Assembly: GCF_002886045.1 (NCBI RefSeq)
Contig: NZ_CP025791.1
Location: 3,363,001-3,427,000, forward strand
Origin: Flavivirga eckloniae
GTDB taxonomy: Bacteria; Bacteroidota; Bacteroidia; Flavobacteriales; Flavobacteriaceae
Length of the DNA: 64,000 bases
Direction: 5' to 3'
Positions 1 through 64,000 of this stretch are shown here, one piece after another. Position numbers and translations under genes: made by a program. Within the stretch, counting starts at the first letter, position 1; every line of letters starts with the position of its first letter. The notes beneath the pieces were generated by a model, which was not told where the DNA came from, did no database searches, and worked only from the letters and a program-made list of their open reading frames with translations.

Positions 1-1276
1 TAGCAATGCAAACCCTTGGGATAACTTGAAATTCGATTTAGATGGCGTAGAAGAAGTAAAGCGTAAGTTTTTTGGAACACTTTATAATACGTACTCGTTC
101 TTCTCTTTATATACTAATTTAGATAAGTTTAATTATTCTGAGGCAGATATAGCGATAGAAGAACGACCAGAAATAGATCGTTGGATTATATCAGAACTGA
201 ATACGCTAATCAAAAAAGTAGATACGTTTTATGCAGACTATGAGCCTACTAAAGCAGCGCGTGCTATTTCAGATTTTACACAAGATTACCTAAGTAACTG
301 GTTTGTACGTTTAAGTAGAAGGCGTTTTTGGAAAGGAGATTACGAGCAAGATAAGATTTCGGCATACCAAACATTATATACGTGTATGTTGACGATTGCT
401 AAGCTAGGTGCTCCAATTGCACCGTTCTTTATGGACAGATTGTATTTAGACTTAAATTCGGTTACCAAACAAGAATCATTTGAAAGTGTGCATCTAGCAA
501 ACTTCCCTGTTTATAATGAGGCTTTTGTAGATAAAAGCTTAGAACGTAAAATGGAAAGTGCTCAAACAATATCGTCGTTGGTTTTATCGTTAAGAGCTAA
601 AGAAAAAATAAAAGTACGTCAGCCGCTTCAAAAAATAATGATTCCGGTTGATAATGCACAGCAAAAGGAGGAAGTTTTAGCAGTTTCCGAATTAATAAAA
701 CATGAAGTTAATGTTAAAGAAGTTGAGCTTTTAGAAGAAGCCTCAGATATATTAGTAAAACAAATAAAGCCCAATTTTAAAGCACTTGGACCTCGTTTTG
801 GTAAAGAAATGAAGCAAATAGCCAATACGATCAAAACGTTAAATGCCGAGGATATTAAAAAAATTGAACAAAATGGTGTTTTAGATGTTGAAATTAATGG
901 AAAAAATATTACTTTAGAGCTTGAAGATGTAGAGATTACATCTCAGGACATAGAAGGTTGGTTGGTTGCAAACGAAGGATCGTTAACAGTTGCTCTTGAT
1001 GTTACAATATCTGATGATTTACGAAGAGAAGGTATTGCAAGAGAACTTATAAATCGTATACAGAATTTGCGTAAGGATTCAGGCTTTGAAGTAACAGATA
1101 GAATTGATGTCATGCTTCAAAAAGATGATAATGTTATAAATGCTGTTAATGCAAATATGACTTATATTAAAACAGAAACCTTAACCAATGAACTTGAAAT
1201 TATTGATAAATTAGACAATGGTATTGAGATTGCCTTTGATGATGTGAATACCAAATTGTTTATACAAAAACATTAG
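1..1276 (+). CDS. ileS: Isoleucine--tRNA ligase, C-terminal part (left edge cuts the gene)
   Basis: This is the 3' end of a class I aminoacyl-tRNA synthetase that charges tRNA-Ile in the cytoplasm. The reading frame is open to the left edge, and codons before the first possible start (TTG at 26) already encode family sequence (PWDNLKFD), so that TTG is internal. About 425 residues are visible. They cover the end of the catalytic region, the helical anticodon-binding domain (FFGTLYNTYSFF, then WIISELN and NWFVRLSRRRFW), and the C-terminal domain containing DDLRREGIARELINRIQNLR. The HIGH and KMSKS signatures lie outside the window. The next gene starts 5 nt after the stop, so the two are probably co-transcribed. 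The identification is secure. Confidence 0.96.
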   Translation, partial: SNANPWDNLKFDLDGVEEVKRKFFGTLYNTYSFFSLYTNLDKFNYSEADIAIEERPEIDRWIISELNTLIKKVDTFYADYEPTKAARAISDFTQDYLSNWFVRLSRRRFWKGDYEQDKISAYQTLYTCMLTIAKLGAPIAPFFMDRLYLDLNSVTKQESFESVHLANFPVYNEAFVDKSLERKMESAQTISSLVLSLRAKEKIKVRQPLQKIMIPVDNAQQKEEVLAVSELIKHEVNVKEVELLEEASDILVKQIKPNFKALGPRFGKEMKQIANTIKTLNAEDIKKIEQNGVLDVEINGKNITLELEDVEITSQDIEGWLVANEGSLTVALDVTISDDLRREGIARELINRIQNLRKDSGFEVTDRIDVMLQKDDNVINAVNANMTYIKTETLTNELEIIDKLDNGIEIAFDDVNTKLFIQKH

Positions 1277-1281
1277 AAATT

Positions 1282-1662
1282 ATGAGTACAGACGCAAATG
1301 TAAGATATTCTGACAAAGACTTAGCAGAGTTTAAAGAGTTAATAACGGAAAAGATAGAAAAAGCACAGCATGATTTAGATCTTATAAAAAGTGCGTATAT
1401 GAACGACCATAATAATGGAACAGAAGATACGTCACCTACATTTAAGGCCTTTGATGAAGGAAGTGCTGTTATGAGTAAGGAGTCTAATTCGCAACTAGCT
1501 ATTAGACAAGAAAAGTTTATTCGTGATCTTAAAAATGCGTTAATTAGAATAGAAAATAAAACATACGGTATTTGTCGTGTAACAAAGAAGCTAATTAACA
1601 AAGAGCGCTTAAAGTTAGTACCTCACGCTACTTTAAGTATAGAAGCAAAAAACATGCAGTAA
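1282..1662 (+). CDS. TraR/DksA family protein with reduced zinc finger
   Basis: This 126-residue protein resembles the DksA/TraR family, whose members enter the RNA polymerase secondary channel and modulate initiation. The N-terminal half is a charged helical hairpin (residues about 10-95). The C-terminal YGICRVTKKLI...RLKLVPHATLSIEAK is the family signature. Only one Cys (in GICR) remains of the usual four zinc ligands, so the finger probably does not bind zinc in the classical way. I believe this is common in the Bacteroidota form. It lies 5 nt after ileS and is followed by a hairpin terminator. Family call firm; regulatory role inferred. Confidence 0.88.
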   Translation: MSTDANVRYSDKDLAEFKELITEKIEKAQHDLDLIKSAYMNDHNNGTEDTSPTFKAFDEGSAVMSKESNSQLAIRQEKFIRDLKNALIRIENKTYGICRVTKKLINKERLKLVPHATLSIEAKNMQ

Positions 1663-1682
1663 TTATAAAATATAACATTCGA

Positions 1683-1712
1683 AACGTCTCGATTTTAAAC
1701 GAGGCGTTTTTT
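1683..1712 (+). terminator. Rho-independent terminator after the dksA-like gene
   Basis: A 9-bp stem (aacgtctcg / cgaggcgtt, with one G-U pair) and an 8-nt loop are followed by a T-rich run. It separates ileS-dksA from lspA, whose ATG is only about 15 nt further on, so some read-through into lspA is plausible. Confidence 0.75.
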
Positions 1713-1726
1713 ATTTAAAAAAAGAA

Positions 1727-2401
1727 ATGCCCTTAAAAAAATCTATCATACTCATCATACTTATTTTACTTGTAGATCAAATAAGTAAAATATATATAAA
1801 AACGCATTTTAGACTTCAAGAAAGCGTAGAAGTATTTAGCTGGTTTAAAATCTTTTTTATTGAAAATGATGGTATGGCCTGGGGGACTAAAATTAGTGAC
1901 TTCACTTCATTTATATCAGATAGAACTGCAAAAACAATATTAACATTATTTAGAATTGTTGCTATTACCGGTATAGGTTATTGGTTGTATACAGCAACTA
2001 AAAATAAAAATTCGAAAATATTAATATTATCTATTGCCTTAATTTTTGCTGGAGCTCTGGGCAATATTATAGACTCTGTTTTCTATGGTATTTTATTTGA
2101 CCATAGCTATGGTCAAGTTGCATCATTTTTACCAGAAGCTGGGGGCTACGATAGCTTACTTCATGGTAAGGTAGTCGATATGCTGCACCTTCCTTTGTAT
2201 AATAATTATTTGCCTGAATGGGTACCATTTTACGGAGGCGAATTCTTTACATTTTTCGAACCTGTTTTCAATGTAGCCGATGTAGCCATAAGTACAGGTT
2301 TTGTAATGCTGATTATTTTTAATAAAAAAGCATTCCCTAAGAGAAAGCAAGAGGAAAATACCAACGACAACGATAATCCAGAAACTTCAACAGATAAATA
2401 G
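1727..2401 (+). CDS. lspA: Lipoprotein signal peptidase (signal peptidase II)
   Basis: This inner-membrane aspartyl protease removes signal peptides from prolipoproteins after diacylglyceryl modification. The protein has 224 residues, longer than the roughly 165 of E. coli LspA. The extra length lies between the two catalytic motifs and in a polar tail (EENTNDNDNPETSTDK), as is usual in Bacteroidota. The first transmembrane segment is near residues 5-20 (ILIILILLVDQISK). The catalytic aspartates are D116 in GNIIDSVFYG and D185 in FNVADVAIS. The DGMAWG motif stands for the usual NxGMAFG. The many lipoproteins in this window would be its substrates. High confidence. Confidence 0.95.
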   Translation: MPLKKSIILIILILLVDQISKIYIKTHFRLQESVEVFSWFKIFFIENDGMAWGTKISDFTSFISDRTAKTILTLFRIVAITGIGYWLYTATKNKNSKILILSIALIFAGALGNIIDSVFYGILFDHSYGQVASFLPEAGGYDSLLHGKVVDMLHLPLYNNYLPEWVPFYGGEFFTFFEPVFNVADVAISTGFVMLIIFNKKAFPKRKQEENTNDNDNPETSTDK

Positions 2402-2810
2402 TTGTTATTTTACTAATAAGTATTGCTTCTTAATGTCTAGAAGGAGCAAAATATAAATGACTAAAACCCCGAACGAAGGTTAAGGTTTCTTGTCTAAAGA
2501 TACTTGTGGTGGGCTTACATATAGTTTATTTATATATAAACACAGTTTATTTTTTAGTAAACAACCTGAATGTACCTTGCTCCTCCCTTTAAAAAAGGGA
2601 GGTGGATCCCGATAAAATCGGGATTCGGAGGGTTATAAACACATAACACCTATTTAATTAAAGAGAAAATCACTGAGACAATAAAGAAACCATACAAAAG
2701 AATAACCATCAAAAGAAACTTATATCAATAGGATTTGTATAGAAAGCAACCCTACTCATACAAATTTGTGTCTTAGCTCTCAGAGTTCAATATAAACTGA
2801 CATTAATAAA
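2402..2810. repeat. Convergent intergenic region with two adjacent hairpins
   Basis: There is no convincing gene in these 409 nt between the convergent lspA and the cyclo-ligase gene. Two perfect hairpins sit side by side. One is cctcccttt (2582-2590) with aaagggagg (2594-2602). The other is atcccgat (2606-2613) with atcgggat (2617-2624). The rest is AT-rich with nothing I recognise. The pair looks like a flavobacterial intergenic repeat and may also terminate transcription. Similar atcccgat/atcgggat arms recur at 63525-63592. Confidence 0.6.
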
Positions 2811-3374
2811 CTAAAACGAATAAACAGTTTTAGGAGTTACACAATAATTCAACGTTACATCATTTTCATAAACATCTGTAATGCTATTTTCGGCTTCAAA
2901 AAAAGACAAGCCTATTTTGATAGTTTCTGGTTTGCAATTTACTAAAAAACGATCGTAAAACCCTTTGCCATAACCTACCCTGTTCCCTATTTTATCAAAA
3001 CCTAGAAGCGGGATAAAAACGACTTCAATACTGTCATTTAAAATAGGTATCCCATCAACAGGTTCAGGAATGTTATAACTGTTCTTTTTTATCGTTGTAT
3101 TATCTGTTAAAAGAAAATGGGTCATAAGTCCCGTTTTAAAATCACTCTTGGAAATAACAATGTTTTTATCTTTTCCAGATAGAATGTTGAGGATATAATC
3201 TGTGTTAACCTCTTTTTGTTCTTTAATAGAAAGAAACAAATGATAAAAAGTGTGATCCCAAATAGGTAATTTTAAAACTTGATTAGCAATAGAGATACTT
3301 AAATCATCAATTTGATGAAGAGATAAATCATTTCGAAGTTTTTTGTATTTAGTTCGTAGTTCAGATTTAATCAT
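2811..3374 (-). CDS. 5-formyltetrahydrofolate cyclo-ligase
   Basis: This enzyme converts 5-formyl-THF to 5,10-methenyl-THF with ATP hydrolysis, returning a storage folate to one-carbon metabolism in the cytoplasm. At 187 residues the length is typical. The N-terminal KSELRTKYKKLRNDLS matches the family's opening. The C-terminal signature GFDKIGNRVGYGKGFYDRFL contains the nucleotide/substrate-binding glycine loop. It is a single gene on the minus strand, with 138 nt to the start-side neighbour (the response regulator stop at 3513). Often annotated ygfA/fthC in other taxa. Confidence 0.93.
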   Translation of the reverse strand: MIKSELRTKYKKLRNDLSLHQIDDLSISIANQVLKLPIWDHTFYHLFLSIKEQKEVNTDYILNILSGKDKNIVISKSDFKTGLMTHFLLTDNTTIKKNSYNIPEPVDGIPILNDSIEVVFIPLLGFDKIGNRVGYGKGFYDRFLVNCKPETIKIGLSFFEAENSITDVYENDVTLNYCVTPKTVYSF

Positions 3375-3512
3375 ATATAAACTCTAAGGTTTTATGCGGG
3401 ATTAAAGTTACTACTTTGCAAGAAATAAAAAAGGAAAATATTTTAATCGAAAAGAATTTTCATGAGTCTTGTTTCGAGGGTTTTTTGTTGAAATTTTTTA
3501 TTAAAAATATAA

Positions 3513-3926
3513 CTACGCACTTTTATTAAAAATACGCTCTAATTTATTAATAACAATAGGTTTTACAAGGTAGCCTTCAATACTATTTAAAGATTTTGCA
3601 CGATCAATATCTGCAGGGTTTATAGATGAACTAACAATGTAGAGCGTAATTAATTTATTAAACTTGTTTTTTATTTTAGTAAACTGTTCAATAAACTCCC
3701 ATCCATCCATAATAGGCATATTTAAATCTATAAGAATAATGTCTGGAATTTTGTCACGATCTAAGTTTTCTAGCAATGCCTGAAAGTAATCTATACTTTG
3801 CTTTCCGTTTTTAAAAACGATAAGGTTTTCACAGAGCTTCTTTGTTTCAATGACGCGTTTTATTAGATTTATGTATATATCATCATCGTCTATAATGCAA
3901 GCAAGTTCGATTAATTTATTACTCAT
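3513..3926 (-). CDS. Single-domain response regulator (CheY/Rcp1-like)
   Basis: This 137-residue protein is a lone receiver domain with no output domain. Visible elements are the acidic pocket in IIDDDDIY (residues 11-18), the phospho-acceptor D67 in IILIDLNMPIMDGWEF, the SSS switch region near 99-101, and K122 in YLVKPI. It lies 3 nt downstream of a PAS histidine kinase on the same strand, so the pair is almost certainly co-transcribed and cognate. Without an output domain it probably acts by protein-protein interaction or phosphorelay. The signal is unknown. Confidence 0.93.
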   Translation of the reverse strand: MSNKLIELACIIDDDDIYINLIKRVIETKKLCENLIVFKNGKQSIDYFQALLENLDRDKIPDIILIDLNMPIMDGWEFIEQFTKIKNKFNKLITLYIVSSSINPADIDRAKSLNSIEGYLVKPIVINKLERIFNKSA

Positions 3927-3929
3927 AAT

Positions 3930-5378
3930 TTAAAAAGTGATTTTAAAAGTTGTGAATTTTTCAACTTCACTAAAAACATTAATTTCGCCGTTTAATGCTT
4001 CAATTTGGTTTTTTGTTATAAATAAACCAATGCCGACAGCATCTTTGTTATAATGAAAGGTTTTGTACATCCCAAAAAGCTTACCTCCAAATTTATCTAA
4101 ATCGATTCCAATCCCATTATCGGTTATTTCTAAAACAACTCTAGAATTTTCCATATAAGATTGTATGCTTATAATAGGATCTCGTTCGGGGTGTTTATAT
4201 TTAATTGAATTTGTTACTAAGTTTAACAAAATACTTTCAAGATAAGCAGGGATATATTTTATAGTATCGACTTTTGAAAAATCGGAATTTATAGTTGCGT
4301 TATTTTTTAAAATTATTTGTCCTATTGAAGTTTTTACGTGTTTTAATGATTCGCTAAATTTAACTTGAGATTTACTCTTATTTGTACTGGTTTGAATCGT
4401 AACAACTTCGTTTAAATGTTCTATAGTTTCATTTAGGCTAGAAGTTATATCCTCAATACTTTTAATTAACTCTAATTTCTCATCTTTAGATTCGGTAGAG
4501 TTTATTAATTCTACAACAAGCGATAAATTACTAGTGTGAGACCTAAGATTATGAGACACTATATGGGCAAAATTAAAAAGTCTTTTATTTTGAGAAGCAA
4601 TAATGTTCGAAGTTCTTTGTAAACTTAATTCTTTAGCTTTAGTTTCATCGATATTTTGAAAAACACCACGGATGCCAACTATTTGTTTCTTATCATTAAA
4701 CACAGGCTTTCCCTTAGCTTTTACCCAAAGTTCACGATTGTTTTGGGTAAGCATTTTTATTTCTGTATTAAATGATTCTCCATGAATAGAGCATCTTAAA
4801 AAGAGCTTTTTAGCTAGTTCGCGGGATTCTTTGGGATAGTATAAAACGGATTTATTTACAGAAGGTTTATAATCTTCAGGATATTCTAAAATTCTTCTTG
4901 TTTGTTGATCCCAATAGCTTTTTCGTTTTATCAAGTCTACATACCAACTACCAGTTGATGTCATCTCGGCAGTTTCTTTATAGAAAAACTGACTCTTTTT
5001 TACTTTTTTATTGGTTTTATATTTCCGTTTATTAAAAAAAAGAAATTTTGACTTTGCTACTTTATTGTTAAAGTTAATGTTATCGTGATTTGTTGTGCAA
5101 ACAAATTCTTTATATTTCCCTTTTTTAGACTTGATTAGCATACTCTGCCTAAAGTCTATATTGTTTTTAGTAAAATTAAAATAATTATTTTTAAATAGTT
5201 TGCTGTCGTCTTTATGAATAAGCTTGCTTAAAAAGAATTCTAAACTAAATTCTTTGTTCTTTGCAGGGTATCCAATATCAGATAGAAAAACTTTAGAGCA
5301 TAAAATGCTATTATTTTTCAATTCCAAATAACCAATGACATTGTCAATTGGTTTTGGGGGCTTTATAATTTGAACCAT
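3930..5378 (-). CDS. PAS-domain sensor histidine kinase
   Basis: A 482-residue kinase without an obvious transmembrane segment, so probably cytoplasmic. The N-terminus (about 1-110) looks like a degenerate PAS fold. A better PAS/PAC domain runs from about 135 to 250 (GSWYVDLIKRKSYWD ... GIRGVFQNIDETKAKEL). The dimerisation/phospho-acceptor motif is FAHIVSHNLRSHTSNL with H276, a form in which Asn replaces the usual acidic residue after His. The ATPase domain has the N-box NLVTNSIKYKHPER, the G1 box DNGIGIDL and the G2 box GIGLFITK. It is the first gene of a two-gene operon with the receiver protein. The input signal cannot be read from the sequence. Confidence 0.93.
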   Translation of the reverse strand: MVQIIKPPKPIDNVIGYLELKNNSILCSKVFLSDIGYPAKNKEFSLEFFLSKLIHKDDSKLFKNNYFNFTKNNIDFRQSMLIKSKKGKYKEFVCTTNHDNINFNNKVAKSKFLFFNKRKYKTNKKVKKSQFFYKETAEMTSTGSWYVDLIKRKSYWDQQTRRILEYPEDYKPSVNKSVLYYPKESRELAKKLFLRCSIHGESFNTEIKMLTQNNRELWVKAKGKPVFNDKKQIVGIRGVFQNIDETKAKELSLQRTSNIIASQNKRLFNFAHIVSHNLRSHTSNLSLVVELINSTESKDEKLELIKSIEDITSSLNETIEHLNEVVTIQTSTNKSKSQVKFSESLKHVKTSIGQIILKNNATINSDFSKVDTIKYIPAYLESILLNLVTNSIKYKHPERDPIISIQSYMENSRVVLEITDNGIGIDLDKFGGKLFGMYKTFHYNKDAVGIGLFITKNQIEALNGEINVFSEVEKFTTFKITF

Positions 5379-5592
5379 GGTGTTAGAGTGATGGTTAGCT
5401 TTTTTAATGAAGTAAACATAACATTAATTTAACAAATAAACGAGAAAAAATGCATTTAATCGATTAAATAAGCTATTTAAACGATTTTTCGGACAAAATA
5501 TATTAATTGGATTTATTTTTTTGTATAAGAATTATATCATTAATGTTTGAAAACAATAATGTGGTTTTTGGGATTTAGTTAAGGGAAAAGTA

Positions 5593-6567
5593 TCAATCTT
5601 CAAGTTTGGTACTTATATGAAAAAGAGCATCACCTTGATAAACAATAGGCGCTTCGTTTACGTTTATTATGTAACCAGAATTGTCTGCTTTTACAAAGTA
5701 GTTAAACTTTCCATACGGATCTGTAATATTGCCCAAAATATCACCTTTAAGAACTTTGGAACTTATTGTAGCAGAAGCTTTAAACATACCCGAGTACTTA
5801 GCACGTTTCCATTTACTTTTCTTTATAAGAATACAATCTTTTTTAGGAACCGAAACTTTAAATTTAGAGCTTAACATATCTAAATGATTTAAAACACGTT
5901 TAACACCGTTAACTCCCGAATTGGTTATTAAATCATCTATATGGAAAGACTTCCCGCCTTCAAAAAGGAGCATAACCTTTCCTAGTTTTGCACAGGTGTT
6001 TCTAAAAGATTTGTTTAAATGCTTAGAGTACAATACAAAGGGAGCCCCAAACACTTTAGCCAAGTCGTTAAGTTCTCTTTCTCCCTCAACAATACGTATT
6101 TGTGGTGCATTAAACCTGCCGGAACCACCCGTATGAAAATCCATAATATAATCTACATGTGGTATAATCTCATGTATTAACTTATGAGCCACCCTACTTG
6201 CTAAAGAACCGTTAGAACTACCAGGGAATACACGATTTAAATCACGTCCATCTGGAAATTCCCGTTTTAAATTTATAAACCCAAAAACATTGATAACCGG
6301 GATACAAATGGTAGTGCCGCATTTAGGTTTGTTAATACCTTTAGCAATAATTTGTCTAACAATCTCCACCCCGTTAACTTCGTCACCATGTATACCGGCG
6401 GTAAACAATACCGTTGGTCCCGGTTTTTTGGAGCGCTCAATAATTACTGGAACATTTACAGGAGTAGATGTATGCAAATTAGCAACATCAAAATTAACCT
6501 CTTTGCTCTCTCCAGGTTTTATAGATATACCAAGAATGGTTAATATGTCTTTTTTAGTATTAGCCAT
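5593..6567 (-). CDS. Succinylglutamate desuccinylase/aspartoacylase family protein
   Basis: A 324-residue zinc-dependent acyl-amino acid hydrolase-like protein (M14-related fold). Zinc-ligand motifs are H60 and E63 in GIHGDEVNG and H145 in MDFHTGG. The region RDLNRVFPG supplies the substrate-binding Arg/Asn of the family. The C-terminal domain (KGDILGNITDPYG, YIINVNEAP) is the usual beta barrel. It starts 9 nt after the stop of rimK, and this pairing recurs in many bacteria. It may act on the glutamate or N-acyl products linked to RimK rather than in arginine catabolism (inference). Substrate unknown. Confidence 0.87.
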   Translation of the reverse strand: MANTKKDILTILGISIKPGESKEVNFDVANLHTSTPVNVPVIIERSKKPGPTVLFTAGIHGDEVNGVEIVRQIIAKGINKPKCGTTICIPVINVFGFINLKREFPDGRDLNRVFPGSSNGSLASRVAHKLIHEIIPHVDYIMDFHTGGSGRFNAPQIRIVEGERELNDLAKVFGAPFVLYSKHLNKSFRNTCAKLGKVMLLFEGGKSFHIDDLITNSGVNGVKRVLNHLDMLSSKFKVSVPKKDCILIKKSKWKRAKYSGMFKASATISSKVLKGDILGNITDPYGKFNYFVKADNSGYIINVNEAPIVYQGDALFHISTKLED

Positions 6568-6576
6568 TAATTTTGT

Positions 6577-7455
6577 TTAACTGCGTCTATTTCTCTCTAT
6601 GTATGTAATGATGCTTTTGGCAATGTTTTTGCCTGTAGATGTTTCAATACCTTCCAGCCCAGGAGTAGAATTTACCTCTAAAAGTAGTGGGCCTCTTTGA
6701 GACTGCAACATATCGACACCACAAACAGGAAGCTTTAAAGCCCTAGATGCTTTCATGGCAACTTTTAATTCGGCTTCATTAAGTTTAATAATTTCAGCAG
6801 AACCACCTCTATGTAAGTTAGAACGAAATTCACCTTCCTTACCTTGCCTTTTTATAGCACCAACAACCTGTCCATCTACCACTAAAGCCCTAATGTCTGC
6901 GCCTTTAGCTTCAGAGATATATTCTTGAACCAGAGCTCTTGCCTGCAATCCGTTAAAAGCTTCTAAAACAGATTCGGCCGCATTTTTGGTTTCAGCCAAT
7001 ACAACACCAAGTCCTTGAGTCCCTTCAAGAAGTTTTATTATAACAGGTGTGCCGCCAACATGGGCAATCACCTTCTCAACATCTCTTGAGTAATTGGTGA
7101 ATACTGTTTTTGGCATGCCAATTCCTGCTTTAGAAAGCCTTTGAAAACTTCTAAGCTTATCTCTCGATCGTATAATGGCATCCGATGTAACCGAAGTAAA
7201 TACATTCATCATTTCAAATTGCCTAACAACAGCACATCCAAAAAAGGTAGCCGAAGCGCCAATTCGAGGAATAATAGCGTCTACATAATCTAAGTAACGA
7301 TCCTTGTAATAAATGGTAGGTTTTTCTTTTTCAATAATGAGATCACATTTTAAGGGGTCGATAACTTCCATAAAATGGCCTCGTTTTTCACCTTCATCGA
7401 CAAGACGGTTTGTTGAAAATAAATTAGGATTTCGCGATAGTACAACAATATTCAT
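6577..7455 (-). CDS. rimK: RimK-family ATP-grasp ligase (ribosomal protein S6--L-glutamate ligase-like)
   Basis: A 292-residue ATP-grasp enzyme. In E. coli RimK adds glutamates to the C-terminus of ribosomal protein S6. The N-terminus [21 protein letters not shown] and the pre-ATP-grasp [13 protein letters not shown] are characteristic. The ATP-grasp core includes [20 protein letters not shown] and the metal-binding end [15 protein letters not shown]. It is first in a two-gene minus-strand operon, divergent from uvrC with only 86 nt between the starts. Whether the substrate is S6 in this organism cannot be told from sequence. Confidence 0.92.
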
Positions 7456-7528
7456 TAAATATACTTTACCCAGTATTGCAATATACTAAAAAAGGTAAAT
7501 GAATGTTTACAATATCTAGAATTTAATA

Positions 7529-7536
7529 TACCTTTG
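7529..7536 (+). promoter_or_regulatory. Putative Bacteroidota -7 box upstream of uvrC
   Basis: TACCTTTG matches the Bacteroidota -7 consensus TAnnTTTG. It ends only 5 nt before the uvrC ATG at 7542, which would give a near-leaderless mRNA. No clear TTG -33 element lies 19-21 nt upstream, so the call is tentative. Confidence 0.45.
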
Positions 7537-7541
7537 GTTTA

Positions 7542-9335
7542 ATGGATGTACCAGCATTAGACATACAATTAAAAACCTTGCCAAATGCCCCAGGGGTATA
7601 TCAATATTTTGATGCTAATGATACGATTTTATACGTAGGAAAAGCTAAAAATTTAAAGAAGCGGGTCAGTTCTTATTTTACAAAAACTCACGATAGTGGT
7701 AAAACCAGAGTGCTTGTAAAAAAAATTGTAAGAATAAAACATATTGTAGTAGATACAGAAACGGATGCACTGTTGCTGGAAAACAACTTGATTAAAAAGC
7801 ACATGCCCCGGTATAACGTCATGCTTAAAGACGATAAAACCTATCCGTGGATTTGTATAAAAAAAGAGCGTTTCCCCAGAGTGTTTTCAACCCGTCGTGT
7901 CTTTAAGGATGGGAGCGAGTATTTTGGACCTTATACCAGTATGAAAACGGTTTCAACCCTATTAGATTTGATAAATGGGTTATACCATTTAAGAACCTGT
8001 AAATATCATTTATCACAAGACAAAATAGAGTCAGGTAAATACAAGGTGTGCTTAGAATATCATTTAGGAAACTGTAAAGGGGCTTGCGAAGGCTTGGAAA
8101 CCGAAGAAGAGTATCATGGCAATATAAAGGCTATTAAAGAAATTTTAAAAGGTAACTTTAAAGATTCGCTGTCGCAATTTAAAAAGCAAATGAAACAGTT
8201 TGCAGAAGACATGCAATTTGAAGAAGCCCAAAAAATAAAAGAAAAAATAGAGGTATTAGAAAACTACCAGGCAAAATCTACCATAGTAAACCCTAAGATT
8301 AGTAATGTGGATGTGTTTTCTATAGTAAGTGACGAAAGTTATGGTTATGTTAATTTTTTACAACTATCATATGGTTCTATAATAAGATCGCATACCTTAG
8401 AGGTAAAAAAGAAACTAGACGAAACCGATTTACAACTTTTAGAGCTGGCTATTATTGAAATTAGGCAGCGTTTTAATTCTAATTCAAAAGAAATATATGT
8501 GCCTTTTGAAGTTGATTTAGGTAAGAAGATTAAAGTAACGGTACCAAAATTAGGAGACAAAAAGCATATTTTGGATTTATCGATTCGAAACGCCAAATAT
8601 TATAGAATGGAGCGTTTTAAGCAAGATAAAATTGTAGATCCAGATAGACATGCTAATAGAATAATGGCCCAAATGAAAGCAGATTTAAGACTTTCTGAAG
8701 AGCCAAGACATATTGAATGTTTTGATAATTCTAACATTCAAGGAACAAACCCAGTGGCTGCATGTGTGGTTTTTAAAAATGGAAAGCCCAGTAAAAGGGA
8801 TTACCGTCATTTTAATATAAAAACAGTTGTTGGGCCAGACGATTTCGCATCGATGGAAGAAGTGGTGTACAGACGTTATAAGCGTTTGGTTGAAGAAGAG
8901 CAACCCTTACCGCAACTTATTATTATTGATGGAGGTAAAGGTCAGCTATCTTCAGCATTAAAAAGCTTGGATGCACTAAATTTAAGAGGTAAAATAGCTA
9001 TTATAGGAATAGCAAAACGTTTAGAAGAGTTGTTCTATCCAGACGACCCTATTCCATTGTATTTAGATAAGAAGAGCGAAACCTTAAAAATTATACAACA
9101 GTTGCGTAACGAAGCGCATCGTTTTGGGATCGAACATCATAGAAATAGACGAAGCAAAAATGCATTAAATACAGAATTGGAAACCATTCCCGGAATAGGA
9201 GAAAAAACTGTTGTAGAATTGTTAAAACGTTTTAAATCGGCAAAACGCGTAGCAAACGCGAAGTTGGATGAACTAGAAGATGTTGTAGGTTTGTCGAGAG
9301 CAGAGAAAGTATATAATTATTACAATAAAAAGTAA
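7542..9335 (+). CDS. uvrC: Excinuclease ABC subunit C
   Basis: UvrC makes the dual incisions in nucleotide excision repair after UvrA/UvrB damage recognition. At 597 residues the length is normal. Domains in order: GIY-YIG nuclease (residues about 12-95, GVYQYFDANDTILYVGKAKN ... LLLENNLIKKHMPRYN), the Cys-containing stretch (CKYHLSQDK ... GNCKGACEG), the UvrB-binding UVR motif (about 205-240, MQFEEAQKIKEKIEVLENY), the RNase H-like C-terminal nuclease (ECFDNSNIQGTNPVAACVVF, IIIDGGKGQ) and the terminal helix-hairpin-helix (TIPGIGEKTVVELLKRF). It is a stand-alone gene divergent from rimK. Confidence 0.97.
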   Translation: MDVPALDIQLKTLPNAPGVYQYFDANDTILYVGKAKNLKKRVSSYFTKTHDSGKTRVLVKKIVRIKHIVVDTETDALLLENNLIKKHMPRYNVMLKDDKTYPWICIKKERFPRVFSTRRVFKDGSEYFGPYTSMKTVSTLLDLINGLYHLRTCKYHLSQDKIESGKYKVCLEYHLGNCKGACEGLETEEEYHGNIKAIKEILKGNFKDSLSQFKKQMKQFAEDMQFEEAQKIKEKIEVLENYQAKSTIVNPKISNVDVFSIVSDESYGYVNFLQLSYGSIIRSHTLEVKKKLDETDLQLLELAIIEIRQRFNSNSKEIYVPFEVDLGKKIKVTVPKLGDKKHILDLSIRNAKYYRMERFKQDKIVDPDRHANRIMAQMKADLRLSEEPRHIECFDNSNIQGTNPVAACVVFKNGKPSKRDYRHFNIKTVVGPDDFASMEEVVYRRYKRLVEEEQPLPQLIIIDGGKGQLSSALKSLDALNLRGKIAIIGIAKRLEELFYPDDPIPLYLDKKSETLKIIQQLRNEAHRFGIEHHRNRRSKNALNTELETIPGIGEKTVVELLKRFKSAKRVANAKLDELEDVVGLSRAEKVYNYYNKK

Positions 9336-9497
9336 TTTAATTTTAAAAAAGAAGTTCAATACATAACCTTGAGAGTATTTGTCATTTCGAATACTATTGA
9401 AAACAAAATATATTTGTTTGAAGATATCGCATAAAACGTTTAACATGACAAATTCGGTTAAGTTTTGAAACTTTTTAGATTTGATTAAAAATAAAAT

Positions 9498-11741
9498 TTG
9501 AAAATAAAAGGAACCATATTAATCCTATTCCTATTCGTTTTATTTTCTGCGAAAGCACAAAACGAAACACAAAAACACAAACCAAAAGTTGGCTTAGTGC
9601 TAAGTGGAGGTGGAGCCAAAGGCTTAGCACATATCGGAGTCCTTAAAGTGATTGATAGCTTAGGTGTTAAAGTAGATTATGTGGCAGGAACAAGTATGGG
9701 GGCTATTATTGGTTCATTATATGCTTCAGGATATACAGGAAAACAGTTGGATTCCATTTTTAAGGAAGTCAACTTTGATGATATTTTAAATGATGATTTG
9801 CCCCGAGCTTCAAAAGCATTTTACGAACGGGATAATGATGAAAAATACGCTATAAAGCTTCCGTTTAATGATTTTAAAATTAAATTACCATCTGCGCTTT
9901 CCAGAGGTCAGAATACTTATAGTTTACTTTCAAGATTAACACTTCATCTAAACGAAATAGATGATTTTAGCGAGCTTCCCATTCCGTTTTTTTGTATTGC
10001 TACAAATATAGAAACTGGAGAGGCCGTTATGTTAGATAAGGGGAATTTAGCGCAGTCAGTTATGGCTAGTGGTGCATTGCCTTCCATATTTCAACCAGTA
10101 GTTATTGATGATAAAGTTTTAACCGATGGAGGTGTAGTCAATAATTATCCTATAGATGAATTGAGAGCCAAAGGTATGGATGTCATTATTGGAGTAGATG
10201 TCCAGCATGGGTTGGTTGGTCGTAAAAAACTAACTTCTGCTCCCGATGTTTTGCTTCAAATAAATAATTTCAGAACCATCAACGCCATGAAGGTAAAGGC
10301 ACCTAAAACAGATATCTATATAAAACCAGATATAGAAGACTTTACCGTAGTGTCCTTTAGCGAAGGAGCGAAAATTATTGAAACAGGTAAGCAAGCAGCT
10401 ATAAATCGGATTGAGGCTTTAAAGGATTTAGCAGAAAAAGGTTTAAAAGAAGACACCAGACCAATACCCGAAATAAAAGGACAAGACAGTATTGTAATTA
10501 ATTCGATTTCGCTAAAAGGGAAAAATAGTTATACAAGAGCTTATGTTTTGGGTAAGTTAAAGTTAAAACAGAATAAAAAGATAAGTTATAAAACCTTTAA
10601 TAAAGGTGTAAACAGTTTGGTGGCTACAAATAATTTTGACTCATTCCTGTATGAATTTGAAAAAACAGAAGGAACAGAAGGTTACGACTTACACGGTACT
10701 TTAGTAGAAACCAAAAACACAGCGTTTTTAAAAGCAGGAATTCACTATGACGATTTATATAAAAGTGGATTATTGTTAAACATAACAAAAAAACACCTCT
10801 TATTCGATAATGATGTGGCATCGTTAGATGTTATTTTAGGCGATAATGTTAGGTATAATTTTGAGTACTTAATCGATAAAGGCTTTTATTGGAGTATCGG
10901 TATAAAATCTGGATTTCAGCAATTCCACAAAAATATAAGTGCGCAATTATTGCTTGAAGACGATCAATTAGGCGTTGGATTAAATAAAATAGATGCAGAA
11001 TTACAAGATCAAACCAATCAGTTTTATGTGCAAAGCCTGTTTAGAAAAGATTTTGCATTTGGTGTAGGAGCAGAACATAAACGTCTAGAAGTAAAATCCC
11101 CAACAATTGCAATAAACAATAATCCGGAAGAAGAGTTTTTGTTTGAAAACACAGATTATTTGAGTGTTTTCGGATATTTAAAACTAGATACTTACGACAA
11201 CAAGTATTTTCCAAAAAAAGGATTTTATTTTGATAGTGACTTGCATTTATACCTTTATGCATCAGACTTCAACAAGGATTTTAAAAAGTTTTCCATAGCC
11301 AAAGCAGATATTGGTTATGCCTTTAGTGTTTCGAACAAATTAGCATTCAATTTACAAACCAATGGCGGGTTTAAACTAGGAGATAAATCTACGCAAGCAT
11401 TAGATTTTGCATTGGGAGGTTATGGTAACAACTTAATAAATAATTTTGAGCCATTCTTAGGATACGATTTTTTATCGCTTACAGGCAATAGTTATGTAAA
11501 GGCATCTGCAATTGCCGATTACGAGATTTTTAAAAACCATCATGTTACTTTAGAAGGGAATTGGGCAAATGTAGACGATAATATTTTCGATACGGGCGAA
11601 TGGTTTACGCTTCCCGATTATAGAGGCTATGCATTAGGTTACGCCATCAATACATTTATAGGACCTGTCCAGGCAAAATTTAGCTATTCCCCAGAGCAAA
11701 GGAAAGCCATCTGGTTTTTTAACGTAGGTTTCTGGTTTTAA
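9498..11741 (+). CDS. Patatin-like phospholipase with C-terminal outer-membrane beta barrel
   Basis: A 747-residue protein of the type that couples a secreted patatin lipase to an Omp85-like barrel (PlpD/type Vd-like architecture). The signal peptide is residues 1-20 (cleavage after SAKA). The patatin domain (about 30-300) has the oxyanion loop LSGGGAKGLAHIG, the nucleophile S66 in GTSMG and the dyad aspartate D210 in TDGGVVNNYP. A POTRA-like linker (about 330-400) precedes beta-rich sequence ending in an aromatic (FNVGFWF), as in outer-membrane barrels. The start is TTG at 9498: an in-frame TAA lies at 9492, and the next Met is inside the lipase motif. Lipid substrate unknown. Confidence 0.9.
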   Translation: MKIKGTILILFLFVLFSAKAQNETQKHKPKVGLVLSGGGAKGLAHIGVLKVIDSLGVKVDYVAGTSMGAIIGSLYASGYTGKQLDSIFKEVNFDDILNDDLPRASKAFYERDNDEKYAIKLPFNDFKIKLPSALSRGQNTYSLLSRLTLHLNEIDDFSELPIPFFCIATNIETGEAVMLDKGNLAQSVMASGALPSIFQPVVIDDKVLTDGGVVNNYPIDELRAKGMDVIIGVDVQHGLVGRKKLTSAPDVLLQINNFRTINAMKVKAPKTDIYIKPDIEDFTVVSFSEGAKIIETGKQAAINRIEALKDLAEKGLKEDTRPIPEIKGQDSIVINSISLKGKNSYTRAYVLGKLKLKQNKKISYKTFNKGVNSLVATNNFDSFLYEFEKTEGTEGYDLHGTLVETKNTAFLKAGIHYDDLYKSGLLLNITKKHLLFDNDVASLDVILGDNVRYNFEYLIDKGFYWSIGIKSGFQQFHKNISAQLLLEDDQLGVGLNKIDAELQDQTNQFYVQSLFRKDFAFGVGAEHKRLEVKSPTIAINNNPEEEFLFENTDYLSVFGYLKLDTYDNKYFPKKGFYFDSDLHLYLYASDFNKDFKKFSIAKADIGYAFSVSNKLAFNLQTNGGFKLGDKSTQALDFALGGYGNNLINNFEPFLGYDFLSLTGNSYVKASAIADYEIFKNHHVTLEGNWANVDDNIFDTGEWFTLPDYRGYALGYAINTFIGPVQAKFSYSPEQRKAIWFFNVGFWF

Positions 11742-11975
11742 CGTTTAGTTGCGTCTTTGTATCTTAATTCTAATGGCGAAGCGGTCTAACACCTTCTACT
11801 AGGTATTAACAATTTTATAAACCCAAGACCGTAATTTCTTTTTTACAAAGTCGTAAATTTTCACGATATTTGTATAGTTATGCAAACTTTTTGGCAAGAC
11901 CTTTTAGTATTCTTACACTATCTTATCAAGAGAAATCCTGAATAGGCAGGTATATTATATCTATAATATATCATA

Positions 11976-12007
11976 TTGAGGTTTAAGACTTTGTGTCTAT
12001 AACTTTG
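11976..12007 (+). promoter_or_regulatory. Putative promoter of the homogentisate dioxygenase gene
   Basis: TTG at 11976-11978 is followed by 21 nt and then TAACTTTG at 12000-12007, which fits the Bacteroidota -33/-7 pattern TTG-N19-21-TAnnTTTG. It would give a leader of about 25-30 nt before the ATG at 12038. Confidence 0.5.
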
Positions 12008-12037
12008 TAGTTTTTTAATCTTTAAATTTTAGAAACA

Positions 12038-13192
12038 ATGCCTTTTTATCATAAATTAGGAAGTATTCCGCATAAACGTCATATTCAATTTAGAAAACCT
12101 GATGGTAGTTTGTATTACGAACAGTTATTCGGGACCGTTGGCTTTGACGGAATGTCTACAAATAGTTACCACGAGCAACGCCCAACACAAGTAAAAGAAA
12201 TAAAAAAACAGTATAGCGTTGCACCAAAAATTGCTTTAAAGAACAATATAAAATCGTACCGCTTAAAAGGATTTCAGGTAAAACCAGAACAGGATTATTT
12301 AGAAAGCAGAAAAGCAGTACTAGTAAATAGTGATTGCGCCATAGTATTGGCGGCACCAAAACAATCAACAAACGATTATTTTTATAAAAATACCGATGCA
12401 GACGAGCTCATATTCATTCATAAAGGAACAGGGAAACTAAGAACGATGTTTGGTAATCTTGATTTTAAATATGGAGATTACCTATTAGTTCCTAGAGGTA
12501 TTATTTATAAAATAGATTTCGATACCGATGATAACAGACTATTTATAGTTGAATCCCACAGACCAATATACACACCAAAGCGTTATAGAAACTGGTTCGG
12601 ACAGTTATTAGAGCATTCACCGTTTTGCGAAAGAGATATTCGTAGACCCGAAGAATTGGAAACCTATAATGAATCTGGAGACTTTTTAATAAAAGTAAAA
12701 AAGCAAGGAGATATTATAGAAATGGTTTATGCTTCACATCCCTTTGATGTAGTTGGTTACGATGGGTATAATTATCCGTATGCATTTTCAATTCACGACT
12801 TTGAACCTATAACAGGGCGTATTCACCAACCACCACCAGTACATCAAACTTTCGAGACCGATGCTTTTGTGGTGTGTAGTTTTGTACCGCGTTTATACGA
12901 CTATCATCCAGAATCCATTCCAGCACCTTACAATCATAGTAATATAGATAGTGATGAGGTGTTGTATTATGTAGATGGCGATTTTATGAGTAGGAACGAT
13001 ATTGATGCAGGACATATCTCGTTACATCCAGCTGGGATTCCTCACGGACCACACCCCGGAGCAGCAGAAAGAAGTATTGGTAAGCTAAAAACCGATGAAC
13101 TCGCTGTTATGGTAGACACATTCAAACCTTTAATGGTTACTGAAGAAGCTATGAAAATAGCCGATGAAGATTATTATAAATCTTGGTTATAA
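12038..13192 (+). CDS. hmgA: Homogentisate 1,2-dioxygenase
   Basis: A non-haem Fe(II) ring-cleaving enzyme converting homogentisate to maleylacetoacetate in tyrosine/phenylalanine degradation. The 384 residues are shorter than the roughly 440 of the animal/proteobacterial enzyme, as in the Bacteroidota form. The N-terminus has YYEQLFGTVGFDGMSTNSYH. The C-terminal cupin carries likely iron ligands H300 (PYNHSN), E307 (SDEVLYY) and H336 (IPHGPHPG). HPPD, the preceding step of the pathway, is encoded 104 nt downstream on the same strand, so the two form a catabolic unit. Ligand assignment is by motif, not by structure. Confidence 0.93.
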   Translation: MPFYHKLGSIPHKRHIQFRKPDGSLYYEQLFGTVGFDGMSTNSYHEQRPTQVKEIKKQYSVAPKIALKNNIKSYRLKGFQVKPEQDYLESRKAVLVNSDCAIVLAAPKQSTNDYFYKNTDADELIFIHKGTGKLRTMFGNLDFKYGDYLLVPRGIIYKIDFDTDDNRLFIVESHRPIYTPKRYRNWFGQLLEHSPFCERDIRRPEELETYNESGDFLIKVKKQGDIIEMVYASHPFDVVGYDGYNYPYAFSIHDFEPITGRIHQPPPVHQTFETDAFVVCSFVPRLYDYHPESIPAPYNHSNIDSDEVLYYVDGDFMSRNDIDAGHISLHPAGIPHGPHPGAAERSIGKLKTDELAVMVDTFKPLMVTEEAMKIADEDYYKSWL

Positions 13193-13296
13193 CCCCTGAA
13201 TCTTCAAAGGTAACTTTTTGAGACGTTAAAAAAAATTATTCATAAAGTACTCAAAATCCATCCAGTTTTGAGTCCCTTCCCAAAGGGAAGGTTAGT

Positions 13297-14466
13297 ATGG
13301 ACTATATTATGAAAGATATAAAACCAGTAAACTACGGTTTAGAAAAAATATTCGAAGGCGCACAAGATTTTTTACCACTTTTAGGAACAGACTACGTAGA
13401 ATTTTATGTAGGTAACGCAAAACAAGCTGCGCATTTTTACAAAACAGCATTTGGGTTTCAATCTTACGCTTATAGGGGGCTAGAGACAGGATCGAAGGAC
13501 GAGGTAAGTTATGTGCTTAAACAAGATAAAATACGTTTGGTGTTAACCACACCATTAAATAGTAAATCACCAATAAACGACCATATTGTAAAACATGGCG
13601 ATGGCGTAAAAGTAATAGCGCTATGGGTAGAAGATGCTAGAAAAGCATATGAGGAAACCACCAGTAGAGGTGCTAAATCGTATATGGAACCAGTTGTGGA
13701 AGAAGATGAATACGGTGAAGTTGTAAGAGCTGGTATTTATACATACGGAGAAACGGTGCATATTTTTGTAGAGCGCAAGAACTACAATGGTGCATTCTTA
13801 CCAGGATTTCAAGAATGGAAATCAGATTACAATCCAGAACCAGCGGGTCTTAAATATATAGATCATATGGTAGGTAATGTAGGTTGGGGAGAAATGAATA
13901 CCTGGGTAAAATGGTATGAAGATGTTATGGGCTTTGAAAACTTTTTGTCTTTTGACGATAAGCAGATCCATACCGAGTATTCGGCTTTAATGAGTAAAGT
14001 AATGAGTAATGGGAATGGACGTATAAAATTCCCTATAAACGAACCGGCAGAAGGAAAGAAAAAATCACAAATAGAGGAATATTTAGATTTTTACGAAGGA
14101 TCGGGGGTTCAGCATATAGCTGTAGCTACCGACGATATTATTGCAACCGTTTCCAGTTTAAGAGCTAGGGGTGTTGAGTTTTTGTCTACACCACCAGAAG
14201 AATACTATAAAGCAGTGCCAGAAAGGTTAGAAGAACACAGCCATGAATTAAGGGAAGATATAGAAAAACTAAAAAGCTTAGGTATTATGATCGATGCAGA
14301 TGAAGAAGGCTATTTACTGCAAATTTTCACAAAACCAGTTGAAGATAGACCAACGTTGTTTTTCGAGATTATTCAGCGTATGGGAGCTCGTGGTTTTGGA
14401 GCAGGTAATTTCAAGGCACTTTTCGAATCTATTGAGAGAGAACAAGCTAATAGAGGAACATTGTAG
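13297..14466 (+). CDS. hppD: 4-Hydroxyphenylpyruvate dioxygenase
   Basis: A Fe(II) vicinal-oxygen-chelate enzyme that makes homogentisate from 4-hydroxyphenylpyruvate and feeds the adjacent homogentisate dioxygenase. At 389 residues the length is normal. Two tandem VOC domains are visible, the first from FLPLLGTDYVEFYVGNAKQA and the second from YIDHMVGNV. The metal triad is H190, H273 (SGVQHIAVATDDI) and E357 (TLFFEIIQRMG). Two in-frame ATGs (13297 and 13309) are possible starts; the second removes four residues and cannot be excluded. A small cttccc/gggaag hairpin lies just upstream. A strong terminator follows at 14651. Confidence 0.96.
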   Translation: MDYIMKDIKPVNYGLEKIFEGAQDFLPLLGTDYVEFYVGNAKQAAHFYKTAFGFQSYAYRGLETGSKDEVSYVLKQDKIRLVLTTPLNSKSPINDHIVKHGDGVKVIALWVEDARKAYEETTSRGAKSYMEPVVEEDEYGEVVRAGIYTYGETVHIFVERKNYNGAFLPGFQEWKSDYNPEPAGLKYIDHMVGNVGWGEMNTWVKWYEDVMGFENFLSFDDKQIHTEYSALMSKVMSNGNGRIKFPINEPAEGKKKSQIEEYLDFYEGSGVQHIAVATDDIIATVSSLRARGVEFLSTPPEEYYKAVPERLEEHSHELREDIEKLKSLGIMIDADEEGYLLQIFTKPVEDRPTLFFEIIQRMGARGFGAGNFKALFESIEREQANRGTL

Positions 14467-14650
14467 TACAAAAGCCCTAAAAATTTAATATAATGTCATC
14501 TTGAGAAACACCATGGAAGCGACGTGGGAATCTGTTAAATTAAAACGAGAATCAAATTAACAGATAGACATAGTCGAACCTCGCTGTCTTTCAGCAGACA
14601 GGCTTCGCAATGGTATCAAATTAGGGTCACTTATACACTTTATAAAACCT
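14467..14650. repeat. Intergenic repeat sequence downstream of hppD
   Basis: No gene is visible. The stretch around 14492-14620 (gtcatcttgagaaacacc ... gggaatctgtt ... cagacaggcttcgcaatgg) resembles the degenerate intergenic repeats seen elsewhere in this window (gtcattcagag...gaatct). It contains self-complementary pieces such as ctgtctttcagcagacag. It is probably non-coding repeat debris. Confidence 0.45.
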
Positions 14651-14702
14651 AAACGCATCTTGAATTTTTGTCCAAAGATTAAAATTCAAGACGCGTTTTT
14701 TT
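14651..14702 (+). terminator. Strong rho-independent terminator after hmgA-hppD
   Basis: An 18-bp stem pairs aaacgcatcttgaatttt (from 14651) with aaaattcaagacgcgttt (from 14681), with one G-U pair, followed by a T run. The stem is long enough to be confident. It closes the tyrosine-degradation unit. Confidence 0.85.
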
Positions 14703-14844
14703 GTAACAAATTAATGTTAAGCTCTTCTAATATTAGCAAGTAGTCTTAAGATTTTTTATATTTTTGGAATAATAATTGTAATTCCCTTAAGTAAATAGCA
14801 ATAATCCGTAGGTATAAAAGTTACATTATTAAGACCCATTACAA

Positions 14845-15624
14845 ATGAAAAAAATACTACTTATATTAATTACAACATTAGCTGTGCAAATGTCTTTTTC
14901 CCAACAAGAATCTGCATTTGGTGACGGAGAATGGTTTAAATTTAAGATGAGTTATAGTGGCTTTTTAAAAGCCGGAAATGCTACACTTACCGTTAAAGAC
15001 ACACAATTAAAAAATAAAGATGTTTACCATGTAGTTGGAAAAGGCTGGACTACTGGTATGATAAAATGGTTTTTTAAAGTTAAGGACAGATACGAGAGTT
15101 ACTTTGATAAACGAACCATTATGCCGTATAAATTTGTTAGAAATATAGATGAAGGAGGTTATACCAAAGACATTGAAATAGATTTTGATCAGGTGAATAA
15201 TAAAGCGTACGTAAACGATAAAAAGCACAATGAAAAATCTGTTATTAAAACCAGACCTAATATTCAGGATATGGTGTCGACGTTTTATTATTTTAGAAAC
15301 AATCTAGATACCAGTAAGTTAAAACCAGGAGACGAAATGGGCTTAGAGATGTTTTTTGATAAAGAAAGCTATGGGTTCAAACTAAGGTATCTTGGTGAAG
15401 AAGTTATCGATACGGATTTTGGGGAAATACGATCTTTAAAATTTAGACCCTATGTAATGGCAGGTCGTGTTTTTAAAGAAGAAGAAAGTTTAACACTATG
15501 GGTGTCAAAAGACAAAAATAAAGTACCTTTGCGAATCAAGGCAGATTTAGCAGTTGGTTCTCTGCGAGCTGACCTAGAAGCGTTTAAAGGGTTAAAGCAT
15601 CCTTTTAAGATAGTTGTTAATTAA
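14845..15624 (+). CDS. DUF3108 domain-containing exported protein
   Basis: A 259-residue protein with a clear signal peptide (cleavage after about residue 19, SFSQ) and a single beta-rich DUF3108-type domain (GEWFKFKMSYSGFLKAGNATLTV ... LGEEVIDTDFGEIRSLKFRP ... LTLWVSKDKNKVPLRIKADL). Family function is not established; members are periplasmic or surface exported. The tryptophan-dioxygenase-like gene begins 6 nt after its stop, so it is first in the 14.8-19.4 kb operon. Confidence 0.85.
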   Translation: MKKILLILITTLAVQMSFSQQESAFGDGEWFKFKMSYSGFLKAGNATLTVKDTQLKNKDVYHVVGKGWTTGMIKWFFKVKDRYESYFDKRTIMPYKFVRNIDEGGYTKDIEIDFDQVNNKAYVNDKKHNEKSVIKTRPNIQDMVSTFYYFRNNLDTSKLKPGDEMGLEMFFDKESYGFKLRYLGEEVIDTDFGEIRSLKFRPYVMAGRVFKEEESLTLWVSKDKNKVPLRIKADLAVGSLRADLEAFKGLKHPFKIVVN

Positions 15625-15630
15625 GAGATT

Positions 15631-16548
15631 TTGAGTTTAGAAATAACCAACCAACTAAAAGAAAAATACGAGGCAATAGACCAGGATTATGAAACCTATT
15701 TAGAAGGCTTATTGCATAGTAAGCCCCTTAATTATTGGGATTATATTCAAACGGATGCCCTGCTCAACCTTCAAATACAACGTACTGTCCATCCGGACGA
15801 AATGGTATTTATAATGTACCATCAAATTAACGAGCTTTTGTTTAAAATGATACTTGGTGAGATAGATCAAGTAGCAAAAAATAGCGAAGTAGACACCGAA
15901 ACGTTTACGTCAAAGTTAATGCGTATTAGTAGGTACTTCGATATGCTTACCTCGTCCTTTAGTATCATGAAAGACGGTATGGATGTTGACCAATACAATA
16001 AATTCAGGACTACTTTAACACCAGCAAGCGGTTTTCAGAGCGCGCAGTATAGAAAAATTGAGTTTGCATCAACAGAACTTATAAATCTAATTGATAAAAG
16101 ATTCAGAGAGACTATCGACAGGAATTCGTCTTACGAAAATGCGTTCGAACACTTATATTGGCAAGCTGCTGGGAAAGATTATAAAACAGGCAAAAAAAGC
16201 TATCTTTTAACAGCTTTTGAAGAGAAATATAAAGATGAATTTATTAGATTTACCAAGTTTTATTACGGTAATAATTTATGGTCTAAATTTAAGTCATTGC
16301 CTAAAGAATCCAGAGAAGACAAAGCGTTAATAAAAGCCATGCGTCATTATGATTACACTGTAAACATAAAATGGGTCATGGCACATTATAATACAGCAAA
16401 TCATTATTTAAATATTGGCGGACAAACAGCAGAAGCCACAGGAGGAAGCGAATGGGTAAAATATATGCATCCAAAATATCAAAAGAGGATATTTTTTCCA
16501 GAGTTATGGTCAGAAAAAGAAATACAAGATTGGGGGACAAATATTTAA
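15631..16548 (+). CDS. Tryptophan 2,3-dioxygenase family protein
   Basis: A 305-residue haem dioxygenase-like protein. Family members open the indole ring of tryptophan to N-formylkynurenine. The haem-pocket motif HPDEMVFIMYHQINELLFK matches the canonical HxxELxFxxxxHQxxELWxK pattern in outline. The C-terminal TAEATGGSEWVKYMHP corresponds to the substrate loop. The start must be TTG at 15631: the stop of the upstream gene (TAA, 15622-15624) is in the same frame, and no ATG occurs before residue about 58. The Bacteroidota form differs from biochemically studied TDOs, so substrate is an inference. Confidence 0.87.
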   Translation: MSLEITNQLKEKYEAIDQDYETYLEGLLHSKPLNYWDYIQTDALLNLQIQRTVHPDEMVFIMYHQINELLFKMILGEIDQVAKNSEVDTETFTSKLMRISRYFDMLTSSFSIMKDGMDVDQYNKFRTTLTPASGFQSAQYRKIEFASTELINLIDKRFRETIDRNSSYENAFEHLYWQAAGKDYKTGKKSYLLTAFEEKYKDEFIRFTKFYYGNNLWSKFKSLPKESREDKALIKAMRHYDYTVNIKWVMAHYNTANHYLNIGGQTAEATGGSEWVKYMHPKYQKRIFFPELWSEKEIQDWGTNI

Positions 16549-17831
16549 TAATACTAGTGTTGGCAATAGCTTTTATTGCTTGTAAAGACGACCCTAAACC
16601 TACTATTATTACAGAAGAAGAATTAGCAATAGTTGAAGAAGTTCCAGAAGACGTTTATGAATTTGGTTTTAACCTAAACGATTTTGTCGTTAAGCGAGAC
16701 ACCATAAAAAGAGGAGATACTTTTGGGGTGATTTTAGAACGAAACAGATTAGGCTATCCTAAAATATTTCATATTGCAGAAAAAGCTAAAGATTCGTTCG
16801 ATATAAGGCGTCTTCAAGTTGGTAAACCATATACATTGCTGTGTTCTAAAGATACATTGGAAATACCTAAGTGTTTCATTTATCAACCAAATCAGGAAGA
16901 ATATGTAGTAATCAATTTTCAAGATTCAATACATGCCTATACGAGCAGAAAGCCTATAAAATATGTTGAAAAAACAGCTACAGGCATTATTACCAATAAT
17001 ATTTCGGAAACTTTAGAAGAGCAAGGACTAAGTCCGAGGTTGGCCTACAAAATGGCAGATGAAATTTATGCCTGGACGATCGATTTTAGACGGCTTCAAA
17101 AAGGGGATCGATTCAAGGTTATTTATACAGATAAGTATATTAATGATAGCATTTACACAGGGGTTCACAATATAAAAGCAGCGTACTTTGAGCATAATAA
17201 CGAACCTTTCTATGCTTTTGAATTTGAAACAGATTCTGTTAAAGGCATTATCGATTATTTTAATAAAGAAGCCAAAAATTTACGACGAGCCTTCCTTAAA
17301 GCCCCCGTTAAATTTAGTCGTATTTCGTCAAGATATAATTTAAAAAGGAGAATCGCTGTTTACGGCTACAAAGTACGTCCACATAGAGGAACCGATTTTG
17401 CCGCACCTATAGGAACACCAATTATGGCAACTGCTAACGGAACCGTTACCAAATCGAGTTATACTAGAGGTAATGGTAAGTATGTAAAAATAAGACATAA
17501 TGCTACTTACGAAACCCAATATTTGCATATGAGAAAACGAAATGTAAAAGTTGGTCAGTTTGTTAAGCAAGGTGATGTTATTGGTTGGGTTGGTATGACA
17601 GGGAACACAGGCGGACCACATGTATGTTATCGTTTTTGGAAAAACGGAAGAGAGGTTGATCCATTTAAACAAAAATTACCAGAGGCTAAACCAATATCAG
17701 ATTCCCTAAAAGTTAAATATTTAGACTTTATAGCACCTATAAAAGTAAAGCTAGATAGTATCCCTTTTAAAGAGGCTATTTTAAAAGAAGAGTTACAAAA
17801 CAATAATAATCTAATATCATTTAAAGATTAA
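16506..17831 (+). CDS. M23-family peptidoglycan endopeptidase lipoprotein
   Basis: I place the start at ATG 16506 (441 aa). It gives a basic n-region (MVRKRNTR), a hydrophobic core and a lipobox ending at C26 (AFIAC). The alternative ATG at 16452 would put an unlikely leader before the signal. The gene overlaps the dioxygenase by 43 nt. The C-terminal lysostaphin-like domain has H293 and D297 (RPHRGTDFAAPIGTPIMA), but the usual HxH is H372-V-C374 (GPHVCYRFWKNG). Cys therefore stands where a zinc-ligand His is expected. It probably trims peptidoglycan cross-links from the outer-membrane periplasmic face. pgi starts 3 nt after its stop. Confidence 0.88.
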   Translation: MVRKRNTRLGDKYLIILVLAIAFIACKDDPKPTIITEEELAIVEEVPEDVYEFGFNLNDFVVKRDTIKRGDTFGVILERNRLGYPKIFHIAEKAKDSFDIRRLQVGKPYTLLCSKDTLEIPKCFIYQPNQEEYVVINFQDSIHAYTSRKPIKYVEKTATGIITNNISETLEEQGLSPRLAYKMADEIYAWTIDFRRLQKGDRFKVIYTDKYINDSIYTGVHNIKAAYFEHNNEPFYAFEFETDSVKGIIDYFNKEAKNLRRAFLKAPVKFSRISSRYNLKRRIAVYGYKVRPHRGTDFAAPIGTPIMATANGTVTKSSYTRGNGKYVKIRHNATYETQYLHMRKRNVKVGQFVKQGDVIGWVGMTGNTGGPHVCYRFWKNGREVDPFKQKLPEAKPISDSLKVKYLDFIAPIKVKLDSIPFKEAILKEELQNNNNLISFKD

Positions 17832-17834
17832 TTA

Positions 17835-19454
17835 ATGACATTACCAAATATAAACCCCACCAGCACAAATTCATGGAAACAATTACAAGAACATTTTAAA
17901 ACACTAAAAGATGTTCACATGAAAGATTTATTTGCTCAAGATGATGAGAGAGCAAATAAGTTTACCATAAAATGGGATGATTTTTATGTAGATTTTTCAA
18001 AGAATAGAATAACCGAAGAAACTTTTAAGTATTTACTGGAATTAGCCGATGAGGTTAAACTAAAAGATGCGATTAAGAGTCAGTTTTCCGGAGAAATAAT
18101 AAATCAAACAGAAGGAAGAGCCGTTTTACATTCTGCATTACGTGCACCAAAAACATCGGAATGTTATGTAGACGGTGTAAATGTAATACCAGAAGTATAT
18201 GAGGTAAAAGAAAAAATAGAGCAGTTTACAAATGAAGTTGTAAATGGTGATAGAAAGGGCTTTACAGGAAAAGCATTTACCGATGTTGTAAACATTGGAA
18301 TTGGGGGATCGGATCTCGGACCAGCTATGGTAGTAGACTCTTTACAGTATTATAAAAACCATTTAACAACACATTTTGTAAGCAATGTAGATGGCGACCA
18401 TGTAAATGAAGTTATTAAAAAGCTAGATCCGGAAACCACACTTTTTGTAGTGGTTTCTAAAACATTTACAACCCAAGAAACACTATCTAATGCCAATACC
18501 ATTAAAGCTTGGTTTTTAAAATCTGCAAGCGAAGAAGCTATTGCAAAACACTTTGTGGCGGTATCAACAAATATTGAAAGTGTAAAATCATTTGGAATAG
18601 ACGAGAACAATATTTTCCCTATGTGGGATTGGGTTGGTGGTCGTTTTTCTTTATGGAGTGCCGTAGGTTTAACCATAAGCTTAGCAGTTGGCTATAATAA
18701 CTTTGAAAGCTTGCTTAGAGGTGCTAACAAAATGGATGAGCATTTTAAAAATGAAGATTTTAAAACCAACATTCCAGTAGTATTAGCTTTAATAAGCATA
18801 TGGTATAATAATTTCTTTAAAGCTGAAAGTGAAGCGGTAATACCCTATTCTCAATACTTAAACCAATTTGCTACCTATTTACAACAAGGTATTATGGAAA
18901 GTAATGGTAAAAGTGTAGACCGTAACGGAAACCCTATCGATTACGAAACAGGAACTTTAATCTGGGGCGAACCAGGAACCAATTCACAACATGCCTTTTT
19001 TCAATTAATACATCAGGGAACTAAGTTGATCCCAGCAGATTTTATTGGTTTTACAAAGTCTTTGCATGGCAATCAAGACCATCAAAACAAACTTATTTCT
19101 AATTTCCTAGCGCAAACAGAAGCGCTTTTAAATGGCAAAACAGAGGAAAAAGTTGTTGCAGAAGGAACACAATCCGAGATTATTCCTTTTAAGATTTTTA
19201 AAGGAAACAAACCTACCAATACTATTTTTATAAACAAACTATCACCAGAAAGTTTAGGAAAACTAATAGCGATGTACGAGCATAAAATATTTGTACAGGG
19301 TATCATTTGGAACATCTTTAGCTACGATCAATTTGGCGTAGAATTAGGGAAACAATTAGCCAGTAAAATCTTAAAGGAATTTAATAGTAAAGACAACAAC
19401 GTACATGATTCTTCGACCGATAATTTGTTGAATTATTATAAGAGTATGATGTAA
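17835..19454 (+). CDS. pgi: Glucose-6-phosphate isomerase
   Basis: Interconverts glucose-6-phosphate and fructose-6-phosphate in glycolysis/gluconeogenesis. At 539 residues it is full length. Signatures are [15 protein letters not shown], the first PGI signature region [10 protein letters not shown] with [31 protein letters not shown], the active-site [11 protein letters not shown], and the second PGI signature near GVELGKQLA. It is last in the operon that begins at 14845. Its final 132 nt plus 37 nt downstream recur at 22227-22395, where the likely original terminator sits. Confidence 0.97.
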
Positions 19455-19491
19455 AAACATGTAAAGTTTTTAACAAAATAAAGAAAAAGGC
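19323..19491 (+). repeat. Direct repeat, copy 1 (intact 3' end of pgi plus downstream)
   Basis: These 169 nt align without gaps to 22227-22395, with six mismatches by eye (about 96% identity). This copy forms the real pgi C-terminus. Similarity begins inside the coding region and stops abruptly at ...aagaaaaaggc, after which the sequence changes to ccccgttggt instead of the terminator stem seen at the second copy. The two copies bracket about 2.7 kb of accessory DNA. Confidence 0.92.
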
Positions 19492-19593
19492 CCCGTTGGT
19501 TTATAGTATGCGCTAGTTCGAATTTTTAACTCGGACTTCCATAAGAGTCAATAAAATCATTATTAAAATCCACAGCAGCAATGTTGTGTTTTT

Positions 19594-19860
19594 TTATTTA
19601 TAGGCTTGTTGTGTTTTATCGTCACGTAAACACATATCAATAAAATCAAAAATATACTTCTTCTTATCCTCCGAGAGATTAGAAATATCTTTAATACGTT
19701 GTAATACTTCTTTATCCTTTACTAAAACAGAAGTGTCTCCAGCAAGAAAATCAAGAGAAACATTAAGAGCTTGTGCAAGGTTTTTGGCAAAGTACCATAT
19801 ATTGGTTATGTAGGTTGGTTCTAAAAAGTTATCCAAATGAAGAACTTGAAGGGCTGTCAA
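19594..19860 (-). pseudogene. 5'-truncated XRE-type regulator remnant
   Basis: The C-terminal portion (AKNLAQALNVSLDFLAGDTS ... LQRIKDISNLSEDKKKYIFD ... FIDMCLRDDKTQQAYK) resembles the end of small flavobacterial XRE (Cro/CI-like) DNA-binding proteins. The helix-turn-helix itself is absent. The sequence before AKNLAQALNV does not fit the family and has only a TTG start, so I read this as a decayed fragment. Upstream on the same strand is a hairpin (aaattgggt / acccaattt) and no recognisable N-terminus. It lies inside the pgi-flanked island. Confidence 0.6.
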
Positions 19861-19972
19861 TAATTGCTAAATGCGTAGAAAGTAGCCCTTAAAAACAAAC
19901 ACTAAATTGGGTGTTGCAATCTGCGGTACCCAATTTAAAAACTATTTTTAGTAATCGAAATTACGTCATAAA

Positions 19973-20065
19973 ATGAGCGAAAACACAAAAGCAGAAAAGA
20001 ATCAGGTAGTCTCAAACTGCGACCACCTCGAAAAATTAAAATTCTCCATAGGCCTTATATGTTAA
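19973..20065 (+). pseudogene. Short fragment, possibly of an ORF6N-type DNA-binding protein
   Basis: A 30-codon frame includes NQVVSNCDHLEKLKFS, which resembles the stretch preceding the conserved TEHGA region of ORF6N-domain proteins. It stops almost at once. It is probably a remnant, but short enough that the resemblance could be chance. It lies between the XRE remnant and the toxin-antitoxin operon. Confidence 0.3.
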
Positions 20066-20072
20066 ACACAAT

Positions 20073-20110
20073 AAAAAGTACTTAATAAGGTACTTTTTTT
20101 ATTATATTTG
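20073..20110 (+). promoter_or_regulatory. Palindrome and -7 box upstream of the toxin-antitoxin operon
   Basis: A 9-bp inverted repeat (aaaaagtac at 20073-20081 and gtacttttt at 20090-20098) is followed by a T run and then TATATTTG (20103-20110), a good TAnnTTTG -7 box. The antitoxin ATG is at 20115, so the transcript would be nearly leaderless. The palindrome sits where an autoregulatory YefM/YoeB operator would lie, but it could also terminate transcription from the left. Confidence 0.5.
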
Positions 20111-20114
20111 TACT

Positions 20115-20363
20115 ATGGAAACAGTAAATTATACAGACTTTCGTTCAAATCTAAAACATTGGTTCGATAAAGTGGTCAATGATGTAAGCGATATCATCAT
20201 CAAGCGAAAAAATGGTAAGGATCTAGTTTTAATATCGTTAGATGAGTACAACTCACTAAAAGAAACCACCTATTTGCTTACAGGAAAAAACAGAGATATT
20301 TTATTAAACTCCATCAAAGAACTAGAAGCAGGCGAAGGTGTTCAAAAAGACTTAATCGAATAG
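20115..20363 (+). CDS. yefM: YefM/Phd-family antitoxin
   Basis: An 82-residue antitoxin of a type II toxin-antitoxin pair. The N-terminal YTDFRSNLKHWFDKV ... DIIIKRKNGKDLVLISLDEY is the DNA-binding Phd/YefM fold. The C-terminal part (LLNSIKELEAGEGVQKDLIE) would wrap the toxin. Its TAG stop (20361-20363) abuts the toxin ATG, as in many TA operons where translation is coupled. Family members repress their own promoter together with the toxin, and a palindrome lies just upstream. Confidence 0.92.
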   Translation: METVNYTDFRSNLKHWFDKVVNDVSDIIIKRKNGKDLVLISLDEYNSLKETTYLLTGKNRDILLNSIKELEAGEGVQKDLIE

Positions 20364-20624
20364 ATGAAATTAACTTGGTCTACGTCTTCTTGGGAAGAGT
20401 ATCTGTATTGGCAAAAAGTTGATAAGAAACTAGTAAAACGAATTAACGAACTCATTAAAAGTTGTATGCGAACACCTTTTGAAGGCATCGGGAAACCCGA
20501 AGCTCTAAAGGGAGATTTACAAGGCTATTGGTCGAGGCGAATTACATCAGAACATCGATTGGTTTACAAATATGAAAATGACCAGTTATTAATTGCAGCC
20601 TGTCGTTATCATTACGGAAAATAA
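20364..20624 (+). CDS. yoeB: YoeB-family toxin (ribosome-dependent mRNA interferase)
   Basis: An 86-residue toxin very close to E. coli YoeB along its whole length. The catalytic set is intact and falls at the same numbers as in E. coli: E46 (GKPEALK), R65 (SEHRLVY), H83 and Y84 (CRYHY). The toxin cleaves mRNA in the ribosomal A site when freed from YefM. No stops or frameshifts are present, so the pair looks functional. A terminator follows at 20677. Its place between gene remnants suggests recent acquisition. Confidence 0.94.
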   Translation: MKLTWSTSSWEEYLYWQKVDKKLVKRINELIKSCMRTPFEGIGKPEALKGDLQGYWSRRITSEHRLVYKYENDQLLIAACRYHYGK

Positions 20625-20676
20625 CCCCCCTCCCGCTAAACAATGTTTAGTGGTTGACAAGACTTATAAACAAAGT

Positions 20677-20708
20677 AAAACCATGGCTTTTAAACTGTGG
20701 TTTTTTTG
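20677..20708 (+). terminator. Terminator after the toxin-antitoxin operon
   Basis: The stem aaaaccat / gtggtttt (one G-U pair) has a 10-nt loop and a run of seven Ts. A smaller ctaaac/gtttag hairpin lies just before it, after the yoeB stop. Confidence 0.65.
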
Positions 20709-21089
20709 CATTGTTAAGAAATAGCTTTAAGCTTTACTGATTTAATTAAAGTATCAAGGGTATAGAGAATAACACTTTGTTAATAAGTAGAGAAAATCCA
20801 AATTTAGAACTTCCTTTAATCTGCGATAAAAATTCCCTGCTCTCGCTTGCTTTCAAAACTAGTGGTGATAATAAGTGAGTAAATTACAAATAATAAAAAG
20901 CCATAATTTAACGTTTACGGCTTATTAGTATCGTAATGTCACTCATAACTCTTAAAACTATCGAGTATTTTTTCCTTCATTCTGACCACCCGTTATCTTC
21001 TTTTTGTGTTAAAGTGTGCATACGGTAACTACACCATTACCTACTCCCATACCTATTTAACTATAAACCTACTTGACAGCATTTATAAA
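20709..21089. other. Gene-poor stretch inside the pgi-flanked island
   Basis: I see no supported gene here. It is AT-rich, with weak self-complementarity near 20897-20925 (aaaagccataa ... acggctta). In-frame sequence preceding the Met at 21090 (from 21006) is open but lacks coding character. Confidence 0.4.
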
Positions 21090-21428
21090 ATGGGACAAAA
21101 GATATTATTCTATCTAACATTATTATTTACTATGACTACATATTCTCAGGTTAAATTTGAAAAAGGTTATTATATTAATAACAAAGGAGAGAGGGGTAAC
21201 TGTTTGATTAAAAATATAGATTGGAAAAATACCTCAACAGAATTTAAATATAAACTTGCAGAAAACTCTGAGAAAAAAAAGGCTACTATTACAGCCGTTA
21301 AAGAGTTTGGAATACTAAACGATTCTAAATACATAAGGAGTAAGGTCAAAATAGATAGATCTCCCACCGATACCAATACCTCGAGTTATAACAGAAACCC
21401 TGAATTTAAAGAAGAAGACCAGTATTAG
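21090..21428 (+). pseudogene. 3'-truncated exported protein gene
   Basis: I place the start at ATG 21090, which gives a clean signal peptide (LFYLTLLFTMTTYSQ); the frame is open further up to 21006 without one. The visible 112 residues (VKFEKGYYINNKGERGNCLI ... ATITAVKEFGILNDSKYIRS) match, as I recall them, the first quarter of a longer flavobacterial family of uncharacterised exported proteins. The frame ends at FKEEDQY, where full-length relatives continue. I read it as a 5' fragment left by deletion or a frameshift. Function unknown. Confidence 0.5.
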
Positions 21429-21738
21429 ATGGTAAACTCAAGCATTTTGTGATCATAACATAAATAAAACGAAAGTCATAACGCATTTATTTGATGTATT
21501 TTCTCTCAATAAAATTTGAAATTTATTAGATTTGTGAAAATATAATAAGTGTATGTGCACCGGTACACATATGTCGTCGGTAGAGACAATTAATATTACA
21601 GATTAACAAAAAGGAGAGCTTTTATGGTTTTGGTCTAACTAAATTTTGGTATGGAGACTGTTTTACGCGTGAATAAAAATCCCCCTACAAAATAATTCCG
21701 AAATCGTTTGGAATAACAAATCAAATATTATTAATCCA
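21429..21738. other. Non-coding stretch between the truncated gene and the lipocalin-like gene
   Basis: About 310 nt with no supported gene. Visible features are a near-palindrome tgtgcaccggtacaca (about 21553-21568) and AT-rich sequence. The downstream end of the truncated gene's family sequence is not recognisable here, which argues for deletion rather than a single frameshift. Confidence 0.4.
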
Positions 21739-22143
21739 ATGAGTAAATTCAAAACATATTCGGTAATCATTATAGTATCTTTCTTTATTATGTCTTGCTC
21801 AAGTGATGATGTGGACGCAGTTGAAGTATCTATTGTGGGAACATGGAAAGTACAAAGTACTTTTCTGGATGGTCGTTCTGTTATATCCCAGGTATCTAAA
21901 GTGGAATTTACTGAAAATAATAAAGTAACTTTTTTCTTTTTAGATTTTCCGACTATAGATACTCCTGAACCAAGAACAGCTGAATGGAACAAAAATGAAG
22001 ATTTTTTGACAATTTATTGGTCAGCGATTGACTCTAATTTTGACGATACTGTTTATGAAATCATAAAATTAACGGAATCAACCTTAAAGTGGAAAGTTGT
22101 AAATTCTGATAGTTTAGAGGAGAATCAAACTTTGATAAAATAA
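21739..22143 (+). CDS. Lipocalin-like lipoprotein, function unknown
   Basis: A 134-residue lipoprotein with its lipobox at C20 (FIMSC) followed by SSDD, the acidic stretch typical of surface-exposed Bacteroidota lipoproteins. The mature part begins IVGTWKVQSTFLDGRSV and continues with beta-strand-like alternation (KVEFTENNKVTFFFLDF, EWNKNEDFLTIYW, LKWKVVNSD), the pattern of small lipocalin-like domains. It is the last gene inside the pgi-flanked island. Ligand and role unknown. Confidence 0.7.
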   Translation: MSKFKTYSVIIIVSFFIMSCSSDDVDAVEVSIVGTWKVQSTFLDGRSVISQVSKVEFTENNKVTFFFLDFPTIDTPEPRTAEWNKNEDFLTIYWSAIDSNFDDTVYEIIKLTESTLKWKVVNSDSLEENQTLIK

Positions 22144-22226
22144 ACCATTTACAAACCATCATTGAATATGAAAAACCATAATAATTGTAGCTAACAATAG
22201 CGTCCAACTGTTCCGGGTGCAATGTA

Positions 22227-22395
22227 TATGATCAATTTTGCGTAGAATTAGGGAAGTAATTAGCCAGTAAAATCTTAAAGGAATTTAATAGTACAGACAA
22301 CAACGCACATGATTCTTCGACCGATAATTTGTTGAATTATTATAAGAGTATGATGTAAAAACATGTAAAGTTTTTAACAAAATAAAGAAAAAGGC
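22227..22395 (+). pseudogene. Decayed second copy of the pgi 3' end (direct repeat, copy 2)
   Basis: This copy is homologous to 19323-19491 with no indels and six substitutions. One change turns the CAA Gln codon of GKQLAS into TAA, so it cannot encode the PGI end. Upstream similarity ceases at 22227. Downstream it runs directly into a perfect GC-rich terminator hairpin, the natural end expected for pgi. The simplest reading is that accessory DNA entered at the pgi 3' end and left this remnant with the original terminator. Confidence 0.9.
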
Positions 22396-22424
22396 GCTTA
22401 TATTTTAATATTTGCGCCTTTTGT
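22388..22424 (+). terminator. Terminator, probably the ancestral pgi terminator
   Basis: The stem aaaaggcgc / gcgcctttt has an AT-rich loop and is followed by gttttg. It directly follows the pgi remnant. The intact pgi at 19454 lacks an equivalent hairpin right after its stop. Confidence 0.8.
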
Positions 22425-22525
22425 TTTGTCGTATATGTTAATAAAATTAATATTTCCGATCATCGTTTTGTCACATAATACGTACTTTTGTATTGACTAA
22501 CTTCAAATAATTAATTTTTTAAACC

Positions 22526-25063
22526 ATGAAAAAAACGATTCATTTTTTATTCATGACTGTGGCTTTATTATCTACTACAGTTATTGTGGCTCAAAGTACC
22601 GTTAAAGGTACAGTAATGGATGCCGAACTTAATTCCCCACTCCCAGGTGCGAATATTATTGAAAAAGGAACAGGCAATGGTGTTTCTTCAGATTTTGATG
22701 GTATTTTCAATTTGCAAACAGAGGCTTCAACAGGAGAAATAGTAATTTCTTATGTAGGTTATGCTTCCGTTACGATACCGTTTAATGGTAATACAAATTT
22801 AGGAGAGATTAAATTAACACCAGATAATTCTCTTGACCAAATTGTTATTACAGGTACTGGAGTTATCGATTTGGCTGAAGATAGAAATACGCCCATAGCT
22901 GTATCAACAATAAAAGCAGCAGAAATTCAAGAAAAAGCTGGTAACTGGGATTTACCAGAAGTACTAAAATCGACTCCGTCTGTTCAAAATATTAAAGCAG
23001 GAGGTTTTGGTGATGGTCAACTTTTTTTAAGAGGGTTTGATCAATCAAATACAGCATTTATGTTAAACGGTCAGCCAATTAACAGTCCAGAAGACGGAAG
23101 GATGTTTTGGTCTAACTGGTCGGGTGTTTTAGATGTTGCTAGTGCCGTACAGGTACAACGTGGTTTAGGTTCTTCAAAATTAGCTATTTCATCTGTTGGT
23201 GGAACAGTAAATATTGTAACCAAAACGATAGATAAAAGAGAAGGCGGTTTTATACAACAAATGGTAGCAAATGATAATTATACTAAAACGACTGCTTATT
23301 ATTCTACAGGTGTAAATGAAAAAGGATGGTCTTTTTCAGGATTATTTGGACACTGGCAAGGAGATGGATACGTAGATTATACTAATGGTCAAGGGCAAAC
23401 CTATTTCCTTTCGGTTGGATATCAACCAAATGAAAAACATTCATTAAACTTCTTAATAACAGGAGCACCTCAATGGCATGCTGTTGCAGGTAGGGATGAT
23501 ATAGGTACTTTTTTAGATAATGGCAGAAGGTATAACGATGGTGTGTTAATGGGTGTAGAAAGCCCTAATAACTTAGAAGGAGGAATATATCCTTTTGGTA
23601 GAAATATATATCATAAACCAGTAGCTAATTTAAGTTGGGATTGGAACATTAATGATAAATCGTCGGTATCATCAATTCTTTATGGTTCTTTAGGACGTGG
23701 TGCTTTCGGGTCATTAAGAACCAGTTCAGGAGAAGCAACGTTTGTAAGAGGTTCGTATAATAATCATAACTGGTTTGGTTTAGTTTCTAACTATAATAAT
23801 GAGTTAAGTGAAAATTTAAGTTTAAACGCCGGTGTAGATATTAGAACTTATACAGGAAAACACTTTAGGGGCGTGAATGAATTTATAGGAGTTAGATCTG
23901 TAGATGTTACCAGTGCACAAAATGGGTCTTATACAATAACAGACGATTATGGAGGTATAAACCCATGGGGTATGGTGTTTAATCCTAATGATTCTAATAC
24001 GCAACGTTTAGACAGAGATTATCAAGAGGTGATTACCTATTATGGTGTATTTGGGCAATTAGAATATACTAAAGATGCATTTTCCGCATTTTTTCAAGGA
24101 TCTGCCTCAACTCAAGATCATTTAAGAACGGAATTCTTTACAACCGCAACAGAAGAAGATTCAGAGAAAGTATCAAATTTTGGGTTTAATGTTAAAGCTG
24201 GTGCAGCTTATGCTATTAATGATAATAATAAAGTATTTGCTAATGTTGGTTATTACTCACGTCAACCATTCCACAGTGATTTGTTCGAAAATGATAGAGG
24301 CTCTAATGAGTTAATTAATCCCGCAGTAGAAAACCAAGATATTACAGGATTGGAAGTAGGTTATCAATTTAAAAGCGAGAGAGTTTCAGCTAACCTTAAT
24401 GCTTATCATACCACTTGGGCAAATAGAACAGATATTGATATTGAGGGGCGTCAAGGAGAAGCAGATTTCAGAATAACCCAAACACAAGGTGTTACGCAAG
24501 TACATATGGGTGTTGAGTTAGAGGTGTTTACCCGACCATTGGATAACTTAAGAGTGAACGGGTTTTTGTCTTTAGGAGATTGGAAGTTTGATGGCAACGG
24601 ATCTAGAAAAGTTTTTGGAGACAATGGTAACCAAATAGGTACTCAAGAAGAAGTAGACTTAGATGGTTTACAAGTAGGAGGCGCTGCGCAAGTTACAGGA
24701 GGTATTTTTGCAGACTATGAAATCTTACCAAGATTAGGTATTGATGGCACATGGAATTGGTATAACGATTTACACTCACAAGGGGCCGCTTCTAAAGACA
24801 TGCCACCTATTTCATTACCAGGGTATGATACGGTTGATGCAGGTTTATCATACAAATGGGTTGTTGGAAAACAAGATACTAACTCTATTCAGTTTAGAGT
24901 TAATATTAATAATATTTTTGATGAGGTTTATTTAGAATCTCTTAACCAAAATCAAATAGCTTCTACAGACCCTACCGAAAACTGGAAAGGGATCAATAGA
25001 TCAAATCAGGGACGTTTTGGATATGGTAGAACATGGACCTTTAGTATGCGTTTTAATTTTTAA
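22526..25063 (+). CDS. TonB-dependent receptor with carboxypeptidase-like N-terminal domain
   Basis: An 845-residue outer-membrane active transporter. Signal peptide is residues 1-22 (IVAQ). A CarboxypepD_reg-like domain follows (about 24-110, VKGTVMDAELNSPLPGANI ... ISYVGYASV). The plug runs from about 120 to 235 (VITGTGVIDLAEDRNTPIAV, LRGFDQSNTAFMLNGQPIN, SSVGGTVNIVTK), then the barrel to the terminal aromatic (TFSMRFNF). No SusD partner follows; the next gene is GH16. It is a clear paralogue of the receptor at 43401, and the two flank the polysaccharide locus. A TACTTTTG -7-like box lies at 22483-22490. Substrate not readable. Confidence 0.93.
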   Translation: MKKTIHFLFMTVALLSTTVIVAQSTVKGTVMDAELNSPLPGANIIEKGTGNGVSSDFDGIFNLQTEASTGEIVISYVGYASVTIPFNGNTNLGEIKLTPDNSLDQIVITGTGVIDLAEDRNTPIAVSTIKAAEIQEKAGNWDLPEVLKSTPSVQNIKAGGFGDGQLFLRGFDQSNTAFMLNGQPINSPEDGRMFWSNWSGVLDVASAVQVQRGLGSSKLAISSVGGTVNIVTKTIDKREGGFIQQMVANDNYTKTTAYYSTGVNEKGWSFSGLFGHWQGDGYVDYTNGQGQTYFLSVGYQPNEKHSLNFLITGAPQWHAVAGRDDIGTFLDNGRRYNDGVLMGVESPNNLEGGIYPFGRNIYHKPVANLSWDWNINDKSSVSSILYGSLGRGAFGSLRTSSGEATFVRGSYNNHNWFGLVSNYNNELSENLSLNAGVDIRTYTGKHFRGVNEFIGVRSVDVTSAQNGSYTITDDYGGINPWGMVFNPNDSNTQRLDRDYQEVITYYGVFGQLEYTKDAFSAFFQGSASTQDHLRTEFFTTATEEDSEKVSNFGFNVKAGAAYAINDNNKVFANVGYYSRQPFHSDLFENDRGSNELINPAVENQDITGLEVGYQFKSERVSANLNAYHTTWANRTDIDIEGRQGEADFRITQTQGVTQVHMGVELEVFTRPLDNLRVNGFLSLGDWKFDGNGSRKVFGDNGNQIGTQEEVDLDGLQVGGAAQVTGGIFADYEILPRLGIDGTWNWYNDLHSQGAASKDMPPISLPGYDTVDAGLSYKWVVGKQDTNSIQFRVNINNIFDEVYLESLNQNQIASTDPTENWKGINRSNQGRFGYGRTWTFSMRFNF

Positions 25064-25121
25064 AACCATTTAAGAAATAAAATAACCTTTAAACTATTTT
25101 AGTTTTAAGATTAGTGTTAAT

Positions 25122-25161
25122 AAATATCCCATCTAGCTATGGCTAGATGGGATATTTTCAT
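25122..25161 (+). terminator. Perfect 16-bp terminator hairpin after the TonB receptor
   Basis: aaatatcccatctagc (25122-25137), loop tatg, then gctagatgggatattt (25142-25157) and a T-rich tail. The fully matched stem isolates the receptor gene from the GH16 gene. The remaining 220 nt before GH16 are AT-rich with no clear feature. Confidence 0.88.
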
Positions 25162-25381
25162 TTAATGCATTCTAATCAGGTAGTTGTGCGCAATGAGAAA
25201 TATATGTGTATTAATAAACCGTAAAACATTATGACTTCCCGTTCAATTAATTTGTTAGACATATATATCGTAAATTATGCATCATTTGTGCTTATATTAC
25301 ATCATTTTTACCATAATAAATCATATACCTTTTTTTTGCCTATAACTATCTTTAACAGATTAAATTAAAATAAAAAGTTAT

Positions 25382-26260
25382 ATGAAAATTTCGAGTATTA
25401 TTAAGTTTGGAGTCGTGTATTTTTTAATTGGAGCTTTTGCTTGCTCTAATTCAAATTTTACAGATGAAATTGTTAAAATTGAAAGAGAGACTGAAGAACC
25501 GACGAATCCAAATAACGGGGAATGGAACTTGATTTTTGAAGAAGAGTTTGATTCAAATTTATCAAAATGGAATGTTTGGGAAGGAGGTGCTTTTAACAAT
25601 GAAATTCAAATTTATAAAGCAGCACAAAGCAAAATAGAAAGCGGGATCTTAACCATTGAAGCAAAACGAGAAGCCACGAATGGTGCAACAAGTCCATCAG
25701 ATAACACACCAAAAGATTTTGAATACATTTCCGGTAGATTGGAAACCAAAGATCAATTTGGACCATCGGATGAAGAAGGTGAAAAGGAATATCGCTTAAT
25801 AGCAAGAATCAAGTTGCCAAAAGGCAATGGAATGTGGCCTGCATTCTGGTCTTATGCCAATCCATGGCCAACACAAGGAGAGATAGACATTTTAGAAGCC
25901 CGAGGGAACCAAGAAACAAAATTTCAGTCTAATATTTTTTATGGTACAGAAGTTAATAAGCCTTTAACCAAAAACGAGGACACAGAAAAAGTACATGAAA
26001 TGGGAGTGGATATTACAGAAAACTTTCATGAGTATGAGCTAATCTGGAAAGCAGAAAGTTTAGAAATATTATTTGATGGGCAAAGCTTGCATACATATGC
26101 AGCCGATTCAAAAAACTATGTGGCAGAATTATTTGGTAAAAAACAGCAAATTGTATTAAATTTAGCTGTGGGGGGAGATTTTTTTCAAGGTGTCGATTCT
26201 GCTGATTTTGCAGATAATTCCACAATGCAAGTAGATTGGGTAAGAGTATATAAGAGGTAA
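25382..26260 (+). CDS. Glycoside hydrolase family 16 lipoprotein (endo-beta-1,3-glucanase type)
   Basis: A 292-residue surface-type lipoprotein with lipobox Cys at C21 (GAFAC). The GH16 beta-jelly-roll begins at WNLIFEEEFDSNLSKWNVW. The catalytic ExDxxE motif is E167-I-D169-I-L-E172 in GEIDILEARG, with WPAFW just before it as in laminarinase-like GH16. The C-terminal strand is MQVDWVRVYK. It would cut internal linkages of a beta-glucan, probably laminarin or another beta-1,3-glucan (inference from subfamily look and the adjacent GH3). The HTCS regulator starts 58 nt downstream. Confidence 0.92.
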   Translation: MKISSIIKFGVVYFLIGAFACSNSNFTDEIVKIERETEEPTNPNNGEWNLIFEEEFDSNLSKWNVWEGGAFNNEIQIYKAAQSKIESGILTIEAKREATNGATSPSDNTPKDFEYISGRLETKDQFGPSDEEGEKEYRLIARIKLPKGNGMWPAFWSYANPWPTQGEIDILEARGNQETKFQSNIFYGTEVNKPLTKNEDTEKVHEMGVDITENFHEYELIWKAESLEILFDGQSLHTYAADSKNYVAELFGKKQQIVLNLAVGGDFFQGVDSADFADNSTMQVDWVRVYKR

Positions 26261-26318
26261 TGCATTAGTTTTACATTTTTAGTTTATAAGGCAACATTTT
26301 TCAGTTAAAATTTATTCT

Positions 26319-29300
26319 ATGCTTTTATGTTTAAGGTTTAGACTTTTAATATGCATTTTCCTTTGCATACATACTATTCATGGGCAAGAAATAGATTTTA
26401 ACAACCTCACTTTTGTTAACCTAAGAGAAGGCATTCCGCAAATGCCCATTTCAACTATAATAGAAGATAACTCTGGGTTTATTTGGATAGGAACCAGAGG
26501 CGCTGGTCTTTATAGGTTTGATGGCGAGAACTACTATGCTTATTCGTATGATGTATCAAATAAATCATCGATAGATAGTAATCTTATTTATTGTGCTTTT
26601 TTAGATTCTGATAATAACTTATGGGTTGGTACAAATGTAGGGCTTAATAGATATAATCGCGATTTAGATAGTTTTGAGCGGGTAGACTTTAAGTCGAATA
26701 TATCTTCCTTAAACGTAAGTGTAAAATCCCTAATTGAAGATTCAGAAAAAAATCTAATAATAGCTACCTACGGTAAGGGTATGCTAAAAATGTCTATTCA
26801 AACAAACGACATATCAAAAATTATATTAGAAGCCGATACTAAAAATAGTCTCTTTATAAATAGTCTTAGTAAAAGCAATAAAGGGGTTATTTATGTAGGA
26901 ACCAATATGGGGTTACGAATTTTGGACGATGATACTTTAAAGAAAGTAATTATAGATAATAAGGATTATTCGAAAGTATTCGACACCTATGTAGAAACAC
27001 TTTCCTTTGATGACAATGATAATTTATGGGTTGGAACCCATGTAAAAGGTATTTATAAAATTTCTTCTATAAGCGATAAGCCCCAAGTAGACATAATGCC
27101 GGTTTCAGACAAAAGGATTTTATCCCTAAAAACGTTTAAAGATAGAGTTTTAGTAGGAACCGAGAATGATGGCTTACTTGTTATAGACGCCCAGGGGCGT
27201 ATTTTAAAAACATATTTAAATAGTTTATATGATAGTAAAAGCCTTAGCTCTAATTCTGTATGGACATTATTTATAGATAAGCAATATAGGTTATGGGTTG
27301 GCTATTACAATAGAGGCGTAAGTGTTCATGATAACCTGTATAGTAAATTCGGTTATATTGAAAACCTTCCAAATAATAAAAACTCACTACAAGGACAATC
27401 TGTAAGCGGTATAAAACAAGACCGTAAAGGCAGATACTGGATAGCTGTTAATAGCGGACTGGATATTCTTGATCCTAAAACCAATACATTCGACCATGTT
27501 AACGAAGATGCAGCGTCAACCTATAAAGGTTTAAAAACTAAAGCAGTAGAAACCGTTTTTATAGATAGCAAAGAAAATGTTTGGGTTGGTACTTGGGATA
27601 AAGCCATCTACTATTTAAAAAAAGGGAGTAAAAGCTTTGTAAACTATAATAAAGAAACGACCAATGGCGCTATTACCTCAGATGGTATAATGAGCTTTGC
27701 AGAAGACTCTAAAGGTAAAATATGGATAGCCTCTTTTTTAAAAGGGCTGCATTATTATGACCCGGTTAAAAAAGCTTTTTTTCATTGCAGTTCAAAACCC
27801 TTTGTAGACAACGATTTAATAAACTCTGATGTTAAAGTGGTTATGGTCGATAATAGCGATACCATTTGGATGGGAACCACAAGCGGTTTGTTTCAAGTGA
27901 AGCTGTTAGAAAATGGAACGTTCGAGGTAATATCAATGCGTAATACCATATCTAAAATCACTAAAAACCACCCAAGTATTCATGATATTTTATCCCTATA
28001 TCAATCTAGTGATAATCGAATATGGGTGGGTACTAAGGGAGGTGGTCTTTTTGCCTATAACAAAGAAACCAAAGCATTCAAATCGTATAATGATTTAGAA
28101 GGTTTCAATGAAACGTCTGTAAACACCATTATTGAAGGCGATGATGGTTCGCTCTGGATAAGTGGAATATCAGGAATCACGAATATAAATTTCGAAAAAC
28201 AAAAGGCAAGAAATTATACCGTTGATGATGGTTTGTTAGATAACTATTTTAATAATGGAGCCGTTCTTAAAAACGAAAACGGGGAACTTTATTTTGGAGG
28301 ATATTTAGGTATTAATTATTTCAACCCTAAAAACATAAAAACCAATAATAGCCCCCCAAAACTGTACCTTTCCTCTTTAAAGTTGTTTAATAAAGAAGTA
28401 GGCATAAACGATAAAGAGTCTCCGCTAAAAAAAGTAATTTCCCAAACAGATAAAATCACTTTAAACCATAATCAATCGGTTTTCACATTGTCTTATGGAA
28501 GTATTAATTACACACATCCAGAAAAAAACCAATATGCTTACAAACTGGAAGGTTTCGACCAAAATTGGAACTATGTTGGCAATACCAAAAATGCAACATA
28601 CACCAACTTACCACATGGAGATTATATTTTTAAACTAAAATCGGCAAATAATGATGGTGTTTGGAACATAAAACCTTTAGAGCTTAACATTAGTGTACTG
28701 CCGCCCTGGTGGAAAACAAGAACATGGTATGTATTAATGACATTATTTGCGTTGATTTCATTATTAGCCGTTAGTCAATTTTTAAGATTGCGGTTTAAAC
28801 AAAGACAACTTATACAATTTGAGCGCGAGAAGAGGCTACAAGAGGAACTCTTAAATAAAAAGAAACTTCAATTTTTTACCAATATATCGCACGAATTCCG
28901 AACTCCTTTAACGCTAATCATTAATCCATTAGAAGACATAATTAAAAATAGCACATTACAACTTCCAGAAATAGTAAAACATAAACATAAGGTTATCAGG
29001 AAAAATGCAGATCGCCTTTCAAGATTGATAAACGAGTTAATGGATTTTAGAAAACTTCAACTTAATAAAATCTTAGTTCAAGCCCAAGAGATAGATATAA
29101 TCAATAAAGTTAAAAATGTTCTGGCATACTTTGAAGAAGAAGCCAGACACAGACAGATCGATATAACTTTCGAGACCTCAATAGGCAGTCTTAAAACATG
29201 GATAGACCCCGGTATGCTAGAAAAAATCCTTTTCAACATATTATCCAATGCCTTTAAAATGACACCCGATAAAGGAGAAATTACCATTCTAATTAGAATA

Positions 29301-30452
29301 CGCGAAATAGCCGAAGCCAAAGGAATTGAATTATCCAATGCCTTTGATATCTCCATTAAAGATACAGGACCAGGATTAGACCAAAAAGAGTATAAAAACA
29401 TATTCAAAAGATTTTATCAAGTAGGCAAAAAAAATAAGGACTATTATGGTAGTACAGGTATAGGTTTAGAAATGGTTAAGAGCTTTACAGAACTTAACAA
29501 AGGAAAAATAGACGTAACAAGTGAACTTGGAAAAGGAACAACCTTTACAGTAACATTCCCTATTGGTAAATCACAATATACCGAAGAAGAAATACTCCCT
29601 ACAACCTCTCAAAATGGAACGATTGAAGATAATTTTGTAAATAGTAATGGCGAACAAACCGAAAATACCATAGCCAACCGCGAAGAATACGCATTAGTAA
29701 AAAAAGAACACTCCCTGCTTATTGTAGAAGATAATATTGAACTTAGAGATTATTTAAAAAATGAATTAAAAAGCAAGTACAATATACTAACAGCAGAAAA
29801 TGGTGAAAAAGGATTCGAAATAGCAGAAAAAGAAACACCCAATCTCATTCTCACAGATGTTGTTATGCCAATTTTAGATGGCTACGAGCTATGTAAAAAA
29901 ATAAAGACTAATGTAAAAACAAGTCATATCCCTCTGTTAATGCTTACTTCGAAAGCTATGACAGAAGAAAAAATTATTGGGATAGATTCGGGAGCAGACG
30001 CATATTTAAGTAAACCTTTCGATATGGGTGTGCTAAAATCTACACTAACACAATTACTCACAAGCAGGCAATTGCTATTTGATAAATATACAGCAGGTTT
30101 TGTTATGAGCGCTGCAAATACAGCAACAACGCCATTAGATAAAACCTTTATTGAAAAAGTTCTCGATTATATTGGAGACAATATTAGCAATACCAACTTA
30201 GGTGTAGAAATACTAGCAAGCGAATTCCATTTAAGTAGAAGCCAATTTTACAGAAAAATTAAAGCATTAACAGGTATTTCTGCCAATGAACTTATAAGAA
30301 AAGTTAGATTAGAAAAAGCGAAGCAACTATTGGAAACAGGAAGCTATAATGTAAACGAAGTAACGTATAAAATTGGATTTTCATCAGCTTCATACTTCAC
30401 CAAATGTTTCAAAGTTGAATATGGACATTTACCTACAGAAACAAAAAAATAG
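26319..30452 (+). CDS. Hybrid two-component system regulator (HTCS) of the polysaccharide locus
   Basis: A 1377-residue one-protein sensor/regulator. Signal peptide to about residue 22. Periplasmic beta-propeller of two_component-regulator repeats (about 40-690; recurring IWIGTRGAGL, LWVGTNVGL). A Y_Y_Y domain (about 710-800, YKLEGFDQNWNYVG) and one transmembrane helix (about 802-822). HisKA with H859 (NISHEFRTPL), HATPase (NILSNAFKMTPDKGE, GSTGIGLEMVKS). Receiver with D1180 (LILTDVVMPILDGYEL). AraC-type DNA-binding domain from about 1277 to the end. HTCS proteins sense an oligosaccharide in the periplasm and activate their own sus genes. It sits directly before susC. Confidence 0.96.
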   Translation: MLLCLRFRLLICIFLCIHTIHGQEIDFNNLTFVNLREGIPQMPISTIIEDNSGFIWIGTRGAGLYRFDGENYYAYSYDVSNKSSIDSNLIYCAFLDSDNNLWVGTNVGLNRYNRDLDSFERVDFKSNISSLNVSVKSLIEDSEKNLIIATYGKGMLKMSIQTNDISKIILEADTKNSLFINSLSKSNKGVIYVGTNMGLRILDDDTLKKVIIDNKDYSKVFDTYVETLSFDDNDNLWVGTHVKGIYKISSISDKPQVDIMPVSDKRILSLKTFKDRVLVGTENDGLLVIDAQGRILKTYLNSLYDSKSLSSNSVWTLFIDKQYRLWVGYYNRGVSVHDNLYSKFGYIENLPNNKNSLQGQSVSGIKQDRKGRYWIAVNSGLDILDPKTNTFDHVNEDAASTYKGLKTKAVETVFIDSKENVWVGTWDKAIYYLKKGSKSFVNYNKETTNGAITSDGIMSFAEDSKGKIWIASFLKGLHYYDPVKKAFFHCSSKPFVDNDLINSDVKVVMVDNSDTIWMGTTSGLFQVKLLENGTFEVISMRNTISKITKNHPSIHDILSLYQSSDNRIWVGTKGGGLFAYNKETKAFKSYNDLEGFNETSVNTIIEGDDGSLWISGISGITNINFEKQKARNYTVDDGLLDNYFNNGAVLKNENGELYFGGYLGINYFNPKNIKTNNSPPKLYLSSLKLFNKEVGINDKESPLKKVISQTDKITLNHNQSVFTLSYGSINYTHPEKNQYAYKLEGFDQNWNYVGNTKNATYTNLPHGDYIFKLKSANNDGVWNIKPLELNISVLPPWWKTRTWYVLMTLFALISLLAVSQFLRLRFKQRQLIQFEREKRLQEELLNKKKLQFFTNISHEFRTPLTLIINPLEDIIKNSTLQLPEIVKHKHKVIRKNADRLSRLINELMDFRKLQLNKILVQAQEIDIINKVKNVLAYFEEEARHRQIDITFETSIGSLKTWIDPGMLEKILFNILSNAFKMTPDKGEITILIRIREIAEAKGIELSNAFDISIKDTGPGLDQKEYKNIFKRFYQVGKKNKDYYGSTGIGLEMVKSFTELNKGKIDVTSELGKGTTFTVTFPIGKSQYTEEEILPTTSQNGTIEDNFVNSNGEQTENTIANREEYALVKKEHSLLIVEDNIELRDYLKNELKSKYNILTAENGEKGFEIAEKETPNLILTDVVMPILDGYELCKKIKTNVKTSHIPLLMLTSKAMTEEKIIGIDSGADAYLSKPFDMGVLKSTLTQLLTSRQLLFDKYTAGFVMSAANTATTPLDKTFIEKVLDYIGDNISNTNLGVEILASEFHLSRSQFYRKIKALTGISANELIRKVRLEKAKQLLETGSYNVNEVTYKIGFSSASYFTKCFKVEYGHLPTETKK

Positions 30453-30646
30453 TAGATAAACCCGCATTAAACTTGAAAATTCACCCTTCTCATTGCTCGT
30501 ATAAACAGTATGTTGCATCAAAAATACAGAATATTGCTTCAATTGTATTATCCTAAAAATTAGTGGTCAAGGTAGTTTTGTAAAAACGAGTTCAATTATT
30601 GAATGACTTTACAACTAATACTAAATATTAAACTAAAACTAAATAT

Positions 30647-33600
30647 ATGAAAATGACTTTTTTGAAGAAGCTACTCTGCATTTTTACTTTTATTTGTAGT
30701 AGTACTATTCTATCTCAAACAATCACAGGTGTCGTTAGCGATGGAACGTTGCCTTTGCCTGGGGCGAGTATTATTATAAAAGGAACGACCATTGGAACCG
30801 TAACAGATTTTGATGGTAAATATTCTATTTCCGATGTACCTAAAGGAGCTGTTCTAACAGCAGCATATTTAGGTTATATAGCCAAAGAAGTTCCGGTAGA
30901 TGGTAAATCTGTTATAAACTTTGTTTTGGAGGAAGATGTACAATCATTAGAGGAAGTTGTAGTAGTAGGCTACGGTACTCAAAAAAAATCGACAATAACA
31001 ACTTCCGTTTCATCTGTAAAAGCAGAAGATATTAGCGAAATTCCAGCTGCAGACATAGGGCAGACTTTACAAGGTAGAGCTGCCGGAGTTACGGTTATAA
31101 ACTCAGGATCGCCCGGTTCAAGAACAGCAGTTCGTATTAGAGGTTTAGGAACCTTTGGAGATGGCGATCCGTTATATGTAGTCGATGGCGTATTTACAAA
31201 TAGCATAAATAATATAAACCCATCAAGTATTGCTAAGATTGATGTTTTAAAAGATGCAGCAGCCTCGGCAATTTATGGTTCAAGAGGTGCTAATGGTGTT
31301 ATTATTATTACCACAAAACAGGGGGAAATAGGAAAGACAACCTTTAGCTTTAGTTCCTATGTAGGTTTCCAACAGTCCCATAAAAGATATGACCTGTTAA
31401 ATACCGATCAGTATATACAATATATAAAAGAAATTAATGCACAAACTAATGGCGGAACTACCGTAGGAACAATAAATGACGATCCTACTTTTAATGGTAA
31501 TGGTGTTGATACCGATTGGCAGGATGAACTCTTTAGAACGGCGTTAATTAGAAACTACGATTTTGGCGCAAATGGAGGTACAAAAAAAGCAAAGTATAAT
31601 TTTTCGTTCTCGGCATTTGATCAAGACGGAATTTACATTGATACAAATTTTAAAAGGTATACCTTTAATGCCAATAGCGAAGCAAAACTAAACGATAAAT
31701 TTAAAGTAGGTGAAACATTTGCCTTAGGTTATACTGAAACTATAGCACCACAAGTAAGTGGCGGTCGTGTCCCTTTATATAATGTAATAGCGGCATCTCC
31801 TTATATTCCTGTTAGAAACCCAGATGGAACCTTTGCAGGTCCAAGAGAAGGCGATGTAAACAACTCAAGAAACCAGATTCGAGTTCAGGAAACCGATGAT
31901 AACTTAAACAGAAATACAACTTTAATAGGAAGCCTTTATGCAGAACTTGAATTACTCAAAGGGCTTACACTAAGAACACAATTTGGTTTAGATGCAAACT
32001 ACAGTTTACAGGATAATATAGCAAGGGCTTTTAGTACAAGTGGTCGTTTTAGCCAACCCAATACCGTTATTTCGAAAGTAAGATCGAATAGGGTGTCTAC
32101 TATTTTAACAAATACACTTAATTATAACAAATCGTTTGGAAAGCATAATTTAAATCTAACACTGGTATCTGAAAGACAAAACACAAAAACAGAAACCATG
32201 CAAGGGGATTTAAACACAACGCTGTCGTCGGAAATTCCAGAGCTTAACAATGGTATAGCCAATAGTTTTACCATTCCAGAAAAGTTAGTATCCTATCTTG
32301 GCCGTATTAACTACGACTATAAAGGCAAGTACCTAATTCAAGCGTCAATTCGTAGAGACAAGTCCTCTATTTTCGCTCCAGGTAATCAAGTAGGTTGGTT
32401 TCCCGCAGGATCAGTAGGTTGGGTCGTTTCAAGAGAAGATTTTCTAAGCACAAATAAAACGATAAATAATTTAAAGGTTAGAGCCAGTTATGGTGTTACA
32501 GGAAACAATAAAATTAATCAGAACCAATCTGTGAATGCATTCGAGGGTGCATTATCGCCAAACTTCAATTACTCAATAGATGGTAAAATAGCTACAGGAG
32601 TGTCCATTAACGGAGCAAACAATTTCGGCTTAACGTGGGAAGAGGCCATAAAGCAGAACTACGGTTTTGATCTTGGACTTTGGAACAATAAGGTTACCAT
32701 ATCTACAGACTATTTTATTAATGGTAGTGATGGGCTTATTGTTGGTGAAGGACAAGCACCTTCAACTGGGGTCCCAGGAGATGGGCAATCTGGTGTTGTA
32801 TTGTTTAAAAATGTTGGAGACATCGAAGTTAAAGGTGTAGAGTTTACATTGGGGTATAATGATTATGAAGGCGATTTTAAATGGAATGTTTGGGCAAATG
32901 CATCAACCTCTAAAAGTGAAGTGACCTCATTAGGAAAAACAGACCAAATAAGATTAGCCACATTCAATCCGCCTTTTTCAGAGCGATTGAGTAGATTGGC
33001 ACCGGGCGAGCCTTTGTTCCACTTTTATGGTTACGAATTTGAAGGTGTTTATTCAGACGAACAGGCTATTATAGACCATTTGGGGGCAGACAATTTAGAT
33101 TCCAATTCCGGTCAGGTATATCTGCCACTTCCAGGAGACGTTAGATATAAAGATATAAACGGAGACGGCGATATTACAGAAGCAGATAAACTGGTAATAG
33201 GAGACCCGAATCCCGATTTTACCTATGCAGCAAGCATAAAAGCAGAATATAAAGGCTTTGATTTAAGCATGCTAATAACCGGAGTACAAGGTGTAGATGC
33301 GCTTAATGCAAACATATGGTTTCTTCAAGGACAAGAAAATGTGACCAATCATGGTGTTGAAGTGTTGAGACGTTGGCAAAATCCTGGAGATATTACAGAT
33401 ATCCCAAGATTCAGGTTCGAAGGAAATAATCCCAATAATTTTATCTCTACCCGTTATATACAAGATGCTTCCTATGCGAGGTTAAGAAATATCACTTTTG
33501 GATACTCTTTATCCGATAAAATATTAAACAACACGTTTAATGATTTATTAAGTAAAGCCAGACTATATATTCAAGGTCAAAACCTAGTTACACTCACTAA

Positions 33601-33730
33601 ATACGATGGGTTAGATCCGGAAATAGCACCGTTTTACGGATCGTCGGGATTAATAGAAGCCTTAAATGTAGATCGCGGATCGGCACCCCAACCACAAACT
33701 GTTTTGATAGGTTTACAATTAGAATTTTAA
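30647..33730 (+). CDS. susC: SusC-like TonB-linked outer-membrane transporter
   Basis: A 1027-residue barrel that imports oligosaccharides with the adjacent SusD. Signal peptide to about residue 24. CarboxypepD_reg-like domain (about 26-105, ITGVVSDGTLPLPGASIIIK), the SusC-type TonB box EEVVVVGYGTQKKS near 105-118, plug with RIRGLGTFGDGDPLYVVDGV and GSRGANGVIIITTK, then the barrel. The SusC/D pair, the HTCS and the GH genes define the locus. The start may be ATG 30647 or 30653, two codons apart. Substrate inferred from the enzymes as a beta-glucan. Confidence 0.96.
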   Translation: MKMTFLKKLLCIFTFICSSTILSQTITGVVSDGTLPLPGASIIIKGTTIGTVTDFDGKYSISDVPKGAVLTAAYLGYIAKEVPVDGKSVINFVLEEDVQSLEEVVVVGYGTQKKSTITTSVSSVKAEDISEIPAADIGQTLQGRAAGVTVINSGSPGSRTAVRIRGLGTFGDGDPLYVVDGVFTNSINNINPSSIAKIDVLKDAAASAIYGSRGANGVIIITTKQGEIGKTTFSFSSYVGFQQSHKRYDLLNTDQYIQYIKEINAQTNGGTTVGTINDDPTFNGNGVDTDWQDELFRTALIRNYDFGANGGTKKAKYNFSFSAFDQDGIYIDTNFKRYTFNANSEAKLNDKFKVGETFALGYTETIAPQVSGGRVPLYNVIAASPYIPVRNPDGTFAGPREGDVNNSRNQIRVQETDDNLNRNTTLIGSLYAELELLKGLTLRTQFGLDANYSLQDNIARAFSTSGRFSQPNTVISKVRSNRVSTILTNTLNYNKSFGKHNLNLTLVSERQNTKTETMQGDLNTTLSSEIPELNNGIANSFTIPEKLVSYLGRINYDYKGKYLIQASIRRDKSSIFAPGNQVGWFPAGSVGWVVSREDFLSTNKTINNLKVRASYGVTGNNKINQNQSVNAFEGALSPNFNYSIDGKIATGVSINGANNFGLTWEEAIKQNYGFDLGLWNNKVTISTDYFINGSDGLIVGEGQAPSTGVPGDGQSGVVLFKNVGDIEVKGVEFTLGYNDYEGDFKWNVWANASTSKSEVTSLGKTDQIRLATFNPPFSERLSRLAPGEPLFHFYGYEFEGVYSDEQAIIDHLGADNLDSNSGQVYLPLPGDVRYKDINGDGDITEADKLVIGDPNPDFTYAASIKAEYKGFDLSMLITGVQGVDALNANIWFLQGQENVTNHGVEVLRRWQNPGDITDIPRFRFEGNNPNNFISTRYIQDASYARLRNITFGYSLSDKILNNTFNDLLSKARLYIQGQNLVTLTKYDGLDPEIAPFYGSSGLIEALNVDRGSAPQPQTVLIGLQLEF

Positions 33731-33740
33731 AAAAAAGCAC

Positions 33741-35237
33741 ATGAAAACAAAAATAAAACTTAGTATAATATATCTTATAACCATTAGCTTATTTGTAGTA
33801 TCGTGTGACGATGATGTTACTGTTGAAAATAAGAACGAATTATCTCAAGACACCTTTTTTTCCAGTCTTGCACAAATAGAATCTGCTGCCAATGCAGCAT
33901 ATGCACAGTTGCAAAATGGAGGTTTATACCAGCGTTTTGGTTACGTTTTGCCCGATGCATTTTCCGATGAGAGTGAATCTGGAGGAGATCCCAATTTTGT
34001 AACACCCTTCAATTTTGCAATTACACCTTCCTTAGAACATACCACAAGATACTGGAACAACTGCTACAATGGTATTGGAGCCTGTAATTTTGTAATTGGT
34101 AATGAAGATACTATGAGAAGTAAAATAGTTGGTTCAGATTTTAGTGAAGAAGATGTTGATGATGCTGTAGGCCAAGCTCATTTTTTAAGAGGGGTTTACT
34201 TTTACCTTTTGGTAAAACGCTACGGTGGTGTGCCACTACTTTTGGAAACACAAAAAACGATAGAACCACTTCCAAGAAGTACTGCAGACGAAGTTTACGA
34301 AAGTATTGTTAGCGATTTTAATATAGCATCTAATATGCTTTATGATAAAAATTCAACAGAAAAAGGAAGAGCCACATCTGGAGCAGCATTAGGCATGCTA
34401 GGAAAAGTATATCTGCATAGAGAAATGTATGAAGAAGCCAAAGCTACTTTTGCAAAAATTCAGGACTACTCGCTTTTACCTTTAGAAGAGTACAATGATA
34501 ATTTTAATGATTCAGGAGAATTTAACGATGAATCCATGTTTGAAGTTTCTTTTTCCGGAGAATCAACACAATCAGATTTATGGTCACAAACCGGTATAGG
34601 CGTTTCAGAAGTAACATTCCATGCACAGGAATATACAGGTTGGGGTAATTTAAAGCCATCCAATAAAATGGTTGCAGAATTTGAAGATAATGACCCGAGG
34701 TTAAAATCGGCAATAATACAAAACGGCGATACCTTTGGACCACAAAACGATCAAGTATGGCCAAACGATACACGATGGTTCAAATTCTCTCAACTTTATG
34801 ATAATAATGCCATTGTGCAAAACGGTAGTACCAATGCACGGTTTTTACGTTATGCAGATATTGTTCTTATGCAAGCAGAAGCAGAGCATAAATTGGGTAA
34901 CGATATGGCAGCTATTGGTTATTTAAACCAAATAAGAGAGCGCGTTGAAATGCCTCTTTATGGAACCCCGGAAATGGATAGTGCAGGTTACCCTGTAGAC
35001 ACCTCGGATGGTGTGTTTAAAGCGATAGTTCATGAACGTATGATAGAACTATGTGCAGAGCAACATCGCTTTGATGATCTTATAAGGTGGAATCTCGATG
35101 CACAAGAAATAACAACTAATAATGCAGGGGAGTCTAGAGGTTATAACCCTGATGTTCATCGACTCATGCCCATACCCCAAATTGAAATTGACACAAATGA
35201 TAAAATAACACCAGATGATCAAAACCCTGGTTACTAG
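33741..35237 (+). CDS. susD: SusD-like (RagB/SusD family) glycan-binding lipoprotein
   Basis: A 498-residue surface lipoprotein, lipobox at C22 (FVVSC), 10 nt after susC. The N-terminal SusD-like helical part includes AYAQLQNGGLYQRFGYVL and QAHFLRGVYFYLLVKRYGGV. The C-terminal part has RYADIVLMQAEAEHKLGN and the typical closing motif HRLMPIPQIEIDTN...NPGY. It binds glycan at the surface and forms the lid over SusC. A terminator hairpin follows at 35274, which may reduce expression of the genes further down. Confidence 0.96.
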   Translation: MKTKIKLSIIYLITISLFVVSCDDDVTVENKNELSQDTFFSSLAQIESAANAAYAQLQNGGLYQRFGYVLPDAFSDESESGGDPNFVTPFNFAITPSLEHTTRYWNNCYNGIGACNFVIGNEDTMRSKIVGSDFSEEDVDDAVGQAHFLRGVYFYLLVKRYGGVPLLLETQKTIEPLPRSTADEVYESIVSDFNIASNMLYDKNSTEKGRATSGAALGMLGKVYLHREMYEEAKATFAKIQDYSLLPLEEYNDNFNDSGEFNDESMFEVSFSGESTQSDLWSQTGIGVSEVTFHAQEYTGWGNLKPSNKMVAEFEDNDPRLKSAIIQNGDTFGPQNDQVWPNDTRWFKFSQLYDNNAIVQNGSTNARFLRYADIVLMQAEAEHKLGNDMAAIGYLNQIRERVEMPLYGTPEMDSAGYPVDTSDGVFKAIVHERMIELCAEQHRFDDLIRWNLDAQEITTNNAGESRGYNPDVHRLMPIPQIEIDTNDKITPDDQNPGY

Positions 35238-35273
35238 CTTTAATAATAAGCTAAGTTAAAGCTGTTTTTCTTG

Positions 35274-35319
35274 AAGAAAGAGGGTGTCTAAAAAATAATT
35301 TTAGCCCTCTTTCTTTTAG
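35274..35319 (+). terminator. Hairpin terminator after susD
   Basis: An 11-bp perfect stem aagaaagaggg (35274-35284) / ccctctttctt (35305-35315) followed by Ts. It lies inside the polysaccharide locus, between susD and the VCBS-repeat gene. It may act as a partial terminator that gives susCD higher transcript levels, a known pattern in such loci. Confidence 0.75.
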
Positions 35320-35385
35320 TATTATCACATATCAATTAGGCTAAAATTATATAGCCGTAAACATTAATTTTATTAAATTTCAGTT

Positions 35386-38300
35386 ATGAAAACGATACGT
35401 TACACTTTTTTTATTTTACTGGTAGTTTCTTCCCTAATATCATGCGAAGAACATGCTTCAAAAAAGATGAAAGTAGCTAATCGTAGCAATGTAATATTCA
35501 ATAAACTACACTCAAGTACAACCGGCATAACGTTTTCAAACAACCTTATAGAAAGCGATAGCCTAAACTATTTCACCTATCCCTATTTATATATGGGAGG
35601 AGGTGTATCTGCTGGAGATATTAATAATGATGGCCTCACAGATTTGTTCTTTTCTGGTAATATGGTTAAGAATAGACTGTACTTAAATAAAGGAAATTTA
35701 AAATTTGAGGACATTACAGATAAAGCTATGGTTGCCGGAGACAATAGATGGTATACAGGGACTACCATGGCAGATGTAAACAATGATGGTTATTTAGATA
35801 TATACTGCTTGGTAGGAGGGCAATCAAACCCAAAGCAAAATGAGTTATATATTAATAATGGCGATAATACCTTTACCGAAAAAGCCAAAGCATATGGACT
35901 TGACGATATTGGAAATAGTGTAGATGCTTCTTTTTTCGATTACGATAACGATGGTGACTTAGATGTTTTTGTAGCCAACTATCCCATAACACCATTTCAG
36001 TATAATAGTTACAATTATAAAATGCGAATGGATCATGTAACCGATGTAGAAACAGACCATTTGTACCGTAATGATGGAAATACCTTTACAAAAGTTACAG
36101 AAAAAGCTAACGTTAAAACATACAGCTTATCATTAAGCGTTACCGTAGCAGATTTGAATAACGATGGGTGGTCAGATATATACGTGTCTAACGATTTTGG
36201 AAGCCCAGATTGTATGTACATCAATAATCAAGATGGTTCCTTTTCAGATAAAATAAAAGAGAGCACACAACATACAGCATTTTACGGAATGGGTGTTGAT
36301 ATTGCAGATTTTAACAATGATGGGCTTTTAGATATTTTACAAATGGATATGGATGCAGCATCCAATCGACGTTCTAAAGCCAATATGGCAAGTATGAATC
36401 CCGAAATGTTTGCCAACATTGAAAAAGTAGGGTTTCAATACCAATTTATGCAAAATACATTACAGCTTGGTTTAGGTAACCAAGGCTGTGATGTTCCAAA
36501 ATTTAGCGATATATCACGTTTAGCAGGATTGTCGTCTACAGATTGGAGTTGGGCGCCCCTATTTGCCGATTTAGATAACGACGGTTGGAAAGACGTTTTT
36601 ATTTCCAATGGTACCCGTAGAGAAATTAACAACAAAGATTATTTTGCCTCACTTAAAGGCGAAAAAAAGAATAAGGACAGTCTGCTAGTAAAGAGTTTAC
36701 GAATTCCATCGGAAAAAATAGATAACTATGTATTTAGAAATAAAACAGATCTCACTTTTGAAAAAGCTAACGACTATTGGGGTATACAATACGAAGGGTT
36801 TTCTAATGGTGCGATTTATGTAGACTTAGACAACGATGGCGACTTAGAGATTGTTACCAACAATATAGATGACGAAGTTGCCGTATTCGAAAATAAAAGC
36901 TCAGAAAAAAACAACTATTTAGCATTCAGGTTTTCAGGTGCCGATAACAATAAATTTGGCTTAGGAACAAGAGTAGATATTTCTTCAGAAGGATTAAATC
37001 AAACACAAGTATTAACCTTAAGCAGAGGATTTCAATCATCAGTTGCACCAGAACTTCATTTCGGACTTGGAGCAATCTCTAATGTGAAAAGCGTAAAAGT
37101 GACATGGCCAGATCATAAAGTACAAATTATAGAAAATGTAGCACCTAATCAATTTTTAACAATCGATTATAATAACGCTACAGAAAGCTCTGTCCAAATA
37201 GATCACAATACGGATTTGGCATTGTTTGATAGTTTTATCGATACATTGGCTATTTATAAACACAAGGAAAACGTTTACGACGACTTTAAGTTTGAACTAC
37301 TATTACCGCACAAAACCTCGCAATTCGGACCTGGATTAGCAGTTGGTGACTTAAACTCGGATGGTTTGGATGATTTCTATATTGGAGCAGCATCAAAATA
37401 CCCGGGAGGGATGTTTTTTCAAAAAGCTGATGGTAGTTTCGAACAACAAAAAACAAAAATCTTATTAGAAGACAGATCGTATGAAGATATGGGCGCTTTA
37501 ATTTTTGATGCCGATAACGATGGCGACAATGATCTTTACATCGTTAGCGGCGGTAATGAATTTAGAGCTAACTCATATATGTTGCAAGATAGACTATATG
37601 TAAATGACGGGTCGGGCACTTTTGTAAAAAGTAAATCTGCCCTGCCAAAAATGTTAACCAGTGGTAGCAGAGTATATAGCAACGATTATGATAAAGATGG
37701 TGATTTAGATCTTTTTGTATGCGGCAGGTTAATCCCTTCCAATTATCCGTACCCAGCAGATAGCTATCTTTTAGAAAATGTTAGCACAAAAGGACAACCA
37801 AAATTTAGAAAAGCATTGCTAAAAGGAGGATTAAACTTCAATAAATTAGGATTGGTAACAACAGCTGCTTGGGTGGATTATGATGCAGATGGTTGGACAG
37901 ATCTTTTCGTGTCTGGAGAATGGATGCCAATAAAAGTCTTTAAAAACAATAAAGGAACCTTTGAAGAAGTAACCAAACAATTGGGACTAGAAGATACAGT
38001 TGGTTGGTGGTTTAGCTTATCTGAAGGCGACATGGATGGTGATGGTGATCTGGATCTGCTATGCGGCAACCTTGGACTGAATTACAAATACAAAGCCAAC
38101 GAAAAAGAAACCTTTGATATTTATCTTAACGATTTCGATGAAAATAATCGTAACGATATAGTCCTTAGTTATTATAACGAAGGCAAAAAGTACCCTGTAC
38201 GGGGTAGAGAATGTTCCTCACAACAAATGCCCGTAATAAAAAAGAAGTTTGAGAATTACGAGCAATTCTCTACAGCGACGTTAACAGATATATATACCGA

Positions 38301-38709
38301 GGAAAAATTAAATGAAGGTCTGCATTATCAGGTAAAATCGTTTGCAAGTCTATATCTGGAAAATCAAAAAGGTAAATTCATAAAACATGTTTTACCTAAT
38401 GAAGCCCAGATGAGCCCTTTAAATCAGATTTTGATAAAAGATTTTGATAAAGATGGTAACCTTGATGCCGTAGCCGCAGGTAATTTATATGCATCAGAAG
38501 TAGAAACGCCTAGAGCAGATGCAGGAACCGGTATCTATCTTAAAGGTAATGGTAAAGGACATTTTTCAAGCCTAAATGCCACATTTAGTGGGTTTTTTAC
38601 AAGTGGAGATGTAAAAGATATGTCTCATATAAAAATTGGGAAACAAGACTATATCATCTCTGCAAAAAACAATGGGTTCCTTCAGTTTATTAAAGTCAAA
38701 AACCAATAA
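35386..38709 (+). CDS. VCBS/FG-GAP-repeat lipoprotein with ASPIC/UnbV domain
   Basis: An 1107-residue exported lipoprotein (lipobox C20, LISC). Many calcium-binding-type repeats are visible, e.g. DINNDGLTDLFF, DYDNDGDLDVFV, DLDNDGWKDVFI, DADNDGDNDLYI, DMDGDGDLDLLC. They should fold into one or two beta-propellers. An ASPIC/UnbV domain lies at about 520-600 (SRGFQSSVAPELHFGLG ... VKVTWPDHK). Such proteins often accompany SusCD in marine Bacteroidota. A role in glycan binding or surface scaffolding is inferred, as no catalytic motif is seen. It is 148 nt after susD, separated by a hairpin. Confidence 0.88.
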   Translation: MKTIRYTFFILLVVSSLISCEEHASKKMKVANRSNVIFNKLHSSTTGITFSNNLIESDSLNYFTYPYLYMGGGVSAGDINNDGLTDLFFSGNMVKNRLYLNKGNLKFEDITDKAMVAGDNRWYTGTTMADVNNDGYLDIYCLVGGQSNPKQNELYINNGDNTFTEKAKAYGLDDIGNSVDASFFDYDNDGDLDVFVANYPITPFQYNSYNYKMRMDHVTDVETDHLYRNDGNTFTKVTEKANVKTYSLSLSVTVADLNNDGWSDIYVSNDFGSPDCMYINNQDGSFSDKIKESTQHTAFYGMGVDIADFNNDGLLDILQMDMDAASNRRSKANMASMNPEMFANIEKVGFQYQFMQNTLQLGLGNQGCDVPKFSDISRLAGLSSTDWSWAPLFADLDNDGWKDVFISNGTRREINNKDYFASLKGEKKNKDSLLVKSLRIPSEKIDNYVFRNKTDLTFEKANDYWGIQYEGFSNGAIYVDLDNDGDLEIVTNNIDDEVAVFENKSSEKNNYLAFRFSGADNNKFGLGTRVDISSEGLNQTQVLTLSRGFQSSVAPELHFGLGAISNVKSVKVTWPDHKVQIIENVAPNQFLTIDYNNATESSVQIDHNTDLALFDSFIDTLAIYKHKENVYDDFKFELLLPHKTSQFGPGLAVGDLNSDGLDDFYIGAASKYPGGMFFQKADGSFEQQKTKILLEDRSYEDMGALIFDADNDGDNDLYIVSGGNEFRANSYMLQDRLYVNDGSGTFVKSKSALPKMLTSGSRVYSNDYDKDGDLDLFVCGRLIPSNYPYPADSYLLENVSTKGQPKFRKALLKGGLNFNKLGLVTTAAWVDYDADGWTDLFVSGEWMPIKVFKNNKGTFEEVTKQLGLEDTVGWWFSLSEGDMDGDGDLDLLCGNLGLNYKYKANEKETFDIYLNDFDENNRNDIVLSYYNEGKKYPVRGRECSSQQMPVIKKKFENYEQFSTATLTDIYTEEKLNEGLHYQVKSFASLYLENQKGKFIKHVLPNEAQMSPLNQILIKDFDKDGNLDAVAAGNLYASEVETPRADAGTGIYLKGNGKGHFSSLNATFSGFFTSGDVKDMSHIKIGKQDYIISAKNNGFLQFIKVKNQ

Positions 38710-38914
38710 CTTTCCAAAAACCACAAAGGTTAGCAAGTATACCACAATGCTTTAAATACACGCTTACAGCCTGTAGCAATAATTTTTTATAAAACAAATC
38801 AAGCATTTCATAGCATAGTTGTTGTATGCGCTAATAATAGTATACATAATTTATTAGATTAGATTTTTAGCTTAAAACTTAAACTAAATTTCATAAAACC
38901 AAAATTACGTAACG

Positions 38915-40570
38915 ATGAAAAAAATTCTAGAATTATTAACCTTTTTTATAGTGATCTTAACTATAAGTTCTTGCCAAGATGATGACGATTTTGCATACAC
39001 ACTTTATGCCAGTGATCCACCGTCTGAAGTAAACGCTGCAGTAAATGTATCCAATGATAATTCGGGAGTAGTAACCATAGCACCAAGCGCTGTTGGAGCA
39101 TCCTCTTTTAAGGTGTTCTTTGGAGATCCAAATACAGATTCACCACAAATAGTAGGTCGTAATCAAACAATAACGAAGGTGTACGGTGAAGGAGATTATA
39201 CCATTAAAATTATAGCTGTTGCACCAAATGATAAAACAACAGAAATCACAAAAGATATTTCGGTTTCGCGAACAGCAGTTCTAAATTTAGAAGCGGGGAT
39301 TACAATATCAGAAACCAATCCGTTAGAAGTAACAGTAGCACCAACGGCCACAGATGCTAATGAGTTTGATGTTTTCTTTGGAGAGATGAATAACGAAACA
39401 CCCGTAACTCTAAAAGAAGGTGAAACAACAACATATACCTACAATGCAGGAGGTACTTATACCATACGAGTTGTAGCAAAAGGAGACGGCACGCGAACAG
39501 CAGAGGTTTCCCAAAACATAGCTTTAGAAGGACCAGTTACTGCTGAACCTTTATCCGTTACTTTCGATGATTCTAATATAGATTACAACTTTAATGCTTT
39601 TGGAGGTGCAGCGTACGAAGTAGTAACCAACCCTTTCCTATCTGGAACAAATACCCAAGCATCCATGGTTGCTAAGTTCACGAATAGCGGGGCTGCTTTT
39701 GAGGGTATGACCTACGATCTTCCTACAATTATAGATTTTAGCGGTAGCAATAAAACCATAACGATGAAATTTTACTCGGATGTATCAGTACCTGTACTCT
39801 TGAAATTTGAAGGCGGTGTAAACGGGGAGCGACAAGTAGAAGTTATAGTACAGCATGGAGGTACAGGTTGGGAAAATCTGGTTTTTAACTATGCCGTAAA
39901 TGGTGTTAAAAGTTATATAGATGGTAATCAAGGCTTCGGTGAACCTTTTGTTCCAGAAGGGCAATACGCTAAAATAGCTATGTTCATTGACGGACCAGGA
40001 ACGACATCTGGAACGTTTTACATGGATGATATGGTTCAATCAGACCCAAGTAATAATGGTGGAAACGGAAATGGTTTATCCCTTACTTTCGACGACTCCA
40101 ATATAAACTATAACTTTAATGCCTTTGGAGGCACCGCGTTTGAGGTAGTTACAAACCCGTTTCTCTCAGGGGTAAATACTCAGGCATCTATGGTCGCTAA
40201 GTTTACAAATAGCGGAGCTGCTTTTGAAGGCATGGCCTACGACCTACCGGAAGCTATAGATTTTAGTGGTAGTAATAAAACCATAACGATGAAATTTTAC
40301 TCAGATGTTTCAGTACCCGTACTCTTGAAATTTGAGGGCGGTGTAAACGGAGAACGTCAAGTAGAAGTTATAGTACAGCATGGAGGTACAGGTTGGGAAA
40401 ACTTGGAATTTAACTATGCTGTAAACGGTGTTAAAAGTTACATAGATGGCAATCAGGGCTTTGGGGAACCTTTTGTTCCAGAAGGACAATACGCTAAAAT
40501 AGCCATGTTTATTGATGGACCTGGAACAACGTCTGGAACGTTTTACATGGATGATATGATACAGCAATAA
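38915..40570 (+). CDS. PKD-domain lipoprotein with two tandem C-terminal modules (probable surface glycan-binding protein)
   Basis: A 551-residue lipoprotein, lipobox C20 (TISSC) followed by QDDDD. Two PKD-like Ig modules occupy about 35-118 and 120-208 (FKVFFGDPN... and FDVFFGEMN...). Two beta-rich modules follow (about 213-374 and 388-551). They share roughly 94% identical residues, each running from SxTFDDSNIxYNFNAFGG to GTFYMDDM. No catalytic motif is apparent, and the modules look like carbohydrate-binding beta-sandwiches. Its place after SusCD matches SusE/F-type surface glycan-binding proteins, and PKD proteins are found in laminarin loci of marine flavobacteria. Glycan specificity is inference. 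Confidence 0.82.
   Translation: MKKILELLTFFIVILTISSCQDDDDFAYTLYASDPPSEVNAAVNVSNDNSGVVTIAPSAVGASSFKVFFGDPNTDSPQIVGRNQTITKVYGEGDYTIKIIAVAPNDKTTEITKDISVSRTAVLNLEAGITISETNPLEVTVAPTATDANEFDVFFGEMNNETPVTLKEGETTTYTYNAGGTYTIRVVAKGDGTRTAEVSQNIALEGPVTAEPLSVTFDDSNIDYNFNAFGGAAYEVVTNPFLSGTNTQASMVAKFTNSGAAFEGMTYDLPTIIDFSGSNKTITMKFYSDVSVPVLLKFEGGVNGERQVEVIVQHGGTGWENLVFNYAVNGVKSYIDGNQGFGEPFVPEGQYAKIAMFIDGPGTTSGTFYMDDMVQSDPSNNGGNGNGLSLTFDDSNINYNFNAFGGTAFEVVTNPFLSGVNTQASMVAKFTNSGAAFEGMAYDLPEAIDFSGSNKTITMKFYSDVSVPVLLKFEGGVNGERQVEVIVQHGGTGWENLEFNYAVNGVKSYIDGNQGFGEPFVPEGQYAKIAMFIDGPGTTSGTFYMDDMIQQ
39551..40567 (+). repeat. Intragenic tandem duplication of a ~163-residue module
   Basis: Copy A starts near 39551 and copy B near 40076, offset 525 nt and separated by a short Asn/Gly linker (DPSNNGGNGNG). 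I count about 10 amino-acid differences over 163 positions. The DNA shows many more third-position changes, so the duplication is not very recent, or the copies are held together by selection on the protein. Confidence 0.9.
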
Positions 40571-40697
40571 CCAGCTGTATCGTATCTTAGATAATAAATT
40601 ACAACCACACTAACCGATCAAAAATATACACGAGCACATTTTTCAATTTATTTAAACTTCTTTCAAAAGACAATTAGAAGTATCAAAAAACAATTAT

Positions 40698-43019
40698 ATG
40701 AACATACGGTTTAGATTAATACCATACGTAATAGTAGTATTTACACTTATGAATTGCACGAATACCTTAAGCAACGAAACCAACGTTTCTTTACAGACAG
40801 ATATTATAAGAATAAAGGTCGATTCTCTTTTAAAAATAATGACATTAAAGGAGAAAATCGGTCAGATGAATCAATATAATGGCTTTTGGGATGTTACCGG
40901 GCCAGCACCCACTAGAGGAGGCGATGCCGAAAAAAAATATAACGATCTTAAAAATGGGCTTGTAGGCTCTATGCTCACTGTAAGAGGTGTAAAAGAAGTT
41001 AGAGCAGTTCAAAAAATTGTAGTTGAAGAATCCAGGCTAGGAATTCCTTTAATAATTGGTTTTGATGTTGTACATGGTTATAAAACATTAAGTCCTATAC
41101 CATTAGCAGAAGCTGCAAGTTGGGATTTAGAAGCTATTAAAAAATCGGCTCAAGTTGCAGCAACAGAAGCATCGGCCTCTGGGATAAATTGGACATTTGC
41201 TCCTATGGTAGATATTTCAAGAGACCCACGATGGGGTCGTGTTATGGAAGGTGCCGGAGAAGATCCTTTTTTGGGAAGTAAAATTGCAAAAGCCAGAGTT
41301 GAAGGGTTTCAAGGCACCGATTTATCTGCCAGTAATACAATTGCTGCATGTGCTAAGCATTTTGCAGGGTATGGATTCTCTGAAGCGGGAAAAGAATACA
41401 ATACTGTAGATATAGGAACTTCTACATTACACAATATCGTATTACCACCGTTTAAGGCTGCGGTAGATAGCGATGTTAAAACCATAATGAATTCGTTTAA
41501 CGATCTTAACGGTGTTCCTGCAACTGGAAATGCCTATTTGCAAAGAGATATTTTAAAAGGAAAATGGGGGTTTGAAGGTTTTGTAGTTTCAGATTGGGCA
41601 TCAATAAAAGAGCTTGTAGTTTGGGGGTATGCAAAAAACAATAAAGATGCTGCTAAATTAGCAGTATTGGCAGGATCAGATTTAGATATGGAGTCGCACA
41701 TATATGTTTCAGAATTAGAAAACCTGGTTAATGAAGGTCATGTTGATGAAAAAATTATTGACGATGCCGTGCAAAGAATTTTAACCGTAAAATATGAACT
41801 GGGTTTATTTGACGATCCGTATAGATATTGTGATGAAACACGTGAAAAAGAAGTCATAAATAGTCAAGCAAATCACGAAGCTGTTTTAGATGTGGCAAAA
41901 AAATCTATTGTGCTTTTAAAGAATGAAAATCAAATCCTACCTCTAAAAAAGGAGGGTCAAACCATAGCTTTAATCGGGGCATTAGCCGAGGAGAAAAATA
42001 GTCCTCTGGGAAGTTGGAGAATAGCCTCTAAAGATAGTACAGCAGTGTCTGTATTAGAAGGCATGCAGCAATACACAGGTAATAATTTAATTTACAAAAA
42101 AGGAGCTGATGTTTCTGTTGGTAGTACCAGTTTTATAAACGAAGTTAAAATAAATACCAAGGATAAAAGCGGATTTAAAGAAGCGATCAAAGCTGCTAAA
42201 AAAGCAGACGTTGTTGTTATGGTTTTAGGCGAACATGGTTTTCAAAGCGGAGAAGCCAGAAGTAGAACCGATATAGGATTACCTGGTGTGCAGCAAGAGT
42301 TATTAGAAGCGATACATAAAGTAAACAAGCAGATCGTATTAGTTTTAAATAATGGAAGACCATTAACAATTAATTGGGCTAGCGAAAATATTCCAGCTAT
42401 AGTAGAAGCATGGCAATTAGGATCTCAAACCGGACATGCCGTTGCGCAAGTATTATATGGCGATTATAACCCCAGTGGAAAGTTGCCTATGACGTTCCCG
42501 CGAAATATAGGGCAAATACCTATTTACTACAATCATAAAAATACTGGAAGACCAGAAAACGAATCAGGTACTCCAGACTTTGTATTTTGGACACATTACA
42601 GCGATGTTGAAAATACGCCCCTATACCCTTTTGGATATGGACTAAGCTACACGAGTTTTGAATATAAGAACCTCAATTTAAATAAGCAATCGTTTCAAAT
42701 AAACGAAGACGTTCATGTTTCGGTAGATATTACCAATACGGGCGATTTAAAAGGAAAGGAAGTTGTACAGCTATATATACGAGATTTAGTAGCAAGTGTA
42801 ACGCGACCAGTTAGGGAATTAAAAGGATTTGAATTAGTAGAACTTGAAGCTGGCGAAACAAAAACAGTAAATTTCACCTTAAATAAAAATCTATTAGGCT
42901 TTTATGATAATAATGGGAATTTTATCGTAGAGCCTGGCGATTTTAAAGTTTTTGTAGGAGGGAGTTCTTATGCCGATTTGAGCAAAAGTTTTAAGGTAGC
43001 AAATAACTTACCTCGATAA
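40698..43019 (+). CDS. bglX: Glycoside hydrolase family 3 beta-glucosidase (BglX-like)
   Basis: A 773-residue lipoprotein-type exo-enzyme (lipobox C20, TLMNC), probably periplasmic or outer-membrane attached. The GH3 N-terminal barrel has MTLKEKIGQMNQYNG, GFDVVHGYKT, DPRWGRVMEGAGEDPFL and KHFAGYG; the nucleophile is D299 in GFVVSDWAS. The C-terminal domain has IGLPGVQQELLEAI, and a fibronectin III-like domain ends the protein (VTRPVRELKGFELVEL). It would release glucose from oligosaccharides made by the GH16. It is the last gene of the locus before a terminator. Confidence 0.94.
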   Translation: MNIRFRLIPYVIVVFTLMNCTNTLSNETNVSLQTDIIRIKVDSLLKIMTLKEKIGQMNQYNGFWDVTGPAPTRGGDAEKKYNDLKNGLVGSMLTVRGVKEVRAVQKIVVEESRLGIPLIIGFDVVHGYKTLSPIPLAEAASWDLEAIKKSAQVAATEASASGINWTFAPMVDISRDPRWGRVMEGAGEDPFLGSKIAKARVEGFQGTDLSASNTIAACAKHFAGYGFSEAGKEYNTVDIGTSTLHNIVLPPFKAAVDSDVKTIMNSFNDLNGVPATGNAYLQRDILKGKWGFEGFVVSDWASIKELVVWGYAKNNKDAAKLAVLAGSDLDMESHIYVSELENLVNEGHVDEKIIDDAVQRILTVKYELGLFDDPYRYCDETREKEVINSQANHEAVLDVAKKSIVLLKNENQILPLKKEGQTIALIGALAEEKNSPLGSWRIASKDSTAVSVLEGMQQYTGNNLIYKKGADVSVGSTSFINEVKINTKDKSGFKEAIKAAKKADVVVMVLGEHGFQSGEARSRTDIGLPGVQQELLEAIHKVNKQIVLVLNNGRPLTINWASENIPAIVEAWQLGSQTGHAVAQVLYGDYNPSGKLPMTFPRNIGQIPIYYNHKNTGRPENESGTPDFVFWTHYSDVENTPLYPFGYGLSYTSFEYKNLNLNKQSFQINEDVHVSVDITNTGDLKGKEVVQLYIRDLVASVTRPVRELKGFELVELEAGETKTVNFTLNKNLLGFYDNNGNFIVEPGDFKVFVGGSSYADLSKSFKVANNLPR

Positions 43020-43065
43020 TTTATTAAGCATTAACTAAGACTATTTTATTAGATTTGAATTAGGA

Positions 43066-43118
43066 GAGGCTGTTTCAAAAGTAATTACCATGACTTTTGA
43101 GGCAGTCTCAATTTTTTT
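43066..43118 (+). terminator. Terminator after the GH3 gene
   Basis: A 17-bp imperfect stem (gaggctgtttcaaaagt with acttttgaggcagtctc, several G-U pairs) is followed by a run of Ts. Its stem resembles the one at 46109, so a shared mobile origin is possible. The remaining 280 nt before the next receptor are AT-rich, with no gene. Confidence 0.72.
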
Positions 43119-43400
43119 AATGTTCAAATTTTCGATAAATGCATTTTCTAGAAATAGTAAATCACATTAATTTTATTATAACTTAACAAAAGCGTAATAA
43201 ATTAGTAAGCGTCTATTCTTCTTGTGTTTCGCAATTGCTTTTCATGTAGGCTTTTATGCTAATATTCCTCTTTTTACATGCCGTAATTTCAAATTTTAAA
43301 AACACGTATTTGGTAAATATTTGGTAAAAATCAGTTAATAAAAAGCAATAAGATCTTCAATTAATTTGCAAGACTAATTCAATTAATCTATCAAATAATT

Positions 43401-46088
43401 ATGAAGAGAATAACTCAACTTTTATTAACAGCTGTGGTCTTTTTATCTACTACGGTTATAATGGCTCAAAGTACGGTTACAGGTACTATTATAGATGCCG
43501 AACTTAAAACACCACTACCAGGTGCGAATGTTGTTGAAAAAGGAACAACTAATGGTGTTTCTTCAGACTACAATGGTAACTTTACATTAGAAATTAAAGC
43601 GTCGTCTGGAGAAGTTGTTATTTCGTATATAGGCTATGCTTCTACAACTGTATCGTTTAATGGTAATACAGATTTAGGAACTATTCAATTAACACCAGAT
43701 AATTCACTTGAAGAAATAGTAATTGTAGGAACTGGAGTTATCGATTTAGCAGACGACAGAAATACCCCAGTAGCAGTATCTACTATTAAAGCCTCTCAAA
43801 TTCAAAATAAAATAGGGACTCAAGATATTACAATGACACTTGTAAATACGCCATCTATTTATGTGGCAGGACAAGCAGGCGGATTTGGTGATTCCAGAAT
43901 AAATGTTCGTGGTTTCGATCAAACCAATGTAGGATACTTATTAAATGGACAACCAATTAATGGTATGGAAGATGGGAAAATGTATTGGTCGAACTGGTCT
44001 GGTGTGAATGATATTGCAAGTGTAGTTCAAATTCAGCGTGGTTTAGGGGCGTCTAAATTAGCAATTTCTTCTGTAGGTGGTACCGTTAACTTTGTTACCA
44101 AAACTACCGATAAGCAAGAAGGCGGATATCTATATGCAGGTATTGCAAATAATAATTACATTAAAAATACAGTTCAATATAGCACGGGGAGATCTGAAAA
44201 AGGATGGGGTGCTAGTTTTATGTTGTCGCATTGGCAAGGCGATGGATATAATGAAGGTAATTTTGGTGCAGGCGAAACTTATTTTTTATCTGTGGGCTAT
44301 ACGCCAAACGACAGGCATAATTTCAATTTCTTATTAACAGGAGCGCCTCAGTACCACGATCAGAATTTTACAAAAAGTATTTCAGATTATTTAGAGTACG
44401 GAAGAAGATACAATAATAACTGGGGTACACTAGGTGGTCAATACATGACCGAGAGAAGAAACTTCTATCATAAACCAGTAGCCAATTTAAATTGGGATTT
44501 CAATATTAGTGATAATACAAGCTTATCTACAGTATTATATGCATCTTGGGGACGTGGAGGTGCAACCGGAAACAGAGGGAACCGTATAAGAACAGCCGAA
44601 GGACGAATAGATTATGACGCTATTCATGCATTCAATAACAGCGTGCCAAACGGAGAAGGAGGTTATTTTGCTGCTGGAGGAGGTTATGTAACACGATCTT
44701 CAATGAACTTACATAGCTGGTATGGTATGGTTTCTAATTTAGAAATGCATTTAGGAGAAAACATATCATTAAACCTTGGGGTAGATTTAAGAACATACTA
44801 TGGTGAGCACTTTAGAATTGTAGAAAACTTTCATGGTCTTACATCATGGCAAGAAAATATTCGTTTAAGAGACCAAAACAATAAGCATCAAACCTACGGG
44901 TCTTTTGGAACATATAAAAATGTAATTACATCAGAAGATTTATCCGCTAATCCATGGGCAGTATTATTCCACGATTTTAAAGAAGAAGACAAAATCGCAT
45001 ACAGTAACGATGAGCGTATTTCTTATGGAGGTGTTTTTGGTCAGTTGGAATATACAGGAAAGAAGTTTTCTGCATTTTTTCAAGGCGCTGCTTCAAACCA
45101 ATACCACCAAAGATTCGATCACTACCAATATGCAGACCAATCACTTTTAAATGGAACATCACCTCAATGGACAGGAACTCCATTACCTTCGGGAATAACA
45201 GATGGTGTAGATTCAGAAAAAGTTGATAATTTCGGATTTAATGTAAAAGCCGGGGTAAATTATATAATCAACGATCAACATAACGTATTTTTTAATTCAG
45301 GTTATTATTCACGTCAACCATTCCACGACACCATATACTTAAACTTTACAAATCAAGTAAATCCGTTAACACAAAACGAAACTATTTTTGGTTTAGAAGC
45401 GGGGTATAGCTTTAAAAGCCCAAATTTCTCAGCAAATGTTAACTTATATAGAACCGCATGGACCGATAGGGTTGGTACAGCGTCTGATATTGTAAACGAT
45501 GTAGTTACATACACACAACAAGAAGGTTTAGATCAAATTCATACTGGTGTAGAAGTAGATTTTATAGCTAAACCAATACCGCAATTAAAATTAAACGGAT
45601 TTGTATCTGTTGGCGATTGGGTTTATGATGGTGAAACATTTACAACAGTTTCTGATGAAGATCAAAATATAATCAGTACAGAAACAGAAGATATAGACGG
45701 AGGTAAAGTTGGGGATGCTGCACAATTTACTGTAGGTTTAGGGTTTGATTATCAGATTTTCGAAAGATTTTCTGTAGATGCAGACTGGAGAATGTACGAC
45801 AACTTATATGCTAATGTTGGAGGAACAAAAGAAAACTTAAAACTACCATCTTACGATATAGTAGATATGGGGCTTTCTTATAAAATGTTATTAGGAAAGC
45901 ATAAAGATAAATCATTGAGCTTTAGAGCTAACGTAAATAACCTTTTCTATGAAGTTTATCTTTCAGAATTGTCTACTAATGAAGTCGCTAACCCTGGAGA
46001 CGAAACATTTAAAGGCATAAATGTAGCTAACAGAGGGTACTTTGGTTTAGGTAGAACCTGGAACTTTAGTATGCGATATAAGTTCTAA
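43401..46088 (+). CDS. TonB-dependent receptor, paralogue of the receptor at 22526
   Basis: An 895-residue outer-membrane receptor. Signal peptide to about residue 22 (IMAQ), CarboxypepD_reg-like domain (VTGTIIDAELKTPLPGANV), plug with VIVGTGVIDLADDRNTPVAV, VRGFDQTNVGYLLNGQPING, MYWSNWSGV and SSVGGTVNFVTK, and a barrel ending in WNFSMRYKF. It aligns with the 22526 receptor from end to end, and both lack a SusD. The two bracket the GH16-to-GH3 locus, so they may serve the same nutrient. Substrate unknown. A terminator follows. Confidence 0.93.
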   Translation: MKRITQLLLTAVVFLSTTVIMAQSTVTGTIIDAELKTPLPGANVVEKGTTNGVSSDYNGNFTLEIKASSGEVVISYIGYASTTVSFNGNTDLGTIQLTPDNSLEEIVIVGTGVIDLADDRNTPVAVSTIKASQIQNKIGTQDITMTLVNTPSIYVAGQAGGFGDSRINVRGFDQTNVGYLLNGQPINGMEDGKMYWSNWSGVNDIASVVQIQRGLGASKLAISSVGGTVNFVTKTTDKQEGGYLYAGIANNNYIKNTVQYSTGRSEKGWGASFMLSHWQGDGYNEGNFGAGETYFLSVGYTPNDRHNFNFLLTGAPQYHDQNFTKSISDYLEYGRRYNNNWGTLGGQYMTERRNFYHKPVANLNWDFNISDNTSLSTVLYASWGRGGATGNRGNRIRTAEGRIDYDAIHAFNNSVPNGEGGYFAAGGGYVTRSSMNLHSWYGMVSNLEMHLGENISLNLGVDLRTYYGEHFRIVENFHGLTSWQENIRLRDQNNKHQTYGSFGTYKNVITSEDLSANPWAVLFHDFKEEDKIAYSNDERISYGGVFGQLEYTGKKFSAFFQGAASNQYHQRFDHYQYADQSLLNGTSPQWTGTPLPSGITDGVDSEKVDNFGFNVKAGVNYIINDQHNVFFNSGYYSRQPFHDTIYLNFTNQVNPLTQNETIFGLEAGYSFKSPNFSANVNLYRTAWTDRVGTASDIVNDVVTYTQQEGLDQIHTGVEVDFIAKPIPQLKLNGFVSVGDWVYDGETFTTVSDEDQNIISTETEDIDGGKVGDAAQFTVGLGFDYQIFERFSVDADWRMYDNLYANVGGTKENLKLPSYDIVDMGLSYKMLLGKHKDKSLSFRANVNNLFYEVYLSELSTNEVANPGDETFKGINVANRGYFGLGRTWNFSMRYKF

Positions 46089-46108
46089 AATATAATCCTT
46101 AATTTTTA

Positions 46109-46158
46109 GGGGCTGTCTCAAAAGTCGTTGCGCTTACTTTTGAGACAGCCTCCTTTTT
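46109..46158 (+). terminator. Terminator after the second TonB receptor
   Basis: A perfect 15-bp stem ggctgtctcaaaagt (46111-46125) / acttttgagacagcc (46136-46150) is followed by tccttttttat. The stem sequence is close to that at 43066. Confidence 0.85.
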
Positions 46159-46173
46159 TATGCATATAATCAC

Positions 46174-46181
46174 TACATTTG
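46174..46181 (+). promoter_or_regulatory. Putative -7 box for the small membrane protein gene
   Basis: TACATTTG matches TAnnTTTG and lies 25 nt before the ATG at 46207. No clear -33 TTG is present upstream, where the preceding terminator lies. Confidence 0.4.
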
Positions 46182-46206
46182 CGTGAATCTTTATTAATAA
46201 ACTACC

Positions 46207-46644
46207 ATGTACGAGATTATATTAACATTACATTCTTATTGGGCATATCTAGTCCTTTTAGTATTGATCATAGCAACTGTAAACGCTTTGATAAAATCAT
46301 TTGGAGATAAAGAATACGAAGCCAACGATTTTAGAAAATCACTATTTACTTTAATAGTATCACACATACAATTATTAATAGGATTAATACTCTATTTCGT
46401 GTCTCCAAGGTTTGAACTATGGAGTGAATTAGGAGGTGAAGTCATGAGTAATTCTTTAGCAAGATTATATCTTGTAGAACACCCTTTTGTAAACATTATA
46501 GCTATAGCTTTAATAACCATTGGTTATTCAAAACATAAAAAGAAACTAACATCTAAAGCGAAATTAAAAACAATTGCAATTTTTTATTCCATTGCTTTAA
46601 TATTGTTTTTATCGCGAATTCCTTGGAGTTCTTGGATGGGGTAA
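46207..46644 (+). CDS. Small integral membrane protein (often annotated cytochrome b-like)
   Basis: A 145-residue protein with four predicted hydrophobic helices (about 10-30, 47-67, 88-108, 120-140). Conserved-looking positions include LHSYWAYLVL near the N-terminus, VSHIQLLIGLILYF, EHPFVNIIAIALI and the end SRIPWSSW. Two histidines (in SHIQ and EHP) could be haem ligands, which may explain cytochrome b-like annotations of this family, but I cannot confirm haem binding. It is a single-gene unit between two terminator/repeat regions. Confidence 0.75.
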   Translation: MYEIILTLHSYWAYLVLLVLIIATVNALIKSFGDKEYEANDFRKSLFTLIVSHIQLLIGLILYFVSPRFELWSELGGEVMSNSLARLYLVEHPFVNIIAIALITIGYSKHKKKLTSKAKLKTIAIFYSIALILFLSRIPWSSWMG

Positions 46645-47080
46645 AATAAAACTATCGTTTTTTGTCATTCAGAGCGACTTGTGCTGAGCCTTTCGGCTAT
46701 GCTTAAGATAAACTAAAGTTGAAGCTAGCGAGCCTGCCTGTCGCAGTTATAGTGTACCCACAAATATGGTTGCATATTAAATAATAATTCTACAAAAGCA
46801 GACACTAATTTCACGAATTATCACAAATGGTTCTAAATCTTAAGTTGTTTACAAATAGGTAACATGTATTTACTTATTAATAAATTAAAGTAGAAAAATA
46901 CAATAGAATTAAATTAGGGCTTGGATTGTAAAGACAGACTGAAAGTCTGATTCGTGATTATGAATAGTATAGATGGTCATCCATTATATTGAGGTTAAAT
47001 TCGTGTAAATTTGTGTAATTCGTGGCTTGATCAAAGAGATACGGTTACACGGTAGTTGCCGCATGAAGGAATAATATAAA
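46645..47080. repeat. Intergenic repeats between the membrane protein and the nuclease gene
   Basis: No gene is seen. At 46664 a unit of the dispersed repeat begins (gtcattcagagcgacttgtg), running to about 46749. A second repeat type follows with cacgaattatcacaaat and, near 47000-47025, the related ttcgtgtaaatttgtgtaatt. A small hairpin cagact/agtctg sits near 46935-46950. Confidence 0.55.
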
Positions 47081-48130
47081 TCATTTCACTTCCCTAATAA
47101 CATACACATAAACAGGAAAGTGATCGCTAAAACCATTGCTAAACTCCTTATTAGACCAACTTCTAAAGGGATACCCTTTGTATTTTCCTATTTTGGTTAT
47201 TAAGTAGTTTTTATTAAAAATACCAGCTTTATAAAACCTAAAAGAAGCATAATCTTTTTCAAGTAACGGCTTGGTAACGATAATTTGATCAAACAGACTC
47301 CAGCTATCCCGATAAGCCGTAGTACCTAGTCCGTTTTTATAAAAACGTTCAAAAGGGTTATAAAGGCCTTTTAAGCCCACTTTATTCTTGTCTTTTTTAG
47401 CCTTTAAAACAGTTTTAACACTAGAGTTCGTAGGATCGTCATTTAAATCACCCATAATAAAAATCTTCGCGTAAGGATTTATGACCTGAAGCGAATCTAC
47501 CAAAGACTTACTCAATTTAGCAGCTGCCTTACGTTTGGACCTACTTCTGGCTTCACCACCGCGTCGCGATGGCCAATGGTTAATAATGATATGAATCATT
47601 TCACCATCTAAATCACCGCTCACCAATAACTGGTCTCTGGTGTATATTCGTTTTTTATTCACATCATTGTAAATTTTAAGCTCATGTTTGCTGCGATACA
47701 ATGGAGCAAATAACCTTTTCTGATATAGCAGACCAACATCAATACCCCGCATATCTGGAGAATCAAAATGAACGATACCATAATCCTTATCCACTAACAA
47801 AGAATCGTTAACAAGGTCTTCCAGCACTTCTCGATTTTCAATTTCAGATACCCCAATAATAGCAGGCATATTATGCGTGACTTCATAACCAATATCAGCA
47901 ATAACACGAGCCATATTTCGAATTTTCTTTTTGTACGCTTTAGTACGATTTGTTCTCAATTCCATCATGGGACTGTACTCATCAAGTTTATTCGGGTTGT
48001 TAATGGTATCGAATAAATTTTCCAAATTGTAGAAAGCTATAGTATGAATTTTGAATTCTCTTTCCTGTGAATAAACATGAATCATCCCAAACGATATAAA
48101 GAAAAGAATTACATATGTAAGTTTTTTCAT
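47081..48130 (-). CDS. Exported endonuclease/exonuclease/phosphatase-family protein
   Basis: A 349-residue protein with a signal peptide (IHVYSQ, about 1-21) and an EEP fold. Core motifs are IAFYNLENLFDT (metal/Asn strand), GVSEIENREVLEDLV (catalytic Glu), IINHWPSRRGG (His), IFIMGDLNDDPTNSS (Asp-Asn pair) and FSDHFPVYVYV (terminal Asp-His). The active site looks complete. It is divergent from a TonB receptor/DUF5689 pair with 136 nt between the starts. That grouping, which I recall from other flavobacteria, suggests degradation of extracellular nucleic acid or phosphodiesters (inference). The real substrate could also be a lipid or sugar phosphate. Confidence 0.88.
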   Translation of the reverse strand: MKKLTYVILFFISFGMIHVYSQEREFKIHTIAFYNLENLFDTINNPNKLDEYSPMMELRTNRTKAYKKKIRNMARVIADIGYEVTHNMPAIIGVSEIENREVLEDLVNDSLLVDKDYGIVHFDSPDMRGIDVGLLYQKRLFAPLYRSKHELKIYNDVNKKRIYTRDQLLVSGDLDGEMIHIIINHWPSRRGGEARSRSKRKAAAKLSKSLVDSLQVINPYAKIFIMGDLNDDPTNSSVKTVLKAKKDKNKVGLKGLYNPFERFYKNGLGTTAYRDSWSLFDQIIVTKPLLEKDYASFRFYKAGIFNKNYLITKIGKYKGYPFRSWSNKEFSNGFSDHFPVYVYVIREVK

Positions 48131-48149
48131 ATATTTTTTTGATAAGGTA

Positions 48150-48180
48150 TTGTAAAAAAGAAATCAAAAATATATATTTG
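48150..48180 (+). promoter_or_regulatory. Promoter of the TonB receptor-DUF5689 operon
   Basis: TTG (48150-48152), 20-nt spacer, then TATATTTG (48173-48180): a close fit to the Bacteroidota -33/-7 consensus, about 85 nt ahead of the receptor ATG. On the opposite strand TATTTTTG (48172-48165) could be the -7 box of the nuclease gene, so the region may be bidirectional. Confidence 0.65.
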
Positions 48181-48266
48181 CGCCCAATAAAAAGTAAGAA
48201 ATATCTTTAATTATTATTTATAAAGTAAGTAATGTAATACAAAAAGTAATCCCTCTAATTGAATAA

Positions 48267-51080
48267 ATGAAACTATTTTTACTTACTTTTTTATTGACTC
48301 CTCCTTATAATTCTTTATTATACGCACAACAGACCTTAATAAAAGGAAGTGTAAAAGATGGACACGCTTTTGAACCAATTCAAGACGTAACCATTACCAT
48401 TGAAGAAACTGACCAAACCACAAGGACCAATGCTTTAGGAGAATTCATTTTTTCTTCAAATATTCCATTAGGAGAACAGGTTTTAAGAATTTCAAAAGAA
48501 GGCTATAAAATAAAAAGATATCCAATAGTCGTTTATGAAAACCAAACCGTTAATATTACCGATATAACTTTGGAATTTGATCTATCTGAGCTTCAAGACC
48601 AATTTATTATAACACTGTCTGATGATGAACTTGATGACGAAACCATTGGATCAGATAATATCACCGGATTATTATCAGCCTCATTAGATGTATTTCAACG
48701 TACCGCAGCATTCGAATTCAGTTCTTCGTTTTTTAAATTAAGAGGTTTAGATTCGGGTCACGGTTCTGTTCTAATCAATGGTATCGAAATGAATAAAGCC
48801 TATAACGGGCGTCCACAATGGAGCAATTGGGGTGGATTAAACGACGTTACTCGAAACCAAGAACTCACCTCAGGGTTAACACCATCAAACTATACTTTCG
48901 GAGGGGTTCTGGGAACCACTAATATTAATACAAGAGCTTCACAAATGCGATCAGGAGGTCGTGTAACCTATTCGTCTTCTAATAGAAGTTATTCCAACAG
49001 ATTTATGGCTACCTATGCATCGGGTAGTTTAAAAAATAAATGGTCATATTCCCTGTCTTTAGGTAGACGCTGGGGGAATGAAGGCTATCAAGATGCTACA
49101 CTATACAGTTCGAACTCTTTTTTTACTTCCGTAGAAAAAGCCATTAACGACAGGCACAGTTTAAATATTACAGGGATTTATGCACCAAACAGAAGAGGAA
49201 AGTCGTCTCCAAATACTCAGGAAGTTTATAATTTAAAGGGAATAAGGTATAATGAGTATTGGGGATGGCAAGCCGGGGGAAAACGTAACTCACGCATTAA
49301 GGAGGTTGAAGAGCCTATAGTTATACTAAGTCATTATTGGAATATAAATAACAAAACAAAACTAAACACTAATATTGGTTACCAATTTGGAAAGTTAGGG
49401 AACAGTCGTTTAGCATATGGTGGTGCAAATCGTATTGAAAATACAGATGGAACGGTAGTTTTTGAGCGTGGAGGAAGTAATCCCAGTCCAACCTATTATC
49501 AAAAGCTTCCAAGCTATTTTGAAAGAAACTTTCCGAGCGATTTAGAATTTGCTTATGGTGCACAGCAAGCATTTTTAAACAGCGGACAAATTGATTGGCA
49601 ACAGATGTACGATGCCAATATGATCAGTGCCGCCCAAGGGCGACAGGCTACGTACATGTTATACGAAGACAGGGTAGACGATAATCAATTGACTATTAAT
49701 GCCATTTTAAGCAAAGAGTTAAATGACCATGTTTTATTTAATGCAGCGATAAACTACAAAAAGCTAAAATCTGAAAACTACGCCCAAGTTCTGGATCTTC
49801 TCGGTGGCAGTGGGTTTTTAAACGTAGATAGTTTTGATGGTGTGCAGTACGATTTAAAAACACCAAATAAGGTTTTGGGTAAAGGAGATGTTTACGGTTA
49901 CCATTATAATATGTTAGCCAATACCATGTCCGCTTATGCGCAGGCACAATTTACATACAACAGAATAGATTTTTTTGTGTCAGGTAGTTTAATCAATACG
50001 CGATACCAAAGAGAAGGGTTGTTTCAGCATGAAACGTTTCAAGATGACTCGTTAGGGAAAGGTGATAAATTATCTTTTACGGGCTTAGGGTTAAAAGCTG
50101 GTGCCACATATAAGATTACAGGCAAGCATGTATTGGATGTAAATGGAGGTTACATAACAAGACCACCTTCTATTCGTAATAGTTATACGAATTCCAGAGC
50201 CAATCATAATACAGTACCTAATATTTCCGAAGAAAAGATAATAACCTTAGATGCGAATTATATTTTCAGATCCTCTCTAATAAAAGCAAAAGTCACGGGT
50301 TTTTATACAAAGCTTGAAAACGCCAATGAAATCTCATTTTTCTTTGCAGATGGCATTGGGCATGTGATTGCCGAATCCGGAACACAACAATCCGGTAACG
50401 ACGATAACGAGTTTATTCAAGAAATACTTCAAGGCATAAATAAAAACCATATAGGTGTAGAGTTTGGAATAGAAGCACAAGTAACCCCAACTATAAAGTT
50501 AAAGGGAGCAGCCTCCGTGGGGCAATATACCTATGCCAATAATCCGGATTTATATCTGTCTTCAGATAGGTTCGAAAACCTCTATTTAGGAACTTCAAAA
50601 CTTAAATATTATAAACTATCTGTAGGACCACATCAGGCTTACTCGTTAGGGTTCGAGTATCGCGACCCTGGGTATTGGTGGTTTGGAGCCACTGCAAATC
50701 TTTTTAGCAAAACCTATGCAGACATTAGTCCATTAACTAGAACCGATAATTTTTTTAAAGATGATGACGGGCTGCCATTTATAGATTATGATGTAACTAT
50801 AGCCAAAGTATTACTACGCCAAGAAACTTTCAAGGACTATATGGTTGTAAACCTTGTAGGAGGCAAATCATGGCGTATCCAGCAATACTACCTTGGTTTT
50901 TTTGCAAGTATTAATAATGTTTTAAATGAAGTTTTTAAAACAGGTGGTTTTGAACAAGGCAGGAATGCAAACTACAGACAATTAAGAGACGATAAAGCTT
51001 TAAGCAAACCTGTTTTTGGATCTAAATATTGGTACGGAAGAGGCGCGACCTATTTTTTAAACATGTATGTTAAATTTTAG
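48267..51080 (+). CDS. TonB-dependent receptor paired with a DUF5689 protein
   Basis: A 937-residue outer-membrane receptor. Signal peptide to about residue 20 (LLYAQ), CarboxypepD_reg-like domain (IKGSVKDGHAFEPIQDVTIT), plug with FKLRGLDSGHGSVLINGIEM and PQWSNWGGLNDV, and a barrel ending TYFLNMYVKF. The plug motif NGxxxN...WSNWxG is shared with the receptors at 22526 and 43401, so all three belong to one SusD-less subfamily. The DUF5689 lipoprotein gene follows after 153 nt, with a hairpin between. The ligand may be a nucleic-acid or phosphate compound given the divergent nuclease (inference). Confidence 0.9.
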   Translation: MKLFLLTFLLTPPYNSLLYAQQTLIKGSVKDGHAFEPIQDVTITIEETDQTTRTNALGEFIFSSNIPLGEQVLRISKEGYKIKRYPIVVYENQTVNITDITLEFDLSELQDQFIITLSDDELDDETIGSDNITGLLSASLDVFQRTAAFEFSSSFFKLRGLDSGHGSVLINGIEMNKAYNGRPQWSNWGGLNDVTRNQELTSGLTPSNYTFGGVLGTTNINTRASQMRSGGRVTYSSSNRSYSNRFMATYASGSLKNKWSYSLSLGRRWGNEGYQDATLYSSNSFFTSVEKAINDRHSLNITGIYAPNRRGKSSPNTQEVYNLKGIRYNEYWGWQAGGKRNSRIKEVEEPIVILSHYWNINNKTKLNTNIGYQFGKLGNSRLAYGGANRIENTDGTVVFERGGSNPSPTYYQKLPSYFERNFPSDLEFAYGAQQAFLNSGQIDWQQMYDANMISAAQGRQATYMLYEDRVDDNQLTINAILSKELNDHVLFNAAINYKKLKSENYAQVLDLLGGSGFLNVDSFDGVQYDLKTPNKVLGKGDVYGYHYNMLANTMSAYAQAQFTYNRIDFFVSGSLINTRYQREGLFQHETFQDDSLGKGDKLSFTGLGLKAGATYKITGKHVLDVNGGYITRPPSIRNSYTNSRANHNTVPNISEEKIITLDANYIFRSSLIKAKVTGFYTKLENANEISFFFADGIGHVIAESGTQQSGNDDNEFIQEILQGINKNHIGVEFGIEAQVTPTIKLKGAASVGQYTYANNPDLYLSSDRFENLYLGTSKLKYYKLSVGPHQAYSLGFEYRDPGYWWFGATANLFSKTYADISPLTRTDNFFKDDDGLPFIDYDVTIAKVLLRQETFKDYMVVNLVGGKSWRIQQYYLGFFASINNVLNEVFKTGGFEQGRNANYRQLRDDKALSKPVFGSKYWYGRGATYFLNMYVKF

Positions 51081-51109
51081 TTCATGACAAAAATTAAAAT
51101 ATTGTATCC

Positions 51110-51173
51110 TCGAGCGCAGTCGAGAGGTTTTTTATTGCGAGTTGTAAAAAAAGAAGGTCTCGACTGCGCTCGA
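51110..51173 (+). repeat. Long hairpin between the receptor and the DUF5689 gene
   Basis: A perfect 16-nt inverted repeat has tcgagcgcagtcgaga (51110-51125) and its complement at 51158-51173, with an AT-rich loop containing T and A runs. The arm sequence is related to the flavobacterial gcgcagtcga-type intergenic repeats. It may also attenuate transcription between the two genes. Confidence 0.7.
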
Positions 51174-51233
51174 CCAGACATTCAGAACTTGTGTTAAGTT
51201 TTGTAAAACATTATTAAGCTTTAATCAAGACTA

Positions 51234-52667
51234 ATGAATCAAATAAATAAGCTTTTAATCTTAAGTATGATTACTATGGGTTTCTCTTGTGTAAATGATG
51301 ATGAATATAGCATTCCAAACCCAGATGGAACCGGGGATATAGTCATTCCTGAAAATCAGTTAATAACCTTTAAAGCCGTTTATGAGCGGTATAAGCAGGC
51401 ATTAAACAATGGGCACTTCGTTGCAGTTATAGAAGAAGATTTATATATAGAAGGCTATGTGATATCAAGTGATCAGGCAGGGAATTTTTTTGAAGAACTC
51501 ATAATTCAAAATAAAACAGACGATAGTAATCCAGATCACGATCCAAGATTAGGGCTTAAATTAAAGGTGAATGTTGGAAACCTTTCCGATACCTACGAGT
51601 TTGGAAGAAAAGTATATGTTAAGCTAAAAGGCTTAACCATTGGCGAGTCTCGAGGTGTTTTAGCCATAGGCAGAGGCGAAGACCCTAAAATAGAACAAAT
51701 ACAAGAATTTGAATACCGAAATATTATAATAAGAACCCCGGAGGTTGCTGTAATTACTCCTAAGATTAATTCATTAATTCATTTAACTGAAACTGATGAA
51801 AGTACATTGATTCAATTAGATAACTTGCAAATAAATAGGTTTAATTTAGGGCTTTCCTATGCAGGTGAATCTACAGACGATTTTGATGGTTTAAGAGTTT
51901 TAGAAAATTGCGAATCCGGGGCTTCTATTGTATTACAAACAAGCACTTTTTCAAGTTTTAAATCGCTACCGCTACCACAACAAAAAGGGAGTGTACAAGG
52001 TATTTTAAGCAGAGACTATAAGAATCGTTTTAATGTGCTAATTCTTAATAGTTCGTCCGATATAACTTTTAATCAGGACGAGCGTTGCGATCCTCTGGAA
52101 TTAGATTGCGGATTAGCTCCAACACTTGGAAGTGGAAATTTGTTTTACGAAGATTTCGAATCACAAAAAAACAATAAGTTAATAACCGGAAATGGCTGGA
52201 CTAATTACATAGAAGCTGGTAACAAAGGATGGGAAGCCTATTCTACAAAATCAACCAATGCATCCTTAGGAAGATCGGCCAGGTTTAAATCAGCAAGTTC
52301 AGGCGATAACAGTAATATAGGATGGCTAATAACACCTGCCATTAATCTGGATACACAAGAAGGCGAAACCTTACGCTTTAAAACCTCTAACAGTTTAGCA
52401 GACAGTAGTTACCTAGAAGTGTTGTATGCTTTAGATTGGGATGGTACAGAAACCAATATAACTTCTGCAACCTGGAGTGTACTATCTGCGGCTTATGTAG
52501 TAAAAGATACCGACTCTTTTGTGCCTTGGTTTAATTCGGGAAGCGTGGATTTATCCTGTATTACAGGTACAGTACATATTGCTTTTAAATATACAGGTAG
52601 TGGTCATGAAACCTTTGATGGAGTCTACGAGTTGGACGAGGTTAGCATTGATTGTTCTCTTCCTTAA
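51234..52667 (+). CDS. DUF5689 domain-containing surface lipoprotein
   Basis: A 477-residue lipoprotein, lipobox C19 (MGFSC). The DUF5689 region is about 30-290 (IVIPENQLITFKAVYERYKQ, YIEGYVISSDQAGNFFEELI, YVKLKGLTIGESRGVLAIGR), with an OB-like beta fold suggested by the family. The C-terminal part (about 305-477, LFYEDFESQKNNKLITGNGW ... GVYELDEVSIDC) resembles a choice-of-anchor/jelly-roll adhesion domain. It could be the SusD-like partner for the upstream receptor. Function not established in the literature I know. Confidence 0.86.
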   Translation: MNQINKLLILSMITMGFSCVNDDEYSIPNPDGTGDIVIPENQLITFKAVYERYKQALNNGHFVAVIEEDLYIEGYVISSDQAGNFFEELIIQNKTDDSNPDHDPRLGLKLKVNVGNLSDTYEFGRKVYVKLKGLTIGESRGVLAIGRGEDPKIEQIQEFEYRNIIIRTPEVAVITPKINSLIHLTETDESTLIQLDNLQINRFNLGLSYAGESTDDFDGLRVLENCESGASIVLQTSTFSSFKSLPLPQQKGSVQGILSRDYKNRFNVLILNSSSDITFNQDERCDPLELDCGLAPTLGSGNLFYEDFESQKNNKLITGNGWTNYIEAGNKGWEAYSTKSTNASLGRSARFKSASSGDNSNIGWLITPAINLDTQEGETLRFKTSNSLADSSYLEVLYALDWDGTETNITSATWSVLSAAYVVKDTDSFVPWFNSGSVDLSCITGTVHIAFKYTGSGHETFDGVYELDEVSIDCSLP

Positions 52668-52990
52668 GAATACCTAGAAACGATCCCAAACCCAAATATT
52701 AGTCAAGTTTTGAATGGGGCTCTTTTGTTGTAGGATGTCGCGTTTTCAATCAAGCTTTACTTAGTCATTTAACTGCAGTCAATGCTTTGCGTTGTAATCG
52801 CTTGATTACTATGTGCATGTTGATAAAAAAATAGAATGATTTTTTGTATTTGTAAATATTTACTCTAAATTAGATGCAGAAACTTCTCTCTAATTATAAG
52901 ATTTAACTTATATTCTAACAACTATTATAGCAGCGAGTATTAATCATTTTAAGGCTTTATAAAGCTTGTATATAATTAATAATTAAACTT
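52668..52990. other. Upstream region of the PLD-GMC gene cluster
   Basis: No gene is visible. There is an inverted repeat aatcaagc (52748-52755) / gcttgatt (52800-52807) and a near-palindrome aaggctttataaagctt (52951-52967) just before the next start at 52991. The latter could be an operator. AT-rich sequence near 52840-52860 (gtatttgtaaatattt) only partly fits a -7 box. Confidence 0.4.
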
Positions 52991-54598
52991 ATGAGATTAA
53001 AGAATGAAGTAAATGGAGTTTCATTGCATGTAATAGCTGGAACCCATGTTGTACTACTATGTTTAGATGTAAACGAAACGGCAAGAAAAGAGTTGTTGGG
53101 CTTTACGTTTGTACGCAAAAACACCGCAACTGGAGAAGTAAAACCCCTTAAAGGTTTTAAACAATTTAAAGAAAATGCGAGTAAAAGCGACACCGAATTA
53201 ATTCAAGCTTTTCTTTGGGGCGATTATACCGCAGAACCCAATACCAACTATGAGTATACAGCAACACCTGTTTACCGAACTCCCGAAAACAAAAAAAATG
53301 GTAGCGAAATTAAAATAGAAATTACAACTGAGAACCCAGATAAGGGTAAACATGGTGTCTTTTTTAACAGAGGAACAGTTGGGCAGGCATATGCTAGAAA
53401 ATTTAAGAATAAAAACCCCGATAAAGTTCCAAATAATGAAGCATATCATTGGCTTTCCAGAGGATTGGAGGAAGCCATGCTCGCATTTATAGCAGAAGCA
53501 AAGGGAAAAGATTATTCGTTACGTGTTGCTGCTTACGAGTTTGATTATGTACCGGTTATTCAAGCGTTGTATGATGCTTCAAAAAGAGGGGCAGATGTTA
53601 AAATTGTATACGACCATTCAAAAGCGGGCCCTTGGGAAAGTACAAATAAGGCTATAGCTAATGTTCCAGGAGTTGAAAAGTTAATGATTCCCAGAAAATC
53701 GAACTCATCCATAAAACATAATAAATACATCGTACTACTCCATAAAGGAAAACCGAAAGAAGTATGGATGGGATCTACCAATTTTACTAGAGGAGGCATT
53801 TTTGGGCAATCCAATGTAGGGCATATAGTAAGAGACGAAGCTATAGCAGAAGCTTATTTGGAATATTGGACACGACTTTCCAAAGATCCTGACTTGAAAG
53901 AAATTCGCCCATTAAATGAAAGTCATACACCAACTCCTAACGGAAGTTTACCAAAAGGAATCACTCCTATTTTTAGCCCAAGACCAGATTTAAGCGTTCT
54001 GGATTGGTACGGAAAACAAATAGAAGATGCAAAAGAATCTATTGGATTTACAGCAGCTTTTGGAGTGAATCAAGACTTCGCCGATATAATGAGTAAAGAA
54101 GACGAATCGCTTCGTTACATTTTATTAGAGCATGAAGGAAAAACATTCAACGATTTTAAAGATACACCTAACAATAGAATTGCTTTAGGGGCTATACTTA
54201 ATGATCAGGAAATAAAAGAAGAAGGTTTAAAAAATTGGGAGGCCGAGCATCTTACAGGCTTAAACGACCATGTTAAATATTTACATACAAAATACCTTTT
54301 TGTAGATCCGTTAACAGACGATCCAATACTCATCACAGGATCGGCTAACTTTTCCAAAGCATCTACGCAAAGCAATGATGAGAATATGATTATCGTTCGT
54401 GGCGATACTAACGTCGTGGATGTTTATCTCACAGAATTTGTCCGTCTTTTTAATCATTATGAATTTCGCGATCAATTAGCCAATAATGGTTTAGATGAGG
54501 TTTATTTCAGTGATTATCTAGCAACAGATAATTCCTGGACCAACATCTATTTCAAAAAAGGAACACAGCATTATAGAGAGCGAGAACTCTTCAGTTAA
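52991..54598 (+). CDS. Phospholipase D-like protein with one degenerate HKD motif
   Basis: A 535-residue cytoplasmic-looking protein (no signal peptide). An N-terminal beta domain (about 1-110) precedes two PLD repeats. The first has H243-x-K245 but Leu at 250, where the HxKx4D motif expects Asp, followed by VWMGSTNFTRGG. The second is complete (H432, K434, D439, then ITGSANFSKAS). PLD enzymes act on phosphodiesters such as phospholipids or nucleic acid. The degenerate first motif leaves activity uncertain. It heads the cluster running to about 60.1 kb; the next gene is 48 nt downstream. Substrate unknown. Confidence 0.87.
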   Translation: MRLKNEVNGVSLHVIAGTHVVLLCLDVNETARKELLGFTFVRKNTATGEVKPLKGFKQFKENASKSDTELIQAFLWGDYTAEPNTNYEYTATPVYRTPENKKNGSEIKIEITTENPDKGKHGVFFNRGTVGQAYARKFKNKNPDKVPNNEAYHWLSRGLEEAMLAFIAEAKGKDYSLRVAAYEFDYVPVIQALYDASKRGADVKIVYDHSKAGPWESTNKAIANVPGVEKLMIPRKSNSSIKHNKYIVLLHKGKPKEVWMGSTNFTRGGIFGQSNVGHIVRDEAIAEAYLEYWTRLSKDPDLKEIRPLNESHTPTPNGSLPKGITPIFSPRPDLSVLDWYGKQIEDAKESIGFTAAFGVNQDFADIMSKEDESLRYILLEHEGKTFNDFKDTPNNRIALGAILNDQEIKEEGLKNWEAEHLTGLNDHVKYLHTKYLFVDPLTDDPILITGSANFSKASTQSNDENMIIVRGDTNVVDVYLTEFVRLFNHYEFRDQLANNGLDEVYFSDYLATDNSWTNIYFKKGTQHYRERELFS

Positions 54599-54646
54599 TA
54601 ATAGCTTTCAAATAAACACATATTAAACCTTATAAAAACGCACCTT

Positions 54647-55204
54647 ATGAATGAAGAACTCACTTCTATTGGAGGTCCAGTATGTAATGAAAAACTCCCG
54701 GCTAGTTTAATCTTTGCAGAAGGGCAACACCTTACACATCAAAATAAAGAGGCCTTATGGGATATTTTTGAAGCCATAGGTAAAAACTGGTCTAACACTA
54801 TTTACGATTCTAATAATCAACGAAGTTCTTGGTATGAAATGCTAAAAGCAAAAACCGAAAACGCACCTAACTATGCAGGCGAATATGTAAATGCCATTTA
54901 TGTTTTAAATGAGTTATATAGTATGTATGGTAAGGACGAAGCCTTTAAAAAACTGTTTTTTGAAAGTGGTGTAGATAATAGCGCACCACCAACAACACGA
55001 TTAGCGCATTGCAAAATTTACGTGGTTAACGAATTTATTAGAATGCAAATTACCGCTGGCGGATTTAAGAGTTGGGGTACAAAATACGGAGGCGAGCAAG
55101 CAAGGAATTATCACGGATTCTTGGGAGGAACACGTTACAACCGCATTCCAAGAGTGCGTGAGTATGATCCAGAGACTACTAATTCAAAAAACGATGACGC
55201 ATGA
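54647..55204 (+). CDS. Unknown protein co-translated with a GMC oxidoreductase
   Basis: I do not recognise this 185-residue protein. It has no signal peptide or membrane segment and is probably mostly helical (ALWDIFEAIGKNW, YVNAIYVLNELYSMYGKDE, LAHCKIYVVNEFIRMQITAG). The C-terminal third is rich in Gly/Tyr/Arg (YGGEQARNYHGFLGGTRYN). Two Cys residues are present (VCNEK, AHCKI). Its stop overlaps the GMC start (ATGA at 55201-55204), so it is likely a partner or small subunit of that oxidoreductase. That relation is inferred only from gene order. Confidence 0.75.
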   Translation: MNEELTSIGGPVCNEKLPASLIFAEGQHLTHQNKEALWDIFEAIGKNWSNTIYDSNNQRSSWYEMLKAKTENAPNYAGEYVNAIYVLNELYSMYGKDEAFKKLFFESGVDNSAPPTTRLAHCKIYVVNEFIRMQITAGGFKSWGTKYGGEQARNYHGFLGGTRYNRIPRVREYDPETTNSKNDDA

Positions 55205-56841
55205 AAAACCAATATGATTATGTAATAGTTGGAGCTGGAGTTGCCGCTGCCACTATTGCAAAAGGATTACTAGAACATAAACACGATACGTCTATATTAA
55301 TTTTAGAAGCAGGACCAGAAATTATAGCAAAAGACAGGCGCTTTTGGTGGGACTATATTACACGTGGCGAAAGGCCGTATACGTTCACCTACGATCAAAA
55401 ATTTGAAGCAGATTCTACAGGGAATATCGAATATCAAACCGATGGTGTTCGCGTAAAAGCCTATGGAGGATCTACCATGCACTGGGGTGCTTGGTGCTTA
55501 CGCTTCAGACCAGAAGATTTTAACCTTCATACCAATACAGGTGAAGGCGCCGATTGGCCTATTAACTACGAAGACTTAGAATCATACTATAACGACGCTG
55601 AAGCATTTTTATCTGTTTGTGGAGACGATAATGCAAATTGGATACCAAGATCGAAACCCTATCCCGTACCTCCTTTTGAATGGACCGCGGCAGATGGTGC
55701 CATGATAGAAGCATGGGAGCAACTAGATGTGGTTTATCAAGATGGCGATATAGATCCGGGGACAAAAACAAAAATAAAATCTGGAAAAATGCCAATTGCA
55801 CGTTACCGAAAGTGTATGACCACGGGAACTTGTAAATACTGTCCCATAGGAGGGCGTTTTAACGCACAATATGTATTAGACGATTTAAAAAACGATACCC
55901 GATTTATCAATTTTGAAGTTCGAGTAAATGCACCGGTACATAAAGTGAATGCTTCGAGCAAATCAAAAATAGAATCTGTAACATATACAGACAATTTAAA
56001 CGGAAAAAAACATACCGTATACGGAGATACCATAATCTTAGCTTCGGGAGCATATAATGTACCAAAACTGTTAAGAGCCTCAAAAAATGAATTTTGGCAA
56101 GATGGTATAGGCAACGACTATGATTTAGTAGGACGTTTTGTGGTATCGCACTCTATGCTCAATGTTGTTGGTAAAGCCAAATCAAATCCTAACGGATGGT
56201 TTCAGGAATATGACTTCCCTACCCTAATGTCTCATAGTTATAATACCAAAGAGCATCAAAAAAAGGGCAAGATTTTTATGTTTAAAAACCGTACCACTCC
56301 AAATGTCGATATCGCTCAATTAATGATAGAGGGAAAAACCAGAGAAGAAATAGATGAGATTGTTTACGGAGAAATGACCATTAATCTTCAAGCCTTTTTA
56401 GAAGAAAAAGGGAAATTTAGTAATAGACTAGAAGCAAAACCGGGAGTAGATCGTTTTGGTCTGCCTCTAACCACAGTGCACTTTAGTAGAACGGATGAGG
56501 AAATGAAAAATGCCAATGATCGCTTAAGATTATTGGAGCAGGTTATTGAAAAAATGGGCTTAGAAGTAACCTCCTCCCGTATCGACAAACCAGGAGGACA
56601 TCATACCACAGGAACGGCTCGTATGGGTACTAGTCCAGAGAATAGCGTAACCGATAAATTTATGAAGGTGCACGATACCGATAACTTGTATGTATGCTCA
56701 AATGCCGCTTTCCCAACTGGAAGTGCTGTAAACCCTACACTTACCCTCACGGCAATGGCTTTTAGGTTAGTAGAACATTTAAAAAAAACCAACCAAATTA
56801 AATCAAAAATAGAAGATGTTAACACAGTCGACACAATATAA
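55201..56841 (+). CDS. GMC-family FAD-dependent oxidoreductase
   Basis: A 546-residue flavoprotein. The FAD Rossmann motif is at the N-terminus (YVIVGAGVAAATIAKGLLEH, then ILILEAGPE). GMC signatures are YGGSTMHWGAW near 97 and the C-terminal block GGHHTTGTARMG (H467, H468) with NAAFPTGSAVNPTLTLTAMA. The substrate domain carries an unusual Cys cluster, C205, C211 and C214 (KCMTTGTCKYCPIGGRF). Members oxidise alcohols or sugars; the acceptor and substrate are unknown here. It overlaps the genes on both sides (4 nt and 26 nt), so it is translated in one block with them. Confidence 0.92.
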   Translation: MKNQYDYVIVGAGVAAATIAKGLLEHKHDTSILILEAGPEIIAKDRRFWWDYITRGERPYTFTYDQKFEADSTGNIEYQTDGVRVKAYGGSTMHWGAWCLRFRPEDFNLHTNTGEGADWPINYEDLESYYNDAEAFLSVCGDDNANWIPRSKPYPVPPFEWTAADGAMIEAWEQLDVVYQDGDIDPGTKTKIKSGKMPIARYRKCMTTGTCKYCPIGGRFNAQYVLDDLKNDTRFINFEVRVNAPVHKVNASSKSKIESVTYTDNLNGKKHTVYGDTIILASGAYNVPKLLRASKNEFWQDGIGNDYDLVGRFVVSHSMLNVVGKAKSNPNGWFQEYDFPTLMSHSYNTKEHQKKGKIFMFKNRTTPNVDIAQLMIEGKTREEIDEIVYGEMTINLQAFLEEKGKFSNRLEAKPGVDRFGLPLTTVHFSRTDEEMKNANDRLRLLEQVIEKMGLEVTSSRIDKPGGHHTTGTARMGTSPENSVTDKFMKVHDTDNLYVCSNAAFPTGSAVNPTLTLTAMAFRLVEHLKKTNQIKSKIEDVNTVDTI

Positions 56842-57952
56842 AAATGCCTTTCAAGAGAAAGCAACCAAACTAACTAATGTAAAAGAGTTAATCCATCATT
56901 CAAAATCTGTTGAAGATGTAAGAGAAGACAAATTACATGTATTAAAGGAATTATTAAACAGTGCTGTAGTATTAGAGTTCGCGACCATACCAATATATCT
57001 GCAAGCTATGTGGACTATTAAGGATAATGAGTGCGACGTTGCAAAATCAATCCGTAATATTTTTCAAGAAGAAATGCTACATATGGCCATGGTATGCAAC
57101 ATGATTGTGGGTATAGGAGGCGAGCCTAAAATATACGATCCTAAAAACGGATTAAAGTATCCTAGTGGGCTTCCGGGTGGTGTACATCCCGAGCTTTATC
57201 TGTACCTAGAAGGATTGAACGATTGTTCGCTTAGAAATTTCATGGAGATAGAGTTACCCGAAGAAATCGCAGAAATATACGACTACGAAACAAAAGAACC
57301 AGTAAGTATAGGTGGACTTTGCGATCAAGATGGAAATATAACCAACGTTAAGCATATCCAAAGTCATGAGCACAATACAACCATTGGAGAGTTATACGAC
57401 AGAATTAACGAATTGTTCCAAGAGTTGCAACCAAACATGGACGTAGAGCGTCAATTGGCGGGACCACTATCATGGTGGGTTATGGCAGATGCTACAAGTG
57501 TATCTAAAGCCATCGATATGATTAAGGAACAAGGAGAAGGTTCAGAAAATGTAACGCCTGCCAGTACAGGAATGGATAATCTAGCCCACTTTTATCGTTT
57601 TTGGGAAGTGTATTATAAAAAGAAGATTGTACAAGAGGGGGATAAATATTACTTCAAAGACCCTATGCCAAGACCAGAAACCTATAACATAGCAAGGGTG
57701 CCTAAAGGTGGCTATAAACAAGAAGAGGTTTCGCCAGAAGTGTGGCATTTAATAAACAGTTTCGATGAGGTTTATACAGACTTGGTGAAGTTTTTAGAAG
57801 ACGCTTGGGCGATAAATGGTAGAGGACAAGCAGCTTTGGTGAACGCGATCGAAGTTATGTTTAAGCTAGAAAAATTTGCTCTGCCACTTATGCAGATACC
57901 CATTCCGGACAAAGAAGGATTGCATTATGGGCCTTGTTTTAGAATGATTTAA
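56816..57952 (+). CDS. Ferritin-like protein of the VioB/iminophenylpyruvate-dimer-synthase type
   Basis: A 378-residue protein with a ferritin-like four-helix domain at the N-terminus. Likely carboxylate/His ligands are E54 (VVLEFATIPIYLQAMW), E85/E86 and H89 (FQEEMLHMAMVCNMI), and a later SHEHNTTIGELYDRI. The last resembles the GEFY motif of the ferritin-like domain found in VioB and related pigment-pathway enzymes. In VioB-type enzymes the domain belongs to oxidative dimerisation of imines. This protein has only that domain plus a C-terminal extension, so the reaction is open. The start at 56816 overlaps the GMC gene by 26 nt, and no other Met lies near. Confidence 0.82.
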   Translation: MLTQSTQYKNAFQEKATKLTNVKELIHHSKSVEDVREDKLHVLKELLNSAVVLEFATIPIYLQAMWTIKDNECDVAKSIRNIFQEEMLHMAMVCNMIVGIGGEPKIYDPKNGLKYPSGLPGGVHPELYLYLEGLNDCSLRNFMEIELPEEIAEIYDYETKEPVSIGGLCDQDGNITNVKHIQSHEHNTTIGELYDRINELFQELQPNMDVERQLAGPLSWWVMADATSVSKAIDMIKEQGEGSENVTPASTGMDNLAHFYRFWEVYYKKKIVQEGDKYYFKDPMPRPETYNIARVPKGGYKQEEVSPEVWHLINSFDEVYTDLVKFLEDAWAINGRGQAALVNAIEVMFKLEKFALPLMQIPIPDKEGLHYGPCFRMI

Positions 57953-58059
57953 TGCAATATATAACCAAATAAACACACATTAATAATATATCTGTAAGGC
58001 TCAATTTTCAGATAAAATTATAAATACAAATACACTTTTACATCTAAATACTAAAAACA

Positions 58060-58632
58060 ATGAAACAAAAATTAAATATTTTATTAGCTTTTTTATTATT
58101 AACCACCGTTAATTCTTTTGCTCAAGGCAAGGGAGATACCACAACTAAATATAGCATAGGGCAAAATGTTCCGGAATTAGGAGGCATTGTATTTTATTTA
58201 GACGCCACCGGAAAACATGGATTGGTATGCGCGCCACAAGATCAGAGTACCGGTAGTCAGTGGCATTACGGCGCTTTTACTAATACCAAATCTTATGATA
58301 GTATTGTTGGTACAGGAAAGGCCAATACATCAAAAATTATCGTAAGCCAAGGCGTTAAACCATATGCAGCTAAACTTTGTTACGATTTAGAGTTAAATGG
58401 TTTTTCAGATTGGTACTTGCCATCAAAAAAAGAACTGAGCTTAATGTTTTCAAATATTGGGCGAGGTGCTAAGTCTCCAAACACAAATATTGGTAATTTT
58501 GCTAGCGACTTCTATTGGAGCTCTACAGAGCTAGATCTAAACTTCGCTTGGGCTCAATATTTTCTTATAGGTAACATATTTACAGATCTTAAGAATCATG
58601 AATGCCGTGTTCGTGCTGTTCGTTCTTTCTAA
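58060..58632 (+). CDS. Exported DUF1566 (Lcl C-terminal-like) protein
   Basis: A 190-residue protein with a signal peptide (LTTVNSFAQ, about 1-22). The body has GIVFYLDATGKHGLVCAPQD, LNGFSDWYLPSKKELSLMF, FYWSSTELD and a closing CRVRAVRSF. These are the recurrent motifs of the DUF1566/Lcl C-terminal domain, a C-type-lectin-like fold. A role in surface adhesion or as a ligand-binding component is possible. It lies 107 nt after the ferritin-like gene and 22 nt before an SRPBCC gene, so it may begin a second transcription unit or continue the same one. Confidence 0.8.
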   Translation: MKQKLNILLAFLLLTTVNSFAQGKGDTTTKYSIGQNVPELGGIVFYLDATGKHGLVCAPQDQSTGSQWHYGAFTNTKSYDSIVGTGKANTSKIIVSQGVKPYAAKLCYDLELNGFSDWYLPSKKELSLMFSNIGRGAKSPNTNIGNFASDFYWSSTELDLNFAWAQYFLIGNIFTDLKNHECRVRAVRSF

Positions 58633-58654
58633 TTGAAAAGAATATTATAGCAAA

Positions 58655-59107
58655 ATGAATACTAAAGAATATAAAAATTGGCGGGTTGTTGTGGTATGCG
58701 AATTAAATGCTCCACCGGCCAAAGTATGGGATTTGGTTGGAGGTTTTTATAACATCAATCAATGGCATCCAGATATTATAATTTCCGAAGTTCCGGAAAA
58801 GCAAGCAGAAGAAAGAGACATTCGTAGAAAAATAACGTTTCCCAATCAAAAACCAACGTACGAGGAATTGGTTTTTATGGATAATGAAAACATGCATTAT
58901 AAGTACAAATGGAATAAAGGAGAATGGGGAGAAATTGTACAAAATTACCATGCACAAATTCAAGTAGTAGAAACAAAGTTAGATGCACGCTGTTTGGTAC
59001 AATGGTCTTCTACATTCTATTACTTTGAAGACGGGTTAACAGAGTTTTACCAGAATGGTTTTAAAAATCTAATAAAAATGTTTGGCGGAAAATTAATCAA
59101 TAATTAA
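58655..59107 (+). CDS. SRPBCC-family protein (polyketide cyclase/dehydrase-like)
   Basis: A 150-residue protein with the START/SRPBCC helix-grip fold. The opening VVVCELNAPPAKVWDLVGGF, followed by the strand NQWHPDIIISEV, and the terminal helix GFKNLIKMFGGKLINN are typical of the polyketide_cyc2-like group. Such proteins hold a small hydrophobic ligand in a cavity and can be enzymes or carriers. A related protein, with the same NAPPxKVW start and FGGxL end, lies at 61432. Neighbour spacing is 22 and 11 nt, implying one operon. Confidence 0.83.
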   Translation: MNTKEYKNWRVVVVCELNAPPAKVWDLVGGFYNINQWHPDIIISEVPEKQAEERDIRRKITFPNQKPTYEELVFMDNENMHYKYKWNKGEWGEIVQNYHAQIQVVETKLDARCLVQWSSTFYYFEDGLTEFYQNGFKNLIKMFGGKLINN

Positions 59108-59118
59108 ATCAATAAAAT

Positions 59119-59520
59119 ATGGGAAGTTTCGTAGAAATAAATGACACATTACAATTAACAGAAGAACAAGGGTTTCCTGTTCATATTTTCGACTTAGAAA
59201 AACATCAAAAAAACCCAGTTACTCTAAAAGATGTAGAGGGAAAGGTATTTGAGTTTAAAAATAAACCTAGCGCTCGATTATTTCAAATAGATCCGGTAAG
59301 GGTTTATTACGTACACAATGTAAACGGAAAATGGTTGTTTTGGGGGCGCGTATTAATTCAATCACAAAAAATAGAAAAACAATTAAATGATGACGGTACA
59401 TGGGATGGAGAATCCTGGAAAACATCAGGAACGTATACGATACTTAATGTTTACGATCCAGAATATCAGAAGACATTTACTTTAAATGAGGCACCAGACG
59501 ATAGGAATTATTATAAATAA
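59119..59520 (+). CDS. Small protein of unknown function in the PLD-GMC cluster
   Basis: I do not recognise this 133-residue protein. It has no signal peptide or membrane helix. It looks beta-rich, with FPVHIFDLEKH, VFEFKNKPSARLFQIDPVRV, YYVHNVNGKWLFWGRVLI and GTYTILNVYDPEYQKTF. The alternating strands and the Trp-rich centre suggest a small barrel or ligand-binding fold. It starts 11 nt after the SRPBCC gene and is followed after 65 nt by a lipoprotein, so it belongs to the same unit. Confidence 0.7.
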   Translation: MGSFVEINDTLQLTEEQGFPVHIFDLEKHQKNPVTLKDVEGKVFEFKNKPSARLFQIDPVRVYYVHNVNGKWLFWGRVLIQSQKIEKQLNDDGTWDGESWKTSGTYTILNVYDPEYQKTFTLNEAPDDRNYYK

Positions 59521-59585
59521 GTAGAAATAACCATATGGAAGACCTGGAGCTTTTCTGGGATTGTTCATATGTAAAACCAAAAAAT

Positions 59586-60107
59586 ATGAAGAAAACGTTT
59601 ATTTTACTTATCGGAATTTTGGTGTTCTCTTGTAACCAAGGTAAAAACGAAAAACCGAAAACGACCGCAACCGAGAGTACTGCTAAAATAACCAAAACAG
59701 AAGCTAATTTCGATTGGTTGTTAGGCAAATGGAAAAGGAGTAATGAGGAAGCTGGAAAAGAAACATTTGCAAGTTGGGATAAAAAAAGCAACACCGACTA
59801 CGTAGGGTTTAGTTATACAACGCAAAAAGGAGATACGGTATACGAACAAAACTTTAGACTTGTAAAATTGAACAACGATTGGAGTTTTACAATTGCATTA
59901 AAAGGAGAAACGACACCATCTTCATTTAAAATGATAAGTTATAACGAACGGGAGTTTACTTGCGAAAACAATGATTTAGATTATCCTAATAGAGAAGCAG
60001 ATTCTCCAAACAAAATAAAGTATTGGATAAATAACGATAATCTATATGCTACAATTTCGGGAGAAAAAATAGAACTGCAGTTTGAATACGTAAGCATAAA
60101 TGAATGA
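59586..60107 (+). CDS. DUF6265-like lipoprotein
   Basis: I take ATG 59586 as the start (173 aa), because it begins a good lipoprotein signal with the Cys at C16 (LVFSC). The in-frame ATG at 59535 would add a 17-residue polar leader before the signal. The mature region FDWLLGKWKRSNEEAGKETF ... FRLVKLNNDWSFTIAL ... FTCENNDLDYPNREADSPNK ... LYATISGEK resembles DUF6265, a small lipocalin-like domain of unknown function. It ends the cluster; two hairpins follow. Confidence 0.72.
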   Translation: MKKTFILLIGILVFSCNQGKNEKPKTTATESTAKITKTEANFDWLLGKWKRSNEEAGKETFASWDKKSNTDYVGFSYTTQKGDTVYEQNFRLVKLNNDWSFTIALKGETTPSSFKMISYNEREFTCENNDLDYPNREADSPNKIKYWINNDNLYATISGEKIELQFEYVSINE

Positions 60108-60485
60108 TGTAAAGGGGTATTTTTAAATGTATAAGCTTTCTTATTAAAATTATGCTTAGGTACCTGTAAGATAAAGCTAGTATTTGTTCTGGATACTGCG
60201 TTCGAAGGTAAATACTATTATTTATTATAGTTTTATTAATCAATTGTTCAAGTGTTTTAATTTAGAAATTACATTCTAAAAAAGGAACGAAACCCCGTCA
60301 ATTTACAGGCGGGGAATTTCGTCCTTTAGAGCTGTCTCCCAAGTTTATCGAGAGTACTTACTTATCTGCTCGTTCTTAAGACGGGAGTCCACATGATAAA
60401 AACGCCGTTTATCTCAATACCGATTATACATTGAGATTTTTATTGAGTTCACATTAGTATCAATTAGAATTATAAAATCACAAAA
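60108..60485. terminator. Intergenic region with two terminator-like hairpins
   Basis: No gene is seen. The first hairpin (60281-60328) pairs aaaggaacgaaaccccg with cggggaatttcgtccttt imperfectly. The second (60411-60442) has a perfect 8-bp stem, atctcaat/attgagat, followed by Ts. Together they plausibly end the 53-60 kb cluster and separate it from the TMEM175-like gene. Confidence 0.6.
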
Positions 60486-61061
60486 ATGACATCAGAAAGA
60501 CTAGAAGCTTTTAGCGATGGCGTTATAGCTATTATTATCACTATTATGGTTTTAGAATTAAAAGCGCCTAACGAATATACTGTAGAGGCTCTTTTTGAAA
60601 TATTGCCAACATTTATTAGTTATTTCATCAGCTTTTTATACGTAAGTGTTTATTGGCTTAGTCACCACCAATTATTTAAAGTCGCTAAAAAAATAAATAA
60701 TAAAATCTTGTGGGCAAATTTAAACTTATTGTTTTGGTTAGCTCTAATCCCGTTTACTACAGATTGGATGGGAGAAGGAGATCATCATACAGATATTATT
60801 CCCTTGGCTTCATATGGTTTTGTACTTGTTATGTGTCAGTTATCGTTAATACTTTTAAGAAGCTCCATTGTTAGATTTCACGGAAAAGCATCACTTGTAG
60901 GAATGCAATTAGGTAGAAAATATATAGATTTTTTTTGCATGGTTATTTATATAATAGGTTTATCCCTATCGGCTTTAAATGCATATATAGCCATGATATG
61001 TTTTTTATTGGTTGCTCTCCTTAAAGTAGTAGAGTTGGGCTATGTTCCGAAAAAGGCCTAG
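60486..61061 (+). CDS. TMEM175-family (DUF1211) potassium channel-like membrane protein
   Basis: A 191-residue membrane protein. The N-terminal helix carries the family signature RLEAFSDGVIAIIITIMVLEL (FSDG motif). About six transmembrane segments are predicted (15-33, 45-63, 77-95, 108-124, 150-168, 170-186). Bacterial TMEM175 proteins are tetrameric K+ channels with a hydrophobic filter made by the first helix. This copy has a single repeat of the bacterial type. It appears monocistronic; a palindromic repeat begins 8 nt after its stop. Confidence 0.87.
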   Translation: MTSERLEAFSDGVIAIIITIMVLELKAPNEYTVEALFEILPTFISYFISFLYVSVYWLSHHQLFKVAKKINNKILWANLNLLFWLALIPFTTDWMGEGDHHTDIIPLASYGFVLVMCQLSLILLRSSIVRFHGKASLVGMQLGRKYIDFFCMVIYIIGLSLSALNAYIAMICFLLVALLKVVELGYVPKKA

Positions 61062-61068
61062 TTGTGTT

Positions 61069-61310
61069 GTCATTCAGAGCGACTTGTGCTGAGCGGAGCC
61101 GAAGCAAGCGAACCGGCAGGCAGAGAATCTCTAAAATTTATAGTTAATAAGGAATAAAAAGCTTTCATAAATAATTGCATTCATTTACTAATGATAGAAA
61201 AGATCTTGTTTTAGATTCATCAGTCGTCCCTCCCTCTGAATGACAGGTAACTTAAAGGAAGTGTTATTCAGAGCGCAGCGAATCTACCTGCCAGTAAGCA
61301 GGGAATCTCA
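61069..61310. repeat. MITE-like palindromic repeat unit(s)
   Basis: One unit runs from gtcattcagag at 61069 to ctctgaatgac ending at 61245, with complementary ends and inner pieces gaatctctaa and agattcatcagtcgtccctc. A partial copy follows (attcagagcgcagcgaatct, about 61266-61285, then gggaatctca to about 61310). The same unit family occurs at 46664 and 62440-62880. Confidence 0.7.
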
Positions 61311-61431
61311 CCATTTCATATTACTCTACATATAAAAAGTGGGTAGAATTATAAAAATCACAAACATTGTTGACATAAGGCTGTCACCCGCCCTGTTTAG
61401 TTTTGTTTCACAATAATTAAAAAAGAAATAA

Positions 61432-62046
61432 ATGAAACAGTTATTAATTGTGCCAGCAATCTTAATAATGATTGGCTGCAACGGACAAAACAAAGCAAAG
61501 TTGAATAGTACAGCAGAACCAAAAATGATAGCAGTTTATCCAAGTGCCGATAAATTTGTAAAAACGCCATTAAGAAATAGTATTACACTAAAATTAAATG
61601 CTCCTCCTTCCAAAGTTTGGTCTCAAGTAGGAAGGCTGGAACGTATGCCAGAATACAGTTCTGGACTTGAAAAAGTAGACGCAGAGTACGATACTTCAAA
61701 TAAATGTACCAGCTTTACATGCCATTTTTTACCCATGGAAGAAAGGCAACAAGGACTAGACCATAGTGAAAAAGTAGTATGGTACGAGCCTAACATCGGT
61801 CTAGCATCGTTAGCACACGAACCCAATGCATTCGATTTACAACAATCTCTTGGATTAATAACATTAAAAGCTGAAGGAGATCACACTATATTTAAGTGGG
61901 CTATTCATTTTACCTCAAAAAACGATGAGGCAATAGCAATGAATATAGCAGCATTTAAACAAGCTTTAAACGACGATATAGCTCAAAATCTCATAAAAAT
62001 ATTCGGAGGTGAAGTTTTAGAAAATTTTAGTCAGGACATACAATAA
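61432..62046 (+). CDS. SRPBCC-family lipoprotein
   Basis: A 204-residue protein with a lipobox at C16 (MIGC) and an SRPBCC-type fold: ITLKLNAPPSKVWSQVGRLE, TSFTCHFLPMEERQQGL, GDHTIFKWAIHFTSK, ending NLIKIFGGEVLENF. It shares the start and end motifs with the cytoplasmic SRPBCC protein at 58655, which suggests paralogy. A TAGTTTTG box lies at 61398-61405. An ABM-type monooxygenase gene follows after 62 nt. Ligand unknown; secreted SRPBCC proteins are uncommon. Confidence 0.8.
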   Translation: MKQLLIVPAILIMIGCNGQNKAKLNSTAEPKMIAVYPSADKFVKTPLRNSITLKLNAPPSKVWSQVGRLERMPEYSSGLEKVDAEYDTSNKCTSFTCHFLPMEERQQGLDHSEKVVWYEPNIGLASLAHEPNAFDLQQSLGLITLKAEGDHTIFKWAIHFTSKNDEAIAMNIAAFKQALNDDIAQNLIKIFGGEVLENFSQDIQ

Positions 62047-62108
62047 TTGGCCAGTATTGGTGTTTTTACAATCAAAATAATATTGGGGCATAAATAATAC
62101 AAATTTAA

Positions 62109-62408
62109 ATGAAGATAATAATAGGGAAATGGCACGTAAAACATGAGTGCATTGATGATTTTATTACATTGAGCAAACAAGCAACCGATATATCTAGAAA
62201 AGAAGCTGGAAATATAAGTTTTACATTTTCTGAGATTAAAACAGATGTCAACATGTTTCTGTTTTTTGAGGAATGGAAAGGCCAACAAGCTATCGATTTT
62301 CACGTCTCTCAAGATTATTTCAAAGAATTTATGCTTAAATCGGAGCGTATGCTTCTTTCGAAACCAGCAATAACGATATATGATATAGAAAGCCAAACGA
62401 CGTTATAG
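62109..62408 (+). CDS. Antibiotic biosynthesis monooxygenase (ABM)-like protein
   Basis: A 99-residue ferredoxin-like-fold protein. The opening IIIGKWHVKHECIDDFITLS, the middle EAGNISFTFSEIK and FLFFEEWKGQQAIDFHVSQD (with the conserved EEW and H) are the ABM-domain pattern. Such proteins are cofactor-free monooxygenases, quinol or reactive-species handling proteins, or haem-related enzymes. The specific role is unknown. It probably forms a unit with the SRPBCC lipoprotein just upstream. Confidence 0.85.
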   Translation: MKIIIGKWHVKHECIDDFITLSKQATDISRKEAGNISFTFSEIKTDVNMFLFFEEWKGQQAIDFHVSQDYFKEFMLKSERMLLSKPAITIYDIESQTTL

Positions 62409-63110
62409 CTCATGGTTTAAGAGAGTAATTGAAAGATTTTTTAGTCGTTCCTGGCTGTCTGCAGTTAGGCCGGGAATCTTTTTAGTATTATATTATTTAG
62501 ATTCATCAGTCGTTCCTCCCTGTCTGCCGACAGGCAGGCTTCTGAATGACAATGTAGTTTCTATTTAGTTTAAAGGAATTGTCATTCAGAGCGACTTGTG
62601 CTGAGCGGAGCAGAAACAAGCGAACCTGCCGGCAGACAGGGAATCTTTTAGTTTTACGTTATTTAGATTCTTCAGTCGTCCCTCCTTCTGAATGACAATG
62701 CAGTTTTTGTTTAGATTATAGGGTTTGTCATTCAGAGCGCAGCGAAGAATCTTTTAGTTTCACGTTGCATAGATTCCTCAGTCGTTCCTCCCTCTGAATG
62801 ACATCGCAGTTTCATTTCGGTAGAGTTGGGTAGCATTTAGAGTGCAGAGAACCCGTCAGCAGGTAGGGAATCTCAATATCTTTAAACTAAACAAAAATAA
62901 AGCATAACAATAAGTACCCGGTGCAAGATACCCTTTTGCCAGAAAAATATAAGTTAGAGACCTTATTGCTTTTTTAATGATACCATTAAAAAAGCAATAA
63001 ATGGAGAGATTAATTTTCTGTACAGTAGCAACATTATAACGAGAGAATTACATGCCTGTTTAAACGCAAAAGGGAATTGCTTACATCCATGAATAATAAC
63101 TAAACCTGTA
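62409..63110. repeat. Array of MITE-like palindromic repeats
   Basis: About 700 nt without a gene, filled by several units of the gtcattcagag...ctgaatgac family. Unit ends are visible at 62581-62591 with 62688-62696, and at 62727-62737 with 62792-62802. An incomplete unit ends at about 62550 and a decayed one lies near 62820-62880. Inner boxes (gaatcttt, agattcttcagtcgt, cctgcc ggcag) are shared. Beyond 62880 the sequence is AT-rich, with a small hairpin near 62970-63000 (gcttttttaatg / ccattaaaaaagc). Confidence 0.75.
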
Positions 63111-63446
63111 TTACTCACCACTCATATGTATAAGATCGTCTGTAGTAATACTTAATTTTAGGTTTTTTATAACCATATCTGGAGGAATAGCTCCCCGGTT
63201 ATTAAAATAGGCCGGAGGAAATAGTTTAAAAAATGCATCATATTCTTTTCCAGATAAGGCTTTTGTACCTGTGCCATAAGCCTTATCTGCATAAATAATT
63301 CCAACAACTTTAACCCCCGTTTTGCAATGTTCCTTTAAATCATCTGAAAAGCCCGACTTATCGAATATTAATATTAAAAGTGCGAGGGTTATGTAATGAG
63401 ACATTAACACATTGTACGGTATGATCTTGGTTTCGGTGTCTTGCAT
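63111..63446 (-). CDS. Hypothetical protein, function unknown
   Basis: A 111-residue frame I do not recognise. It has a hydrophobic segment near 12-29 (VLMSHYITLALLILIF), then a soluble part with VGIIYADKAYGTGTKALSG and YDAFFKLFPPAYFNNRG. Length, lack of repeats and plausible amino-acid use make a real gene likely, but there is no clear promoter or neighbour support. It may be an exported or membrane-anchored small protein, or a fragment. Confidence 0.45.
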   Translation of the reverse strand: MQDTETKIIPYNVLMSHYITLALLILIFDKSGFSDDLKEHCKTGVKVVGIIYADKAYGTGTKALSGKEYDAFFKLFPPAYFNNRGAIPPDMVIKNLKLSITTDDLIHMSGE

Positions 63447-63644
63447 AAATTAAATTTTTAAGGTTAGTGAAGCTCAATTTTGAGGGTTTGCTTTATGCAG
63501 ACCATCAAAATTGCAAGCTGAACTAATCCCGATTTCTGTACTAAACTTCCTGAACTAAGTTCAGGATAAATGGTTCAATATCTATCGGGATTTACTTTTC
63601 ATAAGTTTAAGCAACCACAAAACGAGAAAACTACTTCCCATTAA
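63447..63644. repeat. Nested inverted repeats downstream of the right-end element
   Basis: A perfect hairpin tcctgaac taa gttcagga (63548-63566) sits inside an outer inverted repeat aatcccgat (63525-63533) / atcgggatt (63584-63592). No gene is visible. The outer arms resemble those at 2606-2624. Confidence 0.6.
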
Positions 63645-63800
63645 CCCTTTATTTAGGGAAATAAAAAGGCGTGGAACTCAACTTATCGAATGAAGGTACT
63701 GGTATACCGTGCAGCGATAAGAGAGCCCACGCCTAGGTTCGTGAGCCAATCTACTTATCATCTCGCTGCAAAAATTACCAGTTTTTCATTCGAGATTCAA
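63645..63800. repeat. Large structured hairpin element of unknown type
   Basis: Main stem: aggcgtgg (63667-63674) with ccacgcct (63727-63734), then an inner stem cttatcg (63682-63688) with cgataag (63715-63721) and a ggtatacc palindrome in the loop. The following stretch (about 63754-63793: cttatc, gctgc, taccag, tcattcga) is an imperfect complement of the loop half (tcgaatga, ctggta, gcagcgataag), so a second fold is possible. A ccct/aggg hairpin precedes it. I do not recognise it. It could be a mobile-element end, a MITE or a structured RNA. Confidence 0.6.
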
Positions 63801-64000
63801 AGCGACGCATCAAATATTTTCTATATGAAGAATCGCAAATATATGTATTCGACTACAAATATAGTAAAATATTTATTAATACGGATACATGTCCGCATTA
63901 ATTCAAATGTTACCATCTTTATTTGTTCTAATGGAGAGCGTAAATAGATTAATATGCGAATTTATATCCAATAGATGGATTAAAAATGCTAAGTCAAAAA
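63801..64000. other. AT-rich right edge, no supported gene
   Basis: There is no convincing coding sequence. The small frame from 63690 overlaps the hairpin element and lacks coding character. An ATG at about 63988 (ATGCTAAGTCAAAAA) might begin a gene running off the edge, but five codons cannot support a call. Confidence 0.4.

What the first reader, a model, noticed from the sequence alone, without database searches (positions are those of the whole stretch)
52991..60107. Unfamiliar oxidative gene cluster: PLD-like, unknown, GMC oxidoreductase, VioB-type ferritin-like, DUF1566, SRPBCC, unknown, DUF6265-like
Eight same-strand genes with very short gaps, and overlaps of 4 and 26 nt around the GMC gene, point to a coordinated unit. 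A GMC flavoenzyme, a di-metal ferritin-like protein related to the imine-dimerising VioB domain and a ligand-binding SRPBCC protein suggest processing of a small molecule by oxidation and coupling. The PLD-like and two unrecognised proteins do not fit any pathway I know. No synthase (NRPS, PKS, terpene) lies within the window, so the substrate may be a host metabolite or nutrient.
Basis: partly seen in the sequence, partly recalled or inferred. Interest (0 to 1): 0.7.

Follow-up and report, generated by a model that had tools for sequence, protein, structure and literature searches.

The report
Mobile oxidase gene cluster, function unknown
Some marine bacteria share a travelling set of about nine genes built around a sugar-dehydrogenase-like flavin enzyme and a metal-binding ferritin-like partner; the set is real and moves as a block, but what it oxidises is unknown.

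Summary
In detail: eight same-strand genes at 52991-60107, with a 4-nt overlap (185-aa/GMC) and a 26-nt overlap (GMC/ferritin-like). A ninth gene (TMEM175-type channel, 60486-61061) belongs to the conserved set. Fifteen relatives (titles: Flavivirga, Tenacibaculum, Kordia, Bizionia, Crocinitomix and others) share a core PLD, u185, GMC, ferritin-like, u133. Eleven of them add one of two mutually exclusive modules: Lcl_C + DUF6265-like (as in the window), or Dyp peroxidase + SRPBCC + cupin. The block moves horizontally: its tree conflicts with rpsA, and the site it occupies in five congeners is empty in this genome. The GMC is not VioA-like; it matches the Fe-S class of FAD sugar dehydrogenases, and u185 looks like its small subunit (a Tat-signalled homologue sits beside a GMC elsewhere). 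u185-GMC-PF12902 recurs on alphaproteobacterial plasmids; a second, distant GMC + PF12902 pair recurs on rhizobial plasmids. Best reading: a cytosolic two-subunit alcohol/sugar dehydrogenase coupled to a ferritin-like di-metal protein where classical enzymes use cytochrome c, inside a mobile small-molecule oxidation cluster. Substrate, electron path and PLD role are inferred. VioB-like coupling and anti-phage defence remain possible but less supported.

The parts
52991..54598 (+). PLD: 535-aa protein, about 130-aa N-terminal part plus two PLD-like domains; second motif HTKYLFVD...GSANFS complete, first HNK...GSTNF lacks the Asp
   Evidence: in 14 of 14 readable relatives
54647..55204 (+). u185: helical small subunit of the GMC dehydrogenase (inferred); conserved C-terminal GGFKSWG..NYHGF motif; no Tat-like signal
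   Evidence: (low-confidence model); homologue with Tat-like start beside a GMC in L047
55201..56841 (+). GMC: FAD dehydrogenase catalytic subunit (H94, C205, H468, N511)
   Evidence: PF05199 5.7e-20; 6a2u_B 1e-45; the four residues identical in 22 of 22 aligned GMCs; starts inside the u185 stop (ATGA)
55813..55845 (+). Cys cluster C-x5-C-x2-CP of the GMC, candidate Fe-S site
   Evidence: same spacing in 19 of 19 u185-linked GMCs; C-x5-C-x3-C in L049, L063 and L064
56816..57952 (+). FER: PF12902 ferritin-like protein, candidate di-metal site E54, E86, H89, E146 (also E241, H258)
   Evidence: PF12902 7.8e-46; residues identical in 17 of 17 aligned relatives
58060..58632 (+). LCL: probably secreted protein with Lcl_C domain; accessory module A
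   Evidence: 6 of 15 relatives
58655..59107 (+). SRP: SRPBCC/polyketide-cyclase-like protein
   Evidence: an SRPBCC gene in 13 of 15 relatives
59119..59520 (+). u133: 133-aa protein specific to this cluster
   Evidence: 15 of 15 relatives; 4 of 397 family genomes, the four with a full-scoring u185
59586..60107 (+). D6265: lipoprotein-like protein with weak DUF6265 match (ORF open from 59535); accessory module A
   Evidence: the same 6 of 15 relatives as LCL
60281..60327 (+). strong hairpin, possible end of the transcript (no U tract)
60486..61061 (+). TMEM175-family channel, conserved member of the set
   Evidence: PF06736 3e-31; 14 of 15 relatives

Best explanation
A horizontally moving accessory gene cluster for oxidising a small molecule in the cytosol. 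u185 and GMC form a two-subunit FAD dehydrogenase of the glucose/fructose dehydrogenase class, with a cysteine-ligated iron-sulfur site, that oxidises an alcohol or sugar. The ferritin-like di-metal protein, made from a frame overlapping the GMC gene, works with it, most likely taking its electrons and passing them to oxygen in the place that cytochrome c holds in the classical enzymes. PLD would release or trim a phosphodiester substrate; SRPBCC, u133 and the swappable accessory modules would bind, finish or export the product. Shown by sequence: conserved linkage, families, motifs, mobility and module swap. Inferred: complex formation, Fe-S and di-metal loading, electron path, substrate, and the roles of PLD and the accessory genes.
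For: Core order kept in 13 of 13 readable relatives. Best solved relatives of GMC are GDH and FDH large subunits; FAD-linking His, catalytic His and Asn, and first Cys align in 22 of 22 GMCs (roles from passages of PMC6719666). u185 homologue with a Tat-like start directly upstream of a GMC in L047; in Pantoea L063 the order is small subunit, GMC, cytochrome c, with cytochrome c where FER stands here. u185-GMC-FER repeated with tight spacing on four alphaproteobacterial plasmids (FER broken in one). A separate GMC + FER + 162-aa unit on rhizobial plasmids: 125 records match, 88 over at least 80% of it. Small subunits of FER-linked loci lack a Tat-like start (17 of 17 rows read); 4 of 5 FER-free loci have one. 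Candidate metal ligands 17 of 17. Purifying selection.
Against: No substrate or product evidence. u185 does not match PF13618 or PF12318 by profile, and fold searches with its low-confidence model gave nothing. Cys spacing is C-x5-C-x2-C, not C-x5-C-x3-C. L040 has a Tat-less u + GMC without FER. L026 and L038 have both FER and an apparently exported CxxCH protein upstream, so FER need not replace a cytochrome. Of 9 FER neighbourhoods taken from the plasmid FER hit list, only 1 (L049) had a GMC next to it; the other GMC-linked ones were found through u185. None of 6 PLD neighbourhoods inspected (of 111 records) has FER.
Confidence: 0.4

Rival explanations
1. VioA/VioB-like tailoring: the GMC makes a reactive carbonyl or imine and FER couples or rearranges it, so the cluster is a small natural-product pathway acting on a host metabolite.
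For: PF12902 domain (its sharing with VioB is recalled). Oxidase/flavoprotein genes with a PF12902 neighbour recur: GMC; PF12902 genes near lodA/lodB-like genes in fungi (PMC4417212 passages); a LodA_N gene beside a PF12902 protein in L031. Dyp, cupin and SRPBCC in module B suit tailoring.
Against: GMC is dehydrogenase-like, not an amino-acid oxidase; no VioB-like N-terminal part; no scaffold-building enzyme among the cluster families.
Confidence: 0.25
2. Anti-phage or other conflict system: PLD acts as nuclease and the oxidoreductases sense infection or make a toxic oxidant.
For: PLD matches DrmC (PADLOC 1.5e-11), ZacB (6.2e-8) and DpdK (5.6e-5) models. Plasmid triads lie near SIR2, TIR, VapC, AAA + S8 peptidase genes. 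Patchy distribution (6 of 12 genus genomes incl. own) and mobility.
Against: None of the other eight cluster proteins matches PADLOC at E 0.01, nor do the four largest other genes found at the pyrR/rpsA site in three congeners. PLD has no match in the phages collection, u133 none in viral contigs. Most cluster proteins are of small-molecule type.
Confidence: 0.12
3. Oxidative-stress or H2O2-handling cluster: GMC makes or removes oxidants, with FER/Dyp as peroxidase or O2 sink, protecting the cell; no dedicated product.
For: Dyp peroxidase in module B; ferritin-like domain; channel gene.
Against: Module B is only in 5 of 15; PLD, SRPBCC, u133 and Lcl_C do not fit a stress set; no encapsulin in 10 of 10 cluster genomes searched.
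Confidence: 0.13
4. Loose neighbours: genes that share a mobile spot without joint function.
For: Accessory genes come and go; PLD homologues occur without the other core genes on plasmids.
Against: Core order 13 of 13 in differing flanks, overlapping frames, u133 limited to cluster genomes, u185-GMC-FER also in another phylum.
Confidence: 0.04

Closest known systems
Direct-electron-transfer FAD dehydrogenase complexes (Burkholderia cepacia GDH, fructose dehydrogenase)
   Same: GMC catalytic subunit with three Cys and His/Asn pair; small protein encoded just upstream
   Different: Small protein is another sequence family without Tat-like signal; Cys spacing differs; no cytochrome c gene in the cluster; PF12902 protein instead
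VioB / RebD / StaD (violacein, indolocarbazole enzymes; recalled)
   Same: PF12902 ferritin-like domain next to a flavoenzyme gene
   Different: No long N-terminal part; flavoenzyme is a GMC dehydrogenase, not an amino-acid oxidase; no indole pathway genes in the cluster
LodA/LodB-like genes with a PF12902 neighbour (fungal loci, PMC4417212, passages)
   Same: PF12902 protein accompanying an oxidase and a flavoprotein
   Different: No LodA or LodB in the cluster
Rhizobial GMC + PF12902 + 162-aa unit near an iolE gene (L049)
   Same: GMC, PF12902 and a small protein in one tight unit
   Different: GMC only about 25% identical to the window's; a different small protein; apparently independent assembly

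Membership tests
DET-type FAD dehydrogenase complex | GMC catalytic subunit of the GDH/FDH class | tested here: met
   phmmer 6a2u_B 1e-45 over residues 5-529; FDH 1.6e-41
DET-type FAD dehydrogenase complex | His/Asn catalytic pair and FAD-linking His | tested here: met
   H468, N511 and H94 columns identical in 22 of 22 GMCs incl. L063; roles from PMC6719666 passages
DET-type FAD dehydrogenase complex | 3Fe-4S site from three Cys (C-x5-C-x3-C) | tested here: inconclusive
   three Cys present, spacing C-x5-C-x2-C; the metal cluster itself is not testable here
DET-type FAD dehydrogenase complex | small subunit of PF12318 or PF13618 | tested here: not met
   no Pfam match for u185 or its homologues to these families; hhalign of 19 u185-type rows against 22 PF13618/PF12318 proteins E 0.26; only a weak C-terminal resemblance to L064 (E 0.0047, probability 7.4)
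DET-type FAD dehydrogenase complex | Tat-exported small subunit | tested here: not met
   no RR-plus-hydrophobic start, by eye, in 17 of 17 rows; homologue L047 has one (PF10518 E 0.0099, below cut-off)
DET-type FAD dehydrogenase complex | multihaem cytochrome c subunit | tested here: not met
   none among the nine cluster genes
VioB/RebD/StaD | PF12902 domain | tested here: met
   7.8e-46
VioB/RebD/StaD | long N-terminal part before PF12902 (recalled for VioB) | tested here: not met
   only 46 residues precede the domain
VioB/RebD/StaD | amino-acid oxidase partner gene | tested here: not met
   partner is a GMC dehydrogenase
VioB/RebD/StaD | imine-dimer product | not testable with these tools
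   needs biochemistry
Known anti-phage defence system | set of PADLOC system proteins | tested here: not met
   of nine cluster proteins only PLD gives matches, best DrmC 1.5e-11 over part of the protein
Encapsulin cargo system | encapsulin shell gene in the genome | tested here: not met
   PF04454 in 0 of 10 cluster genomes; controls rang in 3 of 14

The most novel reading that the evidence does not exclude
A ferritin-like di-metal protein has repeatedly replaced cytochrome c as the electron acceptor of Fe-S GMC dehydrogenases, turning a periplasmic respiratory enzyme into a soluble, oxygen-reducing cytosolic machine that travels between marine bacteria as a core with interchangeable finishing modules.
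Probability: 0.25. Interest if true: 0.7.

Novelty: new variant of a known kind. Interest (0 to 1): 0.5.

Why it matters
PF12902 proteins outside the violacein/indolocarbazole enzymes mostly have no assigned function (recalled). Finding them tied at least twice, apparently independently, to GMC dehydrogenases with a cysteine cluster gives a direct, testable hypothesis for what they do (electron acceptor or partner oxidase), and the module swap (Lcl_C + DUF6265-like against Dyp + SRPBCC + cupin) offers a natural experiment for the pathway's end steps.
Full report
What is there. The window is G000:C1:3363001-3427000 of a complete 5.67-Mb genome. Its rpsA is 98% identical to that of Flavivirga sp. 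57AJ16 (L013). The D6265 lipoprotein-like gene probably starts at 59586. A TMEM175-type channel gene (60486-61061) follows after a strong hairpin.

Conservation. A scan of genome contigs with FER gave 15 loci (names are record titles). In these: GMC in 14 of 14 readable (L014 starts too late; L023 holds a part), u185 in 13 of 13 (L014 and L023 cut), PLD in 14 of 14 (upstream in 13, downstream in L023), u133 in 15 of 15 (twice in L023), TMEM175 in 14 of 15 (not in L023, whose contig is short), an SRPBCC gene in 13 of 15 (not in L010, L011). LCL and D6265 occur together in six (L013, L015, L019, L020, L021, L022; D6265 lies upstream of PLD in L020 and L022). A Dyp peroxidase, a more distant SRPBCC (49-51% identity to the window's) and a cupin occur together in five (L014, L016, L017, L018, L024; families). 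No locus has both sets; L010, L011, L012 and L023 have neither. Presence of FER is fixed by the search, and the scan reaches close relatives only, so these counts describe this subfamily.

Rarity and specificity. A u185 profile matched 5 of 397 genomes of the family including the window's; u133 matched 4 of 397 (the same handles are listed), namely those with a full-scoring u185. The fifth, G629 (L047), has a distant u185 homologue with a Tat-like start directly upstream of a GMC and no FER in 19.5 kb. In the genus, 6 of 12 genomes including the own have FER.

Mobility. In five congeneric loci (L010-L013, L015) the block lies beside pyrR, with rpsA on its other side in four (the L015 contig ends first). 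In the window genome pyrR and rpsA are 120 bp apart, an empty site, and the cluster is about 3 Mb away. Three other congeners have 140-147 bp there; three have 1.1-3.9 kb of other genes, four of which give no PADLOC match. A five-protein cluster tree (14 rows; L014 and L023 dropped as truncated) puts T. ovolyticum with Kordia (support 100) and separates the two Bizionia records, whereas rpsA unites the four Tenacibaculum (100) and the two Bizionia (99) (quick method, SH-aLRT only). GMC identity to the window is 87-89% in Tenacibaculum, while rpsA of Flavivirga L013 is 75-78% identical to theirs. pN/pS is 0.056-0.30 against two relatives, with synonymous sites near saturation.

The dehydrogenase. 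GMC best matches are glucose dehydrogenase and fructose dehydrogenase large subunits. Passages of PMC6719666 describe that class: 3Fe-4S on Cys212, Cys218 and Cys222, a His/Asn pair, covalent FAD-His105, a secreted hitchhiker small subunit, a multihaem cytochrome c subunit. The matching His, Cys, His and Asn columns are identical in 22 of 22 aligned GMCs. The three Cys are spaced C-x5-C-x2-C in 19 of 19 u185-linked GMCs and C-x5-C-x3-C in L049, L063 and L064. u185 homologues from Bacteroidota and Alphaproteobacteria share W48, P74, Y76, Y80, E129, N154 (window numbering) and a glycine-rich tail. They are not PF13618 or PF12318 by profile. Small subunits of FER-linked loci lack a Tat-like start in 17 of 17 rows read (L017 not read; L026 has RR but no hydrophobic stretch; FER is broken in L039), while L047, L063, L064 and L065, without FER, have one; L040 lacks both. 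This rests on reading by eye and few independent cases.

The ferritin-like protein. E54, E86, H89, E146, E241 and H258 are identical in 17 of 17 aligned PF12902 proteins, enough for a di-metal site; the Glu of the TIGE motif is not conserved. Plasmid neighbourhoods: of 9 taken from the FER hit list, 1 (L049; GMC about 25% identical to the window's) has a GMC beside it and 8 (L027-L031, L050-L052) show none in the incomplete PLSDB tables. Four more, found through u185, all have GMC: L025, L026, L038, and L039 with a broken FER. The L049 unit matches 125 rhizobial plasmid records, 88 over at least 80% of it. In L026 and L038 an apparently exported protein with a CxxCH motif precedes the triad, so a cytochrome may coexist with FER.

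PLD. The second HKD motif is intact and the first lacks its Asp in 14 of 14 cluster PLDs. A different PLD (22% identity) follows the triad in Methylorubrum, and another (38%) lies after u133 in L023: PLDs join this gene set in different positions, which suggests a working link. But of 111 plasmid records with a PLD match, none of the 6 neighbourhoods inspected has FER; one (L036) has a GMC gene 4.5 kb away.

How it most likely works. u185-GMC oxidises an alcohol or sugar in the cytosol; FER takes the electrons or acts on the product with oxygen; PLD and the accessory proteins prepare and finish the compound. Confidence 0.4 for the dehydrogenase-FER partnership within a small-molecule cluster. 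Shown: linkage, families, motifs, mobility. Inferred: complex, cofactors, electron path, substrate, PLD role.

Verdict. The finding is real and the unit is a conserved block; its reading as a VioB-type oxidative coupling cluster is not specially supported. It is a new variant built from known parts, moderately interesting because the GMC-PF12902 partnership recurs and can be tested directly.

Noticed in passing
L040 7268-11045 (G065): u185-like + GMC pair flanked by a 403-aa protein with a sub-cut-off ADPrib_exo_Tox match (E 0.015) and a PA-IIL lectin (3.2e-10); a different setting for the same enzyme pair.
   Followed up: partly
L029 5116-8176; L041 8039-11003; L050 2875-5957; L051 2921-6035; L052 2820-6101: PF12902 proteins preceded by a 587-675-aa protein, in L029 and L050 with ebo-annotated genes; by recall the upstream protein in L029 and L041 resembles the VioB N-terminal half, suggesting a split VioB (not tested).
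   Followed up: no
L031 1-7966; L027 1-8002: PF12902 proteins with a long N-terminal part (BNR repeats found in L027) next to radical SAM, halogenase/monooxygenase and, in L031, LodA_N genes: possible quinoprotein system with a ferritin-like partner.
   Followed up: partly
L010 11913-12495: The TMEM175 gene is split over two frames in this isolate.
   Followed up: no
L039 6599-7959 and 10035-11086: FER and the gene upstream of the triad are in pieces in Rhizobium johnstonii TP60.
   Followed up: no
G000:C1:3728404-3728830: A PF13618 gene appears in two adjacent pieces, probably a pseudogene.
   Followed up: no
L048 1270-4378 (same contig as L022): A 744-aa protein with an NAD_binding_8 domain and a 286-aa unknown protein, both on the minus strand, lie near the cluster in Bizionia 1139.
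   Followed up: partly
window 61432-62408: A second SRPBCC, lipoprotein-like gene and an ABM monooxygenase-like gene follow the cluster in the window; neither matched any of the 15 relatives at E 1e-4.
   Followed up: partly
L021 300-3403: Lantibiotic dehydratase N and C parts lie upstream of the cluster in T. ovolyticum.
   Followed up: no
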